From Prorocentrum cordatum (lineage: Eukaryota > Sar > Dinophyceae > Prorocentrales > Prorocentraceae): DNA of 64,000 nucleotides. A program made the position numbers and the translations under genes. Positions 1 to 64,000 of this stretch are shown piece by piece (the stretch's first letter is position 1; every line of letters begins with the position of its first letter). The DNA lies in the NCBI GenBank assembly GCA_963575745.1, contig CAUYUJ010016145.1, forward strand, positions 77,501 through 141,500. Reading direction: 5' to 3'. The notes under the pieces were generated by a model that was given only the letters and a program-made list of their open reading frames with translations, was not told the DNA's origin and searched no databases.

Positions 1-152
1 TCCTCCTCTCCTCCTCCTCCTTCCTCCTCCTCCTCCTCCTCCTCTATTCTCCTCCTCCTCCTCCTCCTCCTCCTCCTCCTCCTCCTCCTCCGTCCTCCTC
101 CTCCTCCTCTCCTCCTCCTCCTCCTCCTCCTCCCTCCTCCCTCTCCTCCCTC
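1..152. repeat. (TCC)n polypyrimidine tract
   Basis: Almost uninterrupted CTC/TCC triplets on the plus strand, cut by the window edge. Open frames through it encode only poly-Ser, poly-Leu or poly-Gly/Glu and are not genes. Confidence 0.95.
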
Positions 153-449
153 AGGTTCCTCCTGGCCCTCGCTGAACCGGCGACGCGCACGCCCACGACG
201 CCAGCGGCGAGCACCGGCAAGATGAGCCGCAGCTGGCGGCGCCGGCGCCGCAGCTCGTCGCTCCAGGGCACGGGCGCTACTTCGAAGACGTCCAGCTCCA
301 AGGCCACGACCAGGCCGTGCGCCTCACAAAGCTGCGCCTTGAGCTTGGCGACGGCCGCGTCCGCAGCCGCCCGGGCGCGCCAGGCCGCGACAGAGCGCTG
401 CGCTCGGGTACGCCCACCAGCCCCCGGGTGGGACCCATCCCGCGCCACA
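153..449 (-). other. GC-rich segment, possible decayed coding fragment
   Basis: No gene is recognised. Read on the minus strand, a stretch rich in Ala, Arg and Leu (for example KLKAQLCEAHG and WSDELRRRRRQLRLIL) has a helical, coding-like texture and GC-ending codons. It has no convincing start and runs straight into the poly-Gly/Glu translation of the neighbouring GGA tract. It could be an exon fragment captured by a repeat, or chance. Confidence 0.2.
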
Positions 450-1257
450 GTGGAGATGGAGGTGGAGGAAGAGGACCAGTGGAAACCCAAGACGCAACAA
501 CGATGTTGCAGAACTCTCCCTCCACGTTCCCCCTTCATTGGTCCCTACAAAGTGCGTTCATTGCGGGAAGTGCCCCATTGAAAGACACCCGCTTGAGAAA
601 CCTCCATCGTGCCAAAACCACCGTTCCTGGGACTTCAACGCCGCGAATCCATGTGACTCTTGCGTCCGGAAGATCCTCAGTCTTACCAGAACGTTTCTCT
701 TGGAAACGCCACCACCGCGAATCAAAGTTATTGTTGAGTCGTGGCAACCCTAAGCCGTACCAAAACACGACTCTTGGGACTTCAACCGTACGAATCCTTG
801 AAACAGTTACAGACGTTTGAAGACGAGTGTGCGCGCCGCTCAGGCGAGAGACAAATCTCGAAAAGGAACCACACTGGATGCGTGAAGCTCTTGCAAATTT
901 CTGAGACGAATCGGTGCTGCGCTCCGATGGGAGCCACATGCGGAAGAGGAGCCAGCATCCATCCGTGAAGCCCTTTGCACTGTCTGAGACGAGTGCGGGC
1001 GGCGCTGAGGCGAAAGACGCGTGTTCAAGTCGACCCGCCCTCTATCCGGGAAGCTCTTGCAGACTTGGAAGACGAGTGTGCGCAACGCTAGAGCGAGAGC
1101 CACACGTTGAAAGCGGTCAGCCGTTCATCCGTGAAGCTCCTGCGAAGTCTGAGGCTGCAGGATCATGTATGCTGAGGAAGCCTCAAGCGAAACGCCCGGC
1201 CCAGCCTACGGACAACTCTCGGGATGCGAGAGCGAGGATTTTTTTGTCAGGAACAGG
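450..1257 (+). repeat. DR-1 composite repeat, copy A
   Basis: First of five copies of a modular dispersed repeat. The order is: GGA-rich lead; module M1 (about 540-830, containing TGGGACTTCAA and CGAATCC.TTGA-type blocks); an array of about 85-bp units (about 820-1150) carrying GTGCGC.GCGCT, GGCGAGAG.CACA and CTCTTGCA.A blocks; then tail module M3 (1150-1257) with CTCAAGCGAAACGCCCGGCC. The same order recurs at 7504, 10030 and 41690 on the plus strand and at 6355-7162 on the minus strand. No long conserved open frame is seen, so the unit looks non-coding. Confidence 0.75.
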
Positions 1258-1322
1258 TATGGAGGAGGAGGAGGAGGAGGAGGAGGAGGAGGAGGAGGAG
1301 GAGGAGGAGGAGGAGGAGGAGG
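1258..1322. repeat. (GGA)n tract of DR-1 copy A
   Basis: Near-perfect GGA triplets immediately after module M3. The same junction of M3 with GGA occurs at 42343 and, more loosely, at 8358, so the microsatellite appears to be part of the DR-1 element. Confidence 0.9.
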
Positions 1323-1724
1323 TTGTCGTCGAACGCGGGCGTGGGGCATTACGTGTGCTCCATAATTCCAGGCGGGGGGGGGGCAGGCGGGCATGAGGGA
1401 GGAGGGGGAGGAGGGGTGGGAAAGAGGGGGAGGGAGGAAGAGAGGACAGAGGGAGGACGACGGAACAGGAGCGACGAGGGGCTAGGGCTGGAGGAGGGGG
1501 GAGGGCAAGCTAGGTGCGCTCGCGTCATATCTGACATCCTACCCCTCTCTCCCATCCCTTACCATGGCGCGGATCCCCTCTCTACTCGCTCAGTCGGATG
1601 TCGAGCAGGGCAATGATCCCGAAAGGGTACGCGATGCATTGTAGAGCACGGCATGGCATGGCGTAGAAGAGCACCGCAAAGCGTAGTATCAACCTAGCAT
1701 TGCATTGCATGCCGTGGCATGGCA
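1323..1724 (+). other. Non-genic DNA with DR-1 module M5 and pentamer repeats
   Basis: Purine-rich DNA is followed at 1505-1565 by module M5 (GTGCG.TCGCGTCATATC ... CATCCCTTACC), which also occurs at 8530-8592 and 9265-9325. At 1620-1720 short GCATG/GCATT pentamer repeats appear. No gene is seen. Confidence 0.6.
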
Positions 1725-1910
1725 CGGGAAATGACGCCAGCGCTGCAGCGGGAGCACGAGTCGAAACGAGCGGAAGCGCGGAATGAGGCCAGCGCTGAGC
1801 GGGAGCCAACGGCGCAGCCAGCGTTGCAGCGGGAGCACGATTCGGAACGAGCGGGGCCCGAAAATGACGGGCGCCTCCGGCGAGAGCAGCATTTTGAAAA
1901 AAAGTGCAGG
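1725..1910 (+). repeat. DR-1 module M6 array
   Basis: Units containing GCTGCAGCGGGAGCACGA and CGGAACGAGCGG are repeated two or three times. Related single units lie at 8996-9120, 9595-9705 and 24095-24210. Confidence 0.7.
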
Positions 1911-2210
1911 CGAAAACCCAACTCCGGGGAAACCTGTGAGCAAAAAAACAGGACGCGGGGGGGGGGGGGGGGGGGCTCGGCCGCTTTCAAACCGTCCTCA
2001 GGGGAAGAGGGAGAGTAGGATTCATATGGAGTAACTGTGGAGGGTCGAGGGCAACGATGCCAACGACGACGACGAGCCCAGTGCACCGCCCAACGAGGAC
2101 GCGCCGCCGGAGGAAGGGCCCCCCGCGCAGCCGGCTGCCGCGCCCGAGGCCAGCGGGGCCCGTGGTCGGTTGGCCACGGCGAGGCCCAGACCTCCTGGCG
2201 TCCTCCATCC
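1911..2210. other. Non-genic stretch with a G run
   Basis: Contains a run of 19 G at 1957-1975. After it, one plus-strand frame reads as an acidic, Pro/Ala-rich segment (NDDDEPSAPPNEDAPPEEG) that has no start and runs into the next TCC tract. No gene can be supported. Confidence 0.4.
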
Positions 2211-2405
2211 TCCCTCCATCCTCCTCCTTCCACCTCTTCCTCCTCCTCCTTCTCCTCATCCTTCCTCCCTCATTCCCTCCTCCTCCTCCTCCTCCCCCTC
2301 CTCCTCCTCCTCTCGTCCTCCCCTCTCCTCCCCCCCTCCTCTCCTCCTCCTCCTCCCTCCTCCTCCTCCTCCTCCTCCTCCTTCCTCATCCTCCTCCTCC
2401 TCCCC
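2211..2405. repeat. (TCC)n polypyrimidine tract
   Basis: TCC/CTC triplets with short CCCC interruptions. It is the reverse-strand GGA tract of the partial DR-1 copy that follows. Confidence 0.95.
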
Positions 2406-2600
2406 CCACCGCATGTGGATGGCAGGCAACTCCGAGGCAACTTCTCCTCCTCCTCCTCCTGCTCCATTCCTTTTCCGTACCAATAATTCCTCCCTATCAC
2501 GCTCCGAGGACGGTCGAAAGGGCGGGCCGGGCGTTTCGCCTGAGATTTCCTCACCATTTGTGACCCTGAATCCTAAATAACATTGTTCACTGCGTGGAGC
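2406..2600 (-). repeat. Partial DR-1 copy (M3 module, inverted)
   Basis: On the minus strand this reads GAGGAAATCTCAGGCGAAAC followed by CGGCCCGCCC, then a TCC/GGA tract. This is module M3 plus microsatellite, as in the complete copies. M1 and the 85-bp array are absent. Confidence 0.65.
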
Positions 2601-2900
2601 TCCCCATATGTGCATTGGACCTTTCCGCTGTGAGTGTCAGGCGCAAGCGACTTCGAATATAGACGGATTTTGATATTGATAGATCGGGAGTGAGTTTCAG
2701 TAGTACGAGTGAGTCTGTGCGCATGAGCCTGGGGCTCCTGAAACCTCTTGGGGCTTCCTGGTGCCTCCTGGAGCCGCTTGGGGCCTCCTGGGGCCTCTTA
2801 GGACTTCCTGTGACCTCCTCAGGTCTCCTGGGGCCTCGTGTTGCCTTTTGGGGCCTCCTGGGACATCCTGGGGAGGGTTCGTGTCCCAGGAGAAGCCCTA

Positions 2901-2932
<32 letters not shown>

Positions 2933-3244
2933 AATATGTATGTATATATAGGAACCGACGTACACACAAAACACTGCGGATCGGAACCACAGGAGAAGGG
3001 CAAGATGTAGGAACACACGTAAATCACCAAGGATTCGTGCCCAAGGGGAGGCCCAATCTATAGGAACAGTTTTAAAACACGTAGGATCGGATACACACAA
3101 GAAGGACAATCTATGGAAACATGCGTAAACACACAAAGGGTTCGTGCTCCAGCACAATCTATAGGAGCATACTTACCTATACGACCACCCTTCGGGTGAT
3201 AAGGAGGTTGTGGGGGGGGGGGGGGAAGGAGGGAACCAACATCT

Positions 3245-3790
3245 GACTCAATCGATCTCACTAACGATCTCACTCAACGGGACACCACCAGACACCACGG
3301 GACACTTGTCGATCTCACTATCGATCTCATTCAACAGGACACCACGGGACACCACGGGACACCGCAGGACACCTCTCGATCTCAATGTCGGTCTCACTGT
3401 TGATCTCACTATCGATCTCACTCAGCGGGACACCATTATCATAGGACACCACGGGACACCTCGGGACACCACATCGATCTCACTATCGATCTCACTCAAC
3501 GGGACACCACGGGGCACCACGGATCACCTGTCGATCTCACTATCGATCTCATTCAGCGGGACACCACGGGACACCTCGGGGCACCACATCGATCTCAGTT
3601 TCGATCTCACGATCGATCTCACTCAACGGGACACCATGGGACACCTGTCGATCTCAGTATCGATCTCACTATCGATCTCACTCAGCGGGACACCACGGGA
3701 CACCTCGGGACACCACATCGATCTCAGTATCGATCTCAATATCGGTCTCATTGTCGATCTCATTCAACGGGAAGCTACGGGACACCACGG
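3245..3790 (+). repeat. GATCTCACTATC / GGGACACCAC minisatellite
   Basis: A unit of about 55-60 bp joins a CGATCTCACTATCGATCTCA block to GGGACACCACGGGACACC blocks and is repeated about eight times with point changes. It lies inside DR-2 copy 1 and is absent from copy 2. Confidence 0.9.
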
Positions 3791-3794
3791 GACA

Positions 3795-3990
3795 CCACGG
3801 GACACCAGCGGGACACCGCGCGGCACCAGCCGCCGGAGGAGAAACATTTTGTCCGGCCGCGGCCCAGCCGTAGGAGGATTTTTTCGGGACGCCCGCGGGA
3901 CAGGCGGGACACCGCGCGGCACTGGCCGCCGGAGAGGTTACATTTGGACCGGCCGCGGCCCAGCCACAGGAGGATTTCCTCTCGCCCGCC
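3795..3990 (+). repeat. Tandem duplication of about 90 bp
   Basis: Two adjacent units share GGGACACCGCGCGGCAC, GCCGCCGGAG, CCGGCCGCGGCCCAGCC and AGGAGGATTT. The first unit starts near 3812 and the second near 3904. Confidence 0.8.
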
Positions 3991-4452
3991 CACGCAGCTT
4001 CGCCTCGCATGCACGCACGGCACGCACGATACGAGCCCGAAACCGAAATCGATTTCTCGGTAGGGGGGGTCTCCGCTTCACGTCGGACTCACCCCCCAAA
4101 TCTCCGACAACACATGGCATTGGAGCCACTCCTATGACCTTCTGAGGCCTCCTGCTCCTGGGGCCTCTGGGGGGCCTCCTGGTGCCTTCTGGAGTCTTCG
4201 TGCCTCCTGGGGCCTCCTGTGGCCTCCTGGGACCTCCTGGGGCTTCCTGTGACCTCCTGGAGCATCCCGGAGCCTCCTAAGGCCTTCTGGAGCTTCCTGG
4301 GACATCCTGGAGCCTCTTGAGGCATCCTGTGGCCTCTTGAGTCTTCGTGTGGCCTCATGGGACCTCCCGTTGCCTCCTGGGGCCTCCTGGGGCCTGCTGG
4401 AGCCTCCTGTGGCATCCTGGAAAGGATCTGTGCCCACGAGTCTGGCCACCAA

Positions 4453-4870
4453 AACAGGCAAACCGATCGAGACATCCTCAAAATCTTGCCCCACTTGATA
4501 TGGGAAAAATTAACGCCTCGCTCGAGACGTCCTCCAAATCTGCTCCGAAAGCGGAGGATGCTGAGCTAGTAAACAGGCAAACCGCTCGAGACATCCCCGC
4601 CATTTGGGCGCGAACGGAGGCCGTGAGATACCCTGGCGACCCCCCCTCAGAACAGGCAAACCGATCGAGACATCCTCAATATGTGGCCCCACTTGGAAGC
4701 GAAAATGAACGCCTCGCTCGAGACATCCTCCAAATCTGCTCCGAAAGCGGAGGATGTTGAGCTGGTAAAACAGGCAAACCGCTCGAGACATCCCCGCCAT
4801 GTTGGCGCGAACGGAGGCCGTGAGATACCCCTGGCGGCCCCCCCGTAGGAGTGCGAAAACCAGCAAACAG
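4453..4870 (+). repeat. Two 210-bp tandem units with CTCGAGACATCC motif
   Basis: Each unit contains ACAGGCAAACCGATCGAGAC, CTCGCTCGAGAC.TCCTCC, AAATCTGCTCCGAAAGCGGA and GGAGGCCGTGAGATACCC. A third unit is at 5847-6070 in DR-2 copy 2. Confidence 0.85.
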
Positions 4871-4879
4871 CTTGAGACC

Positions 4880-5005
4880 AGCATATCAGAATGTAACATA
4901 ACATACCGTACCAGACCATACCAGAACATAACATACCATTACATGCCATAACATAACATACATCATAGCAGAACATCGCATGCCATGACATATAATCACT
5001 TAACA
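4880..5005 (+). repeat. ACATA-type pentamer repeats
   Basis: Degenerate CATAA/CATAC pentamers such as ACATAACATACC. A similar tract ends DR-2 copy 2. Confidence 0.8.
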
Positions 5006-5017
5006 TGAGGAGGTATG

Positions 5018-6075
5018 GACCCGTCCGCCGTGAGTGTCTAGGTTCAAGAATTTTCGAATAAAAACGGGCTTGAGTTGCGACGGTCTGGTCATGAATCTCA
5101 CTGCGAATGAATTGGAGTGTAAATGAGTCTCAGTAGTAAGAGCGCGTCTCTGCGCATGAGCTTGGGGTCTCCTGGGGCCTCCTGCAATCTCCTAGGGCTT
5201 CCTGGGATCTCCTGGAGCCTCTTGGGGCCTCCTGTGGCCTCTTGGGGCTTCCTGTGGCCTCATGATGCCTCCTGGAGCCTCGCGTGGCCTCCTGGGACCT
5301 CCTAGGGGAGATTCGTGCCCCAGGAGAGGCCCAATCTATAGGAACAGACGTACATAAAACATTGCGGATTGGAGCCACTGGAGAAGGGCAATATATAGGA
5401 ACACACGTAAAACACCAAAGCCTCGTGCCCCAGGGGAGGCCCAATCTATAGGAACACACGCACAACATTTAGGATCTGGCACGCAGGAAAACGACAAAAT
5501 ATAGAAACATACGTATAACATAATGGATTCGTGCTCCAGGTGAGGCCCAAAGTATAGGAGCATACGTAAAACACATGGGATTGGAGCCACTCCTGTTGCC
5601 TTCCGGGGCCTCCTGGTGCCTCCTAGCGCTTCCTGTGGCCTCCTGGGGCCTCCTGTGGCCTCCTGGGGCCTCCTCGAGCTTCTTGGGGCCTCCTGGAGCT
5701 TCTTGGGACATCCTGTGGTCCCTTGAGTCTTCTTCTGGCCTCCTGGTGCCTCTTGGGACCTCCTGTAGCCTCCTGGGGCCTCCTGGAGCCTGCTGGAGCC
5801 TCTTGTGACGTCCTGAGGAGAATATGTGCCCACGAGTCTGGCCACCAAAACAGGCAAACCGATCTAGACATCCTCAAAATCTGGAACCCCTTGGTGGCGA
5901 AAATGAGCGGCTCGCTCGAGACATCCTCCAAAGCGGCTCCGAAAGCGGAAGATGTTGAGCTGTTAAACAGGCAAACCGTTCGAGGCATCCCCGCCATGTT
6001 GGCGCGAAGGGAGACCGTGAGATACCCCTGGCGGCTCACCCTTAGGAGTGTTGAAACCAGCAAAGCGCTTGAAAC
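5018..6075 (+). repeat. DR-2 long repeat, copy 2
   Basis: Second copy of DR-2, without the 900-bp insert of copy 1. It has the leader (5018-5165), CCTCCTGGGG minisatellite (5165-5310), CACACGTAAAACAC units (5311-5575), second minisatellite (5590-5815) and the CACGAGTCTGGCCACCAAAA junction at about 5830. No gene is seen. Confidence 0.75.
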
Positions 6076-6084
6076 ATTCTCAGA

Positions 6085-6107
6085 ATTTGCTCCGCCATCC
6101 TCATCAT

Positions 6108-6138
<31 letters not shown>

Positions 6139-6230
6139 ATCATCGTCACCATCATCATCACAGCATAACATAACAGAACATAAGTTAACATAACGTCACA
6201 TAACATACCATAGCATACCATCATGGGGGA
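6085..6230 (+). repeat. (CAT)n followed by ACATA pentamers
   Basis: ATCATC triplets (about 6095-6160) are followed by CATAACATACC-type pentamers, the same ending as in the first DR-2 copy. Confidence 0.85.
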
Positions 6231-6354
6231 TGAGGAGAAGGGAGGAGGAGGTGAAAGGAAGGTCCGCGCGTTCACAGTAATAAAATTAACCCCATCCTTT
6301 GGACATGTGGGATAACAAGAACCCTATCGTTTAGATACGGGGAAACATGGCAAC

Positions 6355-7290
6355 AGTTTTGCAAATGGACGGCGGGTGGTTTTCAAAATGTGGCTCTCGC
6401 TTTAGCGCCGCGCACATTCGTTTTAAAAGCTTGCTAGAGCTTCACGGATTGACGGTGGTTCGTTTTCAAAATGTGATTCTCGACTTAGCGCCGCGCACAT
6501 TCGTCGTCAAAGTTTGCAGGAGCTTCAAGGATTGAGGGTCGGTTCGTTTTTTATGTGACTCTCGCCTTAGAGCGCGCACGTTCGTCGTCAAAGTTTGCAA
6601 GAGCGTTTCGGATTGAGGGCGGCTCCCTTTCCAATGTGTGGTTCTCGCCTTAGCGCCGCGCACACTCGTCGTAAAAGTGTGCAGGAACTTCCAGGATTGA
6701 GGGCGCTTCTTTTCTTCAAAATGTGTCTTTCGCCTTAGCGCCTTGCACATTCGTCTTCAAAGTTCGCCCATGTTCAAAATGTGGCCCTCGCGTTAGAGCC
6801 GTGCACATTCGCCCCAAATGTTTGCCAGAGTCTCGCGAATGCTCATGGCTACTGTATGAGAATGGTGTACCTGGACCGGCTCATGATTGTCAGGGCGCAA
6901 CAGTCACGCTGGTTCGCTGTGTTGAAGTCCCAAAAGTGGCACCCTGGCACAATTCAAGACCGCGACGACTTCACAATCAGGTTAAATCGTAGCGTTGAAG
7001 TCCTGAGAATGATGCTGGGGCGCGTTTCGGCATGTTCTACACGGCTGTTCCCCAACGAGGCAATTCATTCAGTGGATTTGAATTTTTGCAGGGGCCTATG
7101 AAGAGGGAGTTGGGAGTGAGGGTGTATACCAACATCGCTGATGAGTCTTAGGTTTACACTGGTCCTCCTCCTCCTCCTCCACCACCTCCTCCAGTTCCCT
7201 CTCCACCTTCTCCTCCTCCTCCTCCTCCTCCTCCTCCTTTTCGTCCTCCTCCTCCTTTTCGTCCTCCCCCTGTCCTCCTCGTCCCTCCCC
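6355..7290 (-). repeat. DR-1 composite repeat, copy B (inverted)
   Basis: Read on the minus strand the order is GGA tract (7163-7290), module M1 (about 7160-6880), then the 85-bp array (6840-6355). Array units on the plus strand carry TTAGCGCCGCGCACATTCGT and TCAAAATGTG. The copy is inverted relative to copy C, which starts only about 215 bp away. Confidence 0.75.
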
Positions 7291-7503
7291 TTTGTTCCTT
7301 AGACTCGCTCCGAGGGCGCAGGTGCTCGAGGCCCTCGGCCTCGTCGGGGATGCTATGCTTTGTGTTCGGGCCACCGGCGAGGCCGCGAGGCGCCCCCCGA
7401 GGATGCGGAGGAAGGGGGCCCCTCCGCCTCCGAGGGGGGTGCATGCCGTCTCGCTTCTCCCACTGACTTTGGGTCCTTCCACGGCAACCTTTCTGATCCT
7501 CTG
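7291..7503. other. GC-rich spacer between inverted DR-1 copies
   Basis: No gene or repeat recognised. It forms the spacer of a large imperfect inverted repeat made by DR-1 copies B and C. Confidence 0.5.
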
Positions 7504-8592
7504 GACGTGAAGGGTAGGGAAGGGGGGAGGAGGAGGATGAGGAGGAGGGAGAAGAGGACAGGTGCAGAGGGAGGAAGCGGAAGGGGAGGAGAAGGAGGAT
7601 CAGCGCAAACCAAAAAAAGATCTAACGACTCTTCATCCAAGCTCCTGCTTGGTTGGCCCGTACAAGACTTGCAATCATTGCAGGAAGTGGCAAATCAAAA
7701 GACAGCCGCGTGAGAATCTTCAAACGTACCAAGAACACCATACCTGGGACTTCAAAGCCGTGGACCAACGTGGTTGTTGCGTCCTGGCAGTTCTGAAGCA
7801 AAGCATCCGAATCCTTGAAGAGAACGCAGATGTTGAAGACGACTGCGCGTGCCGCTGAGGCGAGAGGCATAGTTTGAAACGGAACCGCCCTCCACCCTTG
7901 GAAGTGAGATAAACGTTTAAGACGAATTCGCGCAGTGATCAGGCGGGAGCCGCATGTTCACAAGGGGCCGCCTTCCATCCGTGAAACTATTGCTGACGTT
8001 AAAACTAATGTGCGCGGCGCTGGGGCGAACGCCACATGATGAAAGGGAACCGCCCTCCACAGGCGAAACTCTTGCAAACTGTATGACGAATGTGCGCGGC
8101 GCCGAGACAAAGTCCACATGTTCGAAGACTACCCGCCGTCACCCGTGAAAGTGCTGCAAATGTTTAAGACGAACGCGGGCGGCGTCAAGGCGAGCATGTT
8201 TAACAACCCTTGCCCCCCATTCTAGCGAAATGGTTGCACGTTTCAAGCTTCAGGACCATAAAGAGCGAGGAGTTCTCGGGCGAAACGGCCGCCCCGCCCC
8301 GCCCAACCGACATGCCCCGAGGTGTGACAGGGAGGAATTAAGTATGAAAAGAAAAGATGGAGGAAGAGGAGGAGGAGGAGGAGGAGGGCATTGCGGGGGA
8401 GTAGGGGGAAGAGGGGGGACTACGAAAAGGGAGGACGGGGGGGAGAAGAGGAGGGGGGAGATGGGACGACTGATGTAAAGAAAGGAGCGAGGAGGAGCCG
8501 AAAGAGGAGGAGAGAGAAGAGAGGAGAGGGGCAAGCCAGGTGCGTTCGCGTCATATCTTGCGTCCTACAGTCCCCTTCCAATCCCTTACCAT
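7504..8592 (+). repeat. DR-1 composite repeat, copy C (most complete)
   Basis: Contains all modules in order: GGA lead (7504-7600), M1 (7620-7850, with CATTGCAGGAAGTGGCA and CCTGGGACTTCAAAGCCGTG), 85-bp array (7850-8240), M3 (8240-8357), GGA tract (8358-8480) and M5 (8530-8592). It serves as the reference copy. No conserved open frame is seen across copies. Confidence 0.8.
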
Positions 8593-9594
8593 TACGTCAA
8601 GGTTTCTCTACCCGCAGACACGCGTCATAGCGGACGTGGAACTCCCAGAAAGATCTCATCGTGCTCTGCGTAGTCGGAGAATGGGAGCTGCGTACACAAG
8701 AGGAGGGGGGGTAGGAGGAGGAGGAGGAGGAAATAACGGATGAGCAGGAGAAAAAAGAGGACGCGGGACGCAACATGGAACGTGCAAGCAACTAGTCGCA
8801 AACACGGCGGGGCAAGAAACGTGGGTGCACCCAGAGCATGGAGATGCAATACTCCTACCAAAATAGTGTCGAGAAGCACGAGGACAAGGACGAACAGCAG
8901 CAGCAGCAGCAGCAGCAGCTGGAGCGGGAGGTGCAGGAGGACCAGGCGAAGGCGGAGGAGGGGAAATGAGGGGGGCGATAACGATGAAAAGTGACCCGGG
9001 TCCTGAGAAGTGGCCCGCGTTGGGGCGAGAGGGCAATTCTGATCGACGGAAGCAAAAGCGCCGATCCGAAAATGAGGCCCACGCTGCAGCGGGAGCACCA
9101 TGTTGAAACTCTGAAGACTCACGTTTTGCACAAAACCGTGAGGCAAATCAATGTTTGGAATCCTGCGCGGCAGAAGCAATACGTAGATAGGGCTAGACAT
9201 ATTCCGGACAGAGTCAGTGGAGGGAGGAGAATGGTATTCACAACGTGTAGACATGGAGAGACATGCAAGGGACGTCCGCGCCACATCTGACATCCTACCC
9301 TCCGCTTCCATCCCTTCACATTGCCTTAAATTTGCTCCTGTCCGCCAACCTGGGTGCCCTACAGGACCTTGATCCCTAAGTGGCAGCTGCAAGGCCATCG
9401 GCTGCTGCGCAAGGAAGGGGGCTTTGCACACATCAGATCAGGAGGACTCGCATGGACAGGAGAAGGGTGAGCAGCAGCAGCAGCAACAGCAGGAGCAGCA
9501 GGAGTGGGAGGAGCAGGAGGACCAGGAGGACAGGGGGAAGGCGGAAGGAGGGGAAAGAAAAGGGACAACAATTACGAGGAATGAATTGGATTCA
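8593..9594 (+). repeat. DR-1 M5/M6 units and CAG tract
   Basis: A CAG run lies at 8893-8919, an M6 unit (GGCCCGCGTTGGGGCGAGAG, then GCTGCAGCGGGAGCACCA) at 8996-9100, and an M5 unit at 9265-9325. A second CAG/GAG-rich stretch is at 9470-9530. Long minus-strand frames here are low-complexity Pro/Leu/Ser and are not credible genes. Confidence 0.55.
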
Positions 9595-9705
9595 GAAATG
9601 TGGCCCGCTCTGTGGCGAGAGCGCCATTCTGAACAACGGGGGCCAGGCACCGATCCTGAATGTTGGCCAGCGCTGCAACTGGAGCACCATGATTGCAGGA
9701 CCAAC
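9595..9705 (+). repeat. DR-1 module M6, further unit
   Basis: GTGGCCCGCTCTGTGGCGAG followed 80 bp later by GCGCTGCAACTGGAGCACCA matches the units at 8996 and 24095. Confidence 0.65.
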
Positions 9706-10029
9706 AAAACCGTTCCGATTGCAAACATATTGCAAGCACACGCAAATAAACAGACAAGCAAACAAACAAGCTCACGACTAAACAGGCAAACAGAGCATCG
9801 CATCATGAACCCCTGCGTGTGAAAAAAAGTACGGGGCTCAGGTGTTCGAACCATTCCTCAGAATTACGAGATGAAACTTGCTTGCTGACTAAGTCCGCCG
9901 CGGCCACCAAGAAAAAAACTTACGATGCGTTCCCCATCCTGGCAAGTTGATTGTACACGAAAGGGCGGCAGGAGCACCGCTGGACATCGTCAGGGGAAAA
10001 AGGGCAATATGCAGATTGAGTAAATGCAG
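9706..10029. other. AAAC-rich spacer
   Basis: AAACA/AAGCA microsatellite at about 9740-9795, then DNA in which I see no gene. Confidence 0.5.
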
Positions 10030-10985
10030 AGACAAGGATGGACGAAGAGGGCGAGGAGGAGGAGGAGAAGGAAAACGACCAGAGAAACCCCAAGATGCAC
10101 CAGCGACGCTGCAATTGACAATCCCGTGACGAGCCCCCTCCACAAGCCCCTACAAACGTTATTGCAAGTTATTGTTCACTTCAAGAAGCCCCCCACTGAA
10201 AGATCAGCACCTTGTGGGCCTGGCGTTCATGCGAGAGCACCGCTTTGAACAGGAACTGCCCTGAATCCGTCGAGTGCACAGTCAAGACGGCGAACAGGCA
10301 TAATTCCGCAGTTCAGCCAGGTGTCCAGCGAGGTCCCCCTTTTGAGAAGGGCCGCCCCATCTCGTGCAACTGCTGCACAATCTTGCGCATGTGGTCATGA
10401 ACGTCGAGGGAGTCCCGGGCGATAATCATTTTGTGGAAAGGAGCAGCCCTCCATCCGTGCAACTGCTGCATACGTTGAAGGGTCTGGTCTTTGACCTGAA
10501 GGGCATTATATGTGCGAGGCCTGCTTTGTAACAGATCCGCCCTCCATCCATACTGCTGCTGTGACAAAGCGTAAGGCGAACGTGCGCGGCGTTGGGGAGA
10601 GAGTTCCACTTTCAAGAGGAACAGCCTTGCATCCTTTTATAATGGTGGCAAGTTTGTAAAACGAATGCGCGCGGCGCTAATGCGAGAGCCCGATTTTGAA
10701 AACGTCCCACCGCTCAATCCTGGTAACTAATGCGCGCGGCACTACGACGAGAGCCCCATTTTGAAACGGAACCGCCCTAGACGAATGCCCGCAGCACTGA
10801 GGCGAGAGCCCGAGTTTGAAAACGGCCCGCCTCAATCAGGGAATTGGTGGGAATGTCCAGCTTCCGGATCATAAGCGGTAGGACGTCTCATGCGAAACGG
10901 TTGGCCCGCCCAACTGATACGTTTGGGGTGCAACAGGGGGGCGATCGATAAGGAAAGAGACGAAGTAGAAGGAGAAGGATGAACA
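10030..10985 (+). repeat. DR-1 composite repeat, copy D
   Basis: GGA-rich lead (10035-10075), diverged M1 (10080-10250, CCCCCCACTGAAAGATCAGC), 85-bp array (about 10300-10850, units with GCGCGGC.CTA and GCGAGAGCCC), and M3 (10850-10975, TCTCATGCGAAACGGTTGGC). More diverged than copies A, C and E. Confidence 0.65.
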
Positions 10986-11606
10986 GCAAAATTGGTTTTG
11001 TCTTTGTGGACCTCAGGGGGGGCCCTGGCTGCCACGGCTGGATTCATCTCGAAGTCCTGGGGTCGATCTTGATCCTGACTTCTGGGCATCTTGACGAGAT
11101 CGGGGCGGCGGGCCTTGCTGTAAGGGGGGCCTGCCAAGGCCCGTTCTGGACGCGGGGGCCCTCAAAAGCAGCCCTCGATACGAGATCCATGGTTACGATT
11201 TTTGTTGGTCGAGAGCTCCAGCCCCCCCGTCGCCCAGCCGCCGCTCCCGGCGCAGGGTGGAGTCCTTACCGAAGAGGCCTTGGCGCCGGCCTCGTCCCAC
11301 CTCCCCTCCCTCTCCTCGCCGGAGTCGGAACCAAGTTGGTTAGGTTGATTTGGTGTTTGAAATAGTTTCGGGGGACGTCCCAGTGTTTTTGACTCCGGCC
11401 AGGAGTGGCCTTAGGAGATTTCTGGCCACTTTTCAGCGGCCTTCCACCGAGGGCGCCCAGGCAATCCTGTCGCCATCAACCACAACATGGTCAAGAGCTC
11501 TGGAGCCCTACGGACTGAAAAGAGCATGGCGTCGGAAGTCGAGGAGGGGCCAGGCGGGCCCAGGAGACCACATGGAACCTCCTGGGGCACAAGAGCAGTC
11601 AAGAAC
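10986..11606. other. Unassigned DNA
   Basis: No gene recognised. A 128-codon plus-strand frame (10979-11365) has no recognisable domain and overlaps the end of DR-1 copy D. No microsatellite is seen. Confidence 0.4.
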
Positions 11607-11782
11607 AACTGGATTTAAGTCGGGCCTGTCCCTCTACAGGAGGAATTTTCAAAAATAGTCAAAAGATAGTCTAGGGACTATTTTTTGCATATGTTCCGGG
11701 CATTCTTGAGCATGTTTCGAATATGTTTTATTTCTCGTCGAAAATCCCCCTGTAGGGGGACAGGCCCGACTTAAAACTGGAT
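11607..11782. mobile_element. 160-bp MITE with 8-bp target duplications
   Basis: The element spans 11615-11774. It has terminal inverted repeats of about 35 bp starting TTAAGTCGGGCCTGTCCC; the first 18 bp are identical at both ends. It is flanked by the perfect 8-bp direct repeat AACTGGAT (11607-11614 and 11775-11782). The interior is AT-rich and has no open frame. Eight-bp duplications are typical of hAT-type (also P and Merlin) elements. TTAA at the ends could suggest piggyBac, but the duplication lies outside the TTAA. Near-identical arms suggest a fairly recent insertion. Confidence 0.9.
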
Positions 11783-12235
11783 GGAGCCCCAAGGACGAGG
11801 GAACCACCAGAGCGGCCAGCCAACCTGGCGATGTTGCTCACGTCTGGGCCTCTGCGGGGGCCTGCTCGGCTGGTTCCTGGGCGCCCCAGCCTTCAGTGTG
11901 GCCAGCCGGCCACTGGCTCAGGGTCGGTGATCCTCAGGACGCGTGTTGGCCCAAGTGGTGTATGCCCACCTGGCTCCACCGAGAAGGTCGTTGCACCGCC
12001 TGCATCGTGCGGAGGTGTCGACGGACAGGCACACGTTGGCGCCAACACGGCGTGAGGATCATCGGCGTGTGGTCCAGGGGGGGTCCGCCGCGGAGCGCGC
12101 CGTGGCGGAGGTGCAGCAGATGGCGCAGATGCTCCTGGTGGATGAGGCGGGTGTCTGGGGCAACGATACGGGACAAAAGGCTCAGGGGGGAATGCATCGA
12201 CCCACGATCGCCCACTGATCGCCTGTAGGGGTGTG
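11783..12235 (+). other. Possible upstream exon and intron of the RRM gene
   Basis: A plus-strand frame around 12055-12180 (AAERAVAEVQQMAQMLLVDE) has coding-like, GC-ending codons. It may be an exon 5' of the RRM gene, separated by an intron ending at the CACTCAG at 12374. No spliced-leader relic is seen here. This is inference only. Confidence 0.3.
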
Positions 12236-14044
12236 ATGGCCCCACCCCGCCGAGGAGCTTGGGGATTCGCTATCGGGGGCCTATCGTGTCGATCTATCGG
12301 CGGTGCATCGCCGATCCCAGGCCGATGGTCCTTCCCCCCCCCTGTGCCAGTCCCCCCCTATCGTTGCCACTCAGAGGAGGCGGGCGCCGGCCTGGCCTGG
12401 CTCGACCCGCAGAAGCGCGCCGAGTTCGCGCAGCTGTCGGCCAGGCTGGCTCGCGCGCCCGGGCCAGGTGCCGCGCAGCCGGAGCCGCGGCACGCGGAGC
12501 TGCGGCGCGCGAGGCAGGTCTACGGGTGCGCCCTGGAGCAGCTGCGGCAGCGGCGCGGCACAGGCGGCACGTGGCAGGTTCGGGTGCTCACGACTTTGCG
12601 GCAGGCCTTGGCGGCGATCGACAGGCTGCTGCCAGCGCAGCAGCAACCACCGCCGCCACAGCGGAGTGCTTTGCCGCATGGGCCGCAGGAGACCGTCCTT
12701 GCACGGAAAAATCTCGGCCACGGCTTGTTCCAGCTTCCTCTGGCCAGCCTCGATGAAGGGCAGCAGCAGCGGCAAAACTTGCTGCTCAAGGAGCACGAGC
12801 TTCACGCCGTCTGGGTCGGCAATTTACCCGCCTGCAATTCGCAGCAGAACCTCCAGAGCCTCCAGAATGTCGTGTGCCATCTCTTCAACGAGGCGGGCAC
12901 CATACAATACATTGACATGCCGGTTGGCGGCCATGTGTGCGTCCTAGGCTTCGAGACTGCGCAAGAAGCTCAGAAGGCCGTCGTGACTTTCAACGAGCAC
13001 CGCTTCATGTTCGATTTACCACCTTGGCAGGCTTTGACGGTGTTGCTGAAAAAGGGCGCCACTCTGATCCGTGTTGAGAAGGCCGCGATCACGTCATCGC
13101 TGCCAGGCTGCAGCAGCCTCACCGCCAGCAGCACAGGGGCCTCGCAGCCCGCTGCAACAGGAGGCGGAACAGTGGCCGCGCCTGTGCAGGAGCAGCCGCA
13201 GAGGATCGTTAACGCGGCCAGCCCCCGTCGCCACGCCGCCGAGGGCCTGGCCGCGGAGCCGATGGCCGCCGGCACCAGCGAGCCGCCGTCCTGGGGGCCC
13301 CGCCAGCTGCCGAGGCCGCTGCCGAAAAAGCTCCCTTGCGCCGCCAGGTCGTCCACGCCTCTGCGCGAGCGCGCGCCCCTCCCGGAGCCAGCCGCGCCCG
13401 CCGTCGCAGGCGCCCGGTGCCCAGTGACGCCCACGCGCCAGCGCGCGCCGCTGCCGCAGCCGACTTCTGCCGCTGGAGGCGCCGCTGCGGGGCCCAGCCG
13501 CGGAGGCGACCCCGAGGCCAAGGCTCAGCCGGCGCCCTCGTCTGCGCTCGCGACGCCGTCCGCGCCGACGCCCTCGTCTGCGCCGGCGCTCTCGTGCGCG
13601 TCGGCCGCTGCTGGGCCCGCTCCCCGAGGCGCCCTGCCCGCGGCCTCGGCTGCGCTTGCGCTGCCATCGGCGCCAGCACCCTCGTCGGCGCCGCGCCGGC
13701 ACAGTGGCAGCGCAGGCGGCGCTGTCGTTGGCGCGGCGAAGCCTCACAAGCGCAGCCCTGCGGCAGCCGCAGCGGGGCCAGCCCCGCCAGACGAGCTGCG
13801 CCGATGGCTCGATGGCCTGGACAAGGGCAAAGGAGCGCTGCTGGCCTACGCCGAGGCCCTTGAGAGGGAGTTCGAGGGCAGCCTGGTGCAGATCCAGGCT
13901 TGCCTCCTCGAGGGCGCGACGGCGACCTCCAGCGCCCTCAGCTGCGTCGACGGGGCATTTTTCGAGGCGATCGGCTGCAGGATGTTCGGGCACAGGCTCC
14001 TGCTGGCGAGCGGCATCAAGAAGCTTGCTGGCCTCGTGCAGTGA
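12236..14044 (+). CDS. RRM-domain RNA-binding protein with C-terminal SAM-like domain
   Basis: A 602-residue frame from the first ATG. Residues about 188-276 form an RRM-like fold: VWVGNLP is an RNP2-type strand and GGHVCVLGFE an RNP1-type strand, followed by AQKAVVTFNEHRF. Before it lies an Ala/Gln/Arg-rich helical region (residues about 55-180). Residues about 290-515 are an Ala/Pro/Ser-rich low-complexity linker. The C-terminus (about 518-600; LRRWLDGLDKGKGALLAY and later GHRLLLASGIKKLAG) resembles a SAM-like helical domain. Probable role: RNA or mRNP binding, plausible because dinoflagellate regulation is mostly post-transcriptional. The start is uncertain. Bases 12244-12385 match a direct repeat at 14330-14475, and a pyrimidine tract plus CACTCAG at 12368-12374 looks like an intron acceptor, so the true exon may begin at 12375. 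Codons are strongly GC-ending and no internal stop is seen. Confidence 0.75.
   Translation: MAPPRRGAWGFAIGGLSCRSIGGASPIPGRWSFPPPVPVPPYRCHSEEAGAGLAWLDPQKRAEFAQLSARLARAPGPGAAQPEPRHAELRRARQVYGCALEQLRQRRGTGGTWQVRVLTTLRQALAAIDRLLPAQQQPPPPQRSALPHGPQETVLARKNLGHGLFQLPLASLDEGQQQRQNLLLKEHELHAVWVGNLPACNSQQNLQSLQNVVCHLFNEAGTIQYIDMPVGGHVCVLGFETAQEAQKAVVTFNEHRFMFDLPPWQALTVLLKKGATLIRVEKAAITSSLPGCSSLTASSTGASQPAATGGGTVAAPVQEQPQRIVNAASPRRHAAEGLAAEPMAAGTSEPPSWGPRQLPRPLPKKLPCAARSSTPLRERAPLPEPAAPAVAGARCPVTPTRQRAPLPQPTSAAGGAAAGPSRGGDPEAKAQPAPSSALATPSAPTPSSAPALSCASAAAGPAPRGALPAASAALALPSAPAPSSAPRRHSGSAGGAVVGAAKPHKRSPAAAAAGPAPPDELRRWLDGLDKGKGALLAYAEALEREFEGSLVQIQACLLEGATATSSALSCVDGAFFEAIGCRMFGHRLLLASGIKKLAGLVQ
12244..12385 (+). 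repeat. Left copy of direct repeat flanking the RRM gene
   Basis: Matches 14330-14475. Shared blocks are CGCTA.CGGGGGCCTA, CGATCT.TC and a long C/T tract ending CTCAGAGGAG. It overlaps the first 50 codons of the annotated frame, which casts doubt on them. Confidence 0.6.
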
Positions 14045-14227
14045 ATAGTCTGTGTTGGTCGGGAGGGATCAGGGACAACGAGAGGTGCTCCGCCTTGGGC
14101 CCGCCCGTGGGCGCCTCGTGAGAAATGGGGAAGGAAACTAGGAGGACGAAAGGAGGAGGAGGAGGAGGAGGAGGAGGAGGAGGAGGAGGAGGAGGAGGAG
14201 GAGGAGGAGGAGGGAGGAGGAGGAGGA

Positions 14228-14258
<31 letters not shown>

Positions 14259-14329
14259 GACTGGCCCCCGGGGGAAACATCGACCCCCAGGCGCCCATTC
14301 GTCTCCAATCGGGGCCTGGGTGCCCCACT
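14045..14329. repeat. (GGA)n tract downstream of the RRM gene
   Basis: GGA triplets at about 14149-14255 between the stop codon and the right-hand direct repeat. Confidence 0.9.
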
Positions 14330-14475
14330 CCGCCCAGGAGCGCTAGGTGTCGCTAACGGGGGCCTACCGCCGCGATCTGTCCGAGACTGCATCACCGACC
14401 CACTGGCAATGCCCCCCCCCCCCCCTAGTGAGCTGGTCTCCCCCTTCTCGTCCCCCCTCAGAGGAGAAGGTCGGG
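14330..14475 (+). repeat. Right copy of direct repeat flanking the RRM gene
   Basis: Homologous to 12244-12385 and also ends in a pyrimidine tract plus CCTCAGAGGAG. The resemblance to an intron end makes an introner-like or intron-derived repeat possible. Confidence 0.55.
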
Positions 14476-15534
14476 GGAAGGCGCGCAGGGGGGAGGGAAC
14501 GGAATTGCGCTGCTTTCTCAGCGCTGCCCCGACGCTCGCTCTCGGCGCGGAAGTGCCGCGCGCACGCGCGCCCTGCGAACGACCGTGCGGCATACTCTGC
14601 GAGGCTAGCGGCTGCAGGCGGCCCTCGCGCCGCGCGCCGTGAGCGCGGGCGACAAAGGCATCGAGTCGAAGGGCCGATCGCGCGAACTCCTCTGGGACCC
14701 GGTCGACCTTCGCTGGGGGGGAGCTCCTCGCATCCCTCTGCCCATCATGCCCACATCCACCCTTCCCTCCTCGTCATCCTCAGCATCATCAGCCTCGTCA
14801 TCGTCCTTGCCCTGGTCTCCCTCCTCCTACCCCTTCCTCGCCATTATCATCGTCGTCATCATTGTCGTCGTCATCGTCACCCGCAGCTGCATTCATCAGT
14901 CAGCACCATTATCAACCATAACCGCAAGCAGGACCATTAATTACCAGAACGGTCATCGTCATCAGCAGCAGCATCCTCATCGTCAGCAGCAGCAGCATCA
15001 CCCATCGTCATCACAATCACCCTCGTCACCACCACAGTATTCATGTTGGTCATCATCGTCATCTTCCTGGCGCTGTTCCGCATTCTCTCATCTTCGTCCG
15101 TCGGCACGCTCCCCGCCCGCGAAGAGGAGGAGAAGACGAAGGAAGGGAGATGGCGACGAGAGGAGGAATGAGAAGATGAAGAATGAAGGAAGAAGAAGAT
15201 GAAGGAAGGAGGAGGAGAAGAAGATGAAGAATGCAGGAAGAAGAAGATGAAGGACGAGAGGAAGGGGGGGTGACCAGCACGCAGATTGAGTGATGAGTTC
15301 GACTGCCTCTGCCCGCCTAGCTGGGCGGGGCCTCCCTGAGCTCTCTGCAGGACTTGGACCAGGGGCAGTGGAGGTCGCAAAACTACCAGCGAACCTGCAG
15401 TTCCTCTCGGGTGCCTACCCTCCAGAGCACGCTACAACTGAAGGGCCCTGCCGTTGTCAGGGCACACCCTCGGGCAGCCCGTGCGAAAGATTCGGGAATC
15501 AGATTCGCCGAACGACGCACAAATCCCAGGAGTC
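14476..15534. other. Non-genic DNA with TCATCG-type microsatellites
   Basis: About 14476-14740 is GC-rich without a recognisable gene. About 14760-15060 is CATCGTCAT-type triplet repeat, and 15125-15265 is AAGATGAAGGA-type repeat. The rest (15266-15534) holds no recognised feature. Confidence 0.5.
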
Positions 15535-15625
15535 CCCACATGTTCCCATATGTTCTGGCTTTTCGTCTTCCCCCTCATATCCCATGTTTCCCATGTTAGT
15601 TTCCTGGGGATTGACGATGAGCCGC
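15535..15625 (-). repeat. DR-3 dispersed repeat, inverted partial copy
   Basis: On the minus strand it contains CATCGTCAATCCCCAGGAAA, ACATGGGAAACATGGGA and AGACGAAAAGCCAGAACATA, in the order seen on the plus strand at 22214-22375 and 37664-37825. Confidence 0.7.
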
Positions 15626-15929
15626 ACTTGCGGCCGAGCCAAATGCTCCTGGGCACATTCGCGGCAAGATGGCCGAGGCAGTAGATGCCATGGTCCCGGG
15701 GGCTGGGGGCAAGCGCAGAGCGGTGCTCACAACCCTCTGCACCCCGAGGTAACAAGCACTTGCTCATTGCCACATCTGATTCTTCCACCACCACTGAGCC
15801 GTGCATCCGTGTGGACGCGTAGGCAAGTCACGCCGAACGCGCGCTTGTGCCAGGAGACCAGACACGCGTACGCCAAACGCGTCCGCGACAGTCTGCCAAG
15901 CGCAAAGCCACAACAATGACGACGACGAA
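15626..15929. other. Spacer before the LINE fragment
   Basis: No separate gene seen. The minus-strand LINE frame continues open into it, but no domain can be recognised. Confidence 0.4.
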
Positions 15930-17000
15930 GATAGATGATGATAAAATGAAACCTACCTGCGTTGAGACATTTCGAACACTGCAGTTCCCCAGCGTTGCCT
16001 TGGCCTCCCTCTTTTTCTGCGCACAGCCCATTGCTTCGGAGCACCATCGTTCTTGCAAAGTATAGTTTCGACCATGTTTGAATCACTTCCGTTTGCAATT
16101 TTCCGATATAATGCCACTTGCTTGTCCAATAGGATCTCAGATAGAGGCGTCGCCCCAGTCTTTTCCAGAACAATGGCGTTGCTGACCCTTGAAAGGAAGG
16201 ACGGCGGAATACCAATACACGTCTGACACATCTACAATGAAACGCGTCCAAACGCGCCCTGTCCGCTGCGAGCAGCCAAACAGTGTCCAGGGAGTGCAGG
16301 AGCTTGCTCAGAACACAGCTTCGGTATATGTCATAGTTTCTCTTGCGGCCCACTGCAGCATGAGACCAAACTTTCCTTAGATCTTGGAAAATCTTGCTTG
16401 CTTCCCCGAGTCGCCGCGAAACTTCCGACGTTGCTTTGCCATCACACGTGATAAGACCTCCAAGGTAAACGGCTTCCCGGGCAGCTTTCATGATTTCACC
16501 TCTGGGTCCGGAAATGGACTCCCGAGTGGAGATTTGTATTTGTACAGTTTTCCCCCAGTTCAATTCTAACCCATATTTCTCGCCTTCTTCCAGACTGGCT
16601 GCTAGCATTTTTTCCATGTTACTTTTGTGATGCGATATCAGCAGTGTGTCGTCTGCCTACAAGATATCTCGAGTGACTACATAATCCGGCTCCGGCTCCA
16701 ATTGTAAGTTAGCGAAGGCGTCGTGGAGCATGATTGTTTGCATAATAACGGACAATTATGGTGATAGCCGGCACCCCTGGGCTATTCCAGCTTGTTGCCG
16801 CCGTTCCGAGGAGCATCCTGTGTGGTCCATGATGGTGAAAAATATTGCGCTGTAAATCGACCGTACCATTTGCACCATTTCCACAGGCAGCCCAAATCGT
16901 TGTAAGGATTCACACATACAATCGGGCTTCACTCTGTCGAAAGCTTTGGCCCAATCCAACATCAACAAGAGGACCCCGCCATCGACTGCCCAACCTGCAC
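15930..17000 (-). pseudogene. LINE reverse-transcriptase fragment (decayed)
   Basis: Read on the minus strand from about 17000. The RT palm begins LDWAKAFDRVKPD, then LQRFGLPVEMVQMVRSIYSA and AGIAQGCRLSP (the usual G..QG..LSP motif). It continues through the metal-binding ADDTLLISHH, where the expected Tyr codon before ADD is now a TAG stop (about 16660). The thumb and C-terminal part follow: KYGLELNWGKT, AVYLGGLITCDGK, VLSKLLHSLDTVWLL. A frame break and stops make it non-functional. It lacks endonuclease and N-terminal parts. Because it follows an RNase H domain on the same strand, it belongs to a second LINE abutting the one at 17.0-21.8 kb. Confidence 0.85.
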
Positions 17001-17089
17001 CACTGGTGGACCCTCCTGGGCTCCTGGCTCCTGGGCCTCGGGAGCACGGGGGCCCCGGATGTCGACTAGGACTTCCCAGTCCCCGGGAG

Positions 17090-17740
17090 GGCCCCGCCGC
17101 CGCCGCCCCTTGCGGGCGGGGCTGAGAGACCCGATGGGCTGATCCGGTCCTGTGGGCCCCGCCTTGGGGGCCGCAGGGGGCCAAAGCTGTGGGGCATCCA
17201 GAATCCACCGATAGTTGCCGAGCAGCTTGTGGTCTCGCACGGCGGATTCGGTCTCGAGCTGGCTCGGGGGGACCCGTGATAGCTGCCAACTTGGCCATGC
17301 GGTCAGCAGCGTCGTTTCCTTTTGGCGTCTCGCCACTGGTCCGAACCAGGAAGGCAATTCCTGAACGTTCACATGCGCCTTAGTTTTGCAGAACCTGGGG
17401 CCAAGGCAAGCCAGCGCGGCCCGTCCGAGCATTTTGAAGGCGGCATGAAGATCCGAGCGGGAAACAAGTGACTTCTTGAGCACCTCGATGGCGCCTTGAC
17501 AAACTACAAAAACTCGGCCTGTAGATTTCGCATTGAGAACTGCAACCGTCACGCGACCGTGCTCAGCAGCTGGGGAGGTTTGTGGCAAAAGGTTGTCAAC
17601 CCTCCCTGTCATACATGCATGCAGGTCTCCGTATGCCCCGACATGTCGGGACCCCGACATGGTGTGGCGACATGTAGGGGTCCCGACAGCAGGACTCCGC
17701 ATTTTCGTAGCCGAATCCAGCAGGAAGCCTCGTGCCAAAA
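17090..17740 (-). pseudogene. LINE RNase H domain remnant
   Basis: Minus-strand frames show VTVAVLNAKSTGRVFVVCQG, then KTKAHVNVQE, then an ADRMAKLAA-like motif across a frame break near 17300. This order is typical of RNase H domains in LINEs, whose final motif resembles GN..AD..AK. The tail continues as DHKLLGNYRWILDAPQLWPP to about 17100. A palindromic insertion at 17644-17688 disrupts it. Confidence 0.65.
17644..17688. repeat. Palindromic insertion in LINE
   Basis: A 17-bp arm, TGTCGGGACCCCGACAT, at 17644-17660 is followed by its imperfect inverted copy at 17672-17688. The left arm is itself nearly palindromic. Confidence 0.8.
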
Positions 17741-17779
17741 TCCGACAGAAACTGGAAGCCTGAGGCCAGGACCTGGTAG

Positions 17780-18181
17780 GTCAGGTTCGCGATTCTCTCG
17801 AGCTCATCCCCTGGGGAGGCTTCTCGGACCTCTGCGGCCTTGGCACATTCTAAACAACCGTGCTTGATATTGTCGTGCCTGTGACCACGTTCACACTCTG
17901 GGTTCGCTAGGTTGCCTGCAGAAATAAGCCTGGCGTGGGTCCAGATACCATGTGAGAAAAAATGGCGTAAACCTGGCCTTTGCGTCCCGCATTTGTCCTC
18001 CTGCCAACTTACGGGCTGCACTGACATTGTAAACCTCCTGGGGGTAGCCTAACTTGATGGCAGCTCGTTTTACATTCAGCCTGTCCCAGGCTGTCTGCAT
18101 CGTGAGGACAATGAATTTGGGGGTGCAAGTCGCGGGCGGATACTCTAATCCGCTCTCGTCTCGCATTGTCCGAGCCGACAC
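17780..18181 (-). pseudogene. LINE post-RT region remnant
   Basis: Minus-strand frames: KFIVLTMQTAWDRLNVKRAA, KLGYPQEVYNVSAARKLAGG, then a C..C...H..H....C cluster (CERGHRHDNIKHGCLEC) across a frame break near 17900. This is the linker and Cys/His knuckle typically found between RT and RNase H in such LINEs. Confidence 0.55.
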
Positions 18182-18189
18182 TAATTCCC

Positions 18190-18470
18190 ATCCGATCCTC
18201 TCGAGGGACAGGTAGGCAGCCCCAAAGGGGCCTCTCTCAGTGCACCGACTCCGGCTCCAACTCCGGGTCCCAATTTTCCGACTCCTGGTCCTATCCCATC
18301 TCTCCGACTCCGGCCCCGATTCCTATTTCCATCTTCCCGACGATGGTCCCGATTCTGGTCAAATGTATTCGACAGTGGCAGTACGTGTGATTATTCTTTT
18401 CTGACTGCGGCTCCGTCACCCACTCCCATTTTTCCGACCCGGCTGCCATTTCCCAACCCCGGCTTCTGAG
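18190..18470. repeat. GACTCCGGCTCC-type minisatellite
   Basis: Degenerate hexamer/dodecamer repeats (CCGACTCCGGC, CCGATTCC) inside the LINE. The related GATTCC repeat occurs at 22800-23000 and 28450-28720. Confidence 0.75.
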
Positions 18471-18593
18471 CGGCGCCCCGGCGCCCTCCCGCCGCACCCT
18501 CGTAGGTGCATCGGCGCGGGCTCTTCTCTTCAGTGCACCACTTTGGGGAGGGCCAGTTAGAGTGGCTCTGCTAGGCTTCTCAATTCTCGAAGC

Positions 18594-18900
18594 TCACGGG
18601 GATCCGATGCCTGGGTCGTCGCTCCCTAGATCACGGTAGCCCATGCCCGCGCAGGCCCCGCTCGTGCTCGCCGATGCAACCGCCTGCAGCTGACTGGGCA
18701 TGCCTCCTGCGAGCTCGATCAACTCGAGGACGCGGCAGGCAATCCTCGCCTGCCCTGCCGAAAGGAATTGCAAGTGCTCGGGGTGAAGCCCCGACCACGT
18801 GGAGGACGGCATGCGAGAGAGTCCCAGCAGCATCTATAGTACTCTCGGGCTCCAGTCCTGGTAGCCGTGGCCCAGGAGGTCTCGCATGCCATACTTCGGC
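18594..18900 (-). pseudogene. LINE RT N-terminal remnant
   Basis: Minus-strand frame STWSGLHPEHLQFLSAGQAR followed by ELIELAGGMPSQLQAVASAS corresponds to the G.HP.HL..LS ... G.. PSQL region before the RT fingers. Confidence 0.55.
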
Positions 18901-19107
18901 CTGAGGTTGCTGAGCCTGCCAGCCTCGCGCTCCGAGATCCTGGTGGGGCGCCCAGTCATGGAGCCTTTTTTATGAAGTACTTGCGATGGCTGCCAGGCGT
19001 CCAGGGAACTGGTCCAGCGGCGCGCCCATCCAGCGTTGCCTTGAGTGCATATCTGGACCCATCCCCGCCAGGCCCGAAACGCTTCCTGCCTCTCTCAAGT
19101 GACCTCC

Positions 19108-19143
<36 letters not shown>

Positions 19144-19152
19144 CATACATAC

Positions 19153-19186
<34 letters not shown>
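19108..19186. repeat. TA / CATA microsatellite inside LINE
   Basis: Alternating TA with CATACATA blocks. It interrupts the minus-strand LINE between endonuclease and RT remnants. Confidence 0.95.
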
Positions 19187-19499
19187 CAGCTCCGTGGTTT
19201 TGCTCAAACCTTCCCTAGCATGTTGAAGCCGATCGCCTCCTCCAGTAGCCCAGCCATACGATGTTGAATGTCTGCGCCGTGCTGTCGGGGCTGGCGCGGA
19301 GGGCCTCGGACTCCTGAAATTGTGTCGTGGGGTCCTCAGGGCTCTCTACGGCATTCTACAACGCGGCGATACCCATCTTCTGGACGTGGAAGAAGATCCG
19401 CTGCGCAACATTCCTCAGGCACCTCATTGGGCCTGCGTGTAATTTCCAGGCAACTCTAGTATGCTTGAGCACATGGGATGTTGGGATGGTTGTATCGAT

Positions 19500-20410
19500 T
19501 TAACCCGTGGAGGACAGGCCTGAGGCCACGAACTTGGTTTCAAAATCGTATCCGTCAAATCGGCAATCGCGTTTGCCAAATCCCTGGCCAGAAGATGCTA
19601 AAGCTGGTCCGCAATCCGTTGAGGCTGCTGCGGCTCGAGATGCTGGGCGCCATTGGCAAGCAACTACGCGGCCGCGTCCGGCGCGGCCTCCGCGGCGAGC
19701 CGCTTTCGCTCTGGCCGCCTGGAGCCAGATGCTAGTTTGGTCGGCGGCCCCTGCGGCTTGCACCAAACGAGCATAGTGAAGGCTGGTCGATGCGGAGAGA
19801 GAGGGCACCGATGGTGAATCCAAGGATCTCCAAGACTTATCCCAGACTGCTGCTTCCCGCAAAATAGTCCAAGGTACTCTAAGCATTCTTGGCCCTGAAG
19901 GTGGGGATCCCTCGGGCATAAAGACACAGACTGGCTCGCTGGACAGAATCATGGTACCTGAGCTTGTTAGAGAAGTTGCAAAGTCCCTTGTGAGGGGGAT
20001 GGGGACCTGCGCAGCCTCCTGGACAATAGCAGCTGCAGCAAGCAACCCTAGATTAGTTTCGTTCAGGCCATCGCTGACATGCATATGAACCGACAGACTA
20101 CAAACTTCTCCAAACCCAGGCAGTTCAACAATGACCCCAGCCGTCCTTCCCTGGGGTATCAACCTGTCAGCTTTCTTGGGGAAAACAAATCGGGCGCGTT
20201 CCCAAATCAAAACCATCCCTGATCAAAACACAAACCCCATTGATGTAGTCTGAGTCGAATTGAATGTGCCTGCTTGAAATACTGGTTTCTGACCTCTACG
20301 CTCGCACCACTGGATTGCCTTCACTATGCCAGAACCGGGTCTTCCATCAGCTGCTTGACGGAGTTCCAGCAGTTGCCATTGACCGTGATGGTGCGGATGG
20401 TGTCCTGCCC
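19500..20410 (-). pseudogene. LINE AP-type endonuclease (EEP) remnant
   Basis: Starting near 20400 on the minus strand, VNGNCWNSVKQLMED matches the usual start of this domain. Then RARFVFPKKADRLIPQGRTA, GVIVELPGFGEVCSLSVHMH, SDGLNETNLGLLAAAAIVQE and LTRDF follow. The last corresponds to the (G)DFN metal-binding strand, with the rest lost. Early stops and frame changes occur (near 20325, 19990). Confidence 0.7.
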
Positions 20411-20702
20411 ACCCTGCGCGCCCGCCTCACTGACCTGCACCCTGGTGCGGAGGATCGCGCCATGAACTCACTGGAGCCTCTTGGCCACGTCATCTGCTCC
20501 AAGACCTGCCGCAAGTAACTGTCGTGATGCGCGCCTCCGCAGCCCTCTTCTCGCTGGCAGCATGAGCTCGTCCTCGTCTTCGCTATCACCTCCTGCTGGA
20601 AGGCTGAGCCCTCCACCTCTGCCGGCAGCAGCCTCTGGTGGAACTTGCGCTGCTCACGTTGCCCCTTGACCAATTGTTGGTGCTGCTCCTGCAGGGCGTG
20701 GA

Positions 20703-21572
20703 TCAGGTGCCACGGGTGCGGCTGGTTCCTGAGCTTCGAGCGTCGGTGGTTTCGGCTTCTGACTGGTATGAACTGTATCGGGTAGTGATTTCACTCTCCG
20801 CGAGCTTGACGCCGAGCTCTGGTGGTAAAGCCCGCTGTGGTGTCTGAATCCTGGACGATATGAGCGCTGTGAACGCTTCCGCCAGTGCCCCCTTGTTTGT
20901 GATTGCTGTCGCCGCCGCATGCGTGACCTCATGCAGGTGCGCACCTAACCTCTGAACATCCTCCATGAACCCGCGATGCTCACTGATTGCCTTGACCTGC
21001 TTGGCTGCAAGCTGCTCGAACTGCTGGCTGTCGCTGTCGATCTGGGTCTTTGGGGTCGCCATCTTCCTCTTCTGCCGAGCGAGCTGGTCCTTGATCGATT
21101 GGGCCTGCTGATTTGGGGATCTGTCCGCAAACGCGATGTGCTTGGCCAATTTGAGGGCTTCAATCGCATCCGTGCACTGCTTTTCCTGGTCGCCCATCCG
21201 CTGCTTCCAGAACGCGGCTTGTGCCCGAGCCCGCTCGATTGGTGACGGCTGCTGTTCTGCATCTGGTGGTTGGGCCGGACCTGCTGCATCACCTGCTGCC
21301 TTGCCATTGGGAGCTCTCGAACTGGCGCATCGCCAGCGCCCTCGTCCGTGTTCTTCATAAGATTGCACATGCTCTGCACCCCAGGATACTGCACGGTCAT
21401 TGCGTCCACCTCGTCCTCCTCCTTTGACGGCTGGGGGAGTGCCGGGGGCCTTGGTTTTGTTGTCCGCCAGATTCGTGCCGCACGTTGTGCAGTGGCTGGC
21501 TCCACGATCTGCCCAAGCCCAGCCGCCGCGGCCAGACTTGAGGCACACTGCGCACGTCCGTGCCACCATCAA
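20703..21572 (-). pseudogene. LINE N-terminal protein: zinc finger plus coiled coil
   Basis: A 289-codon intact frame. Residues about 8-36 hold CAVC ... CTTC, a four-cysteine zinc-binding motif with Trp residues between. The rest is charged and helical (EALKLAKHIAFADRSPNQQA, RQKRKMATPKTQIDSDSQQF), a coiled coil as in LINE ORF1-like regions that bind RNA. It starts 184 nt after the spliced-leader relic. It ends before the endonuclease region, from which it is separated by frame breaks. Long and uninterrupted compared with the rest of the element. Confidence 0.6.
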
Positions 21573-21755
21573 GCCGCAGCTGTCGTGAACACTGTCTGGA
21601 CAGGGTGCGAGGTAGCCCCTTGGGCGCGGGATGCCTGTGGGCTTCCACAGCGTGGCCTCGGCCGTGATGCTGGCCGAGGTGGTGGGCCTGTGGAAGGGGC
21701 TGGCCTTCCGCCTCGGCCTCGGACCTCTGGAGCCGGGGCCGGGGATAAGCTCCGT

Positions 21756-21777
21756 CTTGAGCCAAAACGGCTACGGA
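21756..21777 (-). other. Relict dinoflagellate spliced leader (LINE 5' end)
   Basis: On the minus strand this is the 22-nt leader with one transition (20 of the 21 fixed positions). It is at the 5' side of the LINE N-terminal frame, which shows that the LINE transcript was trans-spliced before being copied into DNA. Confidence 0.9.
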
Positions 21778-21850
21778 AGAGGGGTAGGGGAGGAGGGGGA
21801 GGAGGAGGGGTAGGGGAGGAGGGGGAGGAGGAGGAGGAGGAGGTGGAGGA

Positions 21851-21884
<34 letters not shown>

Positions 21885-22095
21885 GAGGAGGAGGAGGAGG
21901 AGGAGGAGGAGGAGGAGGAGGAAAAAGGAAAAAGAGGGGGCGGGGGACGGAGAGAAGGAGGAAGAGAAGGAAGGGGAGACGGGGTAACGGGAGGGGGAGA
22001 TGGAGGAGGACGAGGAGGAGGAGGAGGAGGAGGAGGAGGAGGAGGAGGACGCGGAGGAGGAGGAGGAGGAGGAGGAGGAGCAGGAGCAGGAGCAG
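21778..22095. repeat. Long (GGA)n tract
   Basis: About 300 bp of plus-strand purine, mainly GGA/GAG triplets with a few AAAAGG and GACGGGG interruptions. It borders the LINE 5' end. Confidence 0.95.
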
Positions 22096-22213
22096 GAGCA
22101 GAGTGATGGGAGAGCGAGAAGGCGAGGGAGCAGGAGGAGGTGGAGCTGAGAACGCGGCGGCGGTGGGGACCGAGGCTCGAGCACGAAGAGTTCCACGACG
22201 TCTCTTCAGGAGG
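22096..22213. other. Spacer
   Basis: GC-rich DNA without a recognised feature. Confidence 0.4.
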
Positions 22214-22375
22214 GGGAAAAAACACACGGACACCATGAATCGTCGATTCCCCAGAAGACATGGGAAACTGTGGGAAGTGGGGGGGGGGGAGACAAAAACC
22301 CAGGAAAAATAGGGGGAAACATGGGGCATGCTGTTATATCTGTGTGTACTTATCTGTGCGCCCCCAGGGCCCCTT
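22214..22375 (+). repeat. DR-3 dispersed repeat, copy 1
   Basis: Contains GGGAAAAAACACACGGACAC, ATCGTCGATTCCCC, GACAAAAACCCAGGAAAAAT and CTGTGTGTACTTATCTGTG. It aligns through its length with 37664-37825 and in inverse with 15535-15625. Confidence 0.85.
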
Positions 22376-22474
22376 CAGCTCTGGCGCTCCTGTGGACCCT
22401 CGGGGGCCGTCGCCTGGCATGGCCGGGGGCCTCCGAGACTCCTGGAGGCCCTGGAGCGCGGACGCCCTGCCCCG

Positions 22475-22690
22475 CCATGCCTCTCCTCCCCCTCCTCCCC
22501 CTGCTCCCCCTCCTCCCCCTCCCCCCCCCTCCTCCCCCTCCCCCCCTCCTCCTCCTCCTCCTCTCCCTCCTCCTCCTCCTCCTCCTCCTCCTCCTCCTCC
22601 TCCTCCTCTCCTCCCCCCTCCTCCTCCTCCTCCTCCTCTCCTCCTCCCTCCTCCTCCTCCTCCCCCTCCTCCCCGCCCCCCTGCACCGCC
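22475..22690. repeat. (CTC)n polypyrimidine tract
   Basis: CTCCTC triplets with CCCCC blocks. Pro-, Leu- and Ser-rich frames through it (up to 399 codons) are artefacts of the triplet repeat. Confidence 0.95.
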
Positions 22691-23118
22691 CTGCCTCTCT
22701 GGAGCCCCCGCCCTGCGCCTGCGCGCCCCGCCCGCGCGCCCGCCAGCCCTTCGACGGCAGCCAGCTGCCGGCGTCTCAGGATTTCCCCCCCCCTCGGGGC
22801 TCGTTTCGATTCCTTCGATTCGATCCGATTCGATCGAGATGGATTCCGGCTCCGGTTCGATTCGACGTTGGGTTCCGATTTGGGTTCGACTTCTCAGTGA
22901 GGCATCACTGCTCTGCCGATTTCCGCCGACTCGACTCCTCCCGACTTGGCTGCCGATCTCCGCCGATCCGATTAAATTTCGATCGCCGCTTCGACTTCTC
23001 GGTTCGATGCTGGGCTCTCTCCTGCCCCCTCCGCCCGCGAGCGGCGGGATCCGGCGTCACCCTTCGCGGCACCATCTTCCCGTGCAGCCAGCGGCTCGTT
23101 TCTCACCAGCACAGTCAA
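22691..23118 (+). repeat. GATTCG/GATTCC repeats in GC-rich DNA
   Basis: From about 22800 to 23000 degenerate hexamers such as TTCGATTCGATCCGATTCG dominate. The same family is at 28450-28720. The surrounding sequence has no recognisable gene. Confidence 0.7.
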
Positions 23119-23262
23119 GACGCTGAAATAAGGAACAGTTTGGGTTCGGAAGGGGCTCGATGTTCCTTAGGTTCCTCCAGTGCTGTCCCTCTCGCCCTCC
23201 TGGGGCACGGAGGCGCTTTTAGGGCCAAAAAGGGGCTTCGTTCCTTATTTAGCGTTCCTTCT
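23119..23262. repeat. Inverted repeat, possible small foldback element
   Basis: The left end CGCTGAAATAAGGAAC pairs with the right end GTTCCTTATTTAGCG. They are about 110 bp apart, and a second diverged right arm (TTCCTTCTTTCAGCG) follows directly. No clear target duplication. Confidence 0.45.
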
Positions 23263-24094
23263 TTCAGCGGCCCGACTGTACACGCCTCTGCAAGCCGGCT
23301 TCGGGCCCCCAGGCTGCCCCAGAAGTTGCTCCGGACGAAAAAGGTGGCCCGAGGAGGAGGGGTCGAGAGCTCCAGGGAGGTTCACGTCTCGACAGAGATT
23401 ATGCGGCGCGGAGATCCCCAGATGTACATCAACGTTCTAGTGCGTCCTTTTCCGAGCGAATCGGTATAAGTGAGTCTGACTGTGAGCGAGTCTGGGTACG
23501 AGTGGTTGCTTGTGGCTGATCCTCCGTATGAGTGCCTGGACGTGAACAGGCCAGGATGAGATGTGCTCGAGCATGTGCGGCTGCGCGTCTGGGCGGGCTT
23601 GCACGTGAATGGATCGGAGTATCAGTCGTTGGGAGATCCTGCAACCTGAGCGCATGCGAGGCCCGCCGTCGCTTCCACAGCCACGAGCTTGCTGTAGCTG
23701 TGGGCCAGAGCGTCACCACTCCGCGGGACCCCTCGGGAGCACGAAGAGGGGGCCGCGACTGCACCTGGCAGAGCCCGGGGAGGGCGAGACCGAGCCCCAT
23801 CTGCACGTGCCACCACTCCTCGGGGCGCCCCCTGGGGCGCCGGGAGACTGGCAAGAGCCCTGCGGCCGGTGGCACTCCTGGCGCGCGCGCTTCCCTGCTT
23901 AGCTGGACCCCCCAGAGGCACCGTAAAGTGGCGACGGTGGCACCCAGGGGGGAGCGGGAGAAGGGAGGAAGCGAGAGAGAGAGTAGAAGAATCGATCAGG
24001 GCAGCAGTAGCAGCAGAAGCCAGAGGAGCAGGAGCTGCAGGGGAAGGCGGGGGAGGAGACGAGGAGGAAGGCAACGACGAGAAGCTCGAAGCGG
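23263..24094. other. Unassigned GC-rich DNA
   Basis: No credible gene. Several frames of 100-200 codons are Arg/Ala/Pro-rich with no domain. A short AGCAGCAGTAGCAG tract lies at 24000-24030. Confidence 0.4.
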
Positions 24095-24210
24095 ATCCGG
24101 AAGTGCGGCCCGCGCTGGGACCAGAGCGCAAACGGGAGCGACGGGGGCAAAGCGCTGATCACTGGAGTGCGGCCGACGCTGCAGCGGGAGCACGGTTTTG
24201 GAACCGAAGA
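24095..24210 (+). repeat. DR-1 module M6-like unit
   Basis: GTGCGGCCCGCGCTGGGACC and GACGCTGCAGCGGGAGCACG match the M6 units at 8996 and 9595, far from any complete DR-1 copy. Confidence 0.65.
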
Positions 24211-24889
24211 CGGTCGTGTGGTTGCAAAAGCAACCAGTGGCGAGAAACGTGCCGCATCCTGTGCGCGCGTGCACAGTCAGATGCTGGAGCGTGACGCCCC
24301 CACACACAACACAGCATCAGGGAGCAGGGTATTAAAGGGCAGCGCGCATGCTGCTTGACTGTGGGGGGAGGAGGCGGGCGTGGAGAGCAGAGGAGAGGGG
24401 AGCGGCACATGGAAAGGAGATGCCTGACCACGAGGAGGGCTGGGAGAAGGTCAGGCACGGCACAGAGCGCTCCTCCGCCCCACCCGGACCTCAGACGCCG
24501 CACAGATTTCGTCCTGACGTGGACACCCCACGGCCGCCGGACCCCATCCTCGGGACCCGTGCGTCGCCGCGGACGGTCTCCTGCGCCCGAAGGCGGCCCT
24601 CCGGAGCTCGGCGTGACGGGACTCGAGGAGCGAAGACTAGCATGAGAGTATGACCTTTTCGGAGGCCCGCGCTGATTGCTTAGATCGGCGATGGGCCCCA
24701 TTCCCTGGCGCGCGGAGCGAGCCAGCGGCGGTGCCAGAGGCGCCGCCATGGGCTTCCAGCGCTCCGAGAATCCGCGCGGGCCTCCGAAAGTTCATCTTTA
24801 TGCCATTGCTGGAGCGGCCGTGACGGCCGGGTCCGCCGACCCTGAATGGGGGATCAGGAGGGAGGGGCCCCAGGAAGGCCGTGGATTAT
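24211..24889. other. Unassigned DNA
   Basis: No gene or clear repeat seen. Confidence 0.4.
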
Positions 24890-25520
24890 TTGAGGTTTGT
24901 TGGGGTCTCTTGGGAGGCCTCTCGGGGGCTTCTCGGAAACATAGCTTAAGACTCTTGGGGTCTCCTGGGGGGATGATTGCGGTCCCAGAGGGTGTGAATG
25001 AATCTAGTGACCCTGGGCCCAGCTTGTCACCATGCCTGCCTGGGTTGTATATCAGAAGCCTCTTGGATGTATCTCTGGATCTCCTGGGTGGCCTCTCGGG
25101 GAGGCAGATTTGAAGCCTCTGAGGGGCCTCTTGAGGTTTCTTTTGGGCCTCTTGGGGGTCTCTTGGGCCCTCCTGGGTGCCTCTTGGACGCCTGCTGGCG
25201 GTCTCGGGGGTCGTCTAGGGACGGATGGCTCTAAATTCGGGTTCCCCTTCTTGAGCCCCCCTTGGGGACGTCTTGGGGCTCTCTTGGGCCGTCTTGGGAG
25301 CCTGCAGTCTTGCGGCTCTCTTGGGCGATTTTGGAGCCCTCGTGGGGGCCTCTTGGCGCGTCGGAAGCCCCAAAAAAGCGAAAATGCTTAGATCCTGCTG
25401 AAACCTAGCTGGAACAGGGATGTTTGCCTCTTGGGGCTCTCTTGCGGGCGCTCTTGGGGCCCTCTTGCGGCGTCTCTTTTTGTTGGTGGGCCGTCTTGGA
25501 GTGCTCTTTGGCAATTTGAG
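24890..25520 (+). repeat. CTCTTGGGG minisatellite
   Basis: Degenerate units such as GGCCTCTTGGGGGTCTCTTGG, about 10-12 bp each. The complementary form (GGCCCAAGAGGCCCC) is at 54425-56550, and a short stretch occurs at 29430-29790. Confidence 0.85.
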
Positions 25521-26005
25521 ACCCCCCTGAATGGGCGAAATAAGTCCGAACCTGCCCGAAGGCGACCCGAAGAGGAAAGGAGGTGGCATTCTGACCCTTC
25601 ACCCCCGCCCGCGACGAGCCCCCCCGGGACCCCTCCTCCCCCCGGGGTCAAAGGGAAGGGACGTCTTTTCGACTCGAGTGCGACCTCGATTGCGACCTGG
25701 CTCGAGTCGACGAGAGAACCAGAGAGGGTCCCCAGGCGGATGTCCGAGAATGGGAGCGCGCATCCAAGGAAAGCGAGAGATCGTGTCACAGGACCACTCC
25801 GGGACGCTTGTCACGGAACTTCCTTTCACACACGCCGACAAGATCGACGGACCTTCAGATCTGACGTTGCCAACAAAGTACGACATCGCAAAAATCACCG
25901 CCGGAGCCGCGGAGCCCCATGTCCCCGCGTTTTTGTTTCCGAGCTGGACGGGTCTGTGAGGGTCCCGGGGCCCAGAACTGGGCAAAAACGCTGGCTGTGA
26001 ATGAA
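25521..26005. other. Unassigned DNA
   Basis: No gene recognised. Overlapping frames of about 130-190 codons on both strands carry no domain. Confidence 0.4.
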
Positions 26006-26246
26006 CTGTGCCGCGAGGATATCCGGGGATCTGAGTGACCTTTCGCCGGAGTGACCTTTCGCCGGAGTGACCTTTGGTGCGGGCACAGATGGGCCCCCAG
26101 ATGGCTGAACGCGAAGCGGTGACAGCGGTTAGCGCGCCTGAATTTGGCCTCCCCGTGGCCCCCCAAAGCCACGCACCAAAGGTCGCTCTTACCCAGGGTC
26201 ACTCCTACGTGTAGCCGATCACTGTACCGCGAGGATCTCAGGGGAT
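26006..26246. mobile_element. Foldback element flanked by direct repeats
   Basis: Inverted arms at 26049-26081 and 26172-26204 match at about 26 of 33 positions, with 13 in a row (GACCTTTGGTGCG). Near-identical 25-bp direct repeats flank it at 26006-26030 and 26222-26246 (CCGCGAGGAT.TC.GGGGAT). A 17-bp tandem repeat (GAGTGACCTTTCGCCG) extends the left arm. No coding capacity. The long flanking repeat could be a target duplication or part of the element. Confidence 0.55.
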
Positions 26247-26664
26247 GTTGCTGCCCGAGAGGCACGGCGCCCGCGTCGACCTCCCCTCTGCGACCGCTCA
26301 GCGGTCCGGGCCCCGCATCGGGCACAGCACGGCCCGCGCGCTGCGCGCGCGTGCGCGCGCACCGCCCGTGCTCGGCTGGGGCGCGTGCGCGCACGCCGCC
26401 CGTGCTCGGCTTGGGCGCTCGCGCGCGCACGCCGCCCGCGGTTTGCACGCGCGCGCTCCTCCTGTGGCCAGGGCGGCGTCGCGAGTCGGGCGTTGCGTCG
26501 TGGGGGGGGGCGATCAATTAGATAGGGGGGCGAATGAAGGCGCACTTTTCGTGCACTTAGGGGCCCAAAAGGGGCACGAAAAGTGCACGTTTCCCTCCCC
26601 CCCCCTTCCCACTGATTTATCGCCCTTTAAGTGAAGCCCAAGCGAGGAGTTGGATTCGGCTGGG
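26247..26664. other. CpG-dense DNA with a hairpin
   Basis: 26330-26460 is made of CGCGCG-rich repeats (CACGCCGCCCGTGCTCGGC is repeated). At 26542-26554 and 26574-26586 a perfect 13-bp inverted repeat, GCACTTTTCGTGC, encloses a 19-base loop. No gene. Confidence 0.6.
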
Positions 26665-26930
26665 GGTCTGGTGGCCCAGCATTGGTTCCAGTGAGCAGGA
26701 AGGGGAGTCGAGGTTCTGGGTTCGGGACGATTTTTTTTATTTTTTGGGGCTTCCAGGGGCCAGTTTCGGGCTTGGGGACCGTCAGAAACAAATCCAGGGT
26801 GAAGCACTGCACCAGATAGACCCCAGGAGAGGTCCAGGCATCGATTTTGAGCGGAGTTGCCCTTATCCCCCCGTCTTGACGGATTTGTTCTGGGCCCATT
26901 TAGCTCAGACTCCCTGGCCGCCTCCAAGCG
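26665..26930 (+). repeat. DR-4 dispersed repeat, copy 1
   Basis: Aligns with 52880-53142. Shared blocks: GGCCCAGCA.TGG, a CGAGGTTC block, GGG.CCGTC, AAC.AATCC.GGGTGA, GACCCC.GGAG, CGATTTTGA, and a terminal CC.ATTAGCTCA/CCAGCTCAAAC..CTGGCC. Possibly an old transcript copy. Confidence 0.7.
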
Positions 26931-26959
26931 AGGAGTCCGTGGCTGCCGCTGCGGCCGCC

Positions 26960-27187
26960 ATGGCCTCGCACCACCTGACGCCGCGGAAGCAATTCACCGA
27001 GGAGGCGCGCGCTGCTCGCCTGCGGGTGCTGCCGTTGCTCTCTGCTCCGTGCGGGCGTGAAGCGAGGTTACGTTGCGCCCGCGCGAGCTGCGTGGACGAG
27101 GACGCTGACGGAAGTGAAGAGAGCATCAGCCGCGTAAATCTCAGAAGGGACTCGAAGGAGTTCGAAGGGTTTGGGAGGGGAATTTGA
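26960..27187 (+). CDS. Short hypothetical protein (75 aa)
   Basis: An ATG in a good eukaryotic context (GCCGCCATGG) opens 75 codons starting MASHHLTPRKQF. The frame is also open upstream. Composition is basic then acidic, with no domain, signal peptide or membrane segment. The stop lies just before a GGA-rich region. No spliced-leader relic is seen upstream. It may be a fragment of a larger gene or chance. Confidence 0.2.
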   Translation: MASHHLTPRKQFTEEARAARLRVLPLLSAPCGREARLRCARASCVDEDADGSEESISRVNLRRDSKEFEGFGRGI

Positions 27188-27251
27188 GGAGGTTCGAACG
27201 GGGCTCCAAGGATGATCTCGGGGTCCTCAGAGTGAGGAAGGGGGAGCTCCC

Positions 27252-27665
27252 CTCCCCCCACCCCCCCCTCCTCCGCCTCCTCCTGCTCCTGCTCGTTGCT
27301 CTCCTCCTCCTCCTCCCGCTCGTGCTGCTCCTCCTCCGCCTCCTCGTCTGCCCTGCCCCCCCACCCTGAGCCGGCACGCTGCTCGCCCTCCCCTCGGCGA
27401 GGGGAGGGGAGGCGAGGGGGGAGCTCTGGGAGCAGAGGGAGGGCAGGGGCGTGGAGGGAAGAGGAGGAGGAGGAGGAGGAGGAGGAGGAGGAGAAGGGAG
27501 GAGGGAGGAGGGAGAAGGAGGGAGGAGGAGGAGGAGGAGGAGGAGGAGGAAGGAGGAGGAGGAGGAAGGAGGAGGATGAGGAGGAGGAGGAGGAGGAGCA
27601 GGAGAATGAGGAGAATGAGGAGGATGAGGAGAATGAGGAAGAGGAGGAAAGAGGAGAATGAGGAG
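27252..27665. repeat. TCC-rich then GGA-rich low-complexity DNA
   Basis: Pyrimidine triplets to about 27360, GC-rich spacer, then GGA/GAG/GAATGAGGA triplets from 27455. Minus-strand frames of more than 300 codons here are Ser/Pro/Leu homopolymer artefacts. Confidence 0.9.
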
Positions 27666-27917
27666 AATGCGGAAAATGAGGAAGAGGAGGATGTAGGCAT
27701 TGGGATCTGTCTGAGCCTCCAGAGACCTCCCACGTGGAGGAGGGGGGCGAAGAAGGCGCAGGAACGGGTGGGAGCGGAGGAATAGAGGGAGTGGAAGACA
27801 GGGGGAGGACAGGAAGAGGGGCGGAGGAGGAGGAGGCAGGAGCAAGGGAGCCCAACGCCGCCACGTGACCAGGCCGCGACGACGCGTGCCGCGACTATGT
27901 GCGACGACGAACATCGG
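27666..27917. other. Purine-rich spacer
   Basis: No gene seen. Confidence 0.4.
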
Positions 27918-28370
27918 GAGGAGGAGGAGGAGGAGGAGGAGGAGGAGGAGGAGGAGGAGGAGGAGGAGGGAGCGAGGACGAGGAGGAGGAGCGAGGAGGA
28001 GGGAGCGAGGAGGAGGAGGAGGAGGAGGAGCGAGGAGGAGGGAGCGCGGAGAAGGAGGAGGAGGAGGAGGAGGGAGCGAGGGAGGAGGAGGAGGGAGCGA
28101 GGAGGAGGAGGAGGAGGAGGAGGAGGAGGAGGAGGGAGGGAGCGAGGACGAGGAGGAGGAGCGAGGAGGAGGGAGCGAGGAGGAGGAGGAGGAGCGAGGA
28201 GGAGGGAGCGCGGAGAAGGAGGAGGAGGAGGAGGAGGAGGAGGAGGAGGAGGGAGCGAGGAGGAGGAGGAGGAGGAGGAGGAGGAGGAGGGAGCGAGGAG
28301 GAGGAGGAGGGAGCGAGGAGGAGGAGGAGGAGGAGGAGGAGGAGGAGGAGGAGGGAGCGAGAGAGCGAGG
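27918..28370 (+). repeat. GGA tract with GGAGCGAGGA higher-order repeats
   Basis: GGA triplets are punctuated by GAGCGAGGAGGAGG and GCGCGGAGAAGG blocks that recur in the same order (about 27970-28070 and 28140-28240). This indicates a larger repeat unit of about 170 bp built on the triplet repeat. Confidence 0.85.
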
Positions 28371-28449
28371 ACCCAAGGGCACGACGCGAGTCCGGCGAGT
28401 GCGAGGAGACGCTGGCGATCGCCGCCCCATCGGAGGCCAATCATTTTCT

Positions 28450-28720
28450 TCGGCTCCTTCCCGTTTCTTCGATTTCGATTCCGATTTCGATTCCGATTCC
28501 GATTTCGATTCCGATTCCGATTCGATTTCGATTTCGATTTCGATTCCGTTCCTCCCCTCCCCCCTCCGATTTCGATTCCGATCCGGCTTGCCGCGATCCG
28601 GTTTTTGATTCGATCCATTCGGTCTTGCCGAATTCTGCCGATTCGATGCGTCAGCCGGCGTTTGTCAAATTCTTGCCGACTCGATGGTCGGGTCGATCCG
28701 ATTCGACTTATCGATTCGAT
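28450..28720 (+). repeat. GATTTC/GATTCC hexamer repeats
   Basis: Near-regular alternation of GATTTC and GATTCC at 28460-28530, decaying to GATTCG-type repeats up to about 28720. Same family as 22800-23000. Confidence 0.9.
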
Positions 28721-29429
28721 GCCAGGGCCTCATGCTACATGTCGATGGCGTCGCCAGCGGCGAGCTGAACAGCTGCGGCTGGTGGCCGAAGCTCCGACAC
28801 CGCACCTGCCAGCGCCTGTGTTCATGTCTTGGGCACCGCACGAAGCTGCATCGCCGACGTGGCTATGATATGTTCGCGTCATCTCGACTGGAGGCGACCT
28901 TCCGCCGTTCTGCGACGTTGAACGCCGCTGGCGACCCAGAATCAGTCGATGTTGGACGAACTGACGTTTCGGAAATGGCCGATCGTTCAAGGATGAATGA
29001 TACCCGTGGTGTCAGAAACCAGCACCGAAGTCGGCACGACACAAACCTGCCGTAGGTACCTGGTAGATCAGCAGTGCACGGAACGCACCAAAGCTGCACG
29101 GGGAAGGGGGGCAAATCGTGCCGTGAGCGGCCGCGGCGCCTGAAATCTGCCACGTGGTCTGCAACGGCCTTTCTCGCTGAACGGAAGGAGCGAGTTCCAT
29201 CACGTCAGCTATCGACGACGCTTTCGACTCGTGGGCAGCCTTCTAGCCTCCCGCACGGTCCTCGCTCCCACAGCACGCAGCTCCAGAGCGAAGCGTCGTG
29301 CTACTGAGGGGGTGGGGGGGGCACTTGCGCAGCTCAGGCAGGAAATATCTAGTGGCCGCTGGCCCATCCCGTCACCGTGCGTGGGTCGTGGGCAGGGAGG
29401 TTTTCGTGGAGCCTCACGGGCCCATCGTG
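28721..29429. other. Unassigned DNA with a shared short motif
   Basis: No gene recognised. At 29015-29058 the block GTCGGCACGACACAAACCTG followed by CCGTA resembles GTCGTCACGACACGAAC.TG at 41070 and 41290, suggesting a small dispersed repeat. Confidence 0.4.
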
Positions 29430-29786
29430 AGGCCTTGGAAAACTCTCTGGGGCCTCTTAGGCTATTCTGCGGGGGCCTCGGGGGCATCCTGGGGCCCCGC
29501 TGGCTGTGTCGGGGGCCAACTTGGGACGGAGGGCTCCACATTCAAGTTCAGGTACATCATCTCTGGCCGCTCTGAAGAGCTTAGGAGCGTTTTGGGAGCT
29601 CTTGGGGTCCTCGGAGGCTCTCTTGGAGGCCTCGAACGCTGTCGTCGGGGGATGTTCGGAACCGTGCGTGCCGCCTTGAACGCTCAGAAGACCAAATAGC
29701 CGAGCGAAAGATGATCCTCGAATCAACGTATGGCTTTAAATGACTTCGGCCCCGTGGGCCAGCTTCCAGGGCCTCGAAGACGGCCC
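29430..29786 (+). repeat. CTCTTGGGG-type minisatellite
   Basis: Degenerate GGGGCCTCTTAGG/GGAGCTCTTGGGGTCC units at 29430-29660, then GC-rich DNA with related GGCCC blocks up to the target duplication. Confidence 0.6.
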
Positions 29787-29807
29787 AAGAGGCCCCCACG
29801 AGAGCCC
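29787..29807 (+). other. 5' target-site duplication of the retrogene
   Basis: 21 bp (AAGAGGCC ... GAGAGCCC) identical to 31487-31507. It ends one base before the spliced leader begins, so it marks the left border of a retroposed mRNA copy. Confidence 0.9.
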
Positions 29808-29829
29808 TCCGTAGCCATTTTGGCTCAAG
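29808..29829 (+). other. Perfect dinoflagellate spliced leader at retrogene 5' end
   Basis: All 22 positions match the known leader (variable first base is T here). A possible second, decayed leader piece follows (29830-29844, about 9 of 15 positions, weak). Lies 110 nt before the start codon. Confidence 0.97.
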
Positions 29830-29939
29830 CTTTTTCGCCTCAGCCACTCTGTGGCGCTCCAGTGATCGCGTCGCCTCGGCACACGCGTGCCTGCTTCCGC
29901 TGCAGACCAGAGCTCACACCTCATCACCGTCTCGCCCGG

Positions 29940-31160
29940 ATGGCGCCGCACCGCCGCAGCGAAGACATGGAGTTCAGCAGCGACAGCGACGCGGCCGCGC
30001 CGGCCGCTGGCTGGAGCACCAGCAGGGTCCTCGGTTGCGCGGCGCTGGCGAGTGCCGCCTGCGCCGCGGGCGGCTTCGCGGCAGGTGGCGGCGCCAGCTC
30101 ACCAGGGGGTGGCCTCGCGGCCAGGCGCGAGTTGCTGCAGGTGCTGGCAAAGCCGGCGCGGGAGAAGTGCAGCGACGTGTCCGGGGATTGCTTCGATACT
30201 GCGTGCTGCGACGTGGCTGGCTTCACCTGCTTCGTGACGACCACGCCTGGCTCGGCCCAGTGCATGAAGAACTGCACGCCCAGCGAGACGACGGCCTGCG
30301 CGGTGCCTGTGCCCAAGGTCGGCGAGCCGATGTACTTAGACAACGCCGTAGCACCTGGAACATCGATGTATTGCTTCTCCGTTTACATGGCAGACACTGG
30401 CAGCGACGGCAAAACCGAGCGCCCGGACGAGCTGAACTTGCTGAAGGCGGCGTACGACAGGAAGATAGGCATCTTCGCGTGCGAGCAGTGGGGCATTTTC
30501 AGCGACAAGCCAGGCGACCTGGCCCCTGGCGTGCCCTTCGTGGCGGTGGACGACGCCGATGGTGACTTCCACATTCTCAAACGCAAGGAGACCGGCACCT
30601 GGATTAACACAGGATTGCACACACAGGTCTGGAAGGCGATCAGGGCGGCGGGAGACTACCAGCGCGCCAGCTGGGTGGTCAAGGTAGATTGCGATGCGGT
30701 GTTCTTTCCCAGCCGCTTGAGGCCCTTCCTTGCCTCCCAGGGCGAGCCTGGGAGCGGTGTGCCCGGCATCTACCTCGAGAACTGCAAATACTGTAAGTGG
30801 GGTTGGTTCGGGAACTTGGAGATCATGTCGCTGACTGCCGCCCAGACGCTGTTCCCGAACATCGAATGGTGCAAGCAGGTCCTGGATTGGAAAACGGGAG
30901 TGGAGGGCGGCAAGTACGGGCCGATGGGGGAGGACCTTTTCGCTCAGAGCTGCTTAGACGCCATGGGTGTGCGCCGCGGCGGGGCGTTCGACACTACTCT
31001 GGACGCGGCCTGCGAGGCGGATCGCCCAGAGGACCAGAAAAAGAACAAGAAATGGAGGCCTGACTGCACGGAGAGGAAGACCGCAGCATATCATCCCATG
31101 ATGAAGGTGGGTGATTACGTGAAGTGCTTCGAGAAGACGGTGGAGGCATTCGGGTACTGA
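29940..31160 (+). CDS. Type II membrane glycosyltransferase-like protein (retrogene)
   Basis: 406 residues, intact, intronless. The start was chosen as the first in-frame ATG after the spliced leader; the frame is also open upstream. Residues 1-29 are a short acidic cytosolic tail. About 30-50 form a small-residue hydrophobic segment (VLGCAALASAACAAGGFAAG), a likely signal anchor. 77-112 is a Cys-rich module (CSDVSGDCFDTACC ... CMKNC) resembling small carbohydrate-binding modules. About 170-350 looks like a GT-A type catalytic domain: GIFACEQWGIFSD, then VVKVDCDAVFF with a DCD (DxD) metal and sugar-nucleotide site at 250-252, then NCKYCKWGWFGNLEIMS and GPMGEDLFAQSCLD. Probable site is the Golgi or cell surface, acting on glycans; the exact family and substrate are unknown. 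The perfect leader, lack of introns and 21-bp target duplications show it was copied from mRNA. Confidence 0.85.
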   Translation: MAPHRRSEDMEFSSDSDAAAPAAGWSTSRVLGCAALASAACAAGGFAAGGGASSPGGGLAARRELLQVLAKPAREKCSDVSGDCFDTACCDVAGFTCFVTTTPGSAQCMKNCTPSETTACAVPVPKVGEPMYLDNAVAPGTSMYCFSVYMADTGSDGKTERPDELNLLKAAYDRKIGIFACEQWGIFSDKPGDLAPGVPFVAVDDADGDFHILKRKETGTWINTGLHTQVWKAIRAAGDYQRASWVVKVDCDAVFFPSRLRPFLASQGEPGSGVPGIYLENCKYCKWGWFGNLEIMSLTAAQTLFPNIEWCKQVLDWKTGVEGGKYGPMGEDLFAQSCLDAMGVRRGGAFDTTLDAACEADRPEDQKKNKKWRPDCTERKTAAYHPMMKVGDYVKCFEKTVEAFGY

Positions 31161-31486
31161 GTTCTTGGGAGACGCGCTCTGCGACTTACTTCGAAGAAGT
31201 GGCAGCGCAAGAGTTGTTGCCCGATACTCGTGCACGGATGTGTCATCAGCACGTTTTTTTGAGCTGCCACGAGTCAACGTCCTCGTGGCTGAGTGCTCGG
31301 TCGATGCGAGGCCCGTATCCTCCGAGGTGCGCTTGTGGTGGACCCGCGGCGCGCAATTAACATACAAATTATGACCTCTGGGATGTCGCCAGGGGGGAGA
31401 TGACTTCTCCTGCGGTGACCTATCGATGCCGACTGCCAAGCTGGAGGCCCTGAACCCATGAGTCGTCATGCCGGCCCACGGAAAAG
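31161..31486 (+). other. Retrogene 3' untranslated region
   Basis: 326 nt between the stop codon and the right target duplication. It ends in GGCCCACGGAAAAG; the short AAAA may be all that is left of a poly(A) tail. Confidence 0.7.
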
Positions 31487-31507
31487 AAGAGGCCCCCACG
31501 AGAGCCC
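31487..31507 (+). other. 3' target-site duplication of the retrogene
   Basis: Perfect 21-bp match to 29787-29807. It defines the inserted segment as 29808-31486 (1679 bp). Confidence 0.9.
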
Positions 31508-31932
31508 AGGGACGCTCCATTGGGGCTGATGAGATTCCCTGAGCCTTTTTGAACATTGCTTGGAAGGCCATCGGGGGGTACTGGAATCGGTTTGGGCGGG
31601 TTGGGATTCCCAGAGGACCACGGGAGAAACGCTGGAAGCAGCTAGGAATTCCGGCAATTGTTGGGCTGGGCCCTTGAAGACTCCGACCATCTCGAGTTTT
31701 AGGGCACGCCGCTTCATGCTAAATGCACGGTGAGGATCTTCATCCTGTCCTCCCCTCGCTCCACATCAGCTCTGTCCGACTGACGCCAGCCTCCACGCCA
31801 TCATCAGGATAGGGCGCGGCGCTTTCTGGGCTCGGAATTGGCACGCGGAGTCATACTCAATCACGCGAGGCATGGTCGAGGCCGAGCTGCGCCTCACCAG
31901 GATCGGTGAGCGCCGTGCCGAAAGTTATCTTG
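31508..31932. other. Unassigned DNA
   Basis: Continuation of the pre-insertion locus. No gene or repeat recognised. Confidence 0.4.
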
Positions 31933-33228
31933 GCGAAGGACCCAACCATATGCAGTTGTGAGTAACGCGTTGTGCGTGCCGCTTTCGGTGGAGTTTCCTA
32001 TAGGGCCACGAAACTCGTGAGGGACGTGTCGTCATGGGTGGGGGGGACGCATGCGCGCGGTGCCACCGGGGCCTTCGGTGGGGCTCCCTCTGGGCCACGA
32101 TACGCTGTACTGGGCGTGGCGGACGCATGCAGGCGGTGCCCATCGCTGGAGCTCCCGATGAGGCCACGCAACGCTGCACTAGTTGGGGAAGACGCACGCG
32201 GGCGGTGCCACTGGGGTCTTTCTGTGGAGCTCCCTACGGGGCCACGAAACGCTGTACTGGGTAGTGGCCGACGCGTGCGGGCGGTGCCAGTGGGGGCTTC
32301 GGTGGGGCCCCCTTATGGGGCCACGAAACGCTGTACTCGGAGGGGGGGACGCATGCGGGGGGTGCCACTGGGGCTTTCGGTGGAGCTCTCTATCGGCCCA
32401 CGAAACGCTGTACTGGGTGGGGGGTCGCATGCGGGCGGTGCCACTGGAGGTCCGTACGGGGCCACGAAAGGCTGTACCGGGTGGGGGGGCGCATGCGGGC
32501 GGTGCCACTGGGGCTTGGTGGAGCTCCTAATCAATGGGGCCGCGAAATGCAATACTGGGTGGTGGACGACGCACGCGGGCGGTGCCACTGCGGTCTTTCG
32601 TAGGGGCCACGAAACACTGTGCTGGGTGGTGGTTGACGCATGCGGGCGGTCCCACTGGGTCCATCGGTGGAGTTCCCCATGGGGCCACGAAACGCTGTAC
32701 TGGGTGGTGGCTGACGCATGCGGGCGGTCCCACTGGGACCCTCGATGGAGCTCCCTATGGGGGCACGAAACGCTGTACTGGGTGGGCGAAACGCGGGGCT
32801 GTGCTGGGTGGTGGTTGACGCATGCGGGCGGTTGACGGGAGGAGGGAGGAGGGAGGGGACGAGGAGGCGGGAGGAACGCGGGGACCGTCTCTTCAAAACG
32901 AGGACCCAACACCATAGGACTGTTGGGACAAAGGTCGCACTCGGGGCGCGCCCGCAGCACGCCCGCAGAGAGGGGCGGCAGTTCCGCAGCCTCGTCCTCA
33001 GGGCAAGTGCGCTCCTGGGAGACGCCCCTCCGGCAAACATGCCCACGAGGGTCGGGGCGCACGGAGGCTCCCGTTCAAGCAGGGCAGGTGCGCTCCTGGG
33101 AGACGCCCCTCCAGCAAACATGCCCACGAGGGTCGGGGCGCACGGAGGCTCCCGTTCAAGCATCCGGTAGATCTGGCTGCCGGCGGCAAAACCGCCACCG
33201 CGCCAGCGAAGCACTGGAAGGGATAAAT

Positions 33229-33235
<7 letters not shown>
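31933..33235 (+). repeat. DR-5 dispersed element, copy 1
   Basis: Starts with CATATGCAGTTGTGAGTA, continues as a minisatellite of about 75-bp units (31975-32835) with ATGCGGGCGGTGCCACTGGG, GTGGAGCTCCCTATGGGG and CCACGAAACGCTGTACTGGG, and then has a 3' block GTCTCTTCAAAACGAGGACC (about 32888). Copy 2 at 42473-43435 has the same three parts. The 81-bp duplication and the A-rich tail follow. No credible gene; frames through it mirror the repeat. Confidence 0.8.
33001..33162 (+). repeat. 81-bp tandem duplication
   Basis: 33001-33081 is repeated at 33082-33162 with about two differences (GTGCGCTCCTGGGAGACGCC ... CGGAGGCTCCCGTTCAAGCA). Confidence 0.95.
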
Positions 33236-34257
<1,022 letters not shown>

Positions 34258-34279
34258 ACCGCAGTCACTTTGACTCAAG
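34258..34279 (+). other. Decayed spliced-leader relic of CTP synthase
   Basis: 17 of the 21 fixed leader positions match, and all four differences are transitions. The first (variable) base is A. It sits 28 nt before the start codon, where an mRNA leader would be. Confidence 0.8.
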
Positions 34280-34307
34280 ATCTGGGCTCAGCGCGGGAGG
34301 CTTCTCC

Positions 34308-36368
34308 ATGACCTCGGACATGCAGGCTACAGATGGCACTCCTGCACCGGCTCGCAAGAGGGAGCTGGTGGCGGGGTCCAGCAGCCCGGGCCTGGGGCCG
34401 TCGCAGCCCGGCCAGCCAGCCTCGAAGGCGCCCCGTGTCCTCTCGGCGCAGGTCTCGGCGGAGGGCCGCTTCCCGCCGTGCTCGCCGCCACCGCTGGACG
34501 AGTTCGACGAGCTCCTTCGCAGCGGGTTTGCCCCGCCGGCGTCGCCAGCGACGGCGGCGTTCCACCCGTCGGTGGACAAGGGCGTGAAGTACGTGGTGGT
34601 CTCGGGTGGCGTGTGCAGCTCCCTGGGCAAGGGCGTCGCCACCTCCTCCATCGGCGCGCTCCTGCGCGGGCACGGGTTCCGAGTCACCGCGATCAAGCTG
34701 GACCCGTACATCAACATAGACGCGGGCCTGATGAGCCCGTACGAGCACGGAGAGGTGTACGTTCTCAACGACGGTGGGGAGACAGACTTGGACCTGGGCA
34801 ACTACGAGCGCATGATGTTCCTGTCGCTGAACAGAGGGAACAACCTGACCACGGGGAAGGTGTACGATCATGTCATCCGTAAGGAGCGTCGCGGAGACTA
34901 CTTGGGAAAGACGGTTCAGGTCGTGCCCCACATCACTGGCGCGATCATCGATTGGTTGGACACGGTGGCAAAGGAGCCATGCGACGGCTCCACCTTCCGC
35001 CCGCAGGTCTGCATGATCGAGCTCGGCGGCACGGTCGGCGACATAGAATCCATGCCTTTCATCGAGGCCATCCGCCAGCTCAAGTTCAACCTTCCCGAAA
35101 ATTCGGTGGCGTGGTGCCATTGCTCTTATATCCCCGACATGAGCGGACAGAAAACCAAGCCCACGCAGCACTCGGTCAAGACGCTGCTTTCGCTGGGCCT
35201 TCAGCCAGACATACTCCTGTGCCGGAGCAAGGAGCCAGTGAAGGAGGAGACGAAGAAGAAGCTCTCCAATTGGTGCAACATGCAGCAAGGGAGGATTATC
35301 AGCTGCCACGACGTCGGCAATCTTTTCAGGGTGCCAGATGTCCTCGCCAGCCAGCACCTCGTAGGCATACTGAACGGCGTGCTGCGCCTGGACGAGCTGA
35401 ACGTGTCGGCCATCCCCGCAGCTGCGAGGGACCGCACCCTGCGGTCTCTCGCCGACTGGAACAAGTTTGCAAACGAGGTAGACCAGGCAGAGAAGGCGAG
35501 GCCAGTCGTCATCGCATTCGTCGGCAAGTACAACAAGGGCGGAGGTGATGCGTACCAGTCCGTCCTCGCGGCCCTGCATCACTCCGCCGTCTCCGTGTCC
35601 AGGAAGCTCCAGGTCGAGTGGATCGACGCGGTGGACCTGGAGCTGCCCGCCGCCGGCGAGCCCAAGACGGAGGAGAGATTGGCAAAAGCCAAGGCCGCAG
35701 AGGACAGGCTGCGCGCCGCAGACGGCATCTTCGTGCCGGGCGGCTTCGGGGACAGGGGCATCGAGGGCAAGGCCCGTGCGGCAGGCCTTGCGCGGGAGTG
35801 GAAGAAGCCGTACTTTGGCGTGTGCCTCGGCATGCAGGTGGCCTTGATACAGTTCGCGCGTGACCTGCTGGGGCACGCGGACGCGACGAGCGAAGAGTTC
35901 GACAAAGACAAGAAATCGAAGAACCACGTGGTCGTATACATGCCGGAGATATCCAAGGAAACCATGGGCGCCAACATGCGGCTCGGGGCACGGTGGGTAG
36001 AGTTTCCCAATCCGTCTTCCTCGTTCGCATCAGCGCTGTACGGCGGGGCCAACAAGGTCATGGAGCGCCACCGACACAGGTACGAGTTCAACGTAAAGTA
36101 CAAGCAGGAGTTCGAGAGCAAAGGCCTTATCTTCTCTGGGCAGGACGAGTCGAAGGAGCGCATGGACATCATCGAGTTGCCCTTTGACCAGCACCCGTTC
36201 TACCTGGCCTGCCAGTTCCACCCCGAGTACAAGTCCCGCCCTGGGCAGCCATCGCCGCCCTTCTTCGGCTTCGTCGCGGCGGCGTGTCGGCCAGACAAGG
36301 TGCAGGACATGGTGACCAGTTGCCGCCAAAATGGTACGAACCCGCACTGGACGCCTTTTGTCCTGTGA
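34308..36368 (+). CDS. CTPS: CTP synthase (glutamine-hydrolysing)
   Basis: Makes CTP from UTP, ATP and glutamine, the last step of de novo pyrimidine nucleotide synthesis, in the cytosol. 686 residues, intronless. Start: first ATG after the spliced-leader relic. Residues 1-91 are a Pro/Ser-rich extension not typical of the family, whose members are usually about 530-600 residues. The synthetase domain starts at about 92 with KYVVVSGGVCSSLGKGV (P-loop), then KLDPYINIDAGLMSPYEHGE and ELGGTVGDIESMPF. The class I glutamine amidotransferase domain carries the catalytic Cys at 506 (GVCLGMQ), and His638 and Glu640 (FHPEY). All key residues are intact. The leader relic and absence of introns suggest an old retrocopy, though it may well be the working gene. 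Confidence 0.97.
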   Translation: MTSDMQATDGTPAPARKRELVAGSSSPGLGPSQPGQPASKAPRVLSAQVSAEGRFPPCSPPPLDEFDELLRSGFAPPASPATAAFHPSVDKGVKYVVVSGGVCSSLGKGVATSSIGALLRGHGFRVTAIKLDPYINIDAGLMSPYEHGEVYVLNDGGETDLDLGNYERMMFLSLNRGNNLTTGKVYDHVIRKERRGDYLGKTVQVVPHITGAIIDWLDTVAKEPCDGSTFRPQVCMIELGGTVGDIESMPFIEAIRQLKFNLPENSVAWCHCSYIPDMSGQKTKPTQHSVKTLLSLGLQPDILLCRSKEPVKEETKKKLSNWCNMQQGRIISCHDVGNLFRVPDVLASQHLVGILNGVLRLDELNVSAIPAAARDRTLRSLADWNKFANEVDQAEKARPVVIAFVGKYNKGGGDAYQSVLAALHHSAVSVSRKLQVEWIDAVDLELPAAGEPKTEERLAKAKAAEDRLRAADGIFVPGGFGDRGIEGKARAAGLAREWKKPYFGVCLGMQVALIQFARDLLGHADATSEEFDKDKKSKNHVVVYMPEISKETMGANMRLGARWVEFPNPSSSFASALYGGANKVMERHRHRYEFNVKYKQEFESKGLIFSGQDESKERMDIIELPFDQHPFYLACQFHPEYKSRPGQPSPPFFGFVAAACRPDKVQDMVTSCRQNGTNPHWTPFVL

Positions 36369-37343
36369 GTGTGACGCGTTCGCTCGGCTGTCAGACAGGC
36401 TGCGTGCAGACAGTCCGCCGAGTATGAGACCGCCGTGCGTTCGGACTCTGTGCCGAGCACTTGTATCAGGGTCTTGGTAAGAAGGGGAATTGAGGAGGTC
36501 AGGGAAAATGTGGGTGGAAGGAGGGCCGAATTGGCCGTGAGCGCACGGTGGCCGTTGGGGTAGTCGTTGGTGCGGTAGGCTTCCTACCGAGCAGACGGCG
36601 GGTGTACTACCGTTTGCTCAGTGGCTCCAGGTGTGGCTGTGGGTAACGGCTGTGCCGATCTGGCTTCCGATTTATGGGTGGGATTATGCGCACGAGTCTC
36701 GTTCTGACGGTCATCTCTGTCCTCCTTCGTCTTGTTGTTCCCCGTCTTTCATTATGTTCTGTTGGCTGGAGGCCGACAATCTTTCTGAGGACAGAAGGGC
36801 TCACAAAACCGTGCCCAGGGCGAGTGCCCCGCACTCGAAAGGCTGTGTCCATTCTCTGATATGTCCACTCTCTCTGTCTCTCTCCCGCAGTCCACTTCGA
36901 GTTCAACTTCCCACTCCCCCTCCCTTGCTATTTGTTGGTTCTCCCGTCGTCACGCGCGGCTCCAACCCCACATTGGCCACAGTGGCCACCAAGGTTGAGG
37001 TAGGTGCCCCCCACGGTAGTTCGAGGCTGCCAGCGGCGTCTTAGGGCATGTGACTAGAGTTGTTCTCAGCAGATGGAAAAAAAGCCCCCTAGAAGAGGCA
37101 AGCTGGAAGACATTCTCCAAATGCCATCGCGATCACCCAGGTTTCGTGCGGGCTTGTTGGCAAACCCTCTGCCGACCGCCTCCCCCGCTGTCCGCCGCTG
37201 GGCCGCCGCCGGGGGCGTCTGCAGGCGGCCCCCTGGAGGCTTCTGGAGCGACGATGATTCCGACCTCGGCGATGGTGGTAAGACTCGGGCTTCCCGGGTG
37301 GCCGAAGGATCGCCTTGGTGCCCAGTGCCCTTCTCCAAGCATG
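36369..37343. other. Region downstream of CTP synthase
   Basis: No gene recognised. A CTCTCTCTGTCTCTC stretch lies at about 36868-36888. No target duplication of the CTP synthase insertion could be found. Confidence 0.5.
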
Positions 37344-37465
37344 GAACGAAGGGTTGCAAAAAAACCCTAGAACGAAGGGTTTTTTTTGCAACCCTTCCCT
37401 AGAACGAAGGGTTTTTTTGCAACCCTAGGTTTTTTTGCAACCCTTCGTTTTGCAACCCTTCGTTC
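37344..37465. repeat. Cluster of direct and inverted GAACGAAGGGTTGCAAA units
   Basis: The unit occurs in both orientations several times. The outer pair, 37344-37361 and 37448-37465, is a near-perfect inverted repeat, and inner units (AGAACGAAGGGTTTTTTTTGC) repeat directly. It can form nested hairpins. Confidence 0.85.
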
Positions 37466-37663
37466 AAGGGTGGGCCTCCTGCCGGCCTCGGGGGCCCCCC
37501 CCCCGGGAGATTCCACGGCGCGCCGCCCCTCGGAGGCTCCTAGGGCCCCCCCCCCCCCCCGCGGGAGGCGCCCGGCGGAGGCTCCCGGAGGGGCGGTGCG
37601 GAGCCAGGTCGCCGCGAGGCGGATCTGCCCCCGAGGTCTCGTGGGCGCCGCGTAGAACTCAGG
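37466..37663. other. GC-rich spacer with C runs
   Basis: Contains C homopolymers (about 37497-37504 and 37546-37560). No gene. Confidence 0.5.
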
Positions 37664-37825
37664 AGGGAAAAAAACACAGACACAATTCATCGTCGATTCC
37701 CCCGGAAATATGGGAAAATATGGGAAGTGTGGGGGGAAGACAAAAAGCCCAGAAAATATTGGAAAAGATGGGGAATCTTTTTATTTGTGTGTATTTATTT
37801 GTGTGTCCTTGGGCCCCTTGAGGAA
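37664..37825 (+). repeat. DR-3 dispersed repeat, copy 2
   Basis: GGGAAAAAAACACAGACACA, TCATCGTCGATTCCCCC, GGGAAGACAAAAAGCCCAG and TTGTGTGTATTTATTTGTG align with 22214-22375. Confidence 0.85.
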
Positions 37826-38307
37826 CGGATGCCGCAGTCCTGCCTGCTGCGGGTAGGCTCTCCGTCCTCCGCCTCATCCCCCTCATGGCCCACAGACAGG
37901 CCAGAGCTCGAGGGCAGGAGGGCAGGAGGATGCAGCATGCTCACGGCAGTGCCTGTCTGGCTTCGGCCATTCGGGGCTTCGTGGCAGCATCTTCACACGC
38001 CGCGTGCCCGCATGGGCGGCGGAACGGGGAATGCCGCGCGCCAGCCGTTGGCCCTGATAGGAGGGCGGCGTCACCGCTTCGCGGTTGCACTGCCGAGATC
38101 TCGCCCTAGTGTCGTGCGGTGCCGTGTGCGGTTGTTGTTGTTGAATTCCCACTATTGAAAAATAATTATTGTTGATCCCCCCCTTCGGTACACATTGTAT
38201 TTGTCAATTGACGTGCCCCTCCCAGCGCTCGAACCCTGTTTTTTATTAGGGAAAGTCTTCCTCATCAAATTGTGTTGTTGGCCCCCGGTTTAAAACAACA
38301 ACGGTTC
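37826..38307. other. Unassigned DNA
   Basis: No gene or repeat recognised. Confidence 0.4.
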
Positions 38308-38515
38308 CCGCTTGATATTTCTTCGAAATTTACTCAGGTCCCCCGCTCCCGCTTAAGACTTCCTCGCAATTTACTCAAGAATCGCGCTCCCGCCTGAGAA
38401 TTCCTTGCAATTTACTCAGGCACCGCCCTCTTGCCATTCAGGAACCGCGCGTTCGTTGGGGACTTCCTCGAAGTTACTTAAGAATCGCTCTCTCGCTGGA
38501 AACTTCCTGGCCAAT
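38308..38515 (+). repeat. Tandem array of about 47-bp units
   Basis: Four to five diverged units with CGCTCCCGC.T.AGA.TTCCT and GCAATTTACTCA blocks. Confidence 0.75.
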
Positions 38516-38559
38516 CACGCAGAACTCACGATCGATCCGCCCGCTTGGCCCGCCCGTCA

Positions 38560-39304
38560 GGGTCATACCCTTCGTGCCCCCTGCTCGCTCGCGCCCTTTG
38601 TGCCTCATTGCTGCCCTCTGTGGCCCCTCCCCTTGTGGCCCAGTCGCTGCCATTCGTGGCCCCGCTGCTGCCCTTTGTGGCCCATACATATATATATATA
38701 TATATACACACACACGCCCTTCGTGGCCCCCAGTCACTCGTGCCCTAAGTGGCCCCATTGCTGTCCTGGCCCCGCTGTTGCCCTCAGTGGCCCCGCTGCT
38801 GCCCTTCGTGGCCCCAGTGTAGCCCCGTGTGCCTCCCCCCCCGCTGCCCTCAGTGGCCCCCTCGCTGCCTTTTGTGGCCCATATTTTCGCCCTTCGTGGC
38901 CCCCAGTCGCTCGTGCCTTCAGTGGCCCCGCTGCTGCCCTTCGTGGCCCCAGCGTAGGCCCTTTGTGGCCCATATATACGCCCTTCGTGGATCCCAGTCG
39001 CTCGTGCCCTCGGTGGCCCCATTGCTGCCCTTCGTGGCCCCAGTGTAGCCCCGTGTGCCTCCCCCCCGCTGCCCTCAGAGGCCCCCTCGCTGTCCTATGT
39101 GGCACATATATTCGCCCTTCGTAGCCCCCAGTCGCTCGTGCCCTCAGTGGCCCCATTACTGACCTTCGTGGCCCCGGCGTACGCCTTTTGTGGCTCATAT
39201 ATACGCCCCTCGTGGCCCACAGTCGCGTGTGCCCTCAGTGGCCCCATTGCTGCCCTTCGTGGCCCCGCTGCTGCCCTCAGTGGCCACCTCGCTGCCCTTG
39301 TGGC

Positions 39305-39342
<38 letters not shown>

Positions 39343-39840
39343 GCCCTTCGTGGCCCCCACTCGCTCGTGCCCTCAGTGGCCCCATTGCTGCCCTTCGTGG
39401 CCCCCCGTCGCTTGCGCCCTCAGTGGCCCCGTTGCTGCCCTTCGAGTCCACAGCGTAGCTCTTGGTGGCCCCCTTGCTGCCCTCTGCGGCCCCGTCAATG
39501 CCCTCAGTGGCCCCATTGCTGCCCTTCGTGGCCCCCAATCGCTCGTGCCCTCAGTGGCCCCATTGCTGTCCCCGCTGCGGCCCTCAGTGGCGCCCATCGC
39601 CGCCCTTTGTGGCCCCGTTGCTGCCCTTGGTGGCCCATGTGTGCGCCCTTCGTGGCCCCCGCTCGCTTGTGCCCTCAGTGGCCCCATTGCTGCCCTTCGT
39701 GGACCCGTTGCTGCCCTCAGTGGCCCCCATCGCTGCCCTTTGTGGCCCATATATACGCCTGTCCCCCAGTCGCTCGTGCCCCCAGTCGCTCGTGGTCCTT
39801 CGTGGCCCCCAGTCGTTCGTGCCCGACCCGCCCCTTAGGG
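38560..39840 (+). repeat. GTGGCCC satellite array
   Basis: About 1.3 kb of degenerate 21-24-bp units, roughly GCTGCCCTTCGTGGCCCC, alternating with TCGTGCCCTCAGTGGCCCC and punctuated by CATATATACGCCC and TA microsatellites (38690-38706, 39308-39340). Frames through it spell Trp-Pro repeats and are not genes. Confidence 0.95.
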
Positions 39841-40276
39841 TCCGCCCGCGGGTCTGCAGGCCCCGCCCGCCCGACCCGCCCGTAGGGAACCGTTGCCCGA
39901 CCCAACCGTCCGGGCCTGCCGCTTGTTTTCCGGATCCTCTCTTAGGCCCCCCTAATCTCTCTCGTCCGCAGTTTTGTTCCCTCCCTCTTGTCCCTTGCCT
40001 CCCTCCCTTCCCCCACTCCTTTCCTCCTCGCTTTTTTGTTGCTCTCTCTCTCTCTCTCTCTCTCTTTCTGTCGCTCTCTCTGTCTCTCTCTTTTTCTTTC
40101 TATATATATATATATATATATGTGTATCCTTTCACACTCCTCGTGCTCTTTTAGAGGCTGCGCCCAATACACGTGGCAGATCAGGAAGAGGTACCCCCCA
40201 GAGGGGGTACGATCGAAGACGAAGAGGGCGGGTATACGTGGTGAGGTACGCGTGAGCAGATAAGACCGAACAGTCT
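39841..40276. other. Unassigned DNA with CT and TA microsatellites
   Basis: CTCTCT run at about 40041-40098 and TATA at 40101-40121. The remainder is not recognised. Confidence 0.5.
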
Positions 40277-40440
40277 TAAAATGTTTGTTGTTGGTAGTGG
40301 TGGTGGTGGTTTTGTTGTTGTTGTTGGTGGTGGTGATGGTTTTGTTGTTGGTGGTGGTGGTGTTGGTGTTGGTGTTAGTGTTGTTGTTGGTGGTGGTGGT
40401 GGTGTTGTTGGTGGTGGTGGTGGCGGTGGTGGTGTTGTCG
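40277..40440 (+). repeat. GGT/GTT triplet repeat
   Basis: About 160 bp of TTGTTGGTGGTGG-type repeats. Confidence 0.95.
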
Positions 40441-40574
40441 TCCGCCCAGACTCCAGGGCGGCGCTGGTGGCGCTGGTGCGAGGCCGTGTCAAGTGGCTCT
40501 ATCGCGCCCCAGCGCCAGCAGCGCTTCGAGTTCATCGCCCAGTGCAGGCGCAGTCACTCGGAAGCTGCGTAGGA

Positions 40575-40754
40575 TCCTCGTCCTCCTCCTTCTCCTCCTC
40601 CTCCTCCTCCCCCCTCCTCCTCCTCCTCCTCCTCCTCCTCCTCCTCCTCCTCCTCCTCCTCCTCCTCCCTCCCTCCTCCTCCTCCTCTGTCCTCCTCCGA
40701 CATCCTCCCTCGTCGTCGTCCTCTTCCTCCTCCTCCTCCTCCTCCTCCTCCTCC

Positions 40755-40845
<91 letters not shown>

Positions 40846-40850
40846 TCTTT
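40575..40850. repeat. (CTC)n tract followed by (CAT)n tract
   Basis: CTC triplets to about 40755 pass into about 30 CAT/ATC triplets at 40756-40846. A two-step compound microsatellite. Confidence 0.95.
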
Positions 40851-41689
40851 CGGAAACTTTCGCTCTCCTCGTCTTTCTCCCCCTCCCTCCCCTCCCATTC
40901 CTCCTCCTCCTCTTCCTCCTCCTCCGTGCCGTGCGGACGCGGCAGCGACACCGGCGCCGCCGGTGGCCCAGAATCTGCCAAAGTGGGCCGATCTGGCGAT
41001 CAGGCCGCCGACCTGTCGAGGTCGAGCGACCCACGCGGCCACGCGGCGTCAGAAGCCGGCGCTGGGGTCGTCACGACACGAACTTGCCGTATCAAAAATA
41101 AATACTTGGCGAAACCGACGTCGTATAAAACCAAAAAAAAACATTTTGCGAGTTCTCAAGCTGACATTCAAGAACGCTCTCTTCTCGTTATCTGGGCGCT
41201 GATTTGCGTTTTGAGAGCTCTATTAGGGTCCCGGCGGTAACCTGGTTGACGGTTTACCGCCGGCTCCCAGTCAGAAGCCGACGTTGGGGTCGTCACGACA
41301 CGAACCTGCCGCACGGTCGGACCAAGGTGTAAGATCGAGGTCAGTTCGGGGAGGGTGCCTTAATGTTTTTCGTGCCTGTTGGATGTTGTTGTGCACCCTG
41401 GGGAGGGCACCCTTGGATGCTCTGTGCGTTTTGGCCAGCGAAGGGTCCCATGTTCTTGAAGGGTGCTCTTCTGGCCTAGGTCCGGCTGTAGACTGGTCAA
41501 TGAGGTTGCCACTTCGATTCCGCATGCCGCGCACATCCTCGGGAGCAGACATATTCGCCCTCAGCCCAGCTGTGCCACCATTTCCTCTGAAAGTAATCTT
41601 GAGCGCTCGCGCAAGGTGAAAAAGAGGCATACGTTGACAAATGTACGTCTTAGCTGCTGCCTCGCACAATGGCCCGATCCGAGATGAAC
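40851..41689. other. Unassigned DNA with a duplicated motif and a hairpin
   Basis: GTCGTCACGACACGAAC occurs at about 41069 and 41290, with a similar block near 29030. Between them is a hairpin: CCGGCGGTAACC (41231-41242) and GGTTTACCGCCGG (41251-41263). No gene recognised. Confidence 0.5.
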
Positions 41690-42405
41690 GTTCCATCGTA
41701 GCCTACTGGTCCTGAGACCCTGACGATACTGAAGCGTGCCAAAGCACCATCCTGAATCGTCACAGAACACCATTCCTAGGACTTCAACACCGCGAATCAA
41801 CATAATCATTGCGCCTTGACGGTTCTGAATCGCTCCAACATTCTATGCAGTAATCATGCGGATCCGTGAAATTCCTGCATTTTTTTGTAAACGAACGTGC
41901 GCGGCGCTAAGGGAACCGCCTTCAACCCATGAACATCTTACAAGTAGTTTAAACGAATGTGCGCGGCGCTAAGGCGAGAGCCACATGGTGAAAACCACCC
42001 GTCCTCAACCCGCTAAATTCCTGCAAGTGTTTAAGACGATGTGCGCGGCGCGAAGGTGAGGGCCACATTTAAAAAACGACCCGTCCTCAATCCGTGAAGC
42101 TGTTTGCAAGTGTTCAAAAACGAATGTGCGCAGCGCTAAGGCGAGAGCCACATGTTGAAAACGAATACGCGCGGCGCTAAGGCGAGAGCCACATTTTGAA
42201 AACCACCCGCCCTCAGTCTGTGAGACTTTCGCAACGTATCAAGCTTCAGGATCAGAAGTGGTGAGGAAGTCTCAGGCGAAACGCCTGGCCAGCCTTCTTG
42301 ACCAGCCTCGGGTGCGACAGGCAGGAGTTATTTAAAAGAGAGGAATGGAGGAGGAGGAGGAGGAGGAGGAGGAGGAGGAGGAGGAGGGGAGGAGGAGGAG
42401 GACGG
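41690..42405 (+). repeat. DR-1 composite repeat, copy E
   Basis: M1 (41690-41870, with ACCATTCCTAGGACTTCAAC), 85-bp array (41880-42235, at least four units with GTGCGCGGCGCTAAGGCGAG and AGCCACAT), M3 (42235-42345, AGTCTCAGGCGAAACGCCTG), GGA tract (42343-42400). Its array units are the most regular and suit a consensus. Confidence 0.8.
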
Positions 42406-42472
42406 GAGCAGGTTCAATAACACGTTTTCTGAAGGATCAGCAATTTTTCTGAGGGCTCAACAAGAATTCTCC

Positions 42473-43435
42473 TGGCGAAAGACCCCACCATATGCAGTTG
42501 TGAGTACCGTCGTTGTCGGTATCGCCTTCGGTGAATCTCTTTATGCGGCCACGAATCGTGTGAAGGGTGCGCCTGTGGGACCTAAGGCGGAGCTCCCTGT
42601 GGGGCCACGAACCATGTGAGGGAGGTGCCAAAACGAGGATGACGCCCACATGCGGGCTGCGCCAGTGGGGCCTTAGCTGGAGCTCCCTATGGGGCCACGA
42701 AGCACGTGTGAAGGGTGTGCCGAAACGGGGGCGGCGCCCACAAGCGGGTTGAGCCAATAGAGCCTTAGGTGGAGCTCCAGGTGGGGCCACGGAACGTGTG
42801 CGGAGTGTGCCAAGCGGGGGTGACGCCCGCATGCGGGCTGCGCCATTGGGACCTTGGGTGGAGCTTCCTGTGGGGCCACAAAATGTAAGAGGGGGATGCC
42901 GAAGCGGAGGTGACGCCCACATGCGGGCTGCGCCATTGGTGCCTTAGGTGGAGCTCCCTATGGGGCCACGCAACGTGTGAGCGGTGTGCCGAAACGGAGG
43001 TAGCGCCCACATGCGGGCTGCGCCGCTGGGACCTTGGGCGAAGCTCTGTACGGGGCCACGAAACGCGTGAGGTGTGTGCCGAATCGAAGGTGACGCCCAC
43101 ATGCGGGCTGCGCCATTGGCACCCTGGGTGGAGCTTCCTATGGGGCCACGACACGTGCGAGGGGTGTGCCGAAGCTGATGGCGATGATGGTGATGATGAC
43201 GGCGATGGTGATGACGATGATGGTGATGATGACGGCAATGATGATGATGATGATGAGGATGATGATGATAATGTTGATGTTGATGATGCTGATGCTGATG
43301 ATGACGACGACGATGATGGTGATGGTGATAAGAGCAGGAGGGATAGGGCAGCGAAAGGAGTGACGCGGGGCAGTGTCTCTTCAAAACGAAGACACAACAC
43401 CACAGGATGGTTGGGAAAGATTCTGGGAGATAAAA
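42473..43435 (+). repeat. DR-5 dispersed element, copy 2
   Basis: Begins with CATATGCAGTTGTGAGTA, then about seven units of about 90 bp (42560-43165) with ACGCCCACATGCGGGCTGCG and GTGGAGCTCCCTATGGGG, a GATGAT tract (43175-43330) and the 3' block GTCTCTTCAAAACGAAGACA (about 43375). Ends and order match copy 1, while unit sequence and length differ. Confidence 0.8.
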
Positions 43436-43474
43436 AAAATCTGGTCCCCGAGGCACGATCCGTGCGAGGGTTGA

Positions 43475-43885
43475 GCCAAAATTGGTTGGTTCGTCGGTCG
43501 GTTGGTTGATTGATTGGCAGGTTGGCTTATTGGTTCGCTGGTTGGTTGGTTGATTGGTTGGTTCCTTTGTTGGTTGGTTGGTTGGTCGGTGGCTCGTTTA
43601 GTAGGTTGGTTAGGGTGTCGGTTGATTGGTTGGTTTGCGTTGGTTGGTTGGTTGGTTTGTTGCTCGGTTGGTCGGTTGGGTGGTTGGTTGTTGGTTGGTC
43701 GATGGGCCAGTTGGCCAGTTGGCCGATGGGCCAGCTGGCTGGTTGGTAAAATTGGTTGGTTATGATTGCCTTGTTGGTTGGGTGGTTGGTTGGTTGATTG
43801 GTCGGTCGTTTGGTTGGTTGGTTCTTCGGTCGGTCGGTTGGTTGGTTGATTGATTCGTTGGTTGGTTGATTGGTAGGTTGGTCGG
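43475..43885 (+). repeat. GGTTGGTT tetranucleotide tract
   Basis: About 400 bp of GGTTGGTT with GATTGG and GGTCGG variants. Trp/Leu/Gly-rich frames through it are artefacts. Confidence 0.95.
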
Positions 43886-44095
43886 CCGGGTTGCCCTCCT
43901 GCCCAGGTGGTTCGTCGGTGTTCGATGGGTTGGGCGAATTAACGGGTTGGAGAGTTGAGGTGGTGTTGGGTCGGAGGGTTGAGGAGGCCGTGGCGGGTTG
44001 ACGCTCGAAAGTTTGAGCGTCCTGGGTTTGACATCCCCTCTGTGTTGCTGAAGGCCTTCTGGGATGCGTCGGGCAGTGTGGCGGCGAGGATGATT
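43886..44095. other. Spacer
   Basis: No feature recognised. Confidence 0.4.
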
Positions 44096-44522
44096 ACGAC
44101 AATGATGAAAATATCAATGATGATGGGCAGCTATGATGGTGATGGTGATGATGATGGTGGTGATTGAAAGCACTGTGCCAGATGGTGATTATGGTTGTAA
44201 GGATAATGACGACAATGGTGATGATGATGACGACGACGATGACGTTTATGATGACCACGATGATGATGGTGATGGCGATGATGATGACGATGATGATGAT
44301 GATGGTACTGATGGTGATGATGGTGATGGTGATGATGATGGTGATGGTGATTTTTGGCTATGGTGGCGATGGTGATGATGATGATGGTGATGATGGTGAT
44401 GATGTCTATGACGATGACGATGACGACGACGATGATAAGAATAATAATGATGATGATGATGAGAATGATGATGATGCTGATAGATGGTGGTGATGATGAT
44501 GATAGTGACGATGATGATGTTC

Positions 44523-44579
<57 letters not shown>

Positions 44580-44586
44580 GTGATGG

Positions 44587-44655
<69 letters not shown>

Positions 44656-44800
44656 GGGTGATGGTGATGGTGCTGGTGCTGGTGCTGGTGCTGGTGGTGG
44701 TCGTGGCGTTGGTAGTGGTGATGATGGTGGTGATGATGATGCTGCTGATGACGGTCATGATGGTTATGTGGTTGATGATGAGGATGAGGATGAGCATTAA
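44096..44800 (+). repeat. (GAT)n tract
   Basis: About 700 bp of GATGAT and GGTGAT triplets, purest at 44520-44655. Frames spell poly-Asp, poly-Met, poly-His or poly-Ile and are not genes. Confidence 0.98.
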
Positions 44801-44904
44801 GATCAGAACGACGGGCGATTCCGATTTCAACGACGATTACGACGACCACGACTTACACGGATGGTGGCGTGGACGAGGAGGAGGAACACCAGGGGAGACA
44901 CACG

Positions 44905-45240
44905 CCCCAGCGGGGCTACTGGTACAGCCACTGCGTATTGGTACGACCCCAGGGGCCGGGGCGTACTAGTAGGGCTAGTTTGGCCTATTCGTACGACCGG
45001 CGGAAAAGCCCCCGCTCTAGACATCCTCGAAAGTCTGCGCCAGCGGGACTACGAGTACGGCTGCTTTGACCTACTTGTACGGCTCTTTGGCCTATTCGTA
45101 CGACCGGTGGAGAAAGTCACCGCTCGAGAAATCCTCGAAAGTCCGCGCCAGCGGGGCTACGAGTACGGCTACTTTGGCCTACTGGTGCGGCCCTTTGGAA
45201 CCTGACCGGGGCGTACTAGTAGGGCTATTTTGGTCAGGCC
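44905..45240 (+). repeat. 108-bp tandem repeat
   Basis: Three diverged units with TTTGGCCTATTCGTACGACC, TCCTCGAAAGTC.GCGCCAGC and GGGGCTACGAGTACGGCTAC. The phrase CTCGAGA.ATCCTC is shared with the DR-2 210-bp units. Confidence 0.85.
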
Positions 45241-45246
45241 CGGAAA

Positions 45247-46145
45247 ATGTTCAACGCAATGCAACGCAATGCAACGCAACGCATCGCAGCGCAATGCAAT
45301 TCAAGGCGACGCAGTGAAACGCCAGGCACTGTAACGCAATGCGCGCCTCGTCGCATTTCAGCGCTGCGGGCGCCCAAGAAAAAACCATCCCGTCACACTC
45401 GTCACATGGCAATGCCTGGGCGGGCGAAAAAATACTATTCCATTCTACCCGCCACGTGGCAGCGCCGCGGTGTCCGAAGACAAATACGATTCCACTCTAC
45501 TCGCCGCGTACAGATACAGGAGCACCTGATGGCACTCCATTTCGTCCCGTGAGACGCGGTGGCGGAGTATATCACGACGACGATGACGACGACGACGACG
45601 ACGACGACCTCCCTCGTCACTCGTCCTTCCTCCCCTCCTGTCTACCTCCTTCTGTTTTCTTCCTTCCCTGTCTTCCCCTCCTCCCCCTCGCCCGCAACCC
45701 AGTGCAACGCAAAGTATTACAAGCGCAACTGCAACGCAATGAAATGCAACACAATGCAAGGCAATGCGCTCCAACGCAATGCAATCCAACAGGATGCAAC
45801 GCAGCACAGTAGTATCAGCCAGCGTTGACTCCAAATATAGTAGACGGTTCAAATCAAGGCATCAGAGGAAACAAGCACGTTTGGAATCCGCAATTCAGCA
45901 AGCAAGCGTGCAAGCAAGCGCGCAAGCAAGCAAGCAAGCAAACATAACCATAGGAATTACGGGGGGCATAGGAATTATGGGGGAGGGGCAACGGACCAAC
46001 TGGTAAGGTTTGAGTTAGAACTCCGATACGGCAAGCCTATTTGGATAATATTCATCGCAGCACAATGCAAGGATCTGCAACGCAATGCCACGCAACGCAA
46101 TGCAGCGCAATGAAACGCAATGCAATGCAATGCAATGCAATGCCT
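45247..46145 (+). repeat. GCAAT/GCAAC pentamer tracts
   Basis: AACGCAATGCAACGC-type pentamers at 45250-45335, 45700-45800 and 46065-46142. A GACGAC tract (45570-45608) and AAGCAAGC repeats (45895-45940) lie between them. No gene. Confidence 0.85.
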
Positions 46146-46409
46146 CCTCCCTTCTCCCTCCTCCTCCTCCTCTTCCGGTGCTGGAGACATTTGTTGAACC
46201 CCCGCCGCTCAGGTCTAACCTTCCCCCCTCCCTTCCCAGGACCAGAAAACATGTTCTTTAACCCCCAACGCGCGGGCCCCGAGACGGCGTCGATCGGCCA
46301 ATGTGTTGCACACCCCTTACACGGATCGTGCCTCCACGGCTAGAAACAATGTGAAGCCTCAGACGTTAAAGATGTCGGAGCCATCCATTAAAGATGGCTT
46401 GATCCCCCA
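46146..46409. other. Spacer
   Basis: No feature recognised. Confidence 0.4.
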
Positions 46410-46925
46410 ACCCGAGGAGGAGGAGGAGGAGGAGGAGGAGGTGAAGCAAGAGGAGGAGGAAGAGGAGGAGGAGGAGGAGGAGGAAGAGGGGGAGGAGGAA
46501 GAGGAGGAAGAGGAGGAGGCGAAGCAGGAGGAAAAGGAGGATGAAGAGGAGGAGCGGAGGGAGGGGAGGGGGAGAGGGGAGGCGCCCCCCATGCAGGGAG
46601 AGGGGAGGGCCCCTCCCTCGCCGGGGGCCGTGCGCGGCTCGCGCCTGCGCCGCGGAGCCCACCCGCTACCGTTTCGCCTCCCGCGGCCCCTTTTGCCGCC
46701 CGCAGGCCTCCCCGTTCTCTACAATGACGTGCATCGACGCCGAGGCCTGGCATCCACCCCCACCTCCTCCAACTCCTCGGCCCCCGCCTCCGCCGCCGCA
46801 GCGCGTGCCCGCGCGTTCCCAGTTCCTCGCTGCGCGCCCCGCGCCTCCTCCTCCTCCTCCTCCTCCTCCTCCTCCTCCTCCTCCCCCCCTCCTCCTCCTC
46901 CTCCTCCTCCTCCTCCTCCTCCTCA
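46410..46925. repeat. GGA tract, GC-rich spacer and (CTC)n tract
   Basis: GGA/GAA triplets at 46410-46590, a GC-rich spacer, then CTC triplets at 46841-46923 that stop one or two bases before the spliced-leader relic of the LINE. Confidence 0.9.
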
Positions 46926-46962
46926 TGCGTAGTCATTCTGGCTCAAGTCATTTTGGTTCAAG
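46926..46962 (+). other. Two tandem spliced-leader relics
   Basis: 46926-46947 matches the leader at 18 of 21 fixed positions. The next 15 bases (46948-46962) match its last 15 positions at 13 of 15. This junction is what results when a genomic copy that already carries a leader is transcribed and trans-spliced again at the AG inside the old leader. Confidence 0.9.
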
Positions 46963-47007
46963 ATCCCTTTCTACACCCACGGTCTGCTGCGAGCTCGCCC
47001 GAGCCCA

Positions 47008-48440
47008 GTGGGAAAACTGACCGTCGGACGTCCAGCACCACTTCGCCACCATGGCAGCCACGGGGGGGGTTCTGGGGCCGACCGGTCATCTCCAGCACGG
47101 GCGGCGTCGGCGCCGCCTGCTCGGACGGTCTCGCGCATTCCTCCTCGTGGTGATCGGCGGGATCGCGAAGATCGGCGGGAGCGGGATGGTTCACCTTCGG
47201 GGTCCTCACGATCCGATTCCCGTAGCCACACCCTCAATAGCGAACAACGTGGCGGCCGAGGAGCCCGCAATTGTGGCGACCGCCAGCGCCGCGATGCTCC
47301 CAAGCAGTCTCGTCAAGATCATTTCCGTCAACGGACAGCCGACGTCGCCTTTGCCATGGAGCGCGACGGTGTGGAACTCGCCGACATGCCCACCTTCGAG
47401 TCCCAGGCCACGCGCGGGGCTACAGTTTCCGCTGGCCTGGCGGCACCACACGACCCGTGGGCGGCGAGTGCGGCGGCCCTGCGTTCCGCCAGACAGGGTG
47501 TTCATCCTGATCATGCTTCTTCGGCTGCAGCGGCGGCCATGGCTGCAGCGGCGGCCCCGGACGGAGGCCTTGTCGGCGCACGGAGAAGACGGAGGAAAAG
47601 CTCTTGTCCAGGACCTCCTCGCGAGCATGGAGATCCGCATACAGGACCGCCTCACGTTTTCAATCGCAAATGGATCACAGATCACGCAGCAGACCCAGGC
47701 TGCGTTTGCAACCAGTGTCGACAAGCGCTTCGCTGCCCTCGAACAGCGAATGGCCAAGCAGGGGCGTGACATGGGCAGCATGGCCGAGCTCCGACGTCAG
47801 CCGGGTGCCCTCAGGAGGGGAATGGGCGTGCTGGGGGCGGGCGCACCAGCGCCCCTCCCGTTGCTCCGGCGTGGGAGCGCCCCGTCGACCACAACGCTAT
47901 CGTGGGTTACGTCAAAAAGACCGTGGCCAAGTCTGCAGTGCAGGGGGCGCTGACTGAGCTCATGTGAGACGCTGGCATCGGCCACGAGCTGCGCGACGTG
48001 GAGGGTGACGAGCTGCGCACGCGCTTCATGGTGCGCTGGAAGGGAGACACCACCTTGGCCTCGCGGCGTGTCAACTGGTTCCTCTCGTGCATGCAGCTGG
48101 CTGGCCGCTCTTGGCGACGTCTTGCCGCCCAGCGACCGCACGGCCCACTAGTCCAGCTCTCGACTGGTCGGGACAGGCATCGGAAGCAGATCACGGGCGA
48201 AATCTTCCTCAAGCAACTCCGCGGCGCCCTCCAGCCCCAATTCAACAGCAAGCTGCTCATCGAGCGGGAGCCGTGCTCCACCACTTGCCAGTGGAAGCCC
48301 GTTCCAAGGCCAGCCCCTCCGCGGGAGTGGAGATCCAGTGGAACCAGACCACGCTGCGCCAGCTCGGGTTGGATAAGTTGGCGCTGGCATCTGCCCTAAC
48401 TCCTGTCTTGGAGCCCGAGGCCCAAGAGTGGTGGCTTTGA
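47008..48440 (+). pseudogene. LINE N-terminal region (coiled coil, basic)
   Basis: Frame 1 gives an Arg/Ser-rich region ending in an Ala tract. Frame 2 then carries SMEIRIQDRLTFSIANGSQI and SVDKRFAALEQRMAKQGRDM, a heptad-like coiled coil. After a further shift, ELRTRFMVRWKGDTTLASRR and ITGEIFLKQLRGALQPQFNS continue to about 48270. A likely RNA-binding protein of the element, broken by several frameshifts. Confidence 0.55.
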
Positions 48441-48540
48441 TCGAATTGCGCAGGCGCGGGGGCAGAGGTCGAAGAGAGTCCAGCCCGCCACGTGGAACTC
48501 GATGGTCCTATACCACCATGAACCCGCGATGCCCCTGAAG

Positions 48541-49370
48541 AATATTTCTGACCTGCGTTAGGCCACCAACAAACCGATGATCCTTGCATTGCAGGAAACT
48601 CACGGCTCGATGCACCGCGTCGCTCTTATCCTCCAGAGATCAGTTTCGCGCCAGAACCCAGTTTATCCTGGTGAACATGAAGATTCAGGAGGGGTGGTGA
48701 CGACTTCTCAAAAGCCGCACCCGGGCTATGCCATAGATTTTCACGACACTGGAGTGGCACGTGGTAGCGTGCCCCGAGCGCGCACCAAAGTTTTTGAAGT
48801 GCCGGGCCACTCCTGGCCCCGTCGACAATGACCAGCTCGTCAACCCAGAGGCGCCCAGGGTCGACTTCGCGATCTCTTTTCTCCGAGCCGCAGAGTTTTG
48901 TGACCCAGAGGGTTTCGCGCAGCGCCTGCCCCTCCTCGCCCCCGCCACGCGGCCCCTCAGGGCCACCTCGCGCCACTCTTTCTCATTGGAACATGCACAA
49001 CAACAGGTTGACTTCCGAGCAACTGCGCCACGCGACCTCGACGATCAAGGCGGACCTCAAGTGAGCCGAGCCCAACGCGCCGGAGCGCCTGGCGGCCATC
49101 GCTGGCGACTTCAACGTTGGGGAGACCATGGGCCGCGAGGGCTTCATGGAAGCCCAGGCGGAGAACTCTGCAGTCTGGCGCCGCCTTTACGGAAAGACAA
49201 TGGGCGGGCGCGCTGGCGTCTGCAATGGAGCACGCCGCTGACCCCCAGACCAATTGGCAACGAAGCGTCACGTTTATCGACGAAGTAATCCAAGGCGCGC
49301 TGAAGTGGGCGCCGCGCTAGGGCCAGCAGTCGATCTTCACCCTATGAGAACTGAGCGATCACAGCCTGCC
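48541..49370 (+). pseudogene. LINE endonuclease (EEP) remnant
   Basis: NKPMILALQETHGS is the N-terminal strand with the catalytic Glu. DSGGVVTTSQKPHPGYAIDF follows. AAIAGDFNV at about 49098-49118 holds the GDFN metal-binding motif, and LSDHS at 49351-49365 is the terminal SDH motif. Spread over different frames with stops between. Confidence 0.75.
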
Positions 49371-50379
49371 CGCGACTGCGCCAGCGAGTCGGCGGCCCAC
49401 GCCGCGGGAGGCGGCTCGCCCTGCGCCGCTCGCGCCCGCGGTCTGCAAGCACGCGACATTCAAGGAATACTTCGAGTCCTACGTCAACACCCCCCCACTC
49501 CAGGACATGGCCCCCCCAGACCAGCACGCGACGCACACGGCTGCCACACTGGCGGCGGCGAAGGACACCCAGAATTTTCTCTTCCGCAACCACGGCCGCC
49601 CCCAAGAATCGTCGGCGACGATATTCCGGCAGATGGGCCGCGCCGTCAGTCGCAACTGGGGCGGGCTGGCCTCCGCCTCGATGGCCAGCCACGCGCGGGC
49701 GAGGGAGTTCATCGCAGTTGCGGAGGGCCAGGTGGGCATCGTACGTAGACTACGCTAATTTGCAGATGGAGTTCGACATGGGCCAACGATGGGCCGGCGC
49801 GCGCCGCGGGCGCGCGCCGCCGTCGCGCCTTGGAGCGCGACGAGCCGGCCGAGACCCAGGCTGAGCTCCGGAAGCGGTCGCAGGACCAGCAGCGACCCTT
49901 TCGGCGCCGACCCGAGCTTTGGACCCCGCCCGGGCCCCGACAGCGCTGGATAGGGCAGGCGAAGGCGGACGAAGAGGTGGCGGGAACCCTTGAGACCCGC
50001 GGGGCCCCGGCGATTGCCTGGGGCCCAGCACCCCGCCCGTCGACCCCCCAGCTTGCGCGCGGCGTCAACGCGCAGTCGGCCCGGGCATTCGCAAGGCCCC
50101 CCTGGACTGGACGGGTCCAAAATTGTCCATGAGATCCGATTTCAACGATTCCATCGGCGCTCACCGTCCGGAGGGTGAGCGACCGACAGACAGGGAAGGC
50201 GCAGCGCGGGACGCAGGCAAGACTCGCTCACTGGACCTTCGCAATGCTGGCGCGCAGGCGTTCTCGGCGGCGATCAACTTCACACGTCAAGGAGGCGCGG
50301 CGCGCTCTGTTGCGCGCCCCCACGAGGTTTCATCGTTGGCCAGGATTTCCTAAACAATGAAATCGAACTACATCGTCGT

Positions 50380-50830
50380 GCCCAGCTGGAGGGCGCGCTT
50401 CCTACCTCTCCCCCCCGTCCCCCTCTTCTCCTTGCCTTCGACCATGCGCGAGCTTTCCCGTCAGTCGAACACGCGCGTATGCGGGGCGTCTCGACGGCGC
50501 GGCGGGCCCCTTCAGGCGTGTCCGATGCCCCCCCAGCACTCGCACAGCGGCGCTCGCTCGCTCAGCTCAGACCCCCCCCCGCATCTCATCCTCTCGGGAG
50601 CTCTTCAGAGGGGTCCAGCCTCCGGCAGCCTCTCTGCTGCGGCGAGCCACTCACTCGCCGCTGACCTAGAGGCCTCGCTCGACCAGCGCTGGCGAGGATG
50701 CGCTCGCTGGTGCGCTGATAATTATTGATATTTGGTGGGCGGGGCGGTAGGTCCTCGGCAGCTCACCAAGGTGTTCCGCGCGTCGAAATGTCTCGCTGGC
50801 TAAGCACTGAGCCAAAAAAATGCGCCTCCG
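50380..50830 (+). pseudogene. LINE reverse-transcriptase remnant
   Basis: PPLLLAFDHARAFPSVEHA around 50419-50475 matches RT motif A (the Asp codon is at 50440-50442). The expected YADD region near 50712 reads ADNY followed by a stop, and FRASKCLAG follows. Inactive. Confidence 0.6.
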
Positions 50831-51640
50831 CACCGCTGTCTCAAGATTATTCCGGAACGCTGCAAGAAGCAGCCTGGCAGCTGTTGCAGCGCGTTGAGTC
50901 CTCGTGGGCATTGCTTCAAATAGCGCGCCAGCTCGTGCATCCAGGGGTGGAGCTGGGACCCAGCGCGACTCCAGCGGTCGAGGGTGCTCAACGAAACGAG
51001 GGCCCGGACCTGGGACATAGCCGGGTCGGCCGCGGGCCAATCCACCGCGGCCAGCCTCCACCCCGAGCGCGCCACCAGCGCGTTAGAGCACAAGGTTCAA
51101 CTCTTTCGACTCCTCTCTCCCTCCACTGCGACGGGCACCACGTACTCTCGCTCGATTCATGGCGCCAGGCAGCTGGCCCCCGCTCTGCGCTTTCTGGGAC
51201 TCGCCGCAACTTGCCAGTCCTGCGAGGGCCCTTGGCGCCAAGCGTCGCGGCCCCAGCTGCCGCCTGCCGCGCCAGAGCAGCCACTGGTAAATTTACCCGC
51301 TGGCGGCGTGAAGTTCGCAAGCTTCTCGAGGCTGCGAGACGGCGCTTGCCGACTGCGAGGTTCATGGAGGCACGCGGCGCCGCTCCGCGGCCTGAGTTCT
51401 GGCAGTCGCTAGCGATTGCCTGGGAGCTTCGGGGCGCCGCTAGGAAGGCCTTTCGGCGGGTCAGACCTGGCACTTTTACGCTTGGTAGGGTTTGGCTCGA
51501 ACGGTCCAGGACAGGGAGTCGGTCTGGCAGAAGTCTGCGGAGCTTGGCGCGGCACGCGCGCGCGGAGACCTTTTGCGGCAGAACATCGGCGTCGAGGCTG
51601 ATCCTGAGCTACGATCCTGGCTCGTGACCCAACAAGGCAA

Positions 51641-52017
51641 GTACAATTCCACAGAAAATAGACACATTTGCTGCCACCACTACCCACTGGAACCCCCAAA
51701 ACTGACATCACCAATGGCAGTTGCCAGGAGAATCGGGCACAACCGAGGGGAGCGCGAGAAAGGACTCAAGCCACTAGGGAGGTATACTTTTACGCGAAGG
51801 CCTAAATGACTATTTTCATCCAGTTACCTCCGGGCGCACGCGGAAAATTGTTGAAGTCCACGCACGGCATTCGGGGCGACGCCAGCAATCGGGAAGATTG
51901 CCGGAAGGATTCTGCATGTGACATTGGTCCTGACAACGGGCAAGTTATACCGCGTGCGTTTCAACATACGACGCGGTGAATATGGCAAACAGTTCACGGC
52001 GACAAGGTTGCTCGTGG
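51641..52017. other. Unassigned DNA before the gap
   Basis: No gene or repeat recognised. Confidence 0.4.
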
Positions 52018-52117
52018 NNNNNNNNNNNNNNNNNNNNNNNNNNNNNNNNNNNNNNNNNNNNNNNNNNNNNNNNNNNNNNNNNNNNNNNNNNNNNNNNNNN
52101 NNNNNNNNNNNNNNNNN
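52018..52117. other. Assembly gap (100 N)
   Basis: Exactly 100 N, the usual placeholder for a gap of unknown size. The two sides may not be truly adjacent. Confidence 1.
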
Positions 52118-52392
52118 AGGAGAGAGCAGGGAAGGCGCCCCGGCGGCGGCGCTCGGCGGCCCGCCGCGGGCGCGCTGGCCGGCCGCGGGGGGGAGCGGGG
52201 CGGCAGCGGGCCGCGAGGGTGAGTCGCGCAGGGAGCCGGGTCGCCGCGGCGCGCTTCAGCCACGCGCAGAGGGGGGGTGAGGGGAGGGGGGAGGGCTTTA
52301 AAACGACGCGAAGATCGGGACAAAATCGGATGGGGATAACTCGAAATCTCTGAGAATCGGTGGGTTTGGAGGATGTATTGGGCACTGCGGCC
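52118..52392. other. Very GC-rich DNA after the gap
   Basis: GGCGGC/CCGCGGG-rich to about 52290, without a recognised gene. Such sequence may have caused the gap. Confidence 0.5.
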
Positions 52393-52443
52393 GCTCCAGA
52401 GCGTTCCGGAACGCTCTGAGAGCGCTCCGGAACGCTCTGGAGC
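52393..52443. repeat. Perfect 18-bp hairpin
   Basis: GCTCCAGAGCGTTCCGGA at 52393-52410 is exactly inverted at 52426-52443 with a 15-base loop. GTTCCGGAAC is itself a palindrome within each arm. Confidence 0.95.
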
Positions 52444-52470
52444 AATTTATCCCGATCCTAGCCCTGTTTT

Positions 52471-52805
52471 AGGCTTCTTAGGAGCACCCCTGCTTCTTAG
52501 AAGGCGCGGGCCTTCTCTATGGGCGTGAGGCCGGCGCCTTCTAAGAAGCAGCCTCCTTCTAAGAAGCCCTCCCCCCCCTTCCACCCACCTCGGCGTGCCG
52601 CCAAGAAGAGGCGGAGGTTGGAGGCGGCCGGGGCTCGCCTATAGCCCCACCGAAGAATGTTCTCAGAACCTTTTGTGTGGTTCCCACGAAATGCTCTTGG
52701 AACATATCCGGCTGGGAGTCTGTCTTGTTTTAACACATCGGGGTTCTGTTCTAAGAACATTGCTTTTGTGATTAGAACATTTGTGGGTTCTAAGAACATT
52801 TCGTG
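52471..52805. repeat. CTTCTTAGAAG and GTTCTAAGAAC palindrome cluster
   Basis: CTTCTTAG/CTTCTAAGAAG blocks repeat at 52471-52570. TTCTAAGAAC/TTAGAACATT blocks repeat at 52748-52800. The second type resembles inverted nGAAn heat-shock elements, but no gene is adjacent. Confidence 0.7.
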
Positions 52806-52879
52806 GTAGGACTATAGAAATGCCGGGACGGTCTGTCCCTGCTCAAGAGAAGAGGCGGAGGTTGGAGGTGGCCAGGGTT

Positions 52880-53142
52880 CCGAGGCGGCCCAGCACTGGC
52901 TCTGGCCAGCTGGAAGGGAGGGCGAGGTTCGACGTTCTGGAGTCGACAAGGTTTGTGTTGATGCCCCTGTGGGCCTCTGGAAGCCGTTTTCAGGCCCCGG
53001 GACGGTCGAAAACGAATCCGGGTGAGAAATAAGAGCAGGTGGACCCCGGGAGCGGTCTGGGGACCGATTTTGAATCTAGTTGTCCTCATCCCCCCCTCCT
53101 GGTCCACTTTCTCGGGACCCATCCAGCTCAAACCCGCTGGCC
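52880..53142 (+). repeat. DR-4 dispersed repeat, copy 2
   Basis: Aligns with 26665-26930 through the GGCCCAGCACTGG, GGGACGGTCGAAAACGAATC, GGTGGACCCCGGGAG and CCATCCAGCTCAAAC blocks. Confidence 0.7.
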
Positions 53143-54424
53143 GCATCCAAGGCTGAAGGGTCGGGCATCGACATAACGCCCCGCCAGACAAGTCGACTGA
53201 GGAAATCTGCACGGGCTCCTTCGGCATTGGCATTCGAGTGTACTGGTGCCGCCCACAATCGGCTTCGCTAATCGACGTGCGTTTCGCCGGATACATTCGA
53301 TTGGTTTTGGACGTCGATTAGCTGACCCTCCGGGGTGCACTCAGCATGCGGTGCCATGCGCACGTGGAGTGCCCCTGGCAGCTTTCAGTATTTCTGTCCA
53401 ACCCCGAAAGGGGGAGGTTTCAAACCAGCCCCCACAGTGGCCCTGACAGTGTTACCAGGGGCGCCAAGGCAAAGCCGGGCCCTGAAGGCAACCTCCCAAG
53501 TGTTCGTTCGACCCGCACCCAATTGGTTGTACCAGAGTTCGAGCCGGCAAGTGATCCAAAACGGCGACGGAGGAGGAGAAGGAAGATGAGAGACGATGGG
53601 AGAGGAGGAGGGAGGGGTCGCCTTCCACATAGCTGGAAGAGGAGTTCAACCTGAATGCAGTGCTGTGGCGAGAGCACGGCTTCGAAAAGACACCGCCCTC
53701 CCCCGAATGGCCCCAAAGCCCTCCACAAGGGCCCCACGAGGCCCCGAGGCACCCCAAGAGGCGCCCAGAGGGCACGAAGGGAGCCCAAAGAGCACCCCAA
53801 GAAGTCCCCATGACGAGCCCAACAGAGCTCCAAGACCATACGTGCAGCCGCTGGGAATGACAAAGCTCGGGGGCAGTGAAGCGCAGGAGGCCTCAGCCAG
53901 GAGATCGGCATCGAGAACGGACTACCATCCACCCGTGCAGCTGCCGGGTGGCTCAAATTGCAGCTCCGGGAACGGAAGTCTCAGGCGACGACCTGATTTG
54001 AAAAACGACCCAACCGCCGTGTGCGCTCCGGGGATCCTCTTGGGGTTCGCTCGGGGGGGTCGCGTGGAGGCCTGCGGGCAGGGCCTGGCCCGGACATCCA
54101 ACGTCGTGTACAGCAGGCACGCGATGAGACGTCGTGCTATGAGGGACATTGGGGCACATTCTTCGTCGAGATTTGAGCTCCGCGAGGTGCGCCAGGGATT
54201 CTGCGAGCCACTGGGGGATAAGGAGCTTCTGTGGGGCACCTGCTGGCAGGCCGACTTATATCATATAACGGGGAACAAGGCCCCCAGGGCCGGCCGTCTT
54301 TTTCGAAATCTCCCCCCCCGGTCACCTTTTTAGTCCCGGTGGGGGGGGCCGACCCTTTTCGAGGCGTTTCGGGGCCAGGCCCGCCGCTATTGGGGAGCCG
54401 TAAATCGGCCCCCAGAGCGATCAG
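53143..54424. other. Unassigned DNA
   Basis: No gene recognised. A weak match to the DR-1 GGA-to-M6 transition (GGAGGAG then GCAGTGCTGTGGCGAGAGCA) is at 53565-53690. Confidence 0.4.
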
Positions 54425-55080
54425 ACAGCCGTCCTGGCGGCCCAAGACGGCCCCGAGCCATCCCGAAGACGGCCTCCAGGGGTCTCAGACGGCCCAAGAA
54501 GCTTTCCAAACGGACCAAGAGGCTCCGAAGACGGCCCAAGAAGGCTCCAAGAGAACCCCGCTGAGCGCCCCAAGAGGCTTAATATATAGATTGCCCTTAG
54601 GTTTCTGAAGGACCTGGGCGTTTGCACCGCTTCCACGTTGCTAGACGGCTCCAGAGGCGCCCTGGGCAGCCCCGAAACGGCCCGAGAAAGGCCCAAGAAA
54701 GTCCCAAGACAGCGTCAGAGACCACTCGAGAGCCCCAGGATGATTCGAGAGGGCCCCGAAACGGCCCAGGAGGCCCCCCAAGACAGCCCAAGAGCGGGGC
54801 CCAGAGCGGCCCCAGAGCGCCCCAAGAGGGGGGATACGAGCCCACGACTCCAGCTTTCCACCCCCCCACGCCCCCAGGAGGCCCAAAGAGGCCCCGACGA
54901 GGCGCCTCGAGGTTCCAAAGAGTCCCCCGAAGAGGCCCCCAAGAGGCCCCCAAGAGGCCCGAAAGAGGCCCCAAGGAGCCCCAAAACGGCCCCCAGGAGA
55001 TTTCAGTCGCACTCGACGAGGTTCTTCAGAGGTTCCCCACGAGGTACCAACGAACACCCAAGAGGCCTCTGACATACAGC
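54425..55080 (+). repeat. GGCCCAAGAGGCCCC minisatellite
   Basis: Degenerate units of about 11-12 bp (CCCAAGAGGCCC, CCGAAGACGGCC). Complement of the CTCTTGGG repeat at 24890. Confidence 0.9.
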
Positions 55081-55357
55081 CCAGGCACCATGGCGGGATG
55101 GTCCGACGGCCAATATCTATATTACATATATATAGGGGGGGGGGGGGGGGGCAGCTGCTGCCTCTGGTCGCCATGGCGGCCCCCCCAGGCCATTTTTTGG
55201 CACCCCTCACGAGGATCGTAGCCACCTCGCCGAAAATTCGAGCCCTCAAATTGCCCACAACAGGCCACGCGGGCCGTACAGATGGTCAAGAAAGCCTCAA
55301 GAGGCCCCGAAGACGCCCAAGAGAGCCCCAAGAGGGCCCCTGAGGGCCCCAAGAGAG
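55081..55357. other. Spacer with a G run
   Basis: TATATATA followed by 17 G at about 55134-55151. No gene. Confidence 0.5.
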
Positions 55358-56600
55358 CCTTCAAGAGGCAAACATCGGCACATTTCTTTCGTAAAACGTA
55401 CATATTCGGCATACTCGCTGGCTTCGTCTTCACAGTGCCCCAGACGCCCCCGCGGAGCCCCAAGACAGCCCAAGAGAGACCCAAGAGGGCCCCAGACGGC
55501 CCAAAAGGGTCGGCCTGTGGGGCTCACCGAACCCCCCGAGACGGCCCAAGAGGCCCCGAAGCCGGCCCAGGAGGCCCCCAAAACGGCCTCAGGGAGGCCC
55601 AAGAGGGCCTCGTTCGAAATCGTGTTCCCGGAAGCCTCTCCAGAACATGATTTCTGGGTTCCGAGGACGCCCAAGAGCCCACAAGACAGCCTCAGCGAGG
55701 CCCCAGAGGGCCCGAGATTGCTTGAAGATGGCCGAAGGGGGCCCCGAGAGGGCCTTCAAGAGACAAACATCGGCCCATTTCCTTCGTAAAACGTACGTGT
55801 TCAGCATACTCGCTGGCTTCGTCTTCACAGTGCCCCAGACGCCCCCGCGGAGCCCCAAGACAGCCCAAGAGAGACCCAAGAGGGCCCCAGACGGCCCAAA
55901 AGGGTCGGCCCGTGGGGCTCACCGAAGCCCCCGAGACGGCCCAAGAGGCCCCGAAGCGGGCCCAGGAGGCCCCCAAGACGCCCTCAGGGAGGCCCAAGAG
56001 GGCCCCGTTCGAAATCGTGTTCCCGGAAGCCTCTCCGGGAACATAGTTTCCGGGCTCCCAGCGCTCCCTATAGACTGGGCCCCAGGACAGCTTCAGCGAA
56101 GCCCCAGAGGGCCCGAGATGGATTGAAGATGGCCGAAGAGGGCCCCGAGAGGGCCTTCAAAAGGTGAAAATCGGCCCATTTCTTTTGAAAAACGTAATTA
56201 CATGTTCAGTATACTCGCTGGCTTCGTCTTCACAGTGCCCCAGACGCCCCCGCGGAGCCCCAAGACAGCCCAAGAGAGACCCAAGAGGGCCCCAGACGGC
56301 CCAAAAGGGTCGGCCTGTGGGGCTCACCGAACCCCCCGAGACGGCCCAAGAGGCCCCGAAGAAGGGCCAGTAGGCCCCCAAGACGGCCTCAGGGAGGCCC
56401 AAGAGGGCCGTTCGAAATCATGTTCCCGGAAGCCTCTCCGGGAACATGACTTCCGGGTTCCGAGGACGCCCTAGAGAAACCCAGGACAGCCTCAGCAAGG
56501 CCCAAGAGGGCCCGAGATGGCTTCAAAATGGCCGAAGAGGGCCCTAAGAGGGCCTTCAAGATGCAAAAATCAGCCCGTCCCCGTAGTAAAACGTACGGAC
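55358..56600 (+). repeat. Tandem array of about 400-bp units (three plus part)
   Basis: Units start near 55358, 55753 and 56153, with a fourth truncated start near 56552. Each opens with CTTCAAGAG.CAAA.ATCGGC, then TCGCTGGCTTCGTCTTCACA, then the GGCCCAAGAGG minisatellite, then GTTCCCGGAAGCCTCTCC.G. The TTCCCGGAA...TTCCGGG segment can fold. Minus-strand frames of about 100-125 codons recur in each unit because of the duplication. Confidence 0.9.
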
Positions 56601-56761
56601 TCAGCGCGAGACAACTGGCGACCGCAGCTGCCGTCCCTTCGTGCTGGGCGAGTGCGAGCCTGGCGTTCAGTTTGGACGGAACGTGTCGGGTCTGTTGCCA
56701 ATCGGGGCTGCGCCAGGTTAGGTCACCCCCAAAGTCAGGTTCGGGAATGGGTCGTAGCAAC

Positions 56762-56801
<40 letters not shown>

Positions 56802-57024
56802 CACGCCCCAACAGGCTCCCCAAGACGCCCCAAACCCATGCTCCCAGAAGGCCTTTTGGGAACCCGATTCATACAGCCTCCGCCCCCTTACACAACCATT
56901 TTCCTCGAAGGCCTTTCGGAATGCAGATTGGTATGCGTGGACTGTGGTCCACTACTTCAGTGGAGCAGTGAATTCGTCAAGGCCTGGGGCCTGCTATAAC
57001 CTGAGCGCGCGCGAAGCGCGCGAT
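56601..57024. other. Unassigned DNA with (ACG)n
   Basis: GACGACGACG at about 56764-56803. No gene recognised. Confidence 0.5.
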
Positions 57025-57124
57025 GTTTGTTGTGTATACATATACACACACATACATAGATACATTCATACAGACATACATACACATACATACAAACATA
57101 CATACATACTACCATACATACTTT
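57025..57124 (+). repeat. ACAT/CATA microsatellite (left flank of YR element)
   Basis: CATACATA and ACACAC repeats end where repeat A1 starts. The same type of repeat resumes at 61841, after B2, so the element appears to have inserted into it. Confidence 0.9.
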
Positions 57125-57202
57125 ATATGTTTGTAATATGTTTGTATCTCCCCTGTGTCCTCGTGCTCTTGGCCGTCCGTTCCATAATCGTTCTGGCTCA
57201 AG
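57125..57202 (+). repeat. Split direct repeat A1
   Basis: About 78 bp, matching A2 at 61500-61577. The last 58 bp (ATCTCCCCTGTG.CCTCGTGC ... GCTCAAG) differ at about five positions. Its last 21 bases resemble the spliced leader at 16 of 21 positions. Confidence 0.85.
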
Positions 57203-57657
57203 TTCAACAGGAGAACGCCCCTTCTTTCTTTGAGCATCCTCAGCCTGCGGGCGAGGAAGAGGTGACTCGCGCCACGGCGATTCGGTGGTGCCTGTTGGCC
57301 TCGCTCTTCGATCTGGTGTTCAATGAGCGACCGCCCCGAGCCGACGAGGGCGGCGCTGAGAGGGACGCCGAGAGGGATAACTGGTCCGAGGAGAGACGGG
57401 ATTTCCTTCCAGACGAGCTGCATGGAGACGATGGTGGTCATTTCGTGGAGGAGCTCTTCTGGGGCCTTGACATTGAGTCGGGCGCGACGGTCTGGAAGAA
57501 GTGGAGTCGGGTCTACTTCCAGACCGGTGACCAATCGGCCGTGATCCTGATGCTCGTGCACCAGGTGCCGGGCAACGTCGGGACCTGGACGGTCGTGGAC
57601 GGGCTGAAGCGAGTGCAGGTTCACGACTTGCGCAAGTCGTGTCTTCCCGAAGCCTAA
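57203..57657 (+). pseudogene. YR element ORF a (unknown, gag-like position)
   Basis: An open frame after A1 continues from before it: HPQPAGEEEVTRATAIRWCL, then EERRDFLPDELHGDDGGHFV and WKKWSRVYFQTGDQSAVILM, ending SCLPEA. Acidic, about 150 codons, with no known domain and no clear ATG. Likely a structural or accessory protein of the element. Confidence 0.5.
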
Positions 57658-57751
57658 GTCGGAGTGGCAGTTGGAACCAGTTGAGGGGCTGGTTCGCGAG
57701 AAGAGGATAAGGCGGAGGCCGACTGGGTGAACCTGATTCGTAGGATTTCGG

Positions 57752-59130
57752 GTGACTCCTGATTCTCGGTCCCTGCTGGAAAAGATGCCGGGCATGGAGG
57801 TCGGCAAGGGGGGTAACTCGCAGAAGTCCAACTTCGCATGGTGGCTGATGCAGAGCATATTAACCCTAGGAGGCGCGGTGTACAGTTACAAGTTCGTCGG
57901 GACGGCGGGCCTGGGGGTCTTGTTGGCTTACAAGACCTGGAAGTTCTTCGGCGTCGGTGAGATGATCGAAGACGGCATGAATGTCCTGAAGTTTGCGAGC
58001 GAGACGGCCATTCGGATCACGGACGCGCACGACCACGTGGTGGAGCGCTGGGAGGAGGGGGCCATGAGGGCCCCTTGCTCGCGGCGCTGGCTGTTTCATT
58101 CGTGTTGATGCTGATCTACTCGCTGGGTGGCTGCGAGATGAAGCGTAAGAAGATGACGGTTGACGGCTTCGCGACGGACTCGGACAGCGAAATTTCGATT
58201 GAACAGGGCACGGCCGCCTCGGACACGGATGACGACGACGGTCTCATGAGGCATCCTGGGATGAGGCTCCTCCTCGAGCATCAGGCGGCGCTTCAGAGCC
58301 AACTGAGAAAGCTGGCCGCCGAGAAGGACAAGGGCACGCACACGGGCGACGAAGTTCGAGGATTGGACGCGGCTCAGGAGGATGAGTCAGCGCGCCGAGG
58401 GATCGACAACCTGACGGAGCGGCTCGTGGCCCACGAGCGGCAGGTCTCGGACGACCAGGGCCACGGGGGAGGCGCCGAGCGCGGGGCTTGGTGCCCCCCC
58501 ATCAGCCTAGGAGGTCGTGCCGTGAAGGACCTTGCTGCGACGGGGGCGAGCGGGAAGCCGGTGGACCACTACATCCAGGAGCTGGAGCAGGAGGCCAAGG
58601 ATCCGAGGGCGACCATGCTGAACCAGCTGAGGCAGCGCGAGAACGCGGACTGGAGCATGGGCCTTTTCGGGCTCGGATCGATCCGACGGCGCTGGCTCGG
58701 ATGTACAAGCATGGGACGTCGGCGAAAGCCCAGGTGCAGCAGTGCGCGAGGTCGAAGGAGCTGGAGACGCGCCACGCGGCGAGCGAGATGGCTCTCGCGG
58801 CCGCGATCCTGGACAGGACGTTGAGTTCCGAACAGGACATGGTGAACAGTCATGCCGCGGAGGTTATCTGCCGTCGCCATTACGGCCTCTTCCGCGCGCC
58901 TGAGAACGCGAGGAAGCAGAGCGATTGGAAGCAGCCGCGCGGGGGGAACGGGACGAGGTGGAAGAGCAAGGCACGGTGGGAGCTGGCGGACGAGTACGAC
59001 ACGGTGGCCCTCGATAATGACGACTGGGCCATCGCTGACGCTGATGGGCTGGCGCGCAAACGCTTGGAGCGGAAGCCTTTGTTCAATAAGTACCTTGACG
59101 AGGCTTTCCCCAAGCGCGCAAGGACTGCTC
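57752..59130 (+). pseudogene. YR element ORF b (membrane segments, coiled coil, structural region)
   Basis: Frame 2 from 57752 has GTAGLGVLLAYKTWKFFGVG. A shift near 58065 to frame 1 gives LLAALAVSFVLMLIYSLGG, a clear hydrophobic segment, then an acidic/coiled-coil part (LLLEHQAALQSQLRKLAAEK) and DHYIQELEQEAKDPRATMLN. A second shift near 58670 to frame 3 gives DPTALARMYKHGTSAKAQVQ, VICRRHYGLFRAPENARKQS and WKSKARWELADEYDTVALDN. Two hydrophobic stretches in a retroelement structural protein are unusual. Confidence 0.55.
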
Positions 59131-59559
59131 CGAGCAGGGGCGGCCTGCCTCTCCAGCGGCGGGAGGGGTGCAGACAGGCGCGTGCAGTCGCCGCTTCTGC
59201 ATTGTGCTCGTCTGGCGCTTGGCGCAGATCGCGCGCGCGATCGAGTTCGTCGAGGGCTGCTTATGGACCCTCGGCGGCAGCCGTGCGCGCCACCAGTTTG
59301 TTCGGCCAGCTGAAGGAGTAGGCCCTTGTCGCCAGGAGCGCATGCTTCGAGATGCCATTGGAGTCATCGCGTGGACTTGCTGGCGCGGAGGCTCGGACTC
59401 GAGACCCTCTGCGCAGAGTGCCCCGGGCGTCTTTCTGCGTCGAGGAGAACCCCGAGGGGGCGGAGGCCGCTGCGTTGGATCGACTGACTCTGAAGCGCGG
59501 CAACCGGTCCGTGAACGCTATCTCGCACATGCACCACGGCCTGCTGGACGGGGCGCGGA

Positions 59560-59890
59560 GCGAGTCGCTGGGACCTGGGACCGCGAGGAGCGTCAGAACG
59601 TGCTCGAGTGCAGGGCTGTGGCGATGGCGCTTCGGAGGCCGGCTCGCTGCCGGCGAAACTGGCATCAGAAGGCGGTGGTGGTCACCGACAGCTTCGCGAC
59701 GATGGGCTGCTTGAGCAAGGGGCGCCCGTCGTCGCGGCCTCTCTTGAAGCAGGCGCGGGCCAGCGGGGTCATCCAGCTGGCGCTCGGGATCCGACCGAGG
59801 TCATGCTGGGTCAAATCCGAGCGGAACGCGGCAGACGGCCCCTCGCGCGGAGCGCCCGCGGGGCCCGACCCCGACACGCTCAAGAAGGGA
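59560..59890 (+). pseudogene. YR element RNase H domain
   Basis: Frame 2: ERQNVLECRAVAMALRR holds the Glu motif, KAVVVTDSFATMGCLSKGR the central Asp strand, and VKSERNAADGPSRG the terminal Asp motif. These match the RNase H of DIRS-order elements. Open over this interval but cut off from its neighbours by shifts. Confidence 0.75.
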
Positions 59891-60059
59891 AAGGCCCAGG
59901 CGCGAGGATTGCCCCAGGCGGCGAAGGCGAGGCTTCAGGTGTTTCCAGGGCATCGCCGACGTGGGCCTCAGCACTGGCGACGCTGCCGATGATGGCGAGG
60001 AGAGCGGAGGCAGGGCGAGAGGCTGCGACGGGAGTCCTTGAAGACCAGCGCGAGCAGGA

Positions 60060-61010
60060 GCGCGGGTTCACGACTCTCCCGAAGCCCTCCTTTTCCTTTG
60101 CGCCGTTGCGCAGGCGCGGGGCCAAGGCGCGGGAGCGTGGCAGCGACTGCCCGTTCGAGGACTTCGGGCGCCCAGCCAACAAGTTGCCGGCGCACAAGGT
60201 GACGGACAGCATCAATAAGATCTACGCCAAGTGGGCACACGAGTTGCTGAAGGATGCGCGCCAACATGGGTCCCATTTGAGTCACATGACGAGCTCGACC
60301 GAGCTCTGGCAGTCTATATGTCGTACTTCTGCAACTCGAAGAGGCTCTCGCATATTCACGGTGGGCACTTGCTGTCGGGCTTCGTTCACATCTTCCCAGC
60401 GCATCGCCACGAATTGCCTCTTGCTTCTAGAGCTTCGTCGGCTTGCCAGATAACGCAGGAGGGCGGGAGCTTCTGCCGCGAGGTAGTGGGGCTTCTGGCG
60501 ACTGACATGCTGGAGCGGGGCAAGCTAGCGGCCGCGTGCGCGGCCTTCTTCACGTTCGACACTTTCTGCCGAGCAAGATTGGGCGCCGCTTAGAGTGGAG
60601 AGCCTGGCCTTTGATGGAGAAGATCTGGCAGTGATTTGGGGGGGCCGACGCGAGGAGACGAGGTCAAGGCAGGGCCGAATCAGGGGCTCAACTTGGGGTC
60701 GCATACCACCGTAGCGCTGCTGAGGGGGCTCATCGACGCCCGCGACAGCGACGATGTCGTCTTCCCCTTGAGCGAGCGTCTCGGAGCACAGGCGCCACTG
60801 GATGATCAGCATGACGAGGCTCGGCCTGACGCACCTCGGCACGCCGCACAACACGAGGCAAACGGCGGCGGGCGAGTTCGTGGCCAGGGGCGGCACGCTG
60901 GAGAGCTGCCGCCGGCGCGGACGATGGGCGTCGCTGTTTTCGGTGCAGAGATATATCGAAATGCATATGATTGTCGTGGCCCGCGCCAGTTTGACCCCCA
61001 AGCAGTTAGA
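60060..61010 (+). pseudogene. YR element tyrosine recombinase
   Basis: The integrase of the element, three frames. Frame 1: HKVTDSINKIYAKWAHELLK. Frame 3 from about 60260: ESHDELDRALAVYMSYFCNS (core-binding domain), LLSGFVHIFPAHRHELPLAS, GSFCREVVGLLATDMLERGK; after a break, EVKAGPNQGLNLGSHTTVAL. Frame 1 from 60802: GTPHNTRQTAAGEF with the H..R pair (His at 60847-60849, Arg at 60856-60858), then RRGRWASLFSVQRYIE with the catalytic Tyr at 60952-60954. Catalytic residues survive although the frame does not. Confidence 0.8.
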
Positions 61011-61314
61011 GCAAGGTCAAACTTTTTGGAAGGTTCCTCACGAGAGTTCCCTGAGACTCCTTGAGGGCCCTGCTTGCTCCCGTCTCAATGTCGCCGCTGG
61101 GCTTCGAGAGCTGCTGGCGAAAGTGGCCCAGGGCTGCCACGGAGGCGATTGTGCCCATTTATCCCTCGGGAGCGGGGCCCAGGCGGCAGGTGCAGTAGCT
61201 CATGATTTTGCTCCCGTTCGAAAGAGGAGGCCGCGTTTAGTAATTTTCTTTGGTCCCTCCCGACCCACCCCAGAAAGACGGGGCTAGCGATGAACCAGAG
61301 TAGGAGGTGGTAGA
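61011..61314. other. YR element 3' internal region
   Basis: Non-coding in appearance; nothing further recognised. Confidence 0.4.
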
Positions 61315-61499
61315 TGGCAGCAGGACCCTACAGAGGTTGATCCTGCGCGGTCTGATGCTGTGGCCGCCCGCACTTCAAAGATGCATGGCCCCTCAGGGCC
61401 GTGGTCAAAACAGATGGCACGTCACATCGTCGGGGGCCCGTCGAGGTGGCAGGGGCCCGAGCATCTGGCCAGGAGTTGTTTCGGACCCAGGGTGATAAC
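61315..61499 (+). repeat. Split direct repeat B1
   Basis: 185 bp, aligned without gaps to B2 at 61655-61839 (fixed offset of 340). It ends TCGGACCCAGGGTGATAA. Confidence 0.95.
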
Positions 61500-61577
61500 A
61501 TATGCTGGTAAACTGTTTTTATCTCCCCTGTGACCTCGTGCTCCTGGCCGTCCGTTCCATGATCGTTCTTGCTCAAG
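61500..61577 (+). repeat. Split direct repeat A2
   Basis: Matches A1 (57125-57202). It joins B1 directly, as expected for B1-A2. Spliced-leader resemblance at its end is 14 of 21. Confidence 0.9.
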
Positions 61578-61654
61578 CCCACCCGCCCAACCCACCCTTT
61601 TTTCAACTTGACTATCTTCCAGCCGCTTGCAGCGGACAGGTGACAGCAGTGAGG

Positions 61655-61839
61655 TGGCAGCAGGACCCAACAGAGCTTTATCCTGCGCGGTCTGATGCTG
61701 TGGCCGCCCACACTTCAAAGATGCATAACCCCTCAGGGCCGTGGTTAAAACAGATGGCACGTCACATCGTCGGGGGCCCGTCGAGGTGGAAGGGGCCTGA
61801 ACATCAGGCCAGGAGTTTTGTCGGACCCAGGGTGATAAA
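61655..61839 (+). repeat. Split direct repeat B2
   Basis: Second copy of B. Ends at GGTGATAAACATAC, where the ACAT microsatellite resumes. Confidence 0.95.
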
Positions 61840-61840
61840 C

Positions 61841-61916
61841 ATACATGTATACATACAGACGTACGTACGTACGCACATACATACTTATCTACTTACACAC
61901 AATCATACACACACAA

Positions 61917-61949
<33 letters not shown>

Positions 61950-61952
61950 TAC
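61841..61952 (+). repeat. CATA/ACGT/CA microsatellite (right flank of YR element)
   Basis: CATACAGACGTACGTACG, ACATACATAC and a run of CA dinucleotides (61917-61942). Confidence 0.95.
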
Positions 61953-62350
61953 ACCGCGGGAGGCGAGGCCCCCTGGCCGCGCCCGGGGACCACAGCGGCG
62001 CATGGAGGGACTGGGGCCCCCGAAGGCCCTCACGAGGCCTCCAAGAAGCTTCCGGCCGTCCCAAGGACGCTTCCAAGAACCCCCCACAGGCTCCCAGACC
62101 AGGCAGGATCGATCCCTTCCAGAGGGCCCACGAAGCCGCGAAAACGTCTCAAGAGGGCTCCAGGATGGCTCCCAAAAGGGCCCCGGAAAGTTGACATCGC
62201 CCCATGAACGCACATTTCAAGTATCTACCCGTGGCGGGCCACCCCAGCGTGCACCACGACCCCAGACGCCGCCACGACCGCTCCCAAGTCCCTGGGTAGC
62301 TTGCCCGCACGCACGGGCTGTCGGCGGGCGCGCGCGCGACCGTGCCCGCG
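61953..62350. other. Unassigned GC-rich DNA
   Basis: GAGGCCC/AAGAGGGC-type minisatellite traces at 61960-62190. No gene recognised. Confidence 0.4.
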
Positions 62351-63300
62351 ATGGAGCGGCGCCGGTCTTCGAGCGAGGCGGCCCCAGCGAGCCCGCTGGC
62401 GCTCGGGGGGCCGCACTGCCTGCCCTCGCAAGGGGTGGTCGGGCCGCCGGAGCCGGAGGCGCCCTGGGAGCCGGCGGCGAGCGGCCCAGAGGCCCAGCCG
62501 CCCGCGAGCCCTCCGCGGCCGGGGGCTGCGGAGGTGGCGCCTCGGCGCCTCGAGGGGGAGCTCTGGCCCCAAAATTGCCCAGACTTGTGGATGCTGAGCT
62601 GCGGCATTATCCGATCGACGGGTACAGTGTTGAGCGCTGTCCTCCTCATCATGATAACCCTGTATATGTTCGCGGTTGTCGGCGAGGAGGTAGTGAGTAA
62701 GCAGGTCTCCCTTAGGGGGGCCGACGGAACGGCAGATCTCGTCGCGCAGAAATTTGACTCCGTACCGGGCGTGCTGCTAACGCTCGTGCGGTTCACCAAT
62801 GCGGATTCCCTAGCAGCATTCTACGACCCGCTGATCCGCGGGCCTGGCCTGGCGCTATACTTCGGTTCTGTGTGGGTCGTGGTGACAATTATACTCATGA
62901 ATGTCATCACCGCGACGATCGTGCAGAATGGGGTTCACCTTGGGGTCAAGGAAGAAGAAACTCTTGTAAAGTTGAAGAGGATGAAAATTCAGAAGATGTT
63001 ACCGCTGTTGATTGAGATCTTCGACACGGCACACATTTCGAACGACGGCAGATTGCAGTTGAACGAGGTCGAGGAGCTTTGCCGGTTGCCCTTGCCGCCA
63101 GAGCTCGCAGAGTGCATGTAGCCGGAGAGAAAGAAGCATCTTTTCTGGTGCTTGGACGAGGACGGATCCGGCGACATCAGCAAGGACGAGTTCTTGAACG
63201 GCGTTTGCCATATCACCTTGTCGGGATATCCATAGAAACGGCGCAGATGCTGTCGATGCTGTGGTCCCAGGGCAGGATCCTCGATCAACTGGAACTAAAG
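62351..63300 (+). pseudogene. Voltage-gated cation channel, 3' half, with EF hands
   Basis: From the ATG at 62351, about 75 Pro/Ala/Glu-rich residues lead straight into an S5 helix (GTVLSAVLLIMITLYMFAVV), a pore region (KFDSVPGVLLTLVRFTNADS) and S6 (LYFGSVWVVVTIILMNVITA). EF-hand-like sequence follows (FDTAHISNDGRLQLNEVEEL). A TAG at 63119-63121 interrupts; the same frame continues with a canonical EF-hand loop (DEDGSGDISKDEF), then a frameshift near 63215 and ETAQMLSMLWSQGRILDQLE. S1-S4, including the voltage sensor, is missing. The family conducts Ca2+ or Na+ across membranes with Ca2+ feedback; this copy cannot make a normal channel. It could instead be a terminal exon with lost upstream exons. 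Confidence 0.75.
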
Positions 63301-63540
63301 CTCAACGGGCGTCGTGTTTCTTCACGAGGGTCTGGCGTCGTGCAGCTTGTAGCATCGCTGCAAAGCACAAGGTCCAGGCCTTTTCTTATCGAGTAGTTTG
63401 CAGGCGGATGTGGCACGCGCCTGCAAGATTAATTCACCTCGGGCAGGCCCGAGCAGGATGCCGGGTGACGTCCCCTGTGTTCCCGCCAGATAGATGGGGT
63501 TCATTCCCTACCTAGGTTCTGCCTAGAAGGGTGCTTACCC
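63301..63540. other. Unassigned DNA downstream of the channel pseudogene
   Basis: No feature recognised. Confidence 0.4.
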
Positions 63541-64000
63541 TCTATCTTAAAGGGGCTGGGCAGTGTAACTCGCCCCGGGCGGTTCCCCCGGCATCCGCCC
63601 CGCGGTTCCCCCATTTACGTCCCCTTAGCTTAGCGTTGCTTATCTCATCTTAGTTTAGCTTATTTCATCTTAGCTTAGCTTAGCTTCATCTTAGCTCAGG
63701 GTTATCTTAGCTTAGTTTACCTTCATCTTAGCTTCGCTGAGCTTTAGCATAGCAGAGCACAGCATAGCATAGCGTAGCATAGCATAGCGCAGCACAGCAT
63801 ATCATACCATAGCCCAGCATAGCATAGCATAGCGCAGCATAGCATAGCATAGCATAGCGCAGCACAGCACAGCACAGCACAGCGCAGCATAGCAGGTTCC
63901 CCCAGTATCCGCCCCGCGGTTCCCCCAGTTACGTCCCCTTAGCTTAGCGTTGCTTATCTCATCTTAGCTTAGCTTATTTCATCTTAGCTTAGCTTAGCTT
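63541..64000 (+). repeat. Tandem 314-bp unit with CTTAG and AGCAT pentamers
   Basis: 63581 onward repeats at 63895 onward (offset 314): GGTTCCCCC.G.ATCCGCCC, ACGTCCCCTTAGCTTAGCGT. Within the unit, CTTAGCTTAG pentamers (63625-63730) pass into AGCATAGCAT/AGCACAGC pentamers (63735-63893). Cut by the window end. Confidence 0.9.

Follow-up and report, generated by a model that had tools for sequence, protein, structure and literature searches.

A full-length, leader-capped gene copy between 21-bp duplications in Prorocentrum cordatum: a likely LINE-type retrocopy of a trans-spliced mRNA

Results

Structure of the insert

The window analyzed here is a 64-kb stretch (64,000 nt, G000:C15296:77501-141500) of the 4.128-Gb assembly of the bloom-forming alga Prorocentrum cordatum. 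The insert and its borders occupy positions 29787-31507 of the window and contain the following features.

29787..29807, + strand: 5' copy of the 21-bp target-site duplication AAGAGGCCCCCACGAGAGCCC (exact repeat, score 21)
29808..29829, + strand: complete dinoflagellate spliced leader TCCGTAGCCATTTTGGCTCAAG, 22/22, with 0 mismatches to DCCGTAGCCATTTTGGCTCAAG
29830..29939, + strand: 5' UTR, 110 nt (from alignment, junction placements and the hairpin)
29940..31160, + strand: single intact frame of 406 codons plus stop (open reading frame; belongs to a large family of P. cordatum genes)
31161..31481, + strand: 3' UTR (from alignment to a C17689 copy)
31482..31486, + strand: AAAAG closing the 3' end of the insert, in the polyadenylation site region, possibly templated
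31487..31507, + strand: 3' copy of the 21-bp target-site duplication (exact repeat)

The upstream 21-bp copy abuts the leader, as the original prediction had stated, and the downstream copy begins directly after GGAAAAG. The predicted intact frame and the identical 21 bp located 326 nt past the stop codon were likewise confirmed. The prediction also gave the insert a short A-rich end. AAAAG is present, and this A-run may be templated because a parental copy reads AAAAAG at the same place. A search for the leader allowing up to three mismatches returned three matches in the 64-kb window compared to none in 100 shuffles. CTTTTTCG lies directly 3' of the leader and a GT donor is absent there, which indicates that the leader at 29808 is not an SL RNA gene.

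The closest database proteins are from Prorocentrum cordatum (99% identity) and bear the UniRef name "Hexosyltransferase". A DxD-like motif is present, and its D250 and D252 are invariant in 36 aligned proteins. The earlier description of the product as glycosyltransferase-like agrees with the name and the motif, but searches of Pfam, NCBIfam and PDB sequences with the 406-aa protein gave no match to substantiate it.

The 21-bp repeat and its controls

The AAGAGGCCCCCACGAGAGCCC pair is identical at 21/21 positions and is the sole direct repeat of at least 14 bp reported in 29500-31800. Exact repeats of at least 21 bp that recur at a distance of 300-4000 nt end at 95 of the 64,000 window positions. 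Of the 95 repeat ends, 28 are of higher complexity; many of these 28 are inside tandem arrays, but some, near 3069, 61370, 61450 and 63654, are in none of the arrays listed. The dinucleotide entropy of the 21-mer is 2.81, under the complexity cut applied. Long repeats are thus not rare in the window, so the 21-bp repeat alone is insufficiently rare, and it is its fit to the leader that is rare. The same frequency weakens a window-wide repeat statistic, and swapped-pair and same-locus controls were used instead. In 11 leader-bearing copies, the 26 nt preceding the leader were matched against the 55 nt that follow the polyadenylation point. The true window pair scores 21, compared to 11 or less for 44 other upstream pieces of its own locus, and none of 110 swapped pairings reaches 21.

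The 21-mer belongs to a degenerate AAGAGGCCCC-type repeat that recurs in the window, where the nearest other copy has two mismatches. The original prediction named the same repeat around unrelated DNA as a refuting case. There is no other exact copy in the window, and none in the 91 fetched loci, which cover part of the gene family. The notable feature is the coincidence of both insert boundaries with the repeat and not the repeat itself. This coincidence, together with the missing GT donor, makes it barely credible that a local SL gene or a chance leader lies before an ordinary gene and that the repeat is drawn from the AAGAGGCCCC landscape. Such an arrangement would fit the recurrence of 21-mer-like sequences, the frequency of long repeats, and a coding region that stays uninterrupted in many copies, whether in arrays or single. 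It does not fit the parental-type copies described next, which have an acceptor and extra UTR segments in the leader's stead.

Parental-type copies of the gene

The window protein has at least 104 matches in the genome among the best candidates scored. The family copies lie in runs on C18715, C17689, C15180, C1447 and C7543, and others are single-listed. The 5' and 3' flanks of 20 fetched family loci were aligned to the window copy, giving 21 copies for comparison. An intact leader is absent from 7 of the 21: L045 and L047 are members of the C17689 array, L043 comes from the C15180 array, and L035, L036, L037 and L041 are single-listed. At the exact position where the window joins the leader to CTTTTTCGCC, L045 and L047 show a pyrimidine-rich stretch and CAG, and the start of the window 5' UTR corresponds to the CACAG|CTTTTTCGCC or CGCAG|CTTTTTCGCC junction of the C17689 copies. 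The junction triplet is CAG in six of the seven parental-type copies and CAA in L036. In five of the seven, the acceptor is followed by a leader-like relic that has decayed to 3-6 mismatches over 22 nt, which suggests that these loci went through an earlier round of retroposition. The two C17689 copies have no leader relic (7-8 mismatches at that place).

All seven parental-type copies carry a ~160-nt segment in the 5' UTR that is absent from all 11 clear-leader copies (the window, L029-L032, L038-L040, L042, L044 and L046), a clear leader being one with 0-1 mismatch or a 1-2-nt deletion (L030 and L031). L033, L034 and L048, which retain leader remnants, also lack the segment. The 3' UTR has an extra segment of ~2.37 kb in a C17689 copy and ~0.31 kb in a C7221 copy that the window copy does not have. 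The remaining five parental-type copies diverge in their 3' sequence at this same place, as read in the near ends fetched. The absence of both UTR segments from the window copy and the parental acceptor indicate that the mRNA copied here had been trans-spliced and was apparently without introns. These two observations strongly support the predicted full-length, leader-capped retrocopy. The genome search proposed with that prediction, for an intron-containing or tandem parent, found likely parents that include the two C17689 array copies. Intronlessness of the coding region was rejected as a test for a retrocopy; many tandem and single copies are likewise one open stretch.

The 5' segment is 159 nt long, has inverted-repeat ends and is missing in the window at ~29922-29925. 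It folds as a 179-nt hairpin of -81.7 kcal/mol, a value calculated without a shuffled control. Two removal forms of 159 or 165 nt were found, with ATC or TCTCG as direct repeats at the borders. No placement of the 5' segment gives GT/GC/GA-AG ends in a junction test of seven copies; the removal forms of L038, L039 and L042 were read from the alignment, outside that test. The 2.37-kb segment is missing at 31187/31188 in the window copy; TCCGCCGACCCCC occurs 25 nt into this segment, and the complement of TCCGCCGACCCCC closes it. Since the extra UTR segments lack GT/GC/GA-AG ends, their intron status comes from the retrocopies, from which we infer that they are spliced from RNA. For the 5' segment, the reverse transcriptase may instead have jumped across the hairpin.

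The nearest of the 20 compared copies differ from the window copy by 20-22 of 1221 nt. The window copy has 10 private coding changes, of which 3 are nonsynonymous compared to 6.5 expected (P = 0.019). It looks young and still constrained. The original prediction called the insertion recent, and youth agrees with this, but the copy is not the newest: it has its 10 private changes, and a smaller distance separates L029 from L044 than the window copy from its nearest copy.

Duplications at other leader-bearing copies

The 11 copies in the duplication test exclude L034 (identical to L033), L044 (3' UTR differs), L048 (decayed leader) and the seven parental-type copies. Seven of the 11 score 13-21, where copies within shared arrays are not independent of one another, and 1 of 110 swapped pairings reaches 13 or more (it scores 16). 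The seven are as follows.

Window: 21/21; passes both controls
L029: 16/16 in the core; passes both controls
L032: 17/17 in the core; passes both controls
L039: 17 with 1 mismatch, the leader being preceded by one additional base; passes both controls
L042: 17 with 1 mismatch; 5 of 45 same-locus pieces score as high
L030: 20 with 2 mismatches; 17 of 45 same-locus pieces score as high
L038: 16 with 2 mismatches in the core; 2 of 55 same-locus pieces score as high

The window, L029, L032 and L039 are unmatched in the same-locus control (0 of 41-47 pieces). L030, L038 and L042 fail this control because they are sited in repetitive DNA. A clear duplication is absent by the swapped-pair control from the other four copies (L031, L033, L040 and L046). 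L031 and L033 show no duplication, L046 sits in a (TCA)n tract, and the L040 score of 9 is above all 55 same-locus pieces and is equalled by 6 of 110 swapped pairings. A 20-bp repeat at L048 was not counted, its flanks having the appearance of a local tandem repeat.

LINE-mediated retrocopies have target-site duplications of roughly 7-20 bp, and LTR integrases produce duplications of 4-6 bp. The duplications at the leader-bearing copies are about 15-21 bp long, far above the length made by LTR integrases, and the retrocopies have A-runs at their 3' ends. Both observations argue against an LTR-type (Ty1/copia) route, in which cDNA made in particles would be joined to the chromosome by integrase or template switching, and such a route is unlikely. 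It is the one argued for by Song et al. (2018), whose review favors LTR elements from Ty1/copia expression and, in its available text, calls the element type and mechanism unknown (PMC6050394).

Movement of DNA was weighed against these data. A segmental or tandem-array fragment could have been moved by recombination with leader and repeat already in the source, and the family does sit in tandem arrays in which both C18715 units read have a 1-mismatch leader. L033 and L034 show no difference across the 2068 nt fetched, which makes them probably a duplicate of this DNA-level kind or of the assembly. The leader-bearing copies, in contrast, have differing flanks, and their homology stops at the leader and the A-tract. 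This, and the absence of the exact 21-mer from the 91 loci fetched from part of the family, renders DNA-level duplication very unlikely as the origin of the window copy.

Second-round copies and the C18715 array

The one-change leader of the two C18715 units (L044 and L046) is CCATTTGGGCTCAAG. A fresh perfect leader stands in front of CCATTTGGGCTCAAG in L029 and in front of CCATTTGGG in L032; the mutated CCATTTGGG relic is common to L029, L032 and both units. L029 groups with L044 in the coding-sequence tree (support 0.865). L029, L032 and L033 have an A-rich stretch where the C18715 spacer continues ATCATC. A fresh leader over a shared mutated relic, combined with A-rich tails unlike C18715, makes L029 and L032 probable second-round retrocopies. 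The C18715 spacer runs from the 3' UTR to the polyadenylation point, through a trinucleotide microsatellite, to the next leader. This layout, as read in one spacer and the upstream side of L044, suggests that the array arose from a retrocopy that inserted into a microsatellite and was then amplified in place.

Genomic leaders and LINE-like elements

The leader occurs with up to one mismatch at 24,192 places in the 4.128-Gb assembly (12,102 forward and 12,090 reverse), and the same pattern read backward has 0 matches in the assembly. By another method, 496 and 244 putative leaders were given for two Symbiodinium genomes in the available text of PMC8045281. The first 20 listed leaders with ~9.4 kb of downstream sequence, a non-random sample from the head of the listing, were surveyed by tblastn with nine element frames (E ≤ 1e-10). 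LINE reverse-transcriptase relatives lie downstream on the same strand in 14 of the 20, a count without a random-locus control. A tblastn match at L016 was left uncounted because it falls in the overlap with L015. The 64-kb window has no match at 1e-10 in the same search.

Twelve proteins from sampled leader loci were put to Pfam. RVT_1 is above the cut-off in L013, L015, L017, L019 and L025 and below it in L009, L018, L022, L026 and L027; the L020 and L023 proteins have no Pfam match. Exo_endo_phos is above the cut-off in L013, L017 and L019 and below it in L018, so that L013, L017 and L019 have both domains above the cut-off downstream of the leader. Pairing of L009 with L015, L014 with L026 and L018 with L023 as mutual repeats was rejected, and only L013 and L025 align at length.

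Many sampled leaders are located directly after (TCC)n or (GGA)n tracts, and at several of them a like tract resumes ~5-6.5 kb later. In 39 of the first 60 listed leaders, at least 21 of the 24 nt right before the leader are pyrimidines (27) or purines (12), by a 21-of-24 criterion set within this analysis. When eight sampled leader loci were tested for duplications, L010 had none, six matched only in simple or local repeats, and L014 alone had one outside such repeats. L014 has a leader, an ordinary target site, an A8 end and a 14-bp exact duplication. Its reverse-transcriptase homology consists of a tblastn match to L018 (2.6e-51) with Pfam matches below the cut-off and a broken frame.

The window itself contains a candidate of this type on the reverse strand.

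21756..21777, - strand: 1-mismatch leader relic, preceded by a polypyrimidine tract and lying upstream of the decayed LINE-like element
15727..21755, - strand: decayed LINE-like element (putative extent and putative link to the leader relic)

The reverse-transcriptase pieces of this element at 16756-17379 (RVT_1, 7.5e-06) and 15727-16656 (RVT_1, 4.5e-04) are both below the Pfam cut-off, and the element has weak matches only to the sampled families.

Discussion

The segment at 29808-31486 is likely a LINE-type, full-length retrocopy of a mature trans-spliced mRNA from a tandem C17689-type gene. This template mRNA is apparently free of introns. A non-LTR machinery of LINE type, acting in trans, would nick the chromosome, the mRNA would be reverse-transcribed from its 3' end through to the first leader base, and filling of the staggered break would create the 21-bp duplication. 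The LINE machinery, the priming on the target, the segments as introns and the identity of the parent are the interpretive parts of this account. LINE-type target-primed retroposition best explains the leader, the duplications, the A-rich ends and the presence of a LINE whose ends match. The mechanism put forward in the original prediction is accordingly supported by the ~15-21-bp duplications at 7 of 11 copies, four of them by both controls, and by the LINE at L014.

Mammalian LINE-1 retrocopies are intronless, end in a 3' A-run, are flanked by a target duplication and are inserted in trans. The P. cordatum retrocopies appear to have all of these properties, but unlike the mammalian ones they have a complete 5' end with a trans-spliced leader and A-runs of only ~4-9 nt. 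LINE-1-mediated processed retrocopies of mammals are treated in PMC3747384 and PMC12809410, as far as their available text extends. The location of sampled leaders after (TCC)n or (GGA)n tracts is shared with microsatellite-targeting non-LTR retrotransposons. Those elements are described with a restriction-like endonuclease in the available text (PMC4640811), and the leader-associated elements here have Exo_endo_phos (L013, L017, L019 and weakly L018).

DinoSL-tagged retrogenes of dinoflagellates were reportedly described by Slamovits and Keeling in 2008. They are covered in PMC6050394 and by Haro et al. (2025, PMC12014239), and what follows refers to the available text of these two papers. 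The window copy has in common with these retrogenes a leader or relic upstream of the gene, and repeated rounds stack relics truncated at the leader AG, as they do in L029. Compared with the features by which DinoSL retrogenes are recognized, the window copy has the upstream leader, a leaderless parental copy exists, and 159 nt and ~2.37 kb of presumed intron have been lost. Unlike in those papers, both exact ends, several duplications and the parental acceptor form are visible here; target duplications go unreported there and the machinery is left open. A literature search, with preprints and most subscription papers outside its scope, returned no target duplications at dinoflagellate retrogenes and no leader-headed LINEs in the text available. 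The marks at both insert ends point to a LINE-type copyist, a question that is open in the portion of the literature searched.

Viral dinoRNAV copies in Symbiodiniaceae are a related case, in which a nearby leader is taken as a sign of retroposition and LINEs are among the proposed helpers. They differ from the copies studied here in being viral, in having a leader within 500 bp in 6 of 26, and in that target duplications are unmentioned in the available text (PMC10235124).

Large-scale reuse of mRNAs as genes is reported for dinoflagellates (PMC6050394, available text). A complete copy and its parental form in one genome make the machinery testable, because each leader-tagged copy can be examined for its parent, its tail and the length of its duplication. 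A leader in the genome may mark a LINE instead of a host retrogene, a point of relevance to retrogene counts made from leaders. The C18715 array suggests a route from one retrocopy to a tandem single-exon array. A broader proposal, to which we give an even chance, joins these observations in one cycle: genomic leaders would mostly be the 5' ends of trans-spliced LINEs that copy host mRNAs from cap to tail, and retrocopies landing in trinucleotide microsatellites could be amplified by unequal exchange to single-exon tandem arrays and recopied. If leaders are mostly LINE 5' ends, leader counts would overstate host retrogenes.

The UTR segments have near-end inverted repeats and non-canonical splice sites in common with the introners or non-canonical introns of Amoebophrya (PMC7789003) and P. 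cordatum (PMC10666404), as given in the available text of both papers. Unlike introners, the segments lie in UTRs, and the 5' segment has excision forms 6 nt apart, as deduced from the retrocopies. The 5' segment also resembles the Amoebophrya introns described in that text in having direct repeats of 3-5 nt across its borders (PMC7789003).

Gene copies and the C18715 array

UTR segments that end in inverted repeats and have no canonical splice sites occur in two gene copies from the C17689 contig array (L045 and L047), and segments of the same kind are present in the parental-type copies L035-L037, L041 and L043. The window copy lacks both UTR segments, and the points of absence map to 29922-29925 and 31187/31188. 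The 5' segment has two alternative missing forms of 159 or 165 nt, and alignment places each form in both gene lineages. In the tandem array of the same gene family on contig C18715 (L044, L046 and L051), the one spacer that was fully read starts with a processed 3' end, continues as a trinucleotide microsatellite and then reaches a leader. This array is apparently a retrocopy that was amplified in place.

Leader copies in the genome and the window

Pyrimidine or purine runs lie immediately 5' of the leader in 39 of the first 60 genomic leaders listed (L009-L028 and L052-L091), and many of these runs are (TCC)n or (GGA)n. LINE reverse-transcriptase relatives are located downstream of the leader in 14 of the first 20 listed. 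Contig C39 contains three leader copies (L087, L088 and L089) with near-identical flanks inside ~8.3 kb. None of the three has a GT donor after the leader, and this cluster is perhaps another retrocopy array.

Other leader relics in the window are as follows:

46926-46962, + strand, tandem pair of decayed leaders directly after a (TCC)n tract
34258-34279, leader relic with 5 mismatches, shortly 5' of the likely start of a CTP synthase gene
57181-57202, leader-like relic with 5 mismatches
61556-61577, leader-like relic with 7 mismatches

The double leader has the pattern expected for a twice-recycled element. The CTP synthase gene apparently consists of one single frame and may be an old retrogene. 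The two leader-like relics are contained in a 78-nt repeat (88% identity) common to both sites. A frame at 62342-63121 encodes an ion-channel domain (Ion_trans match, 1.6e-08) and is perhaps a single exon of a larger gene.
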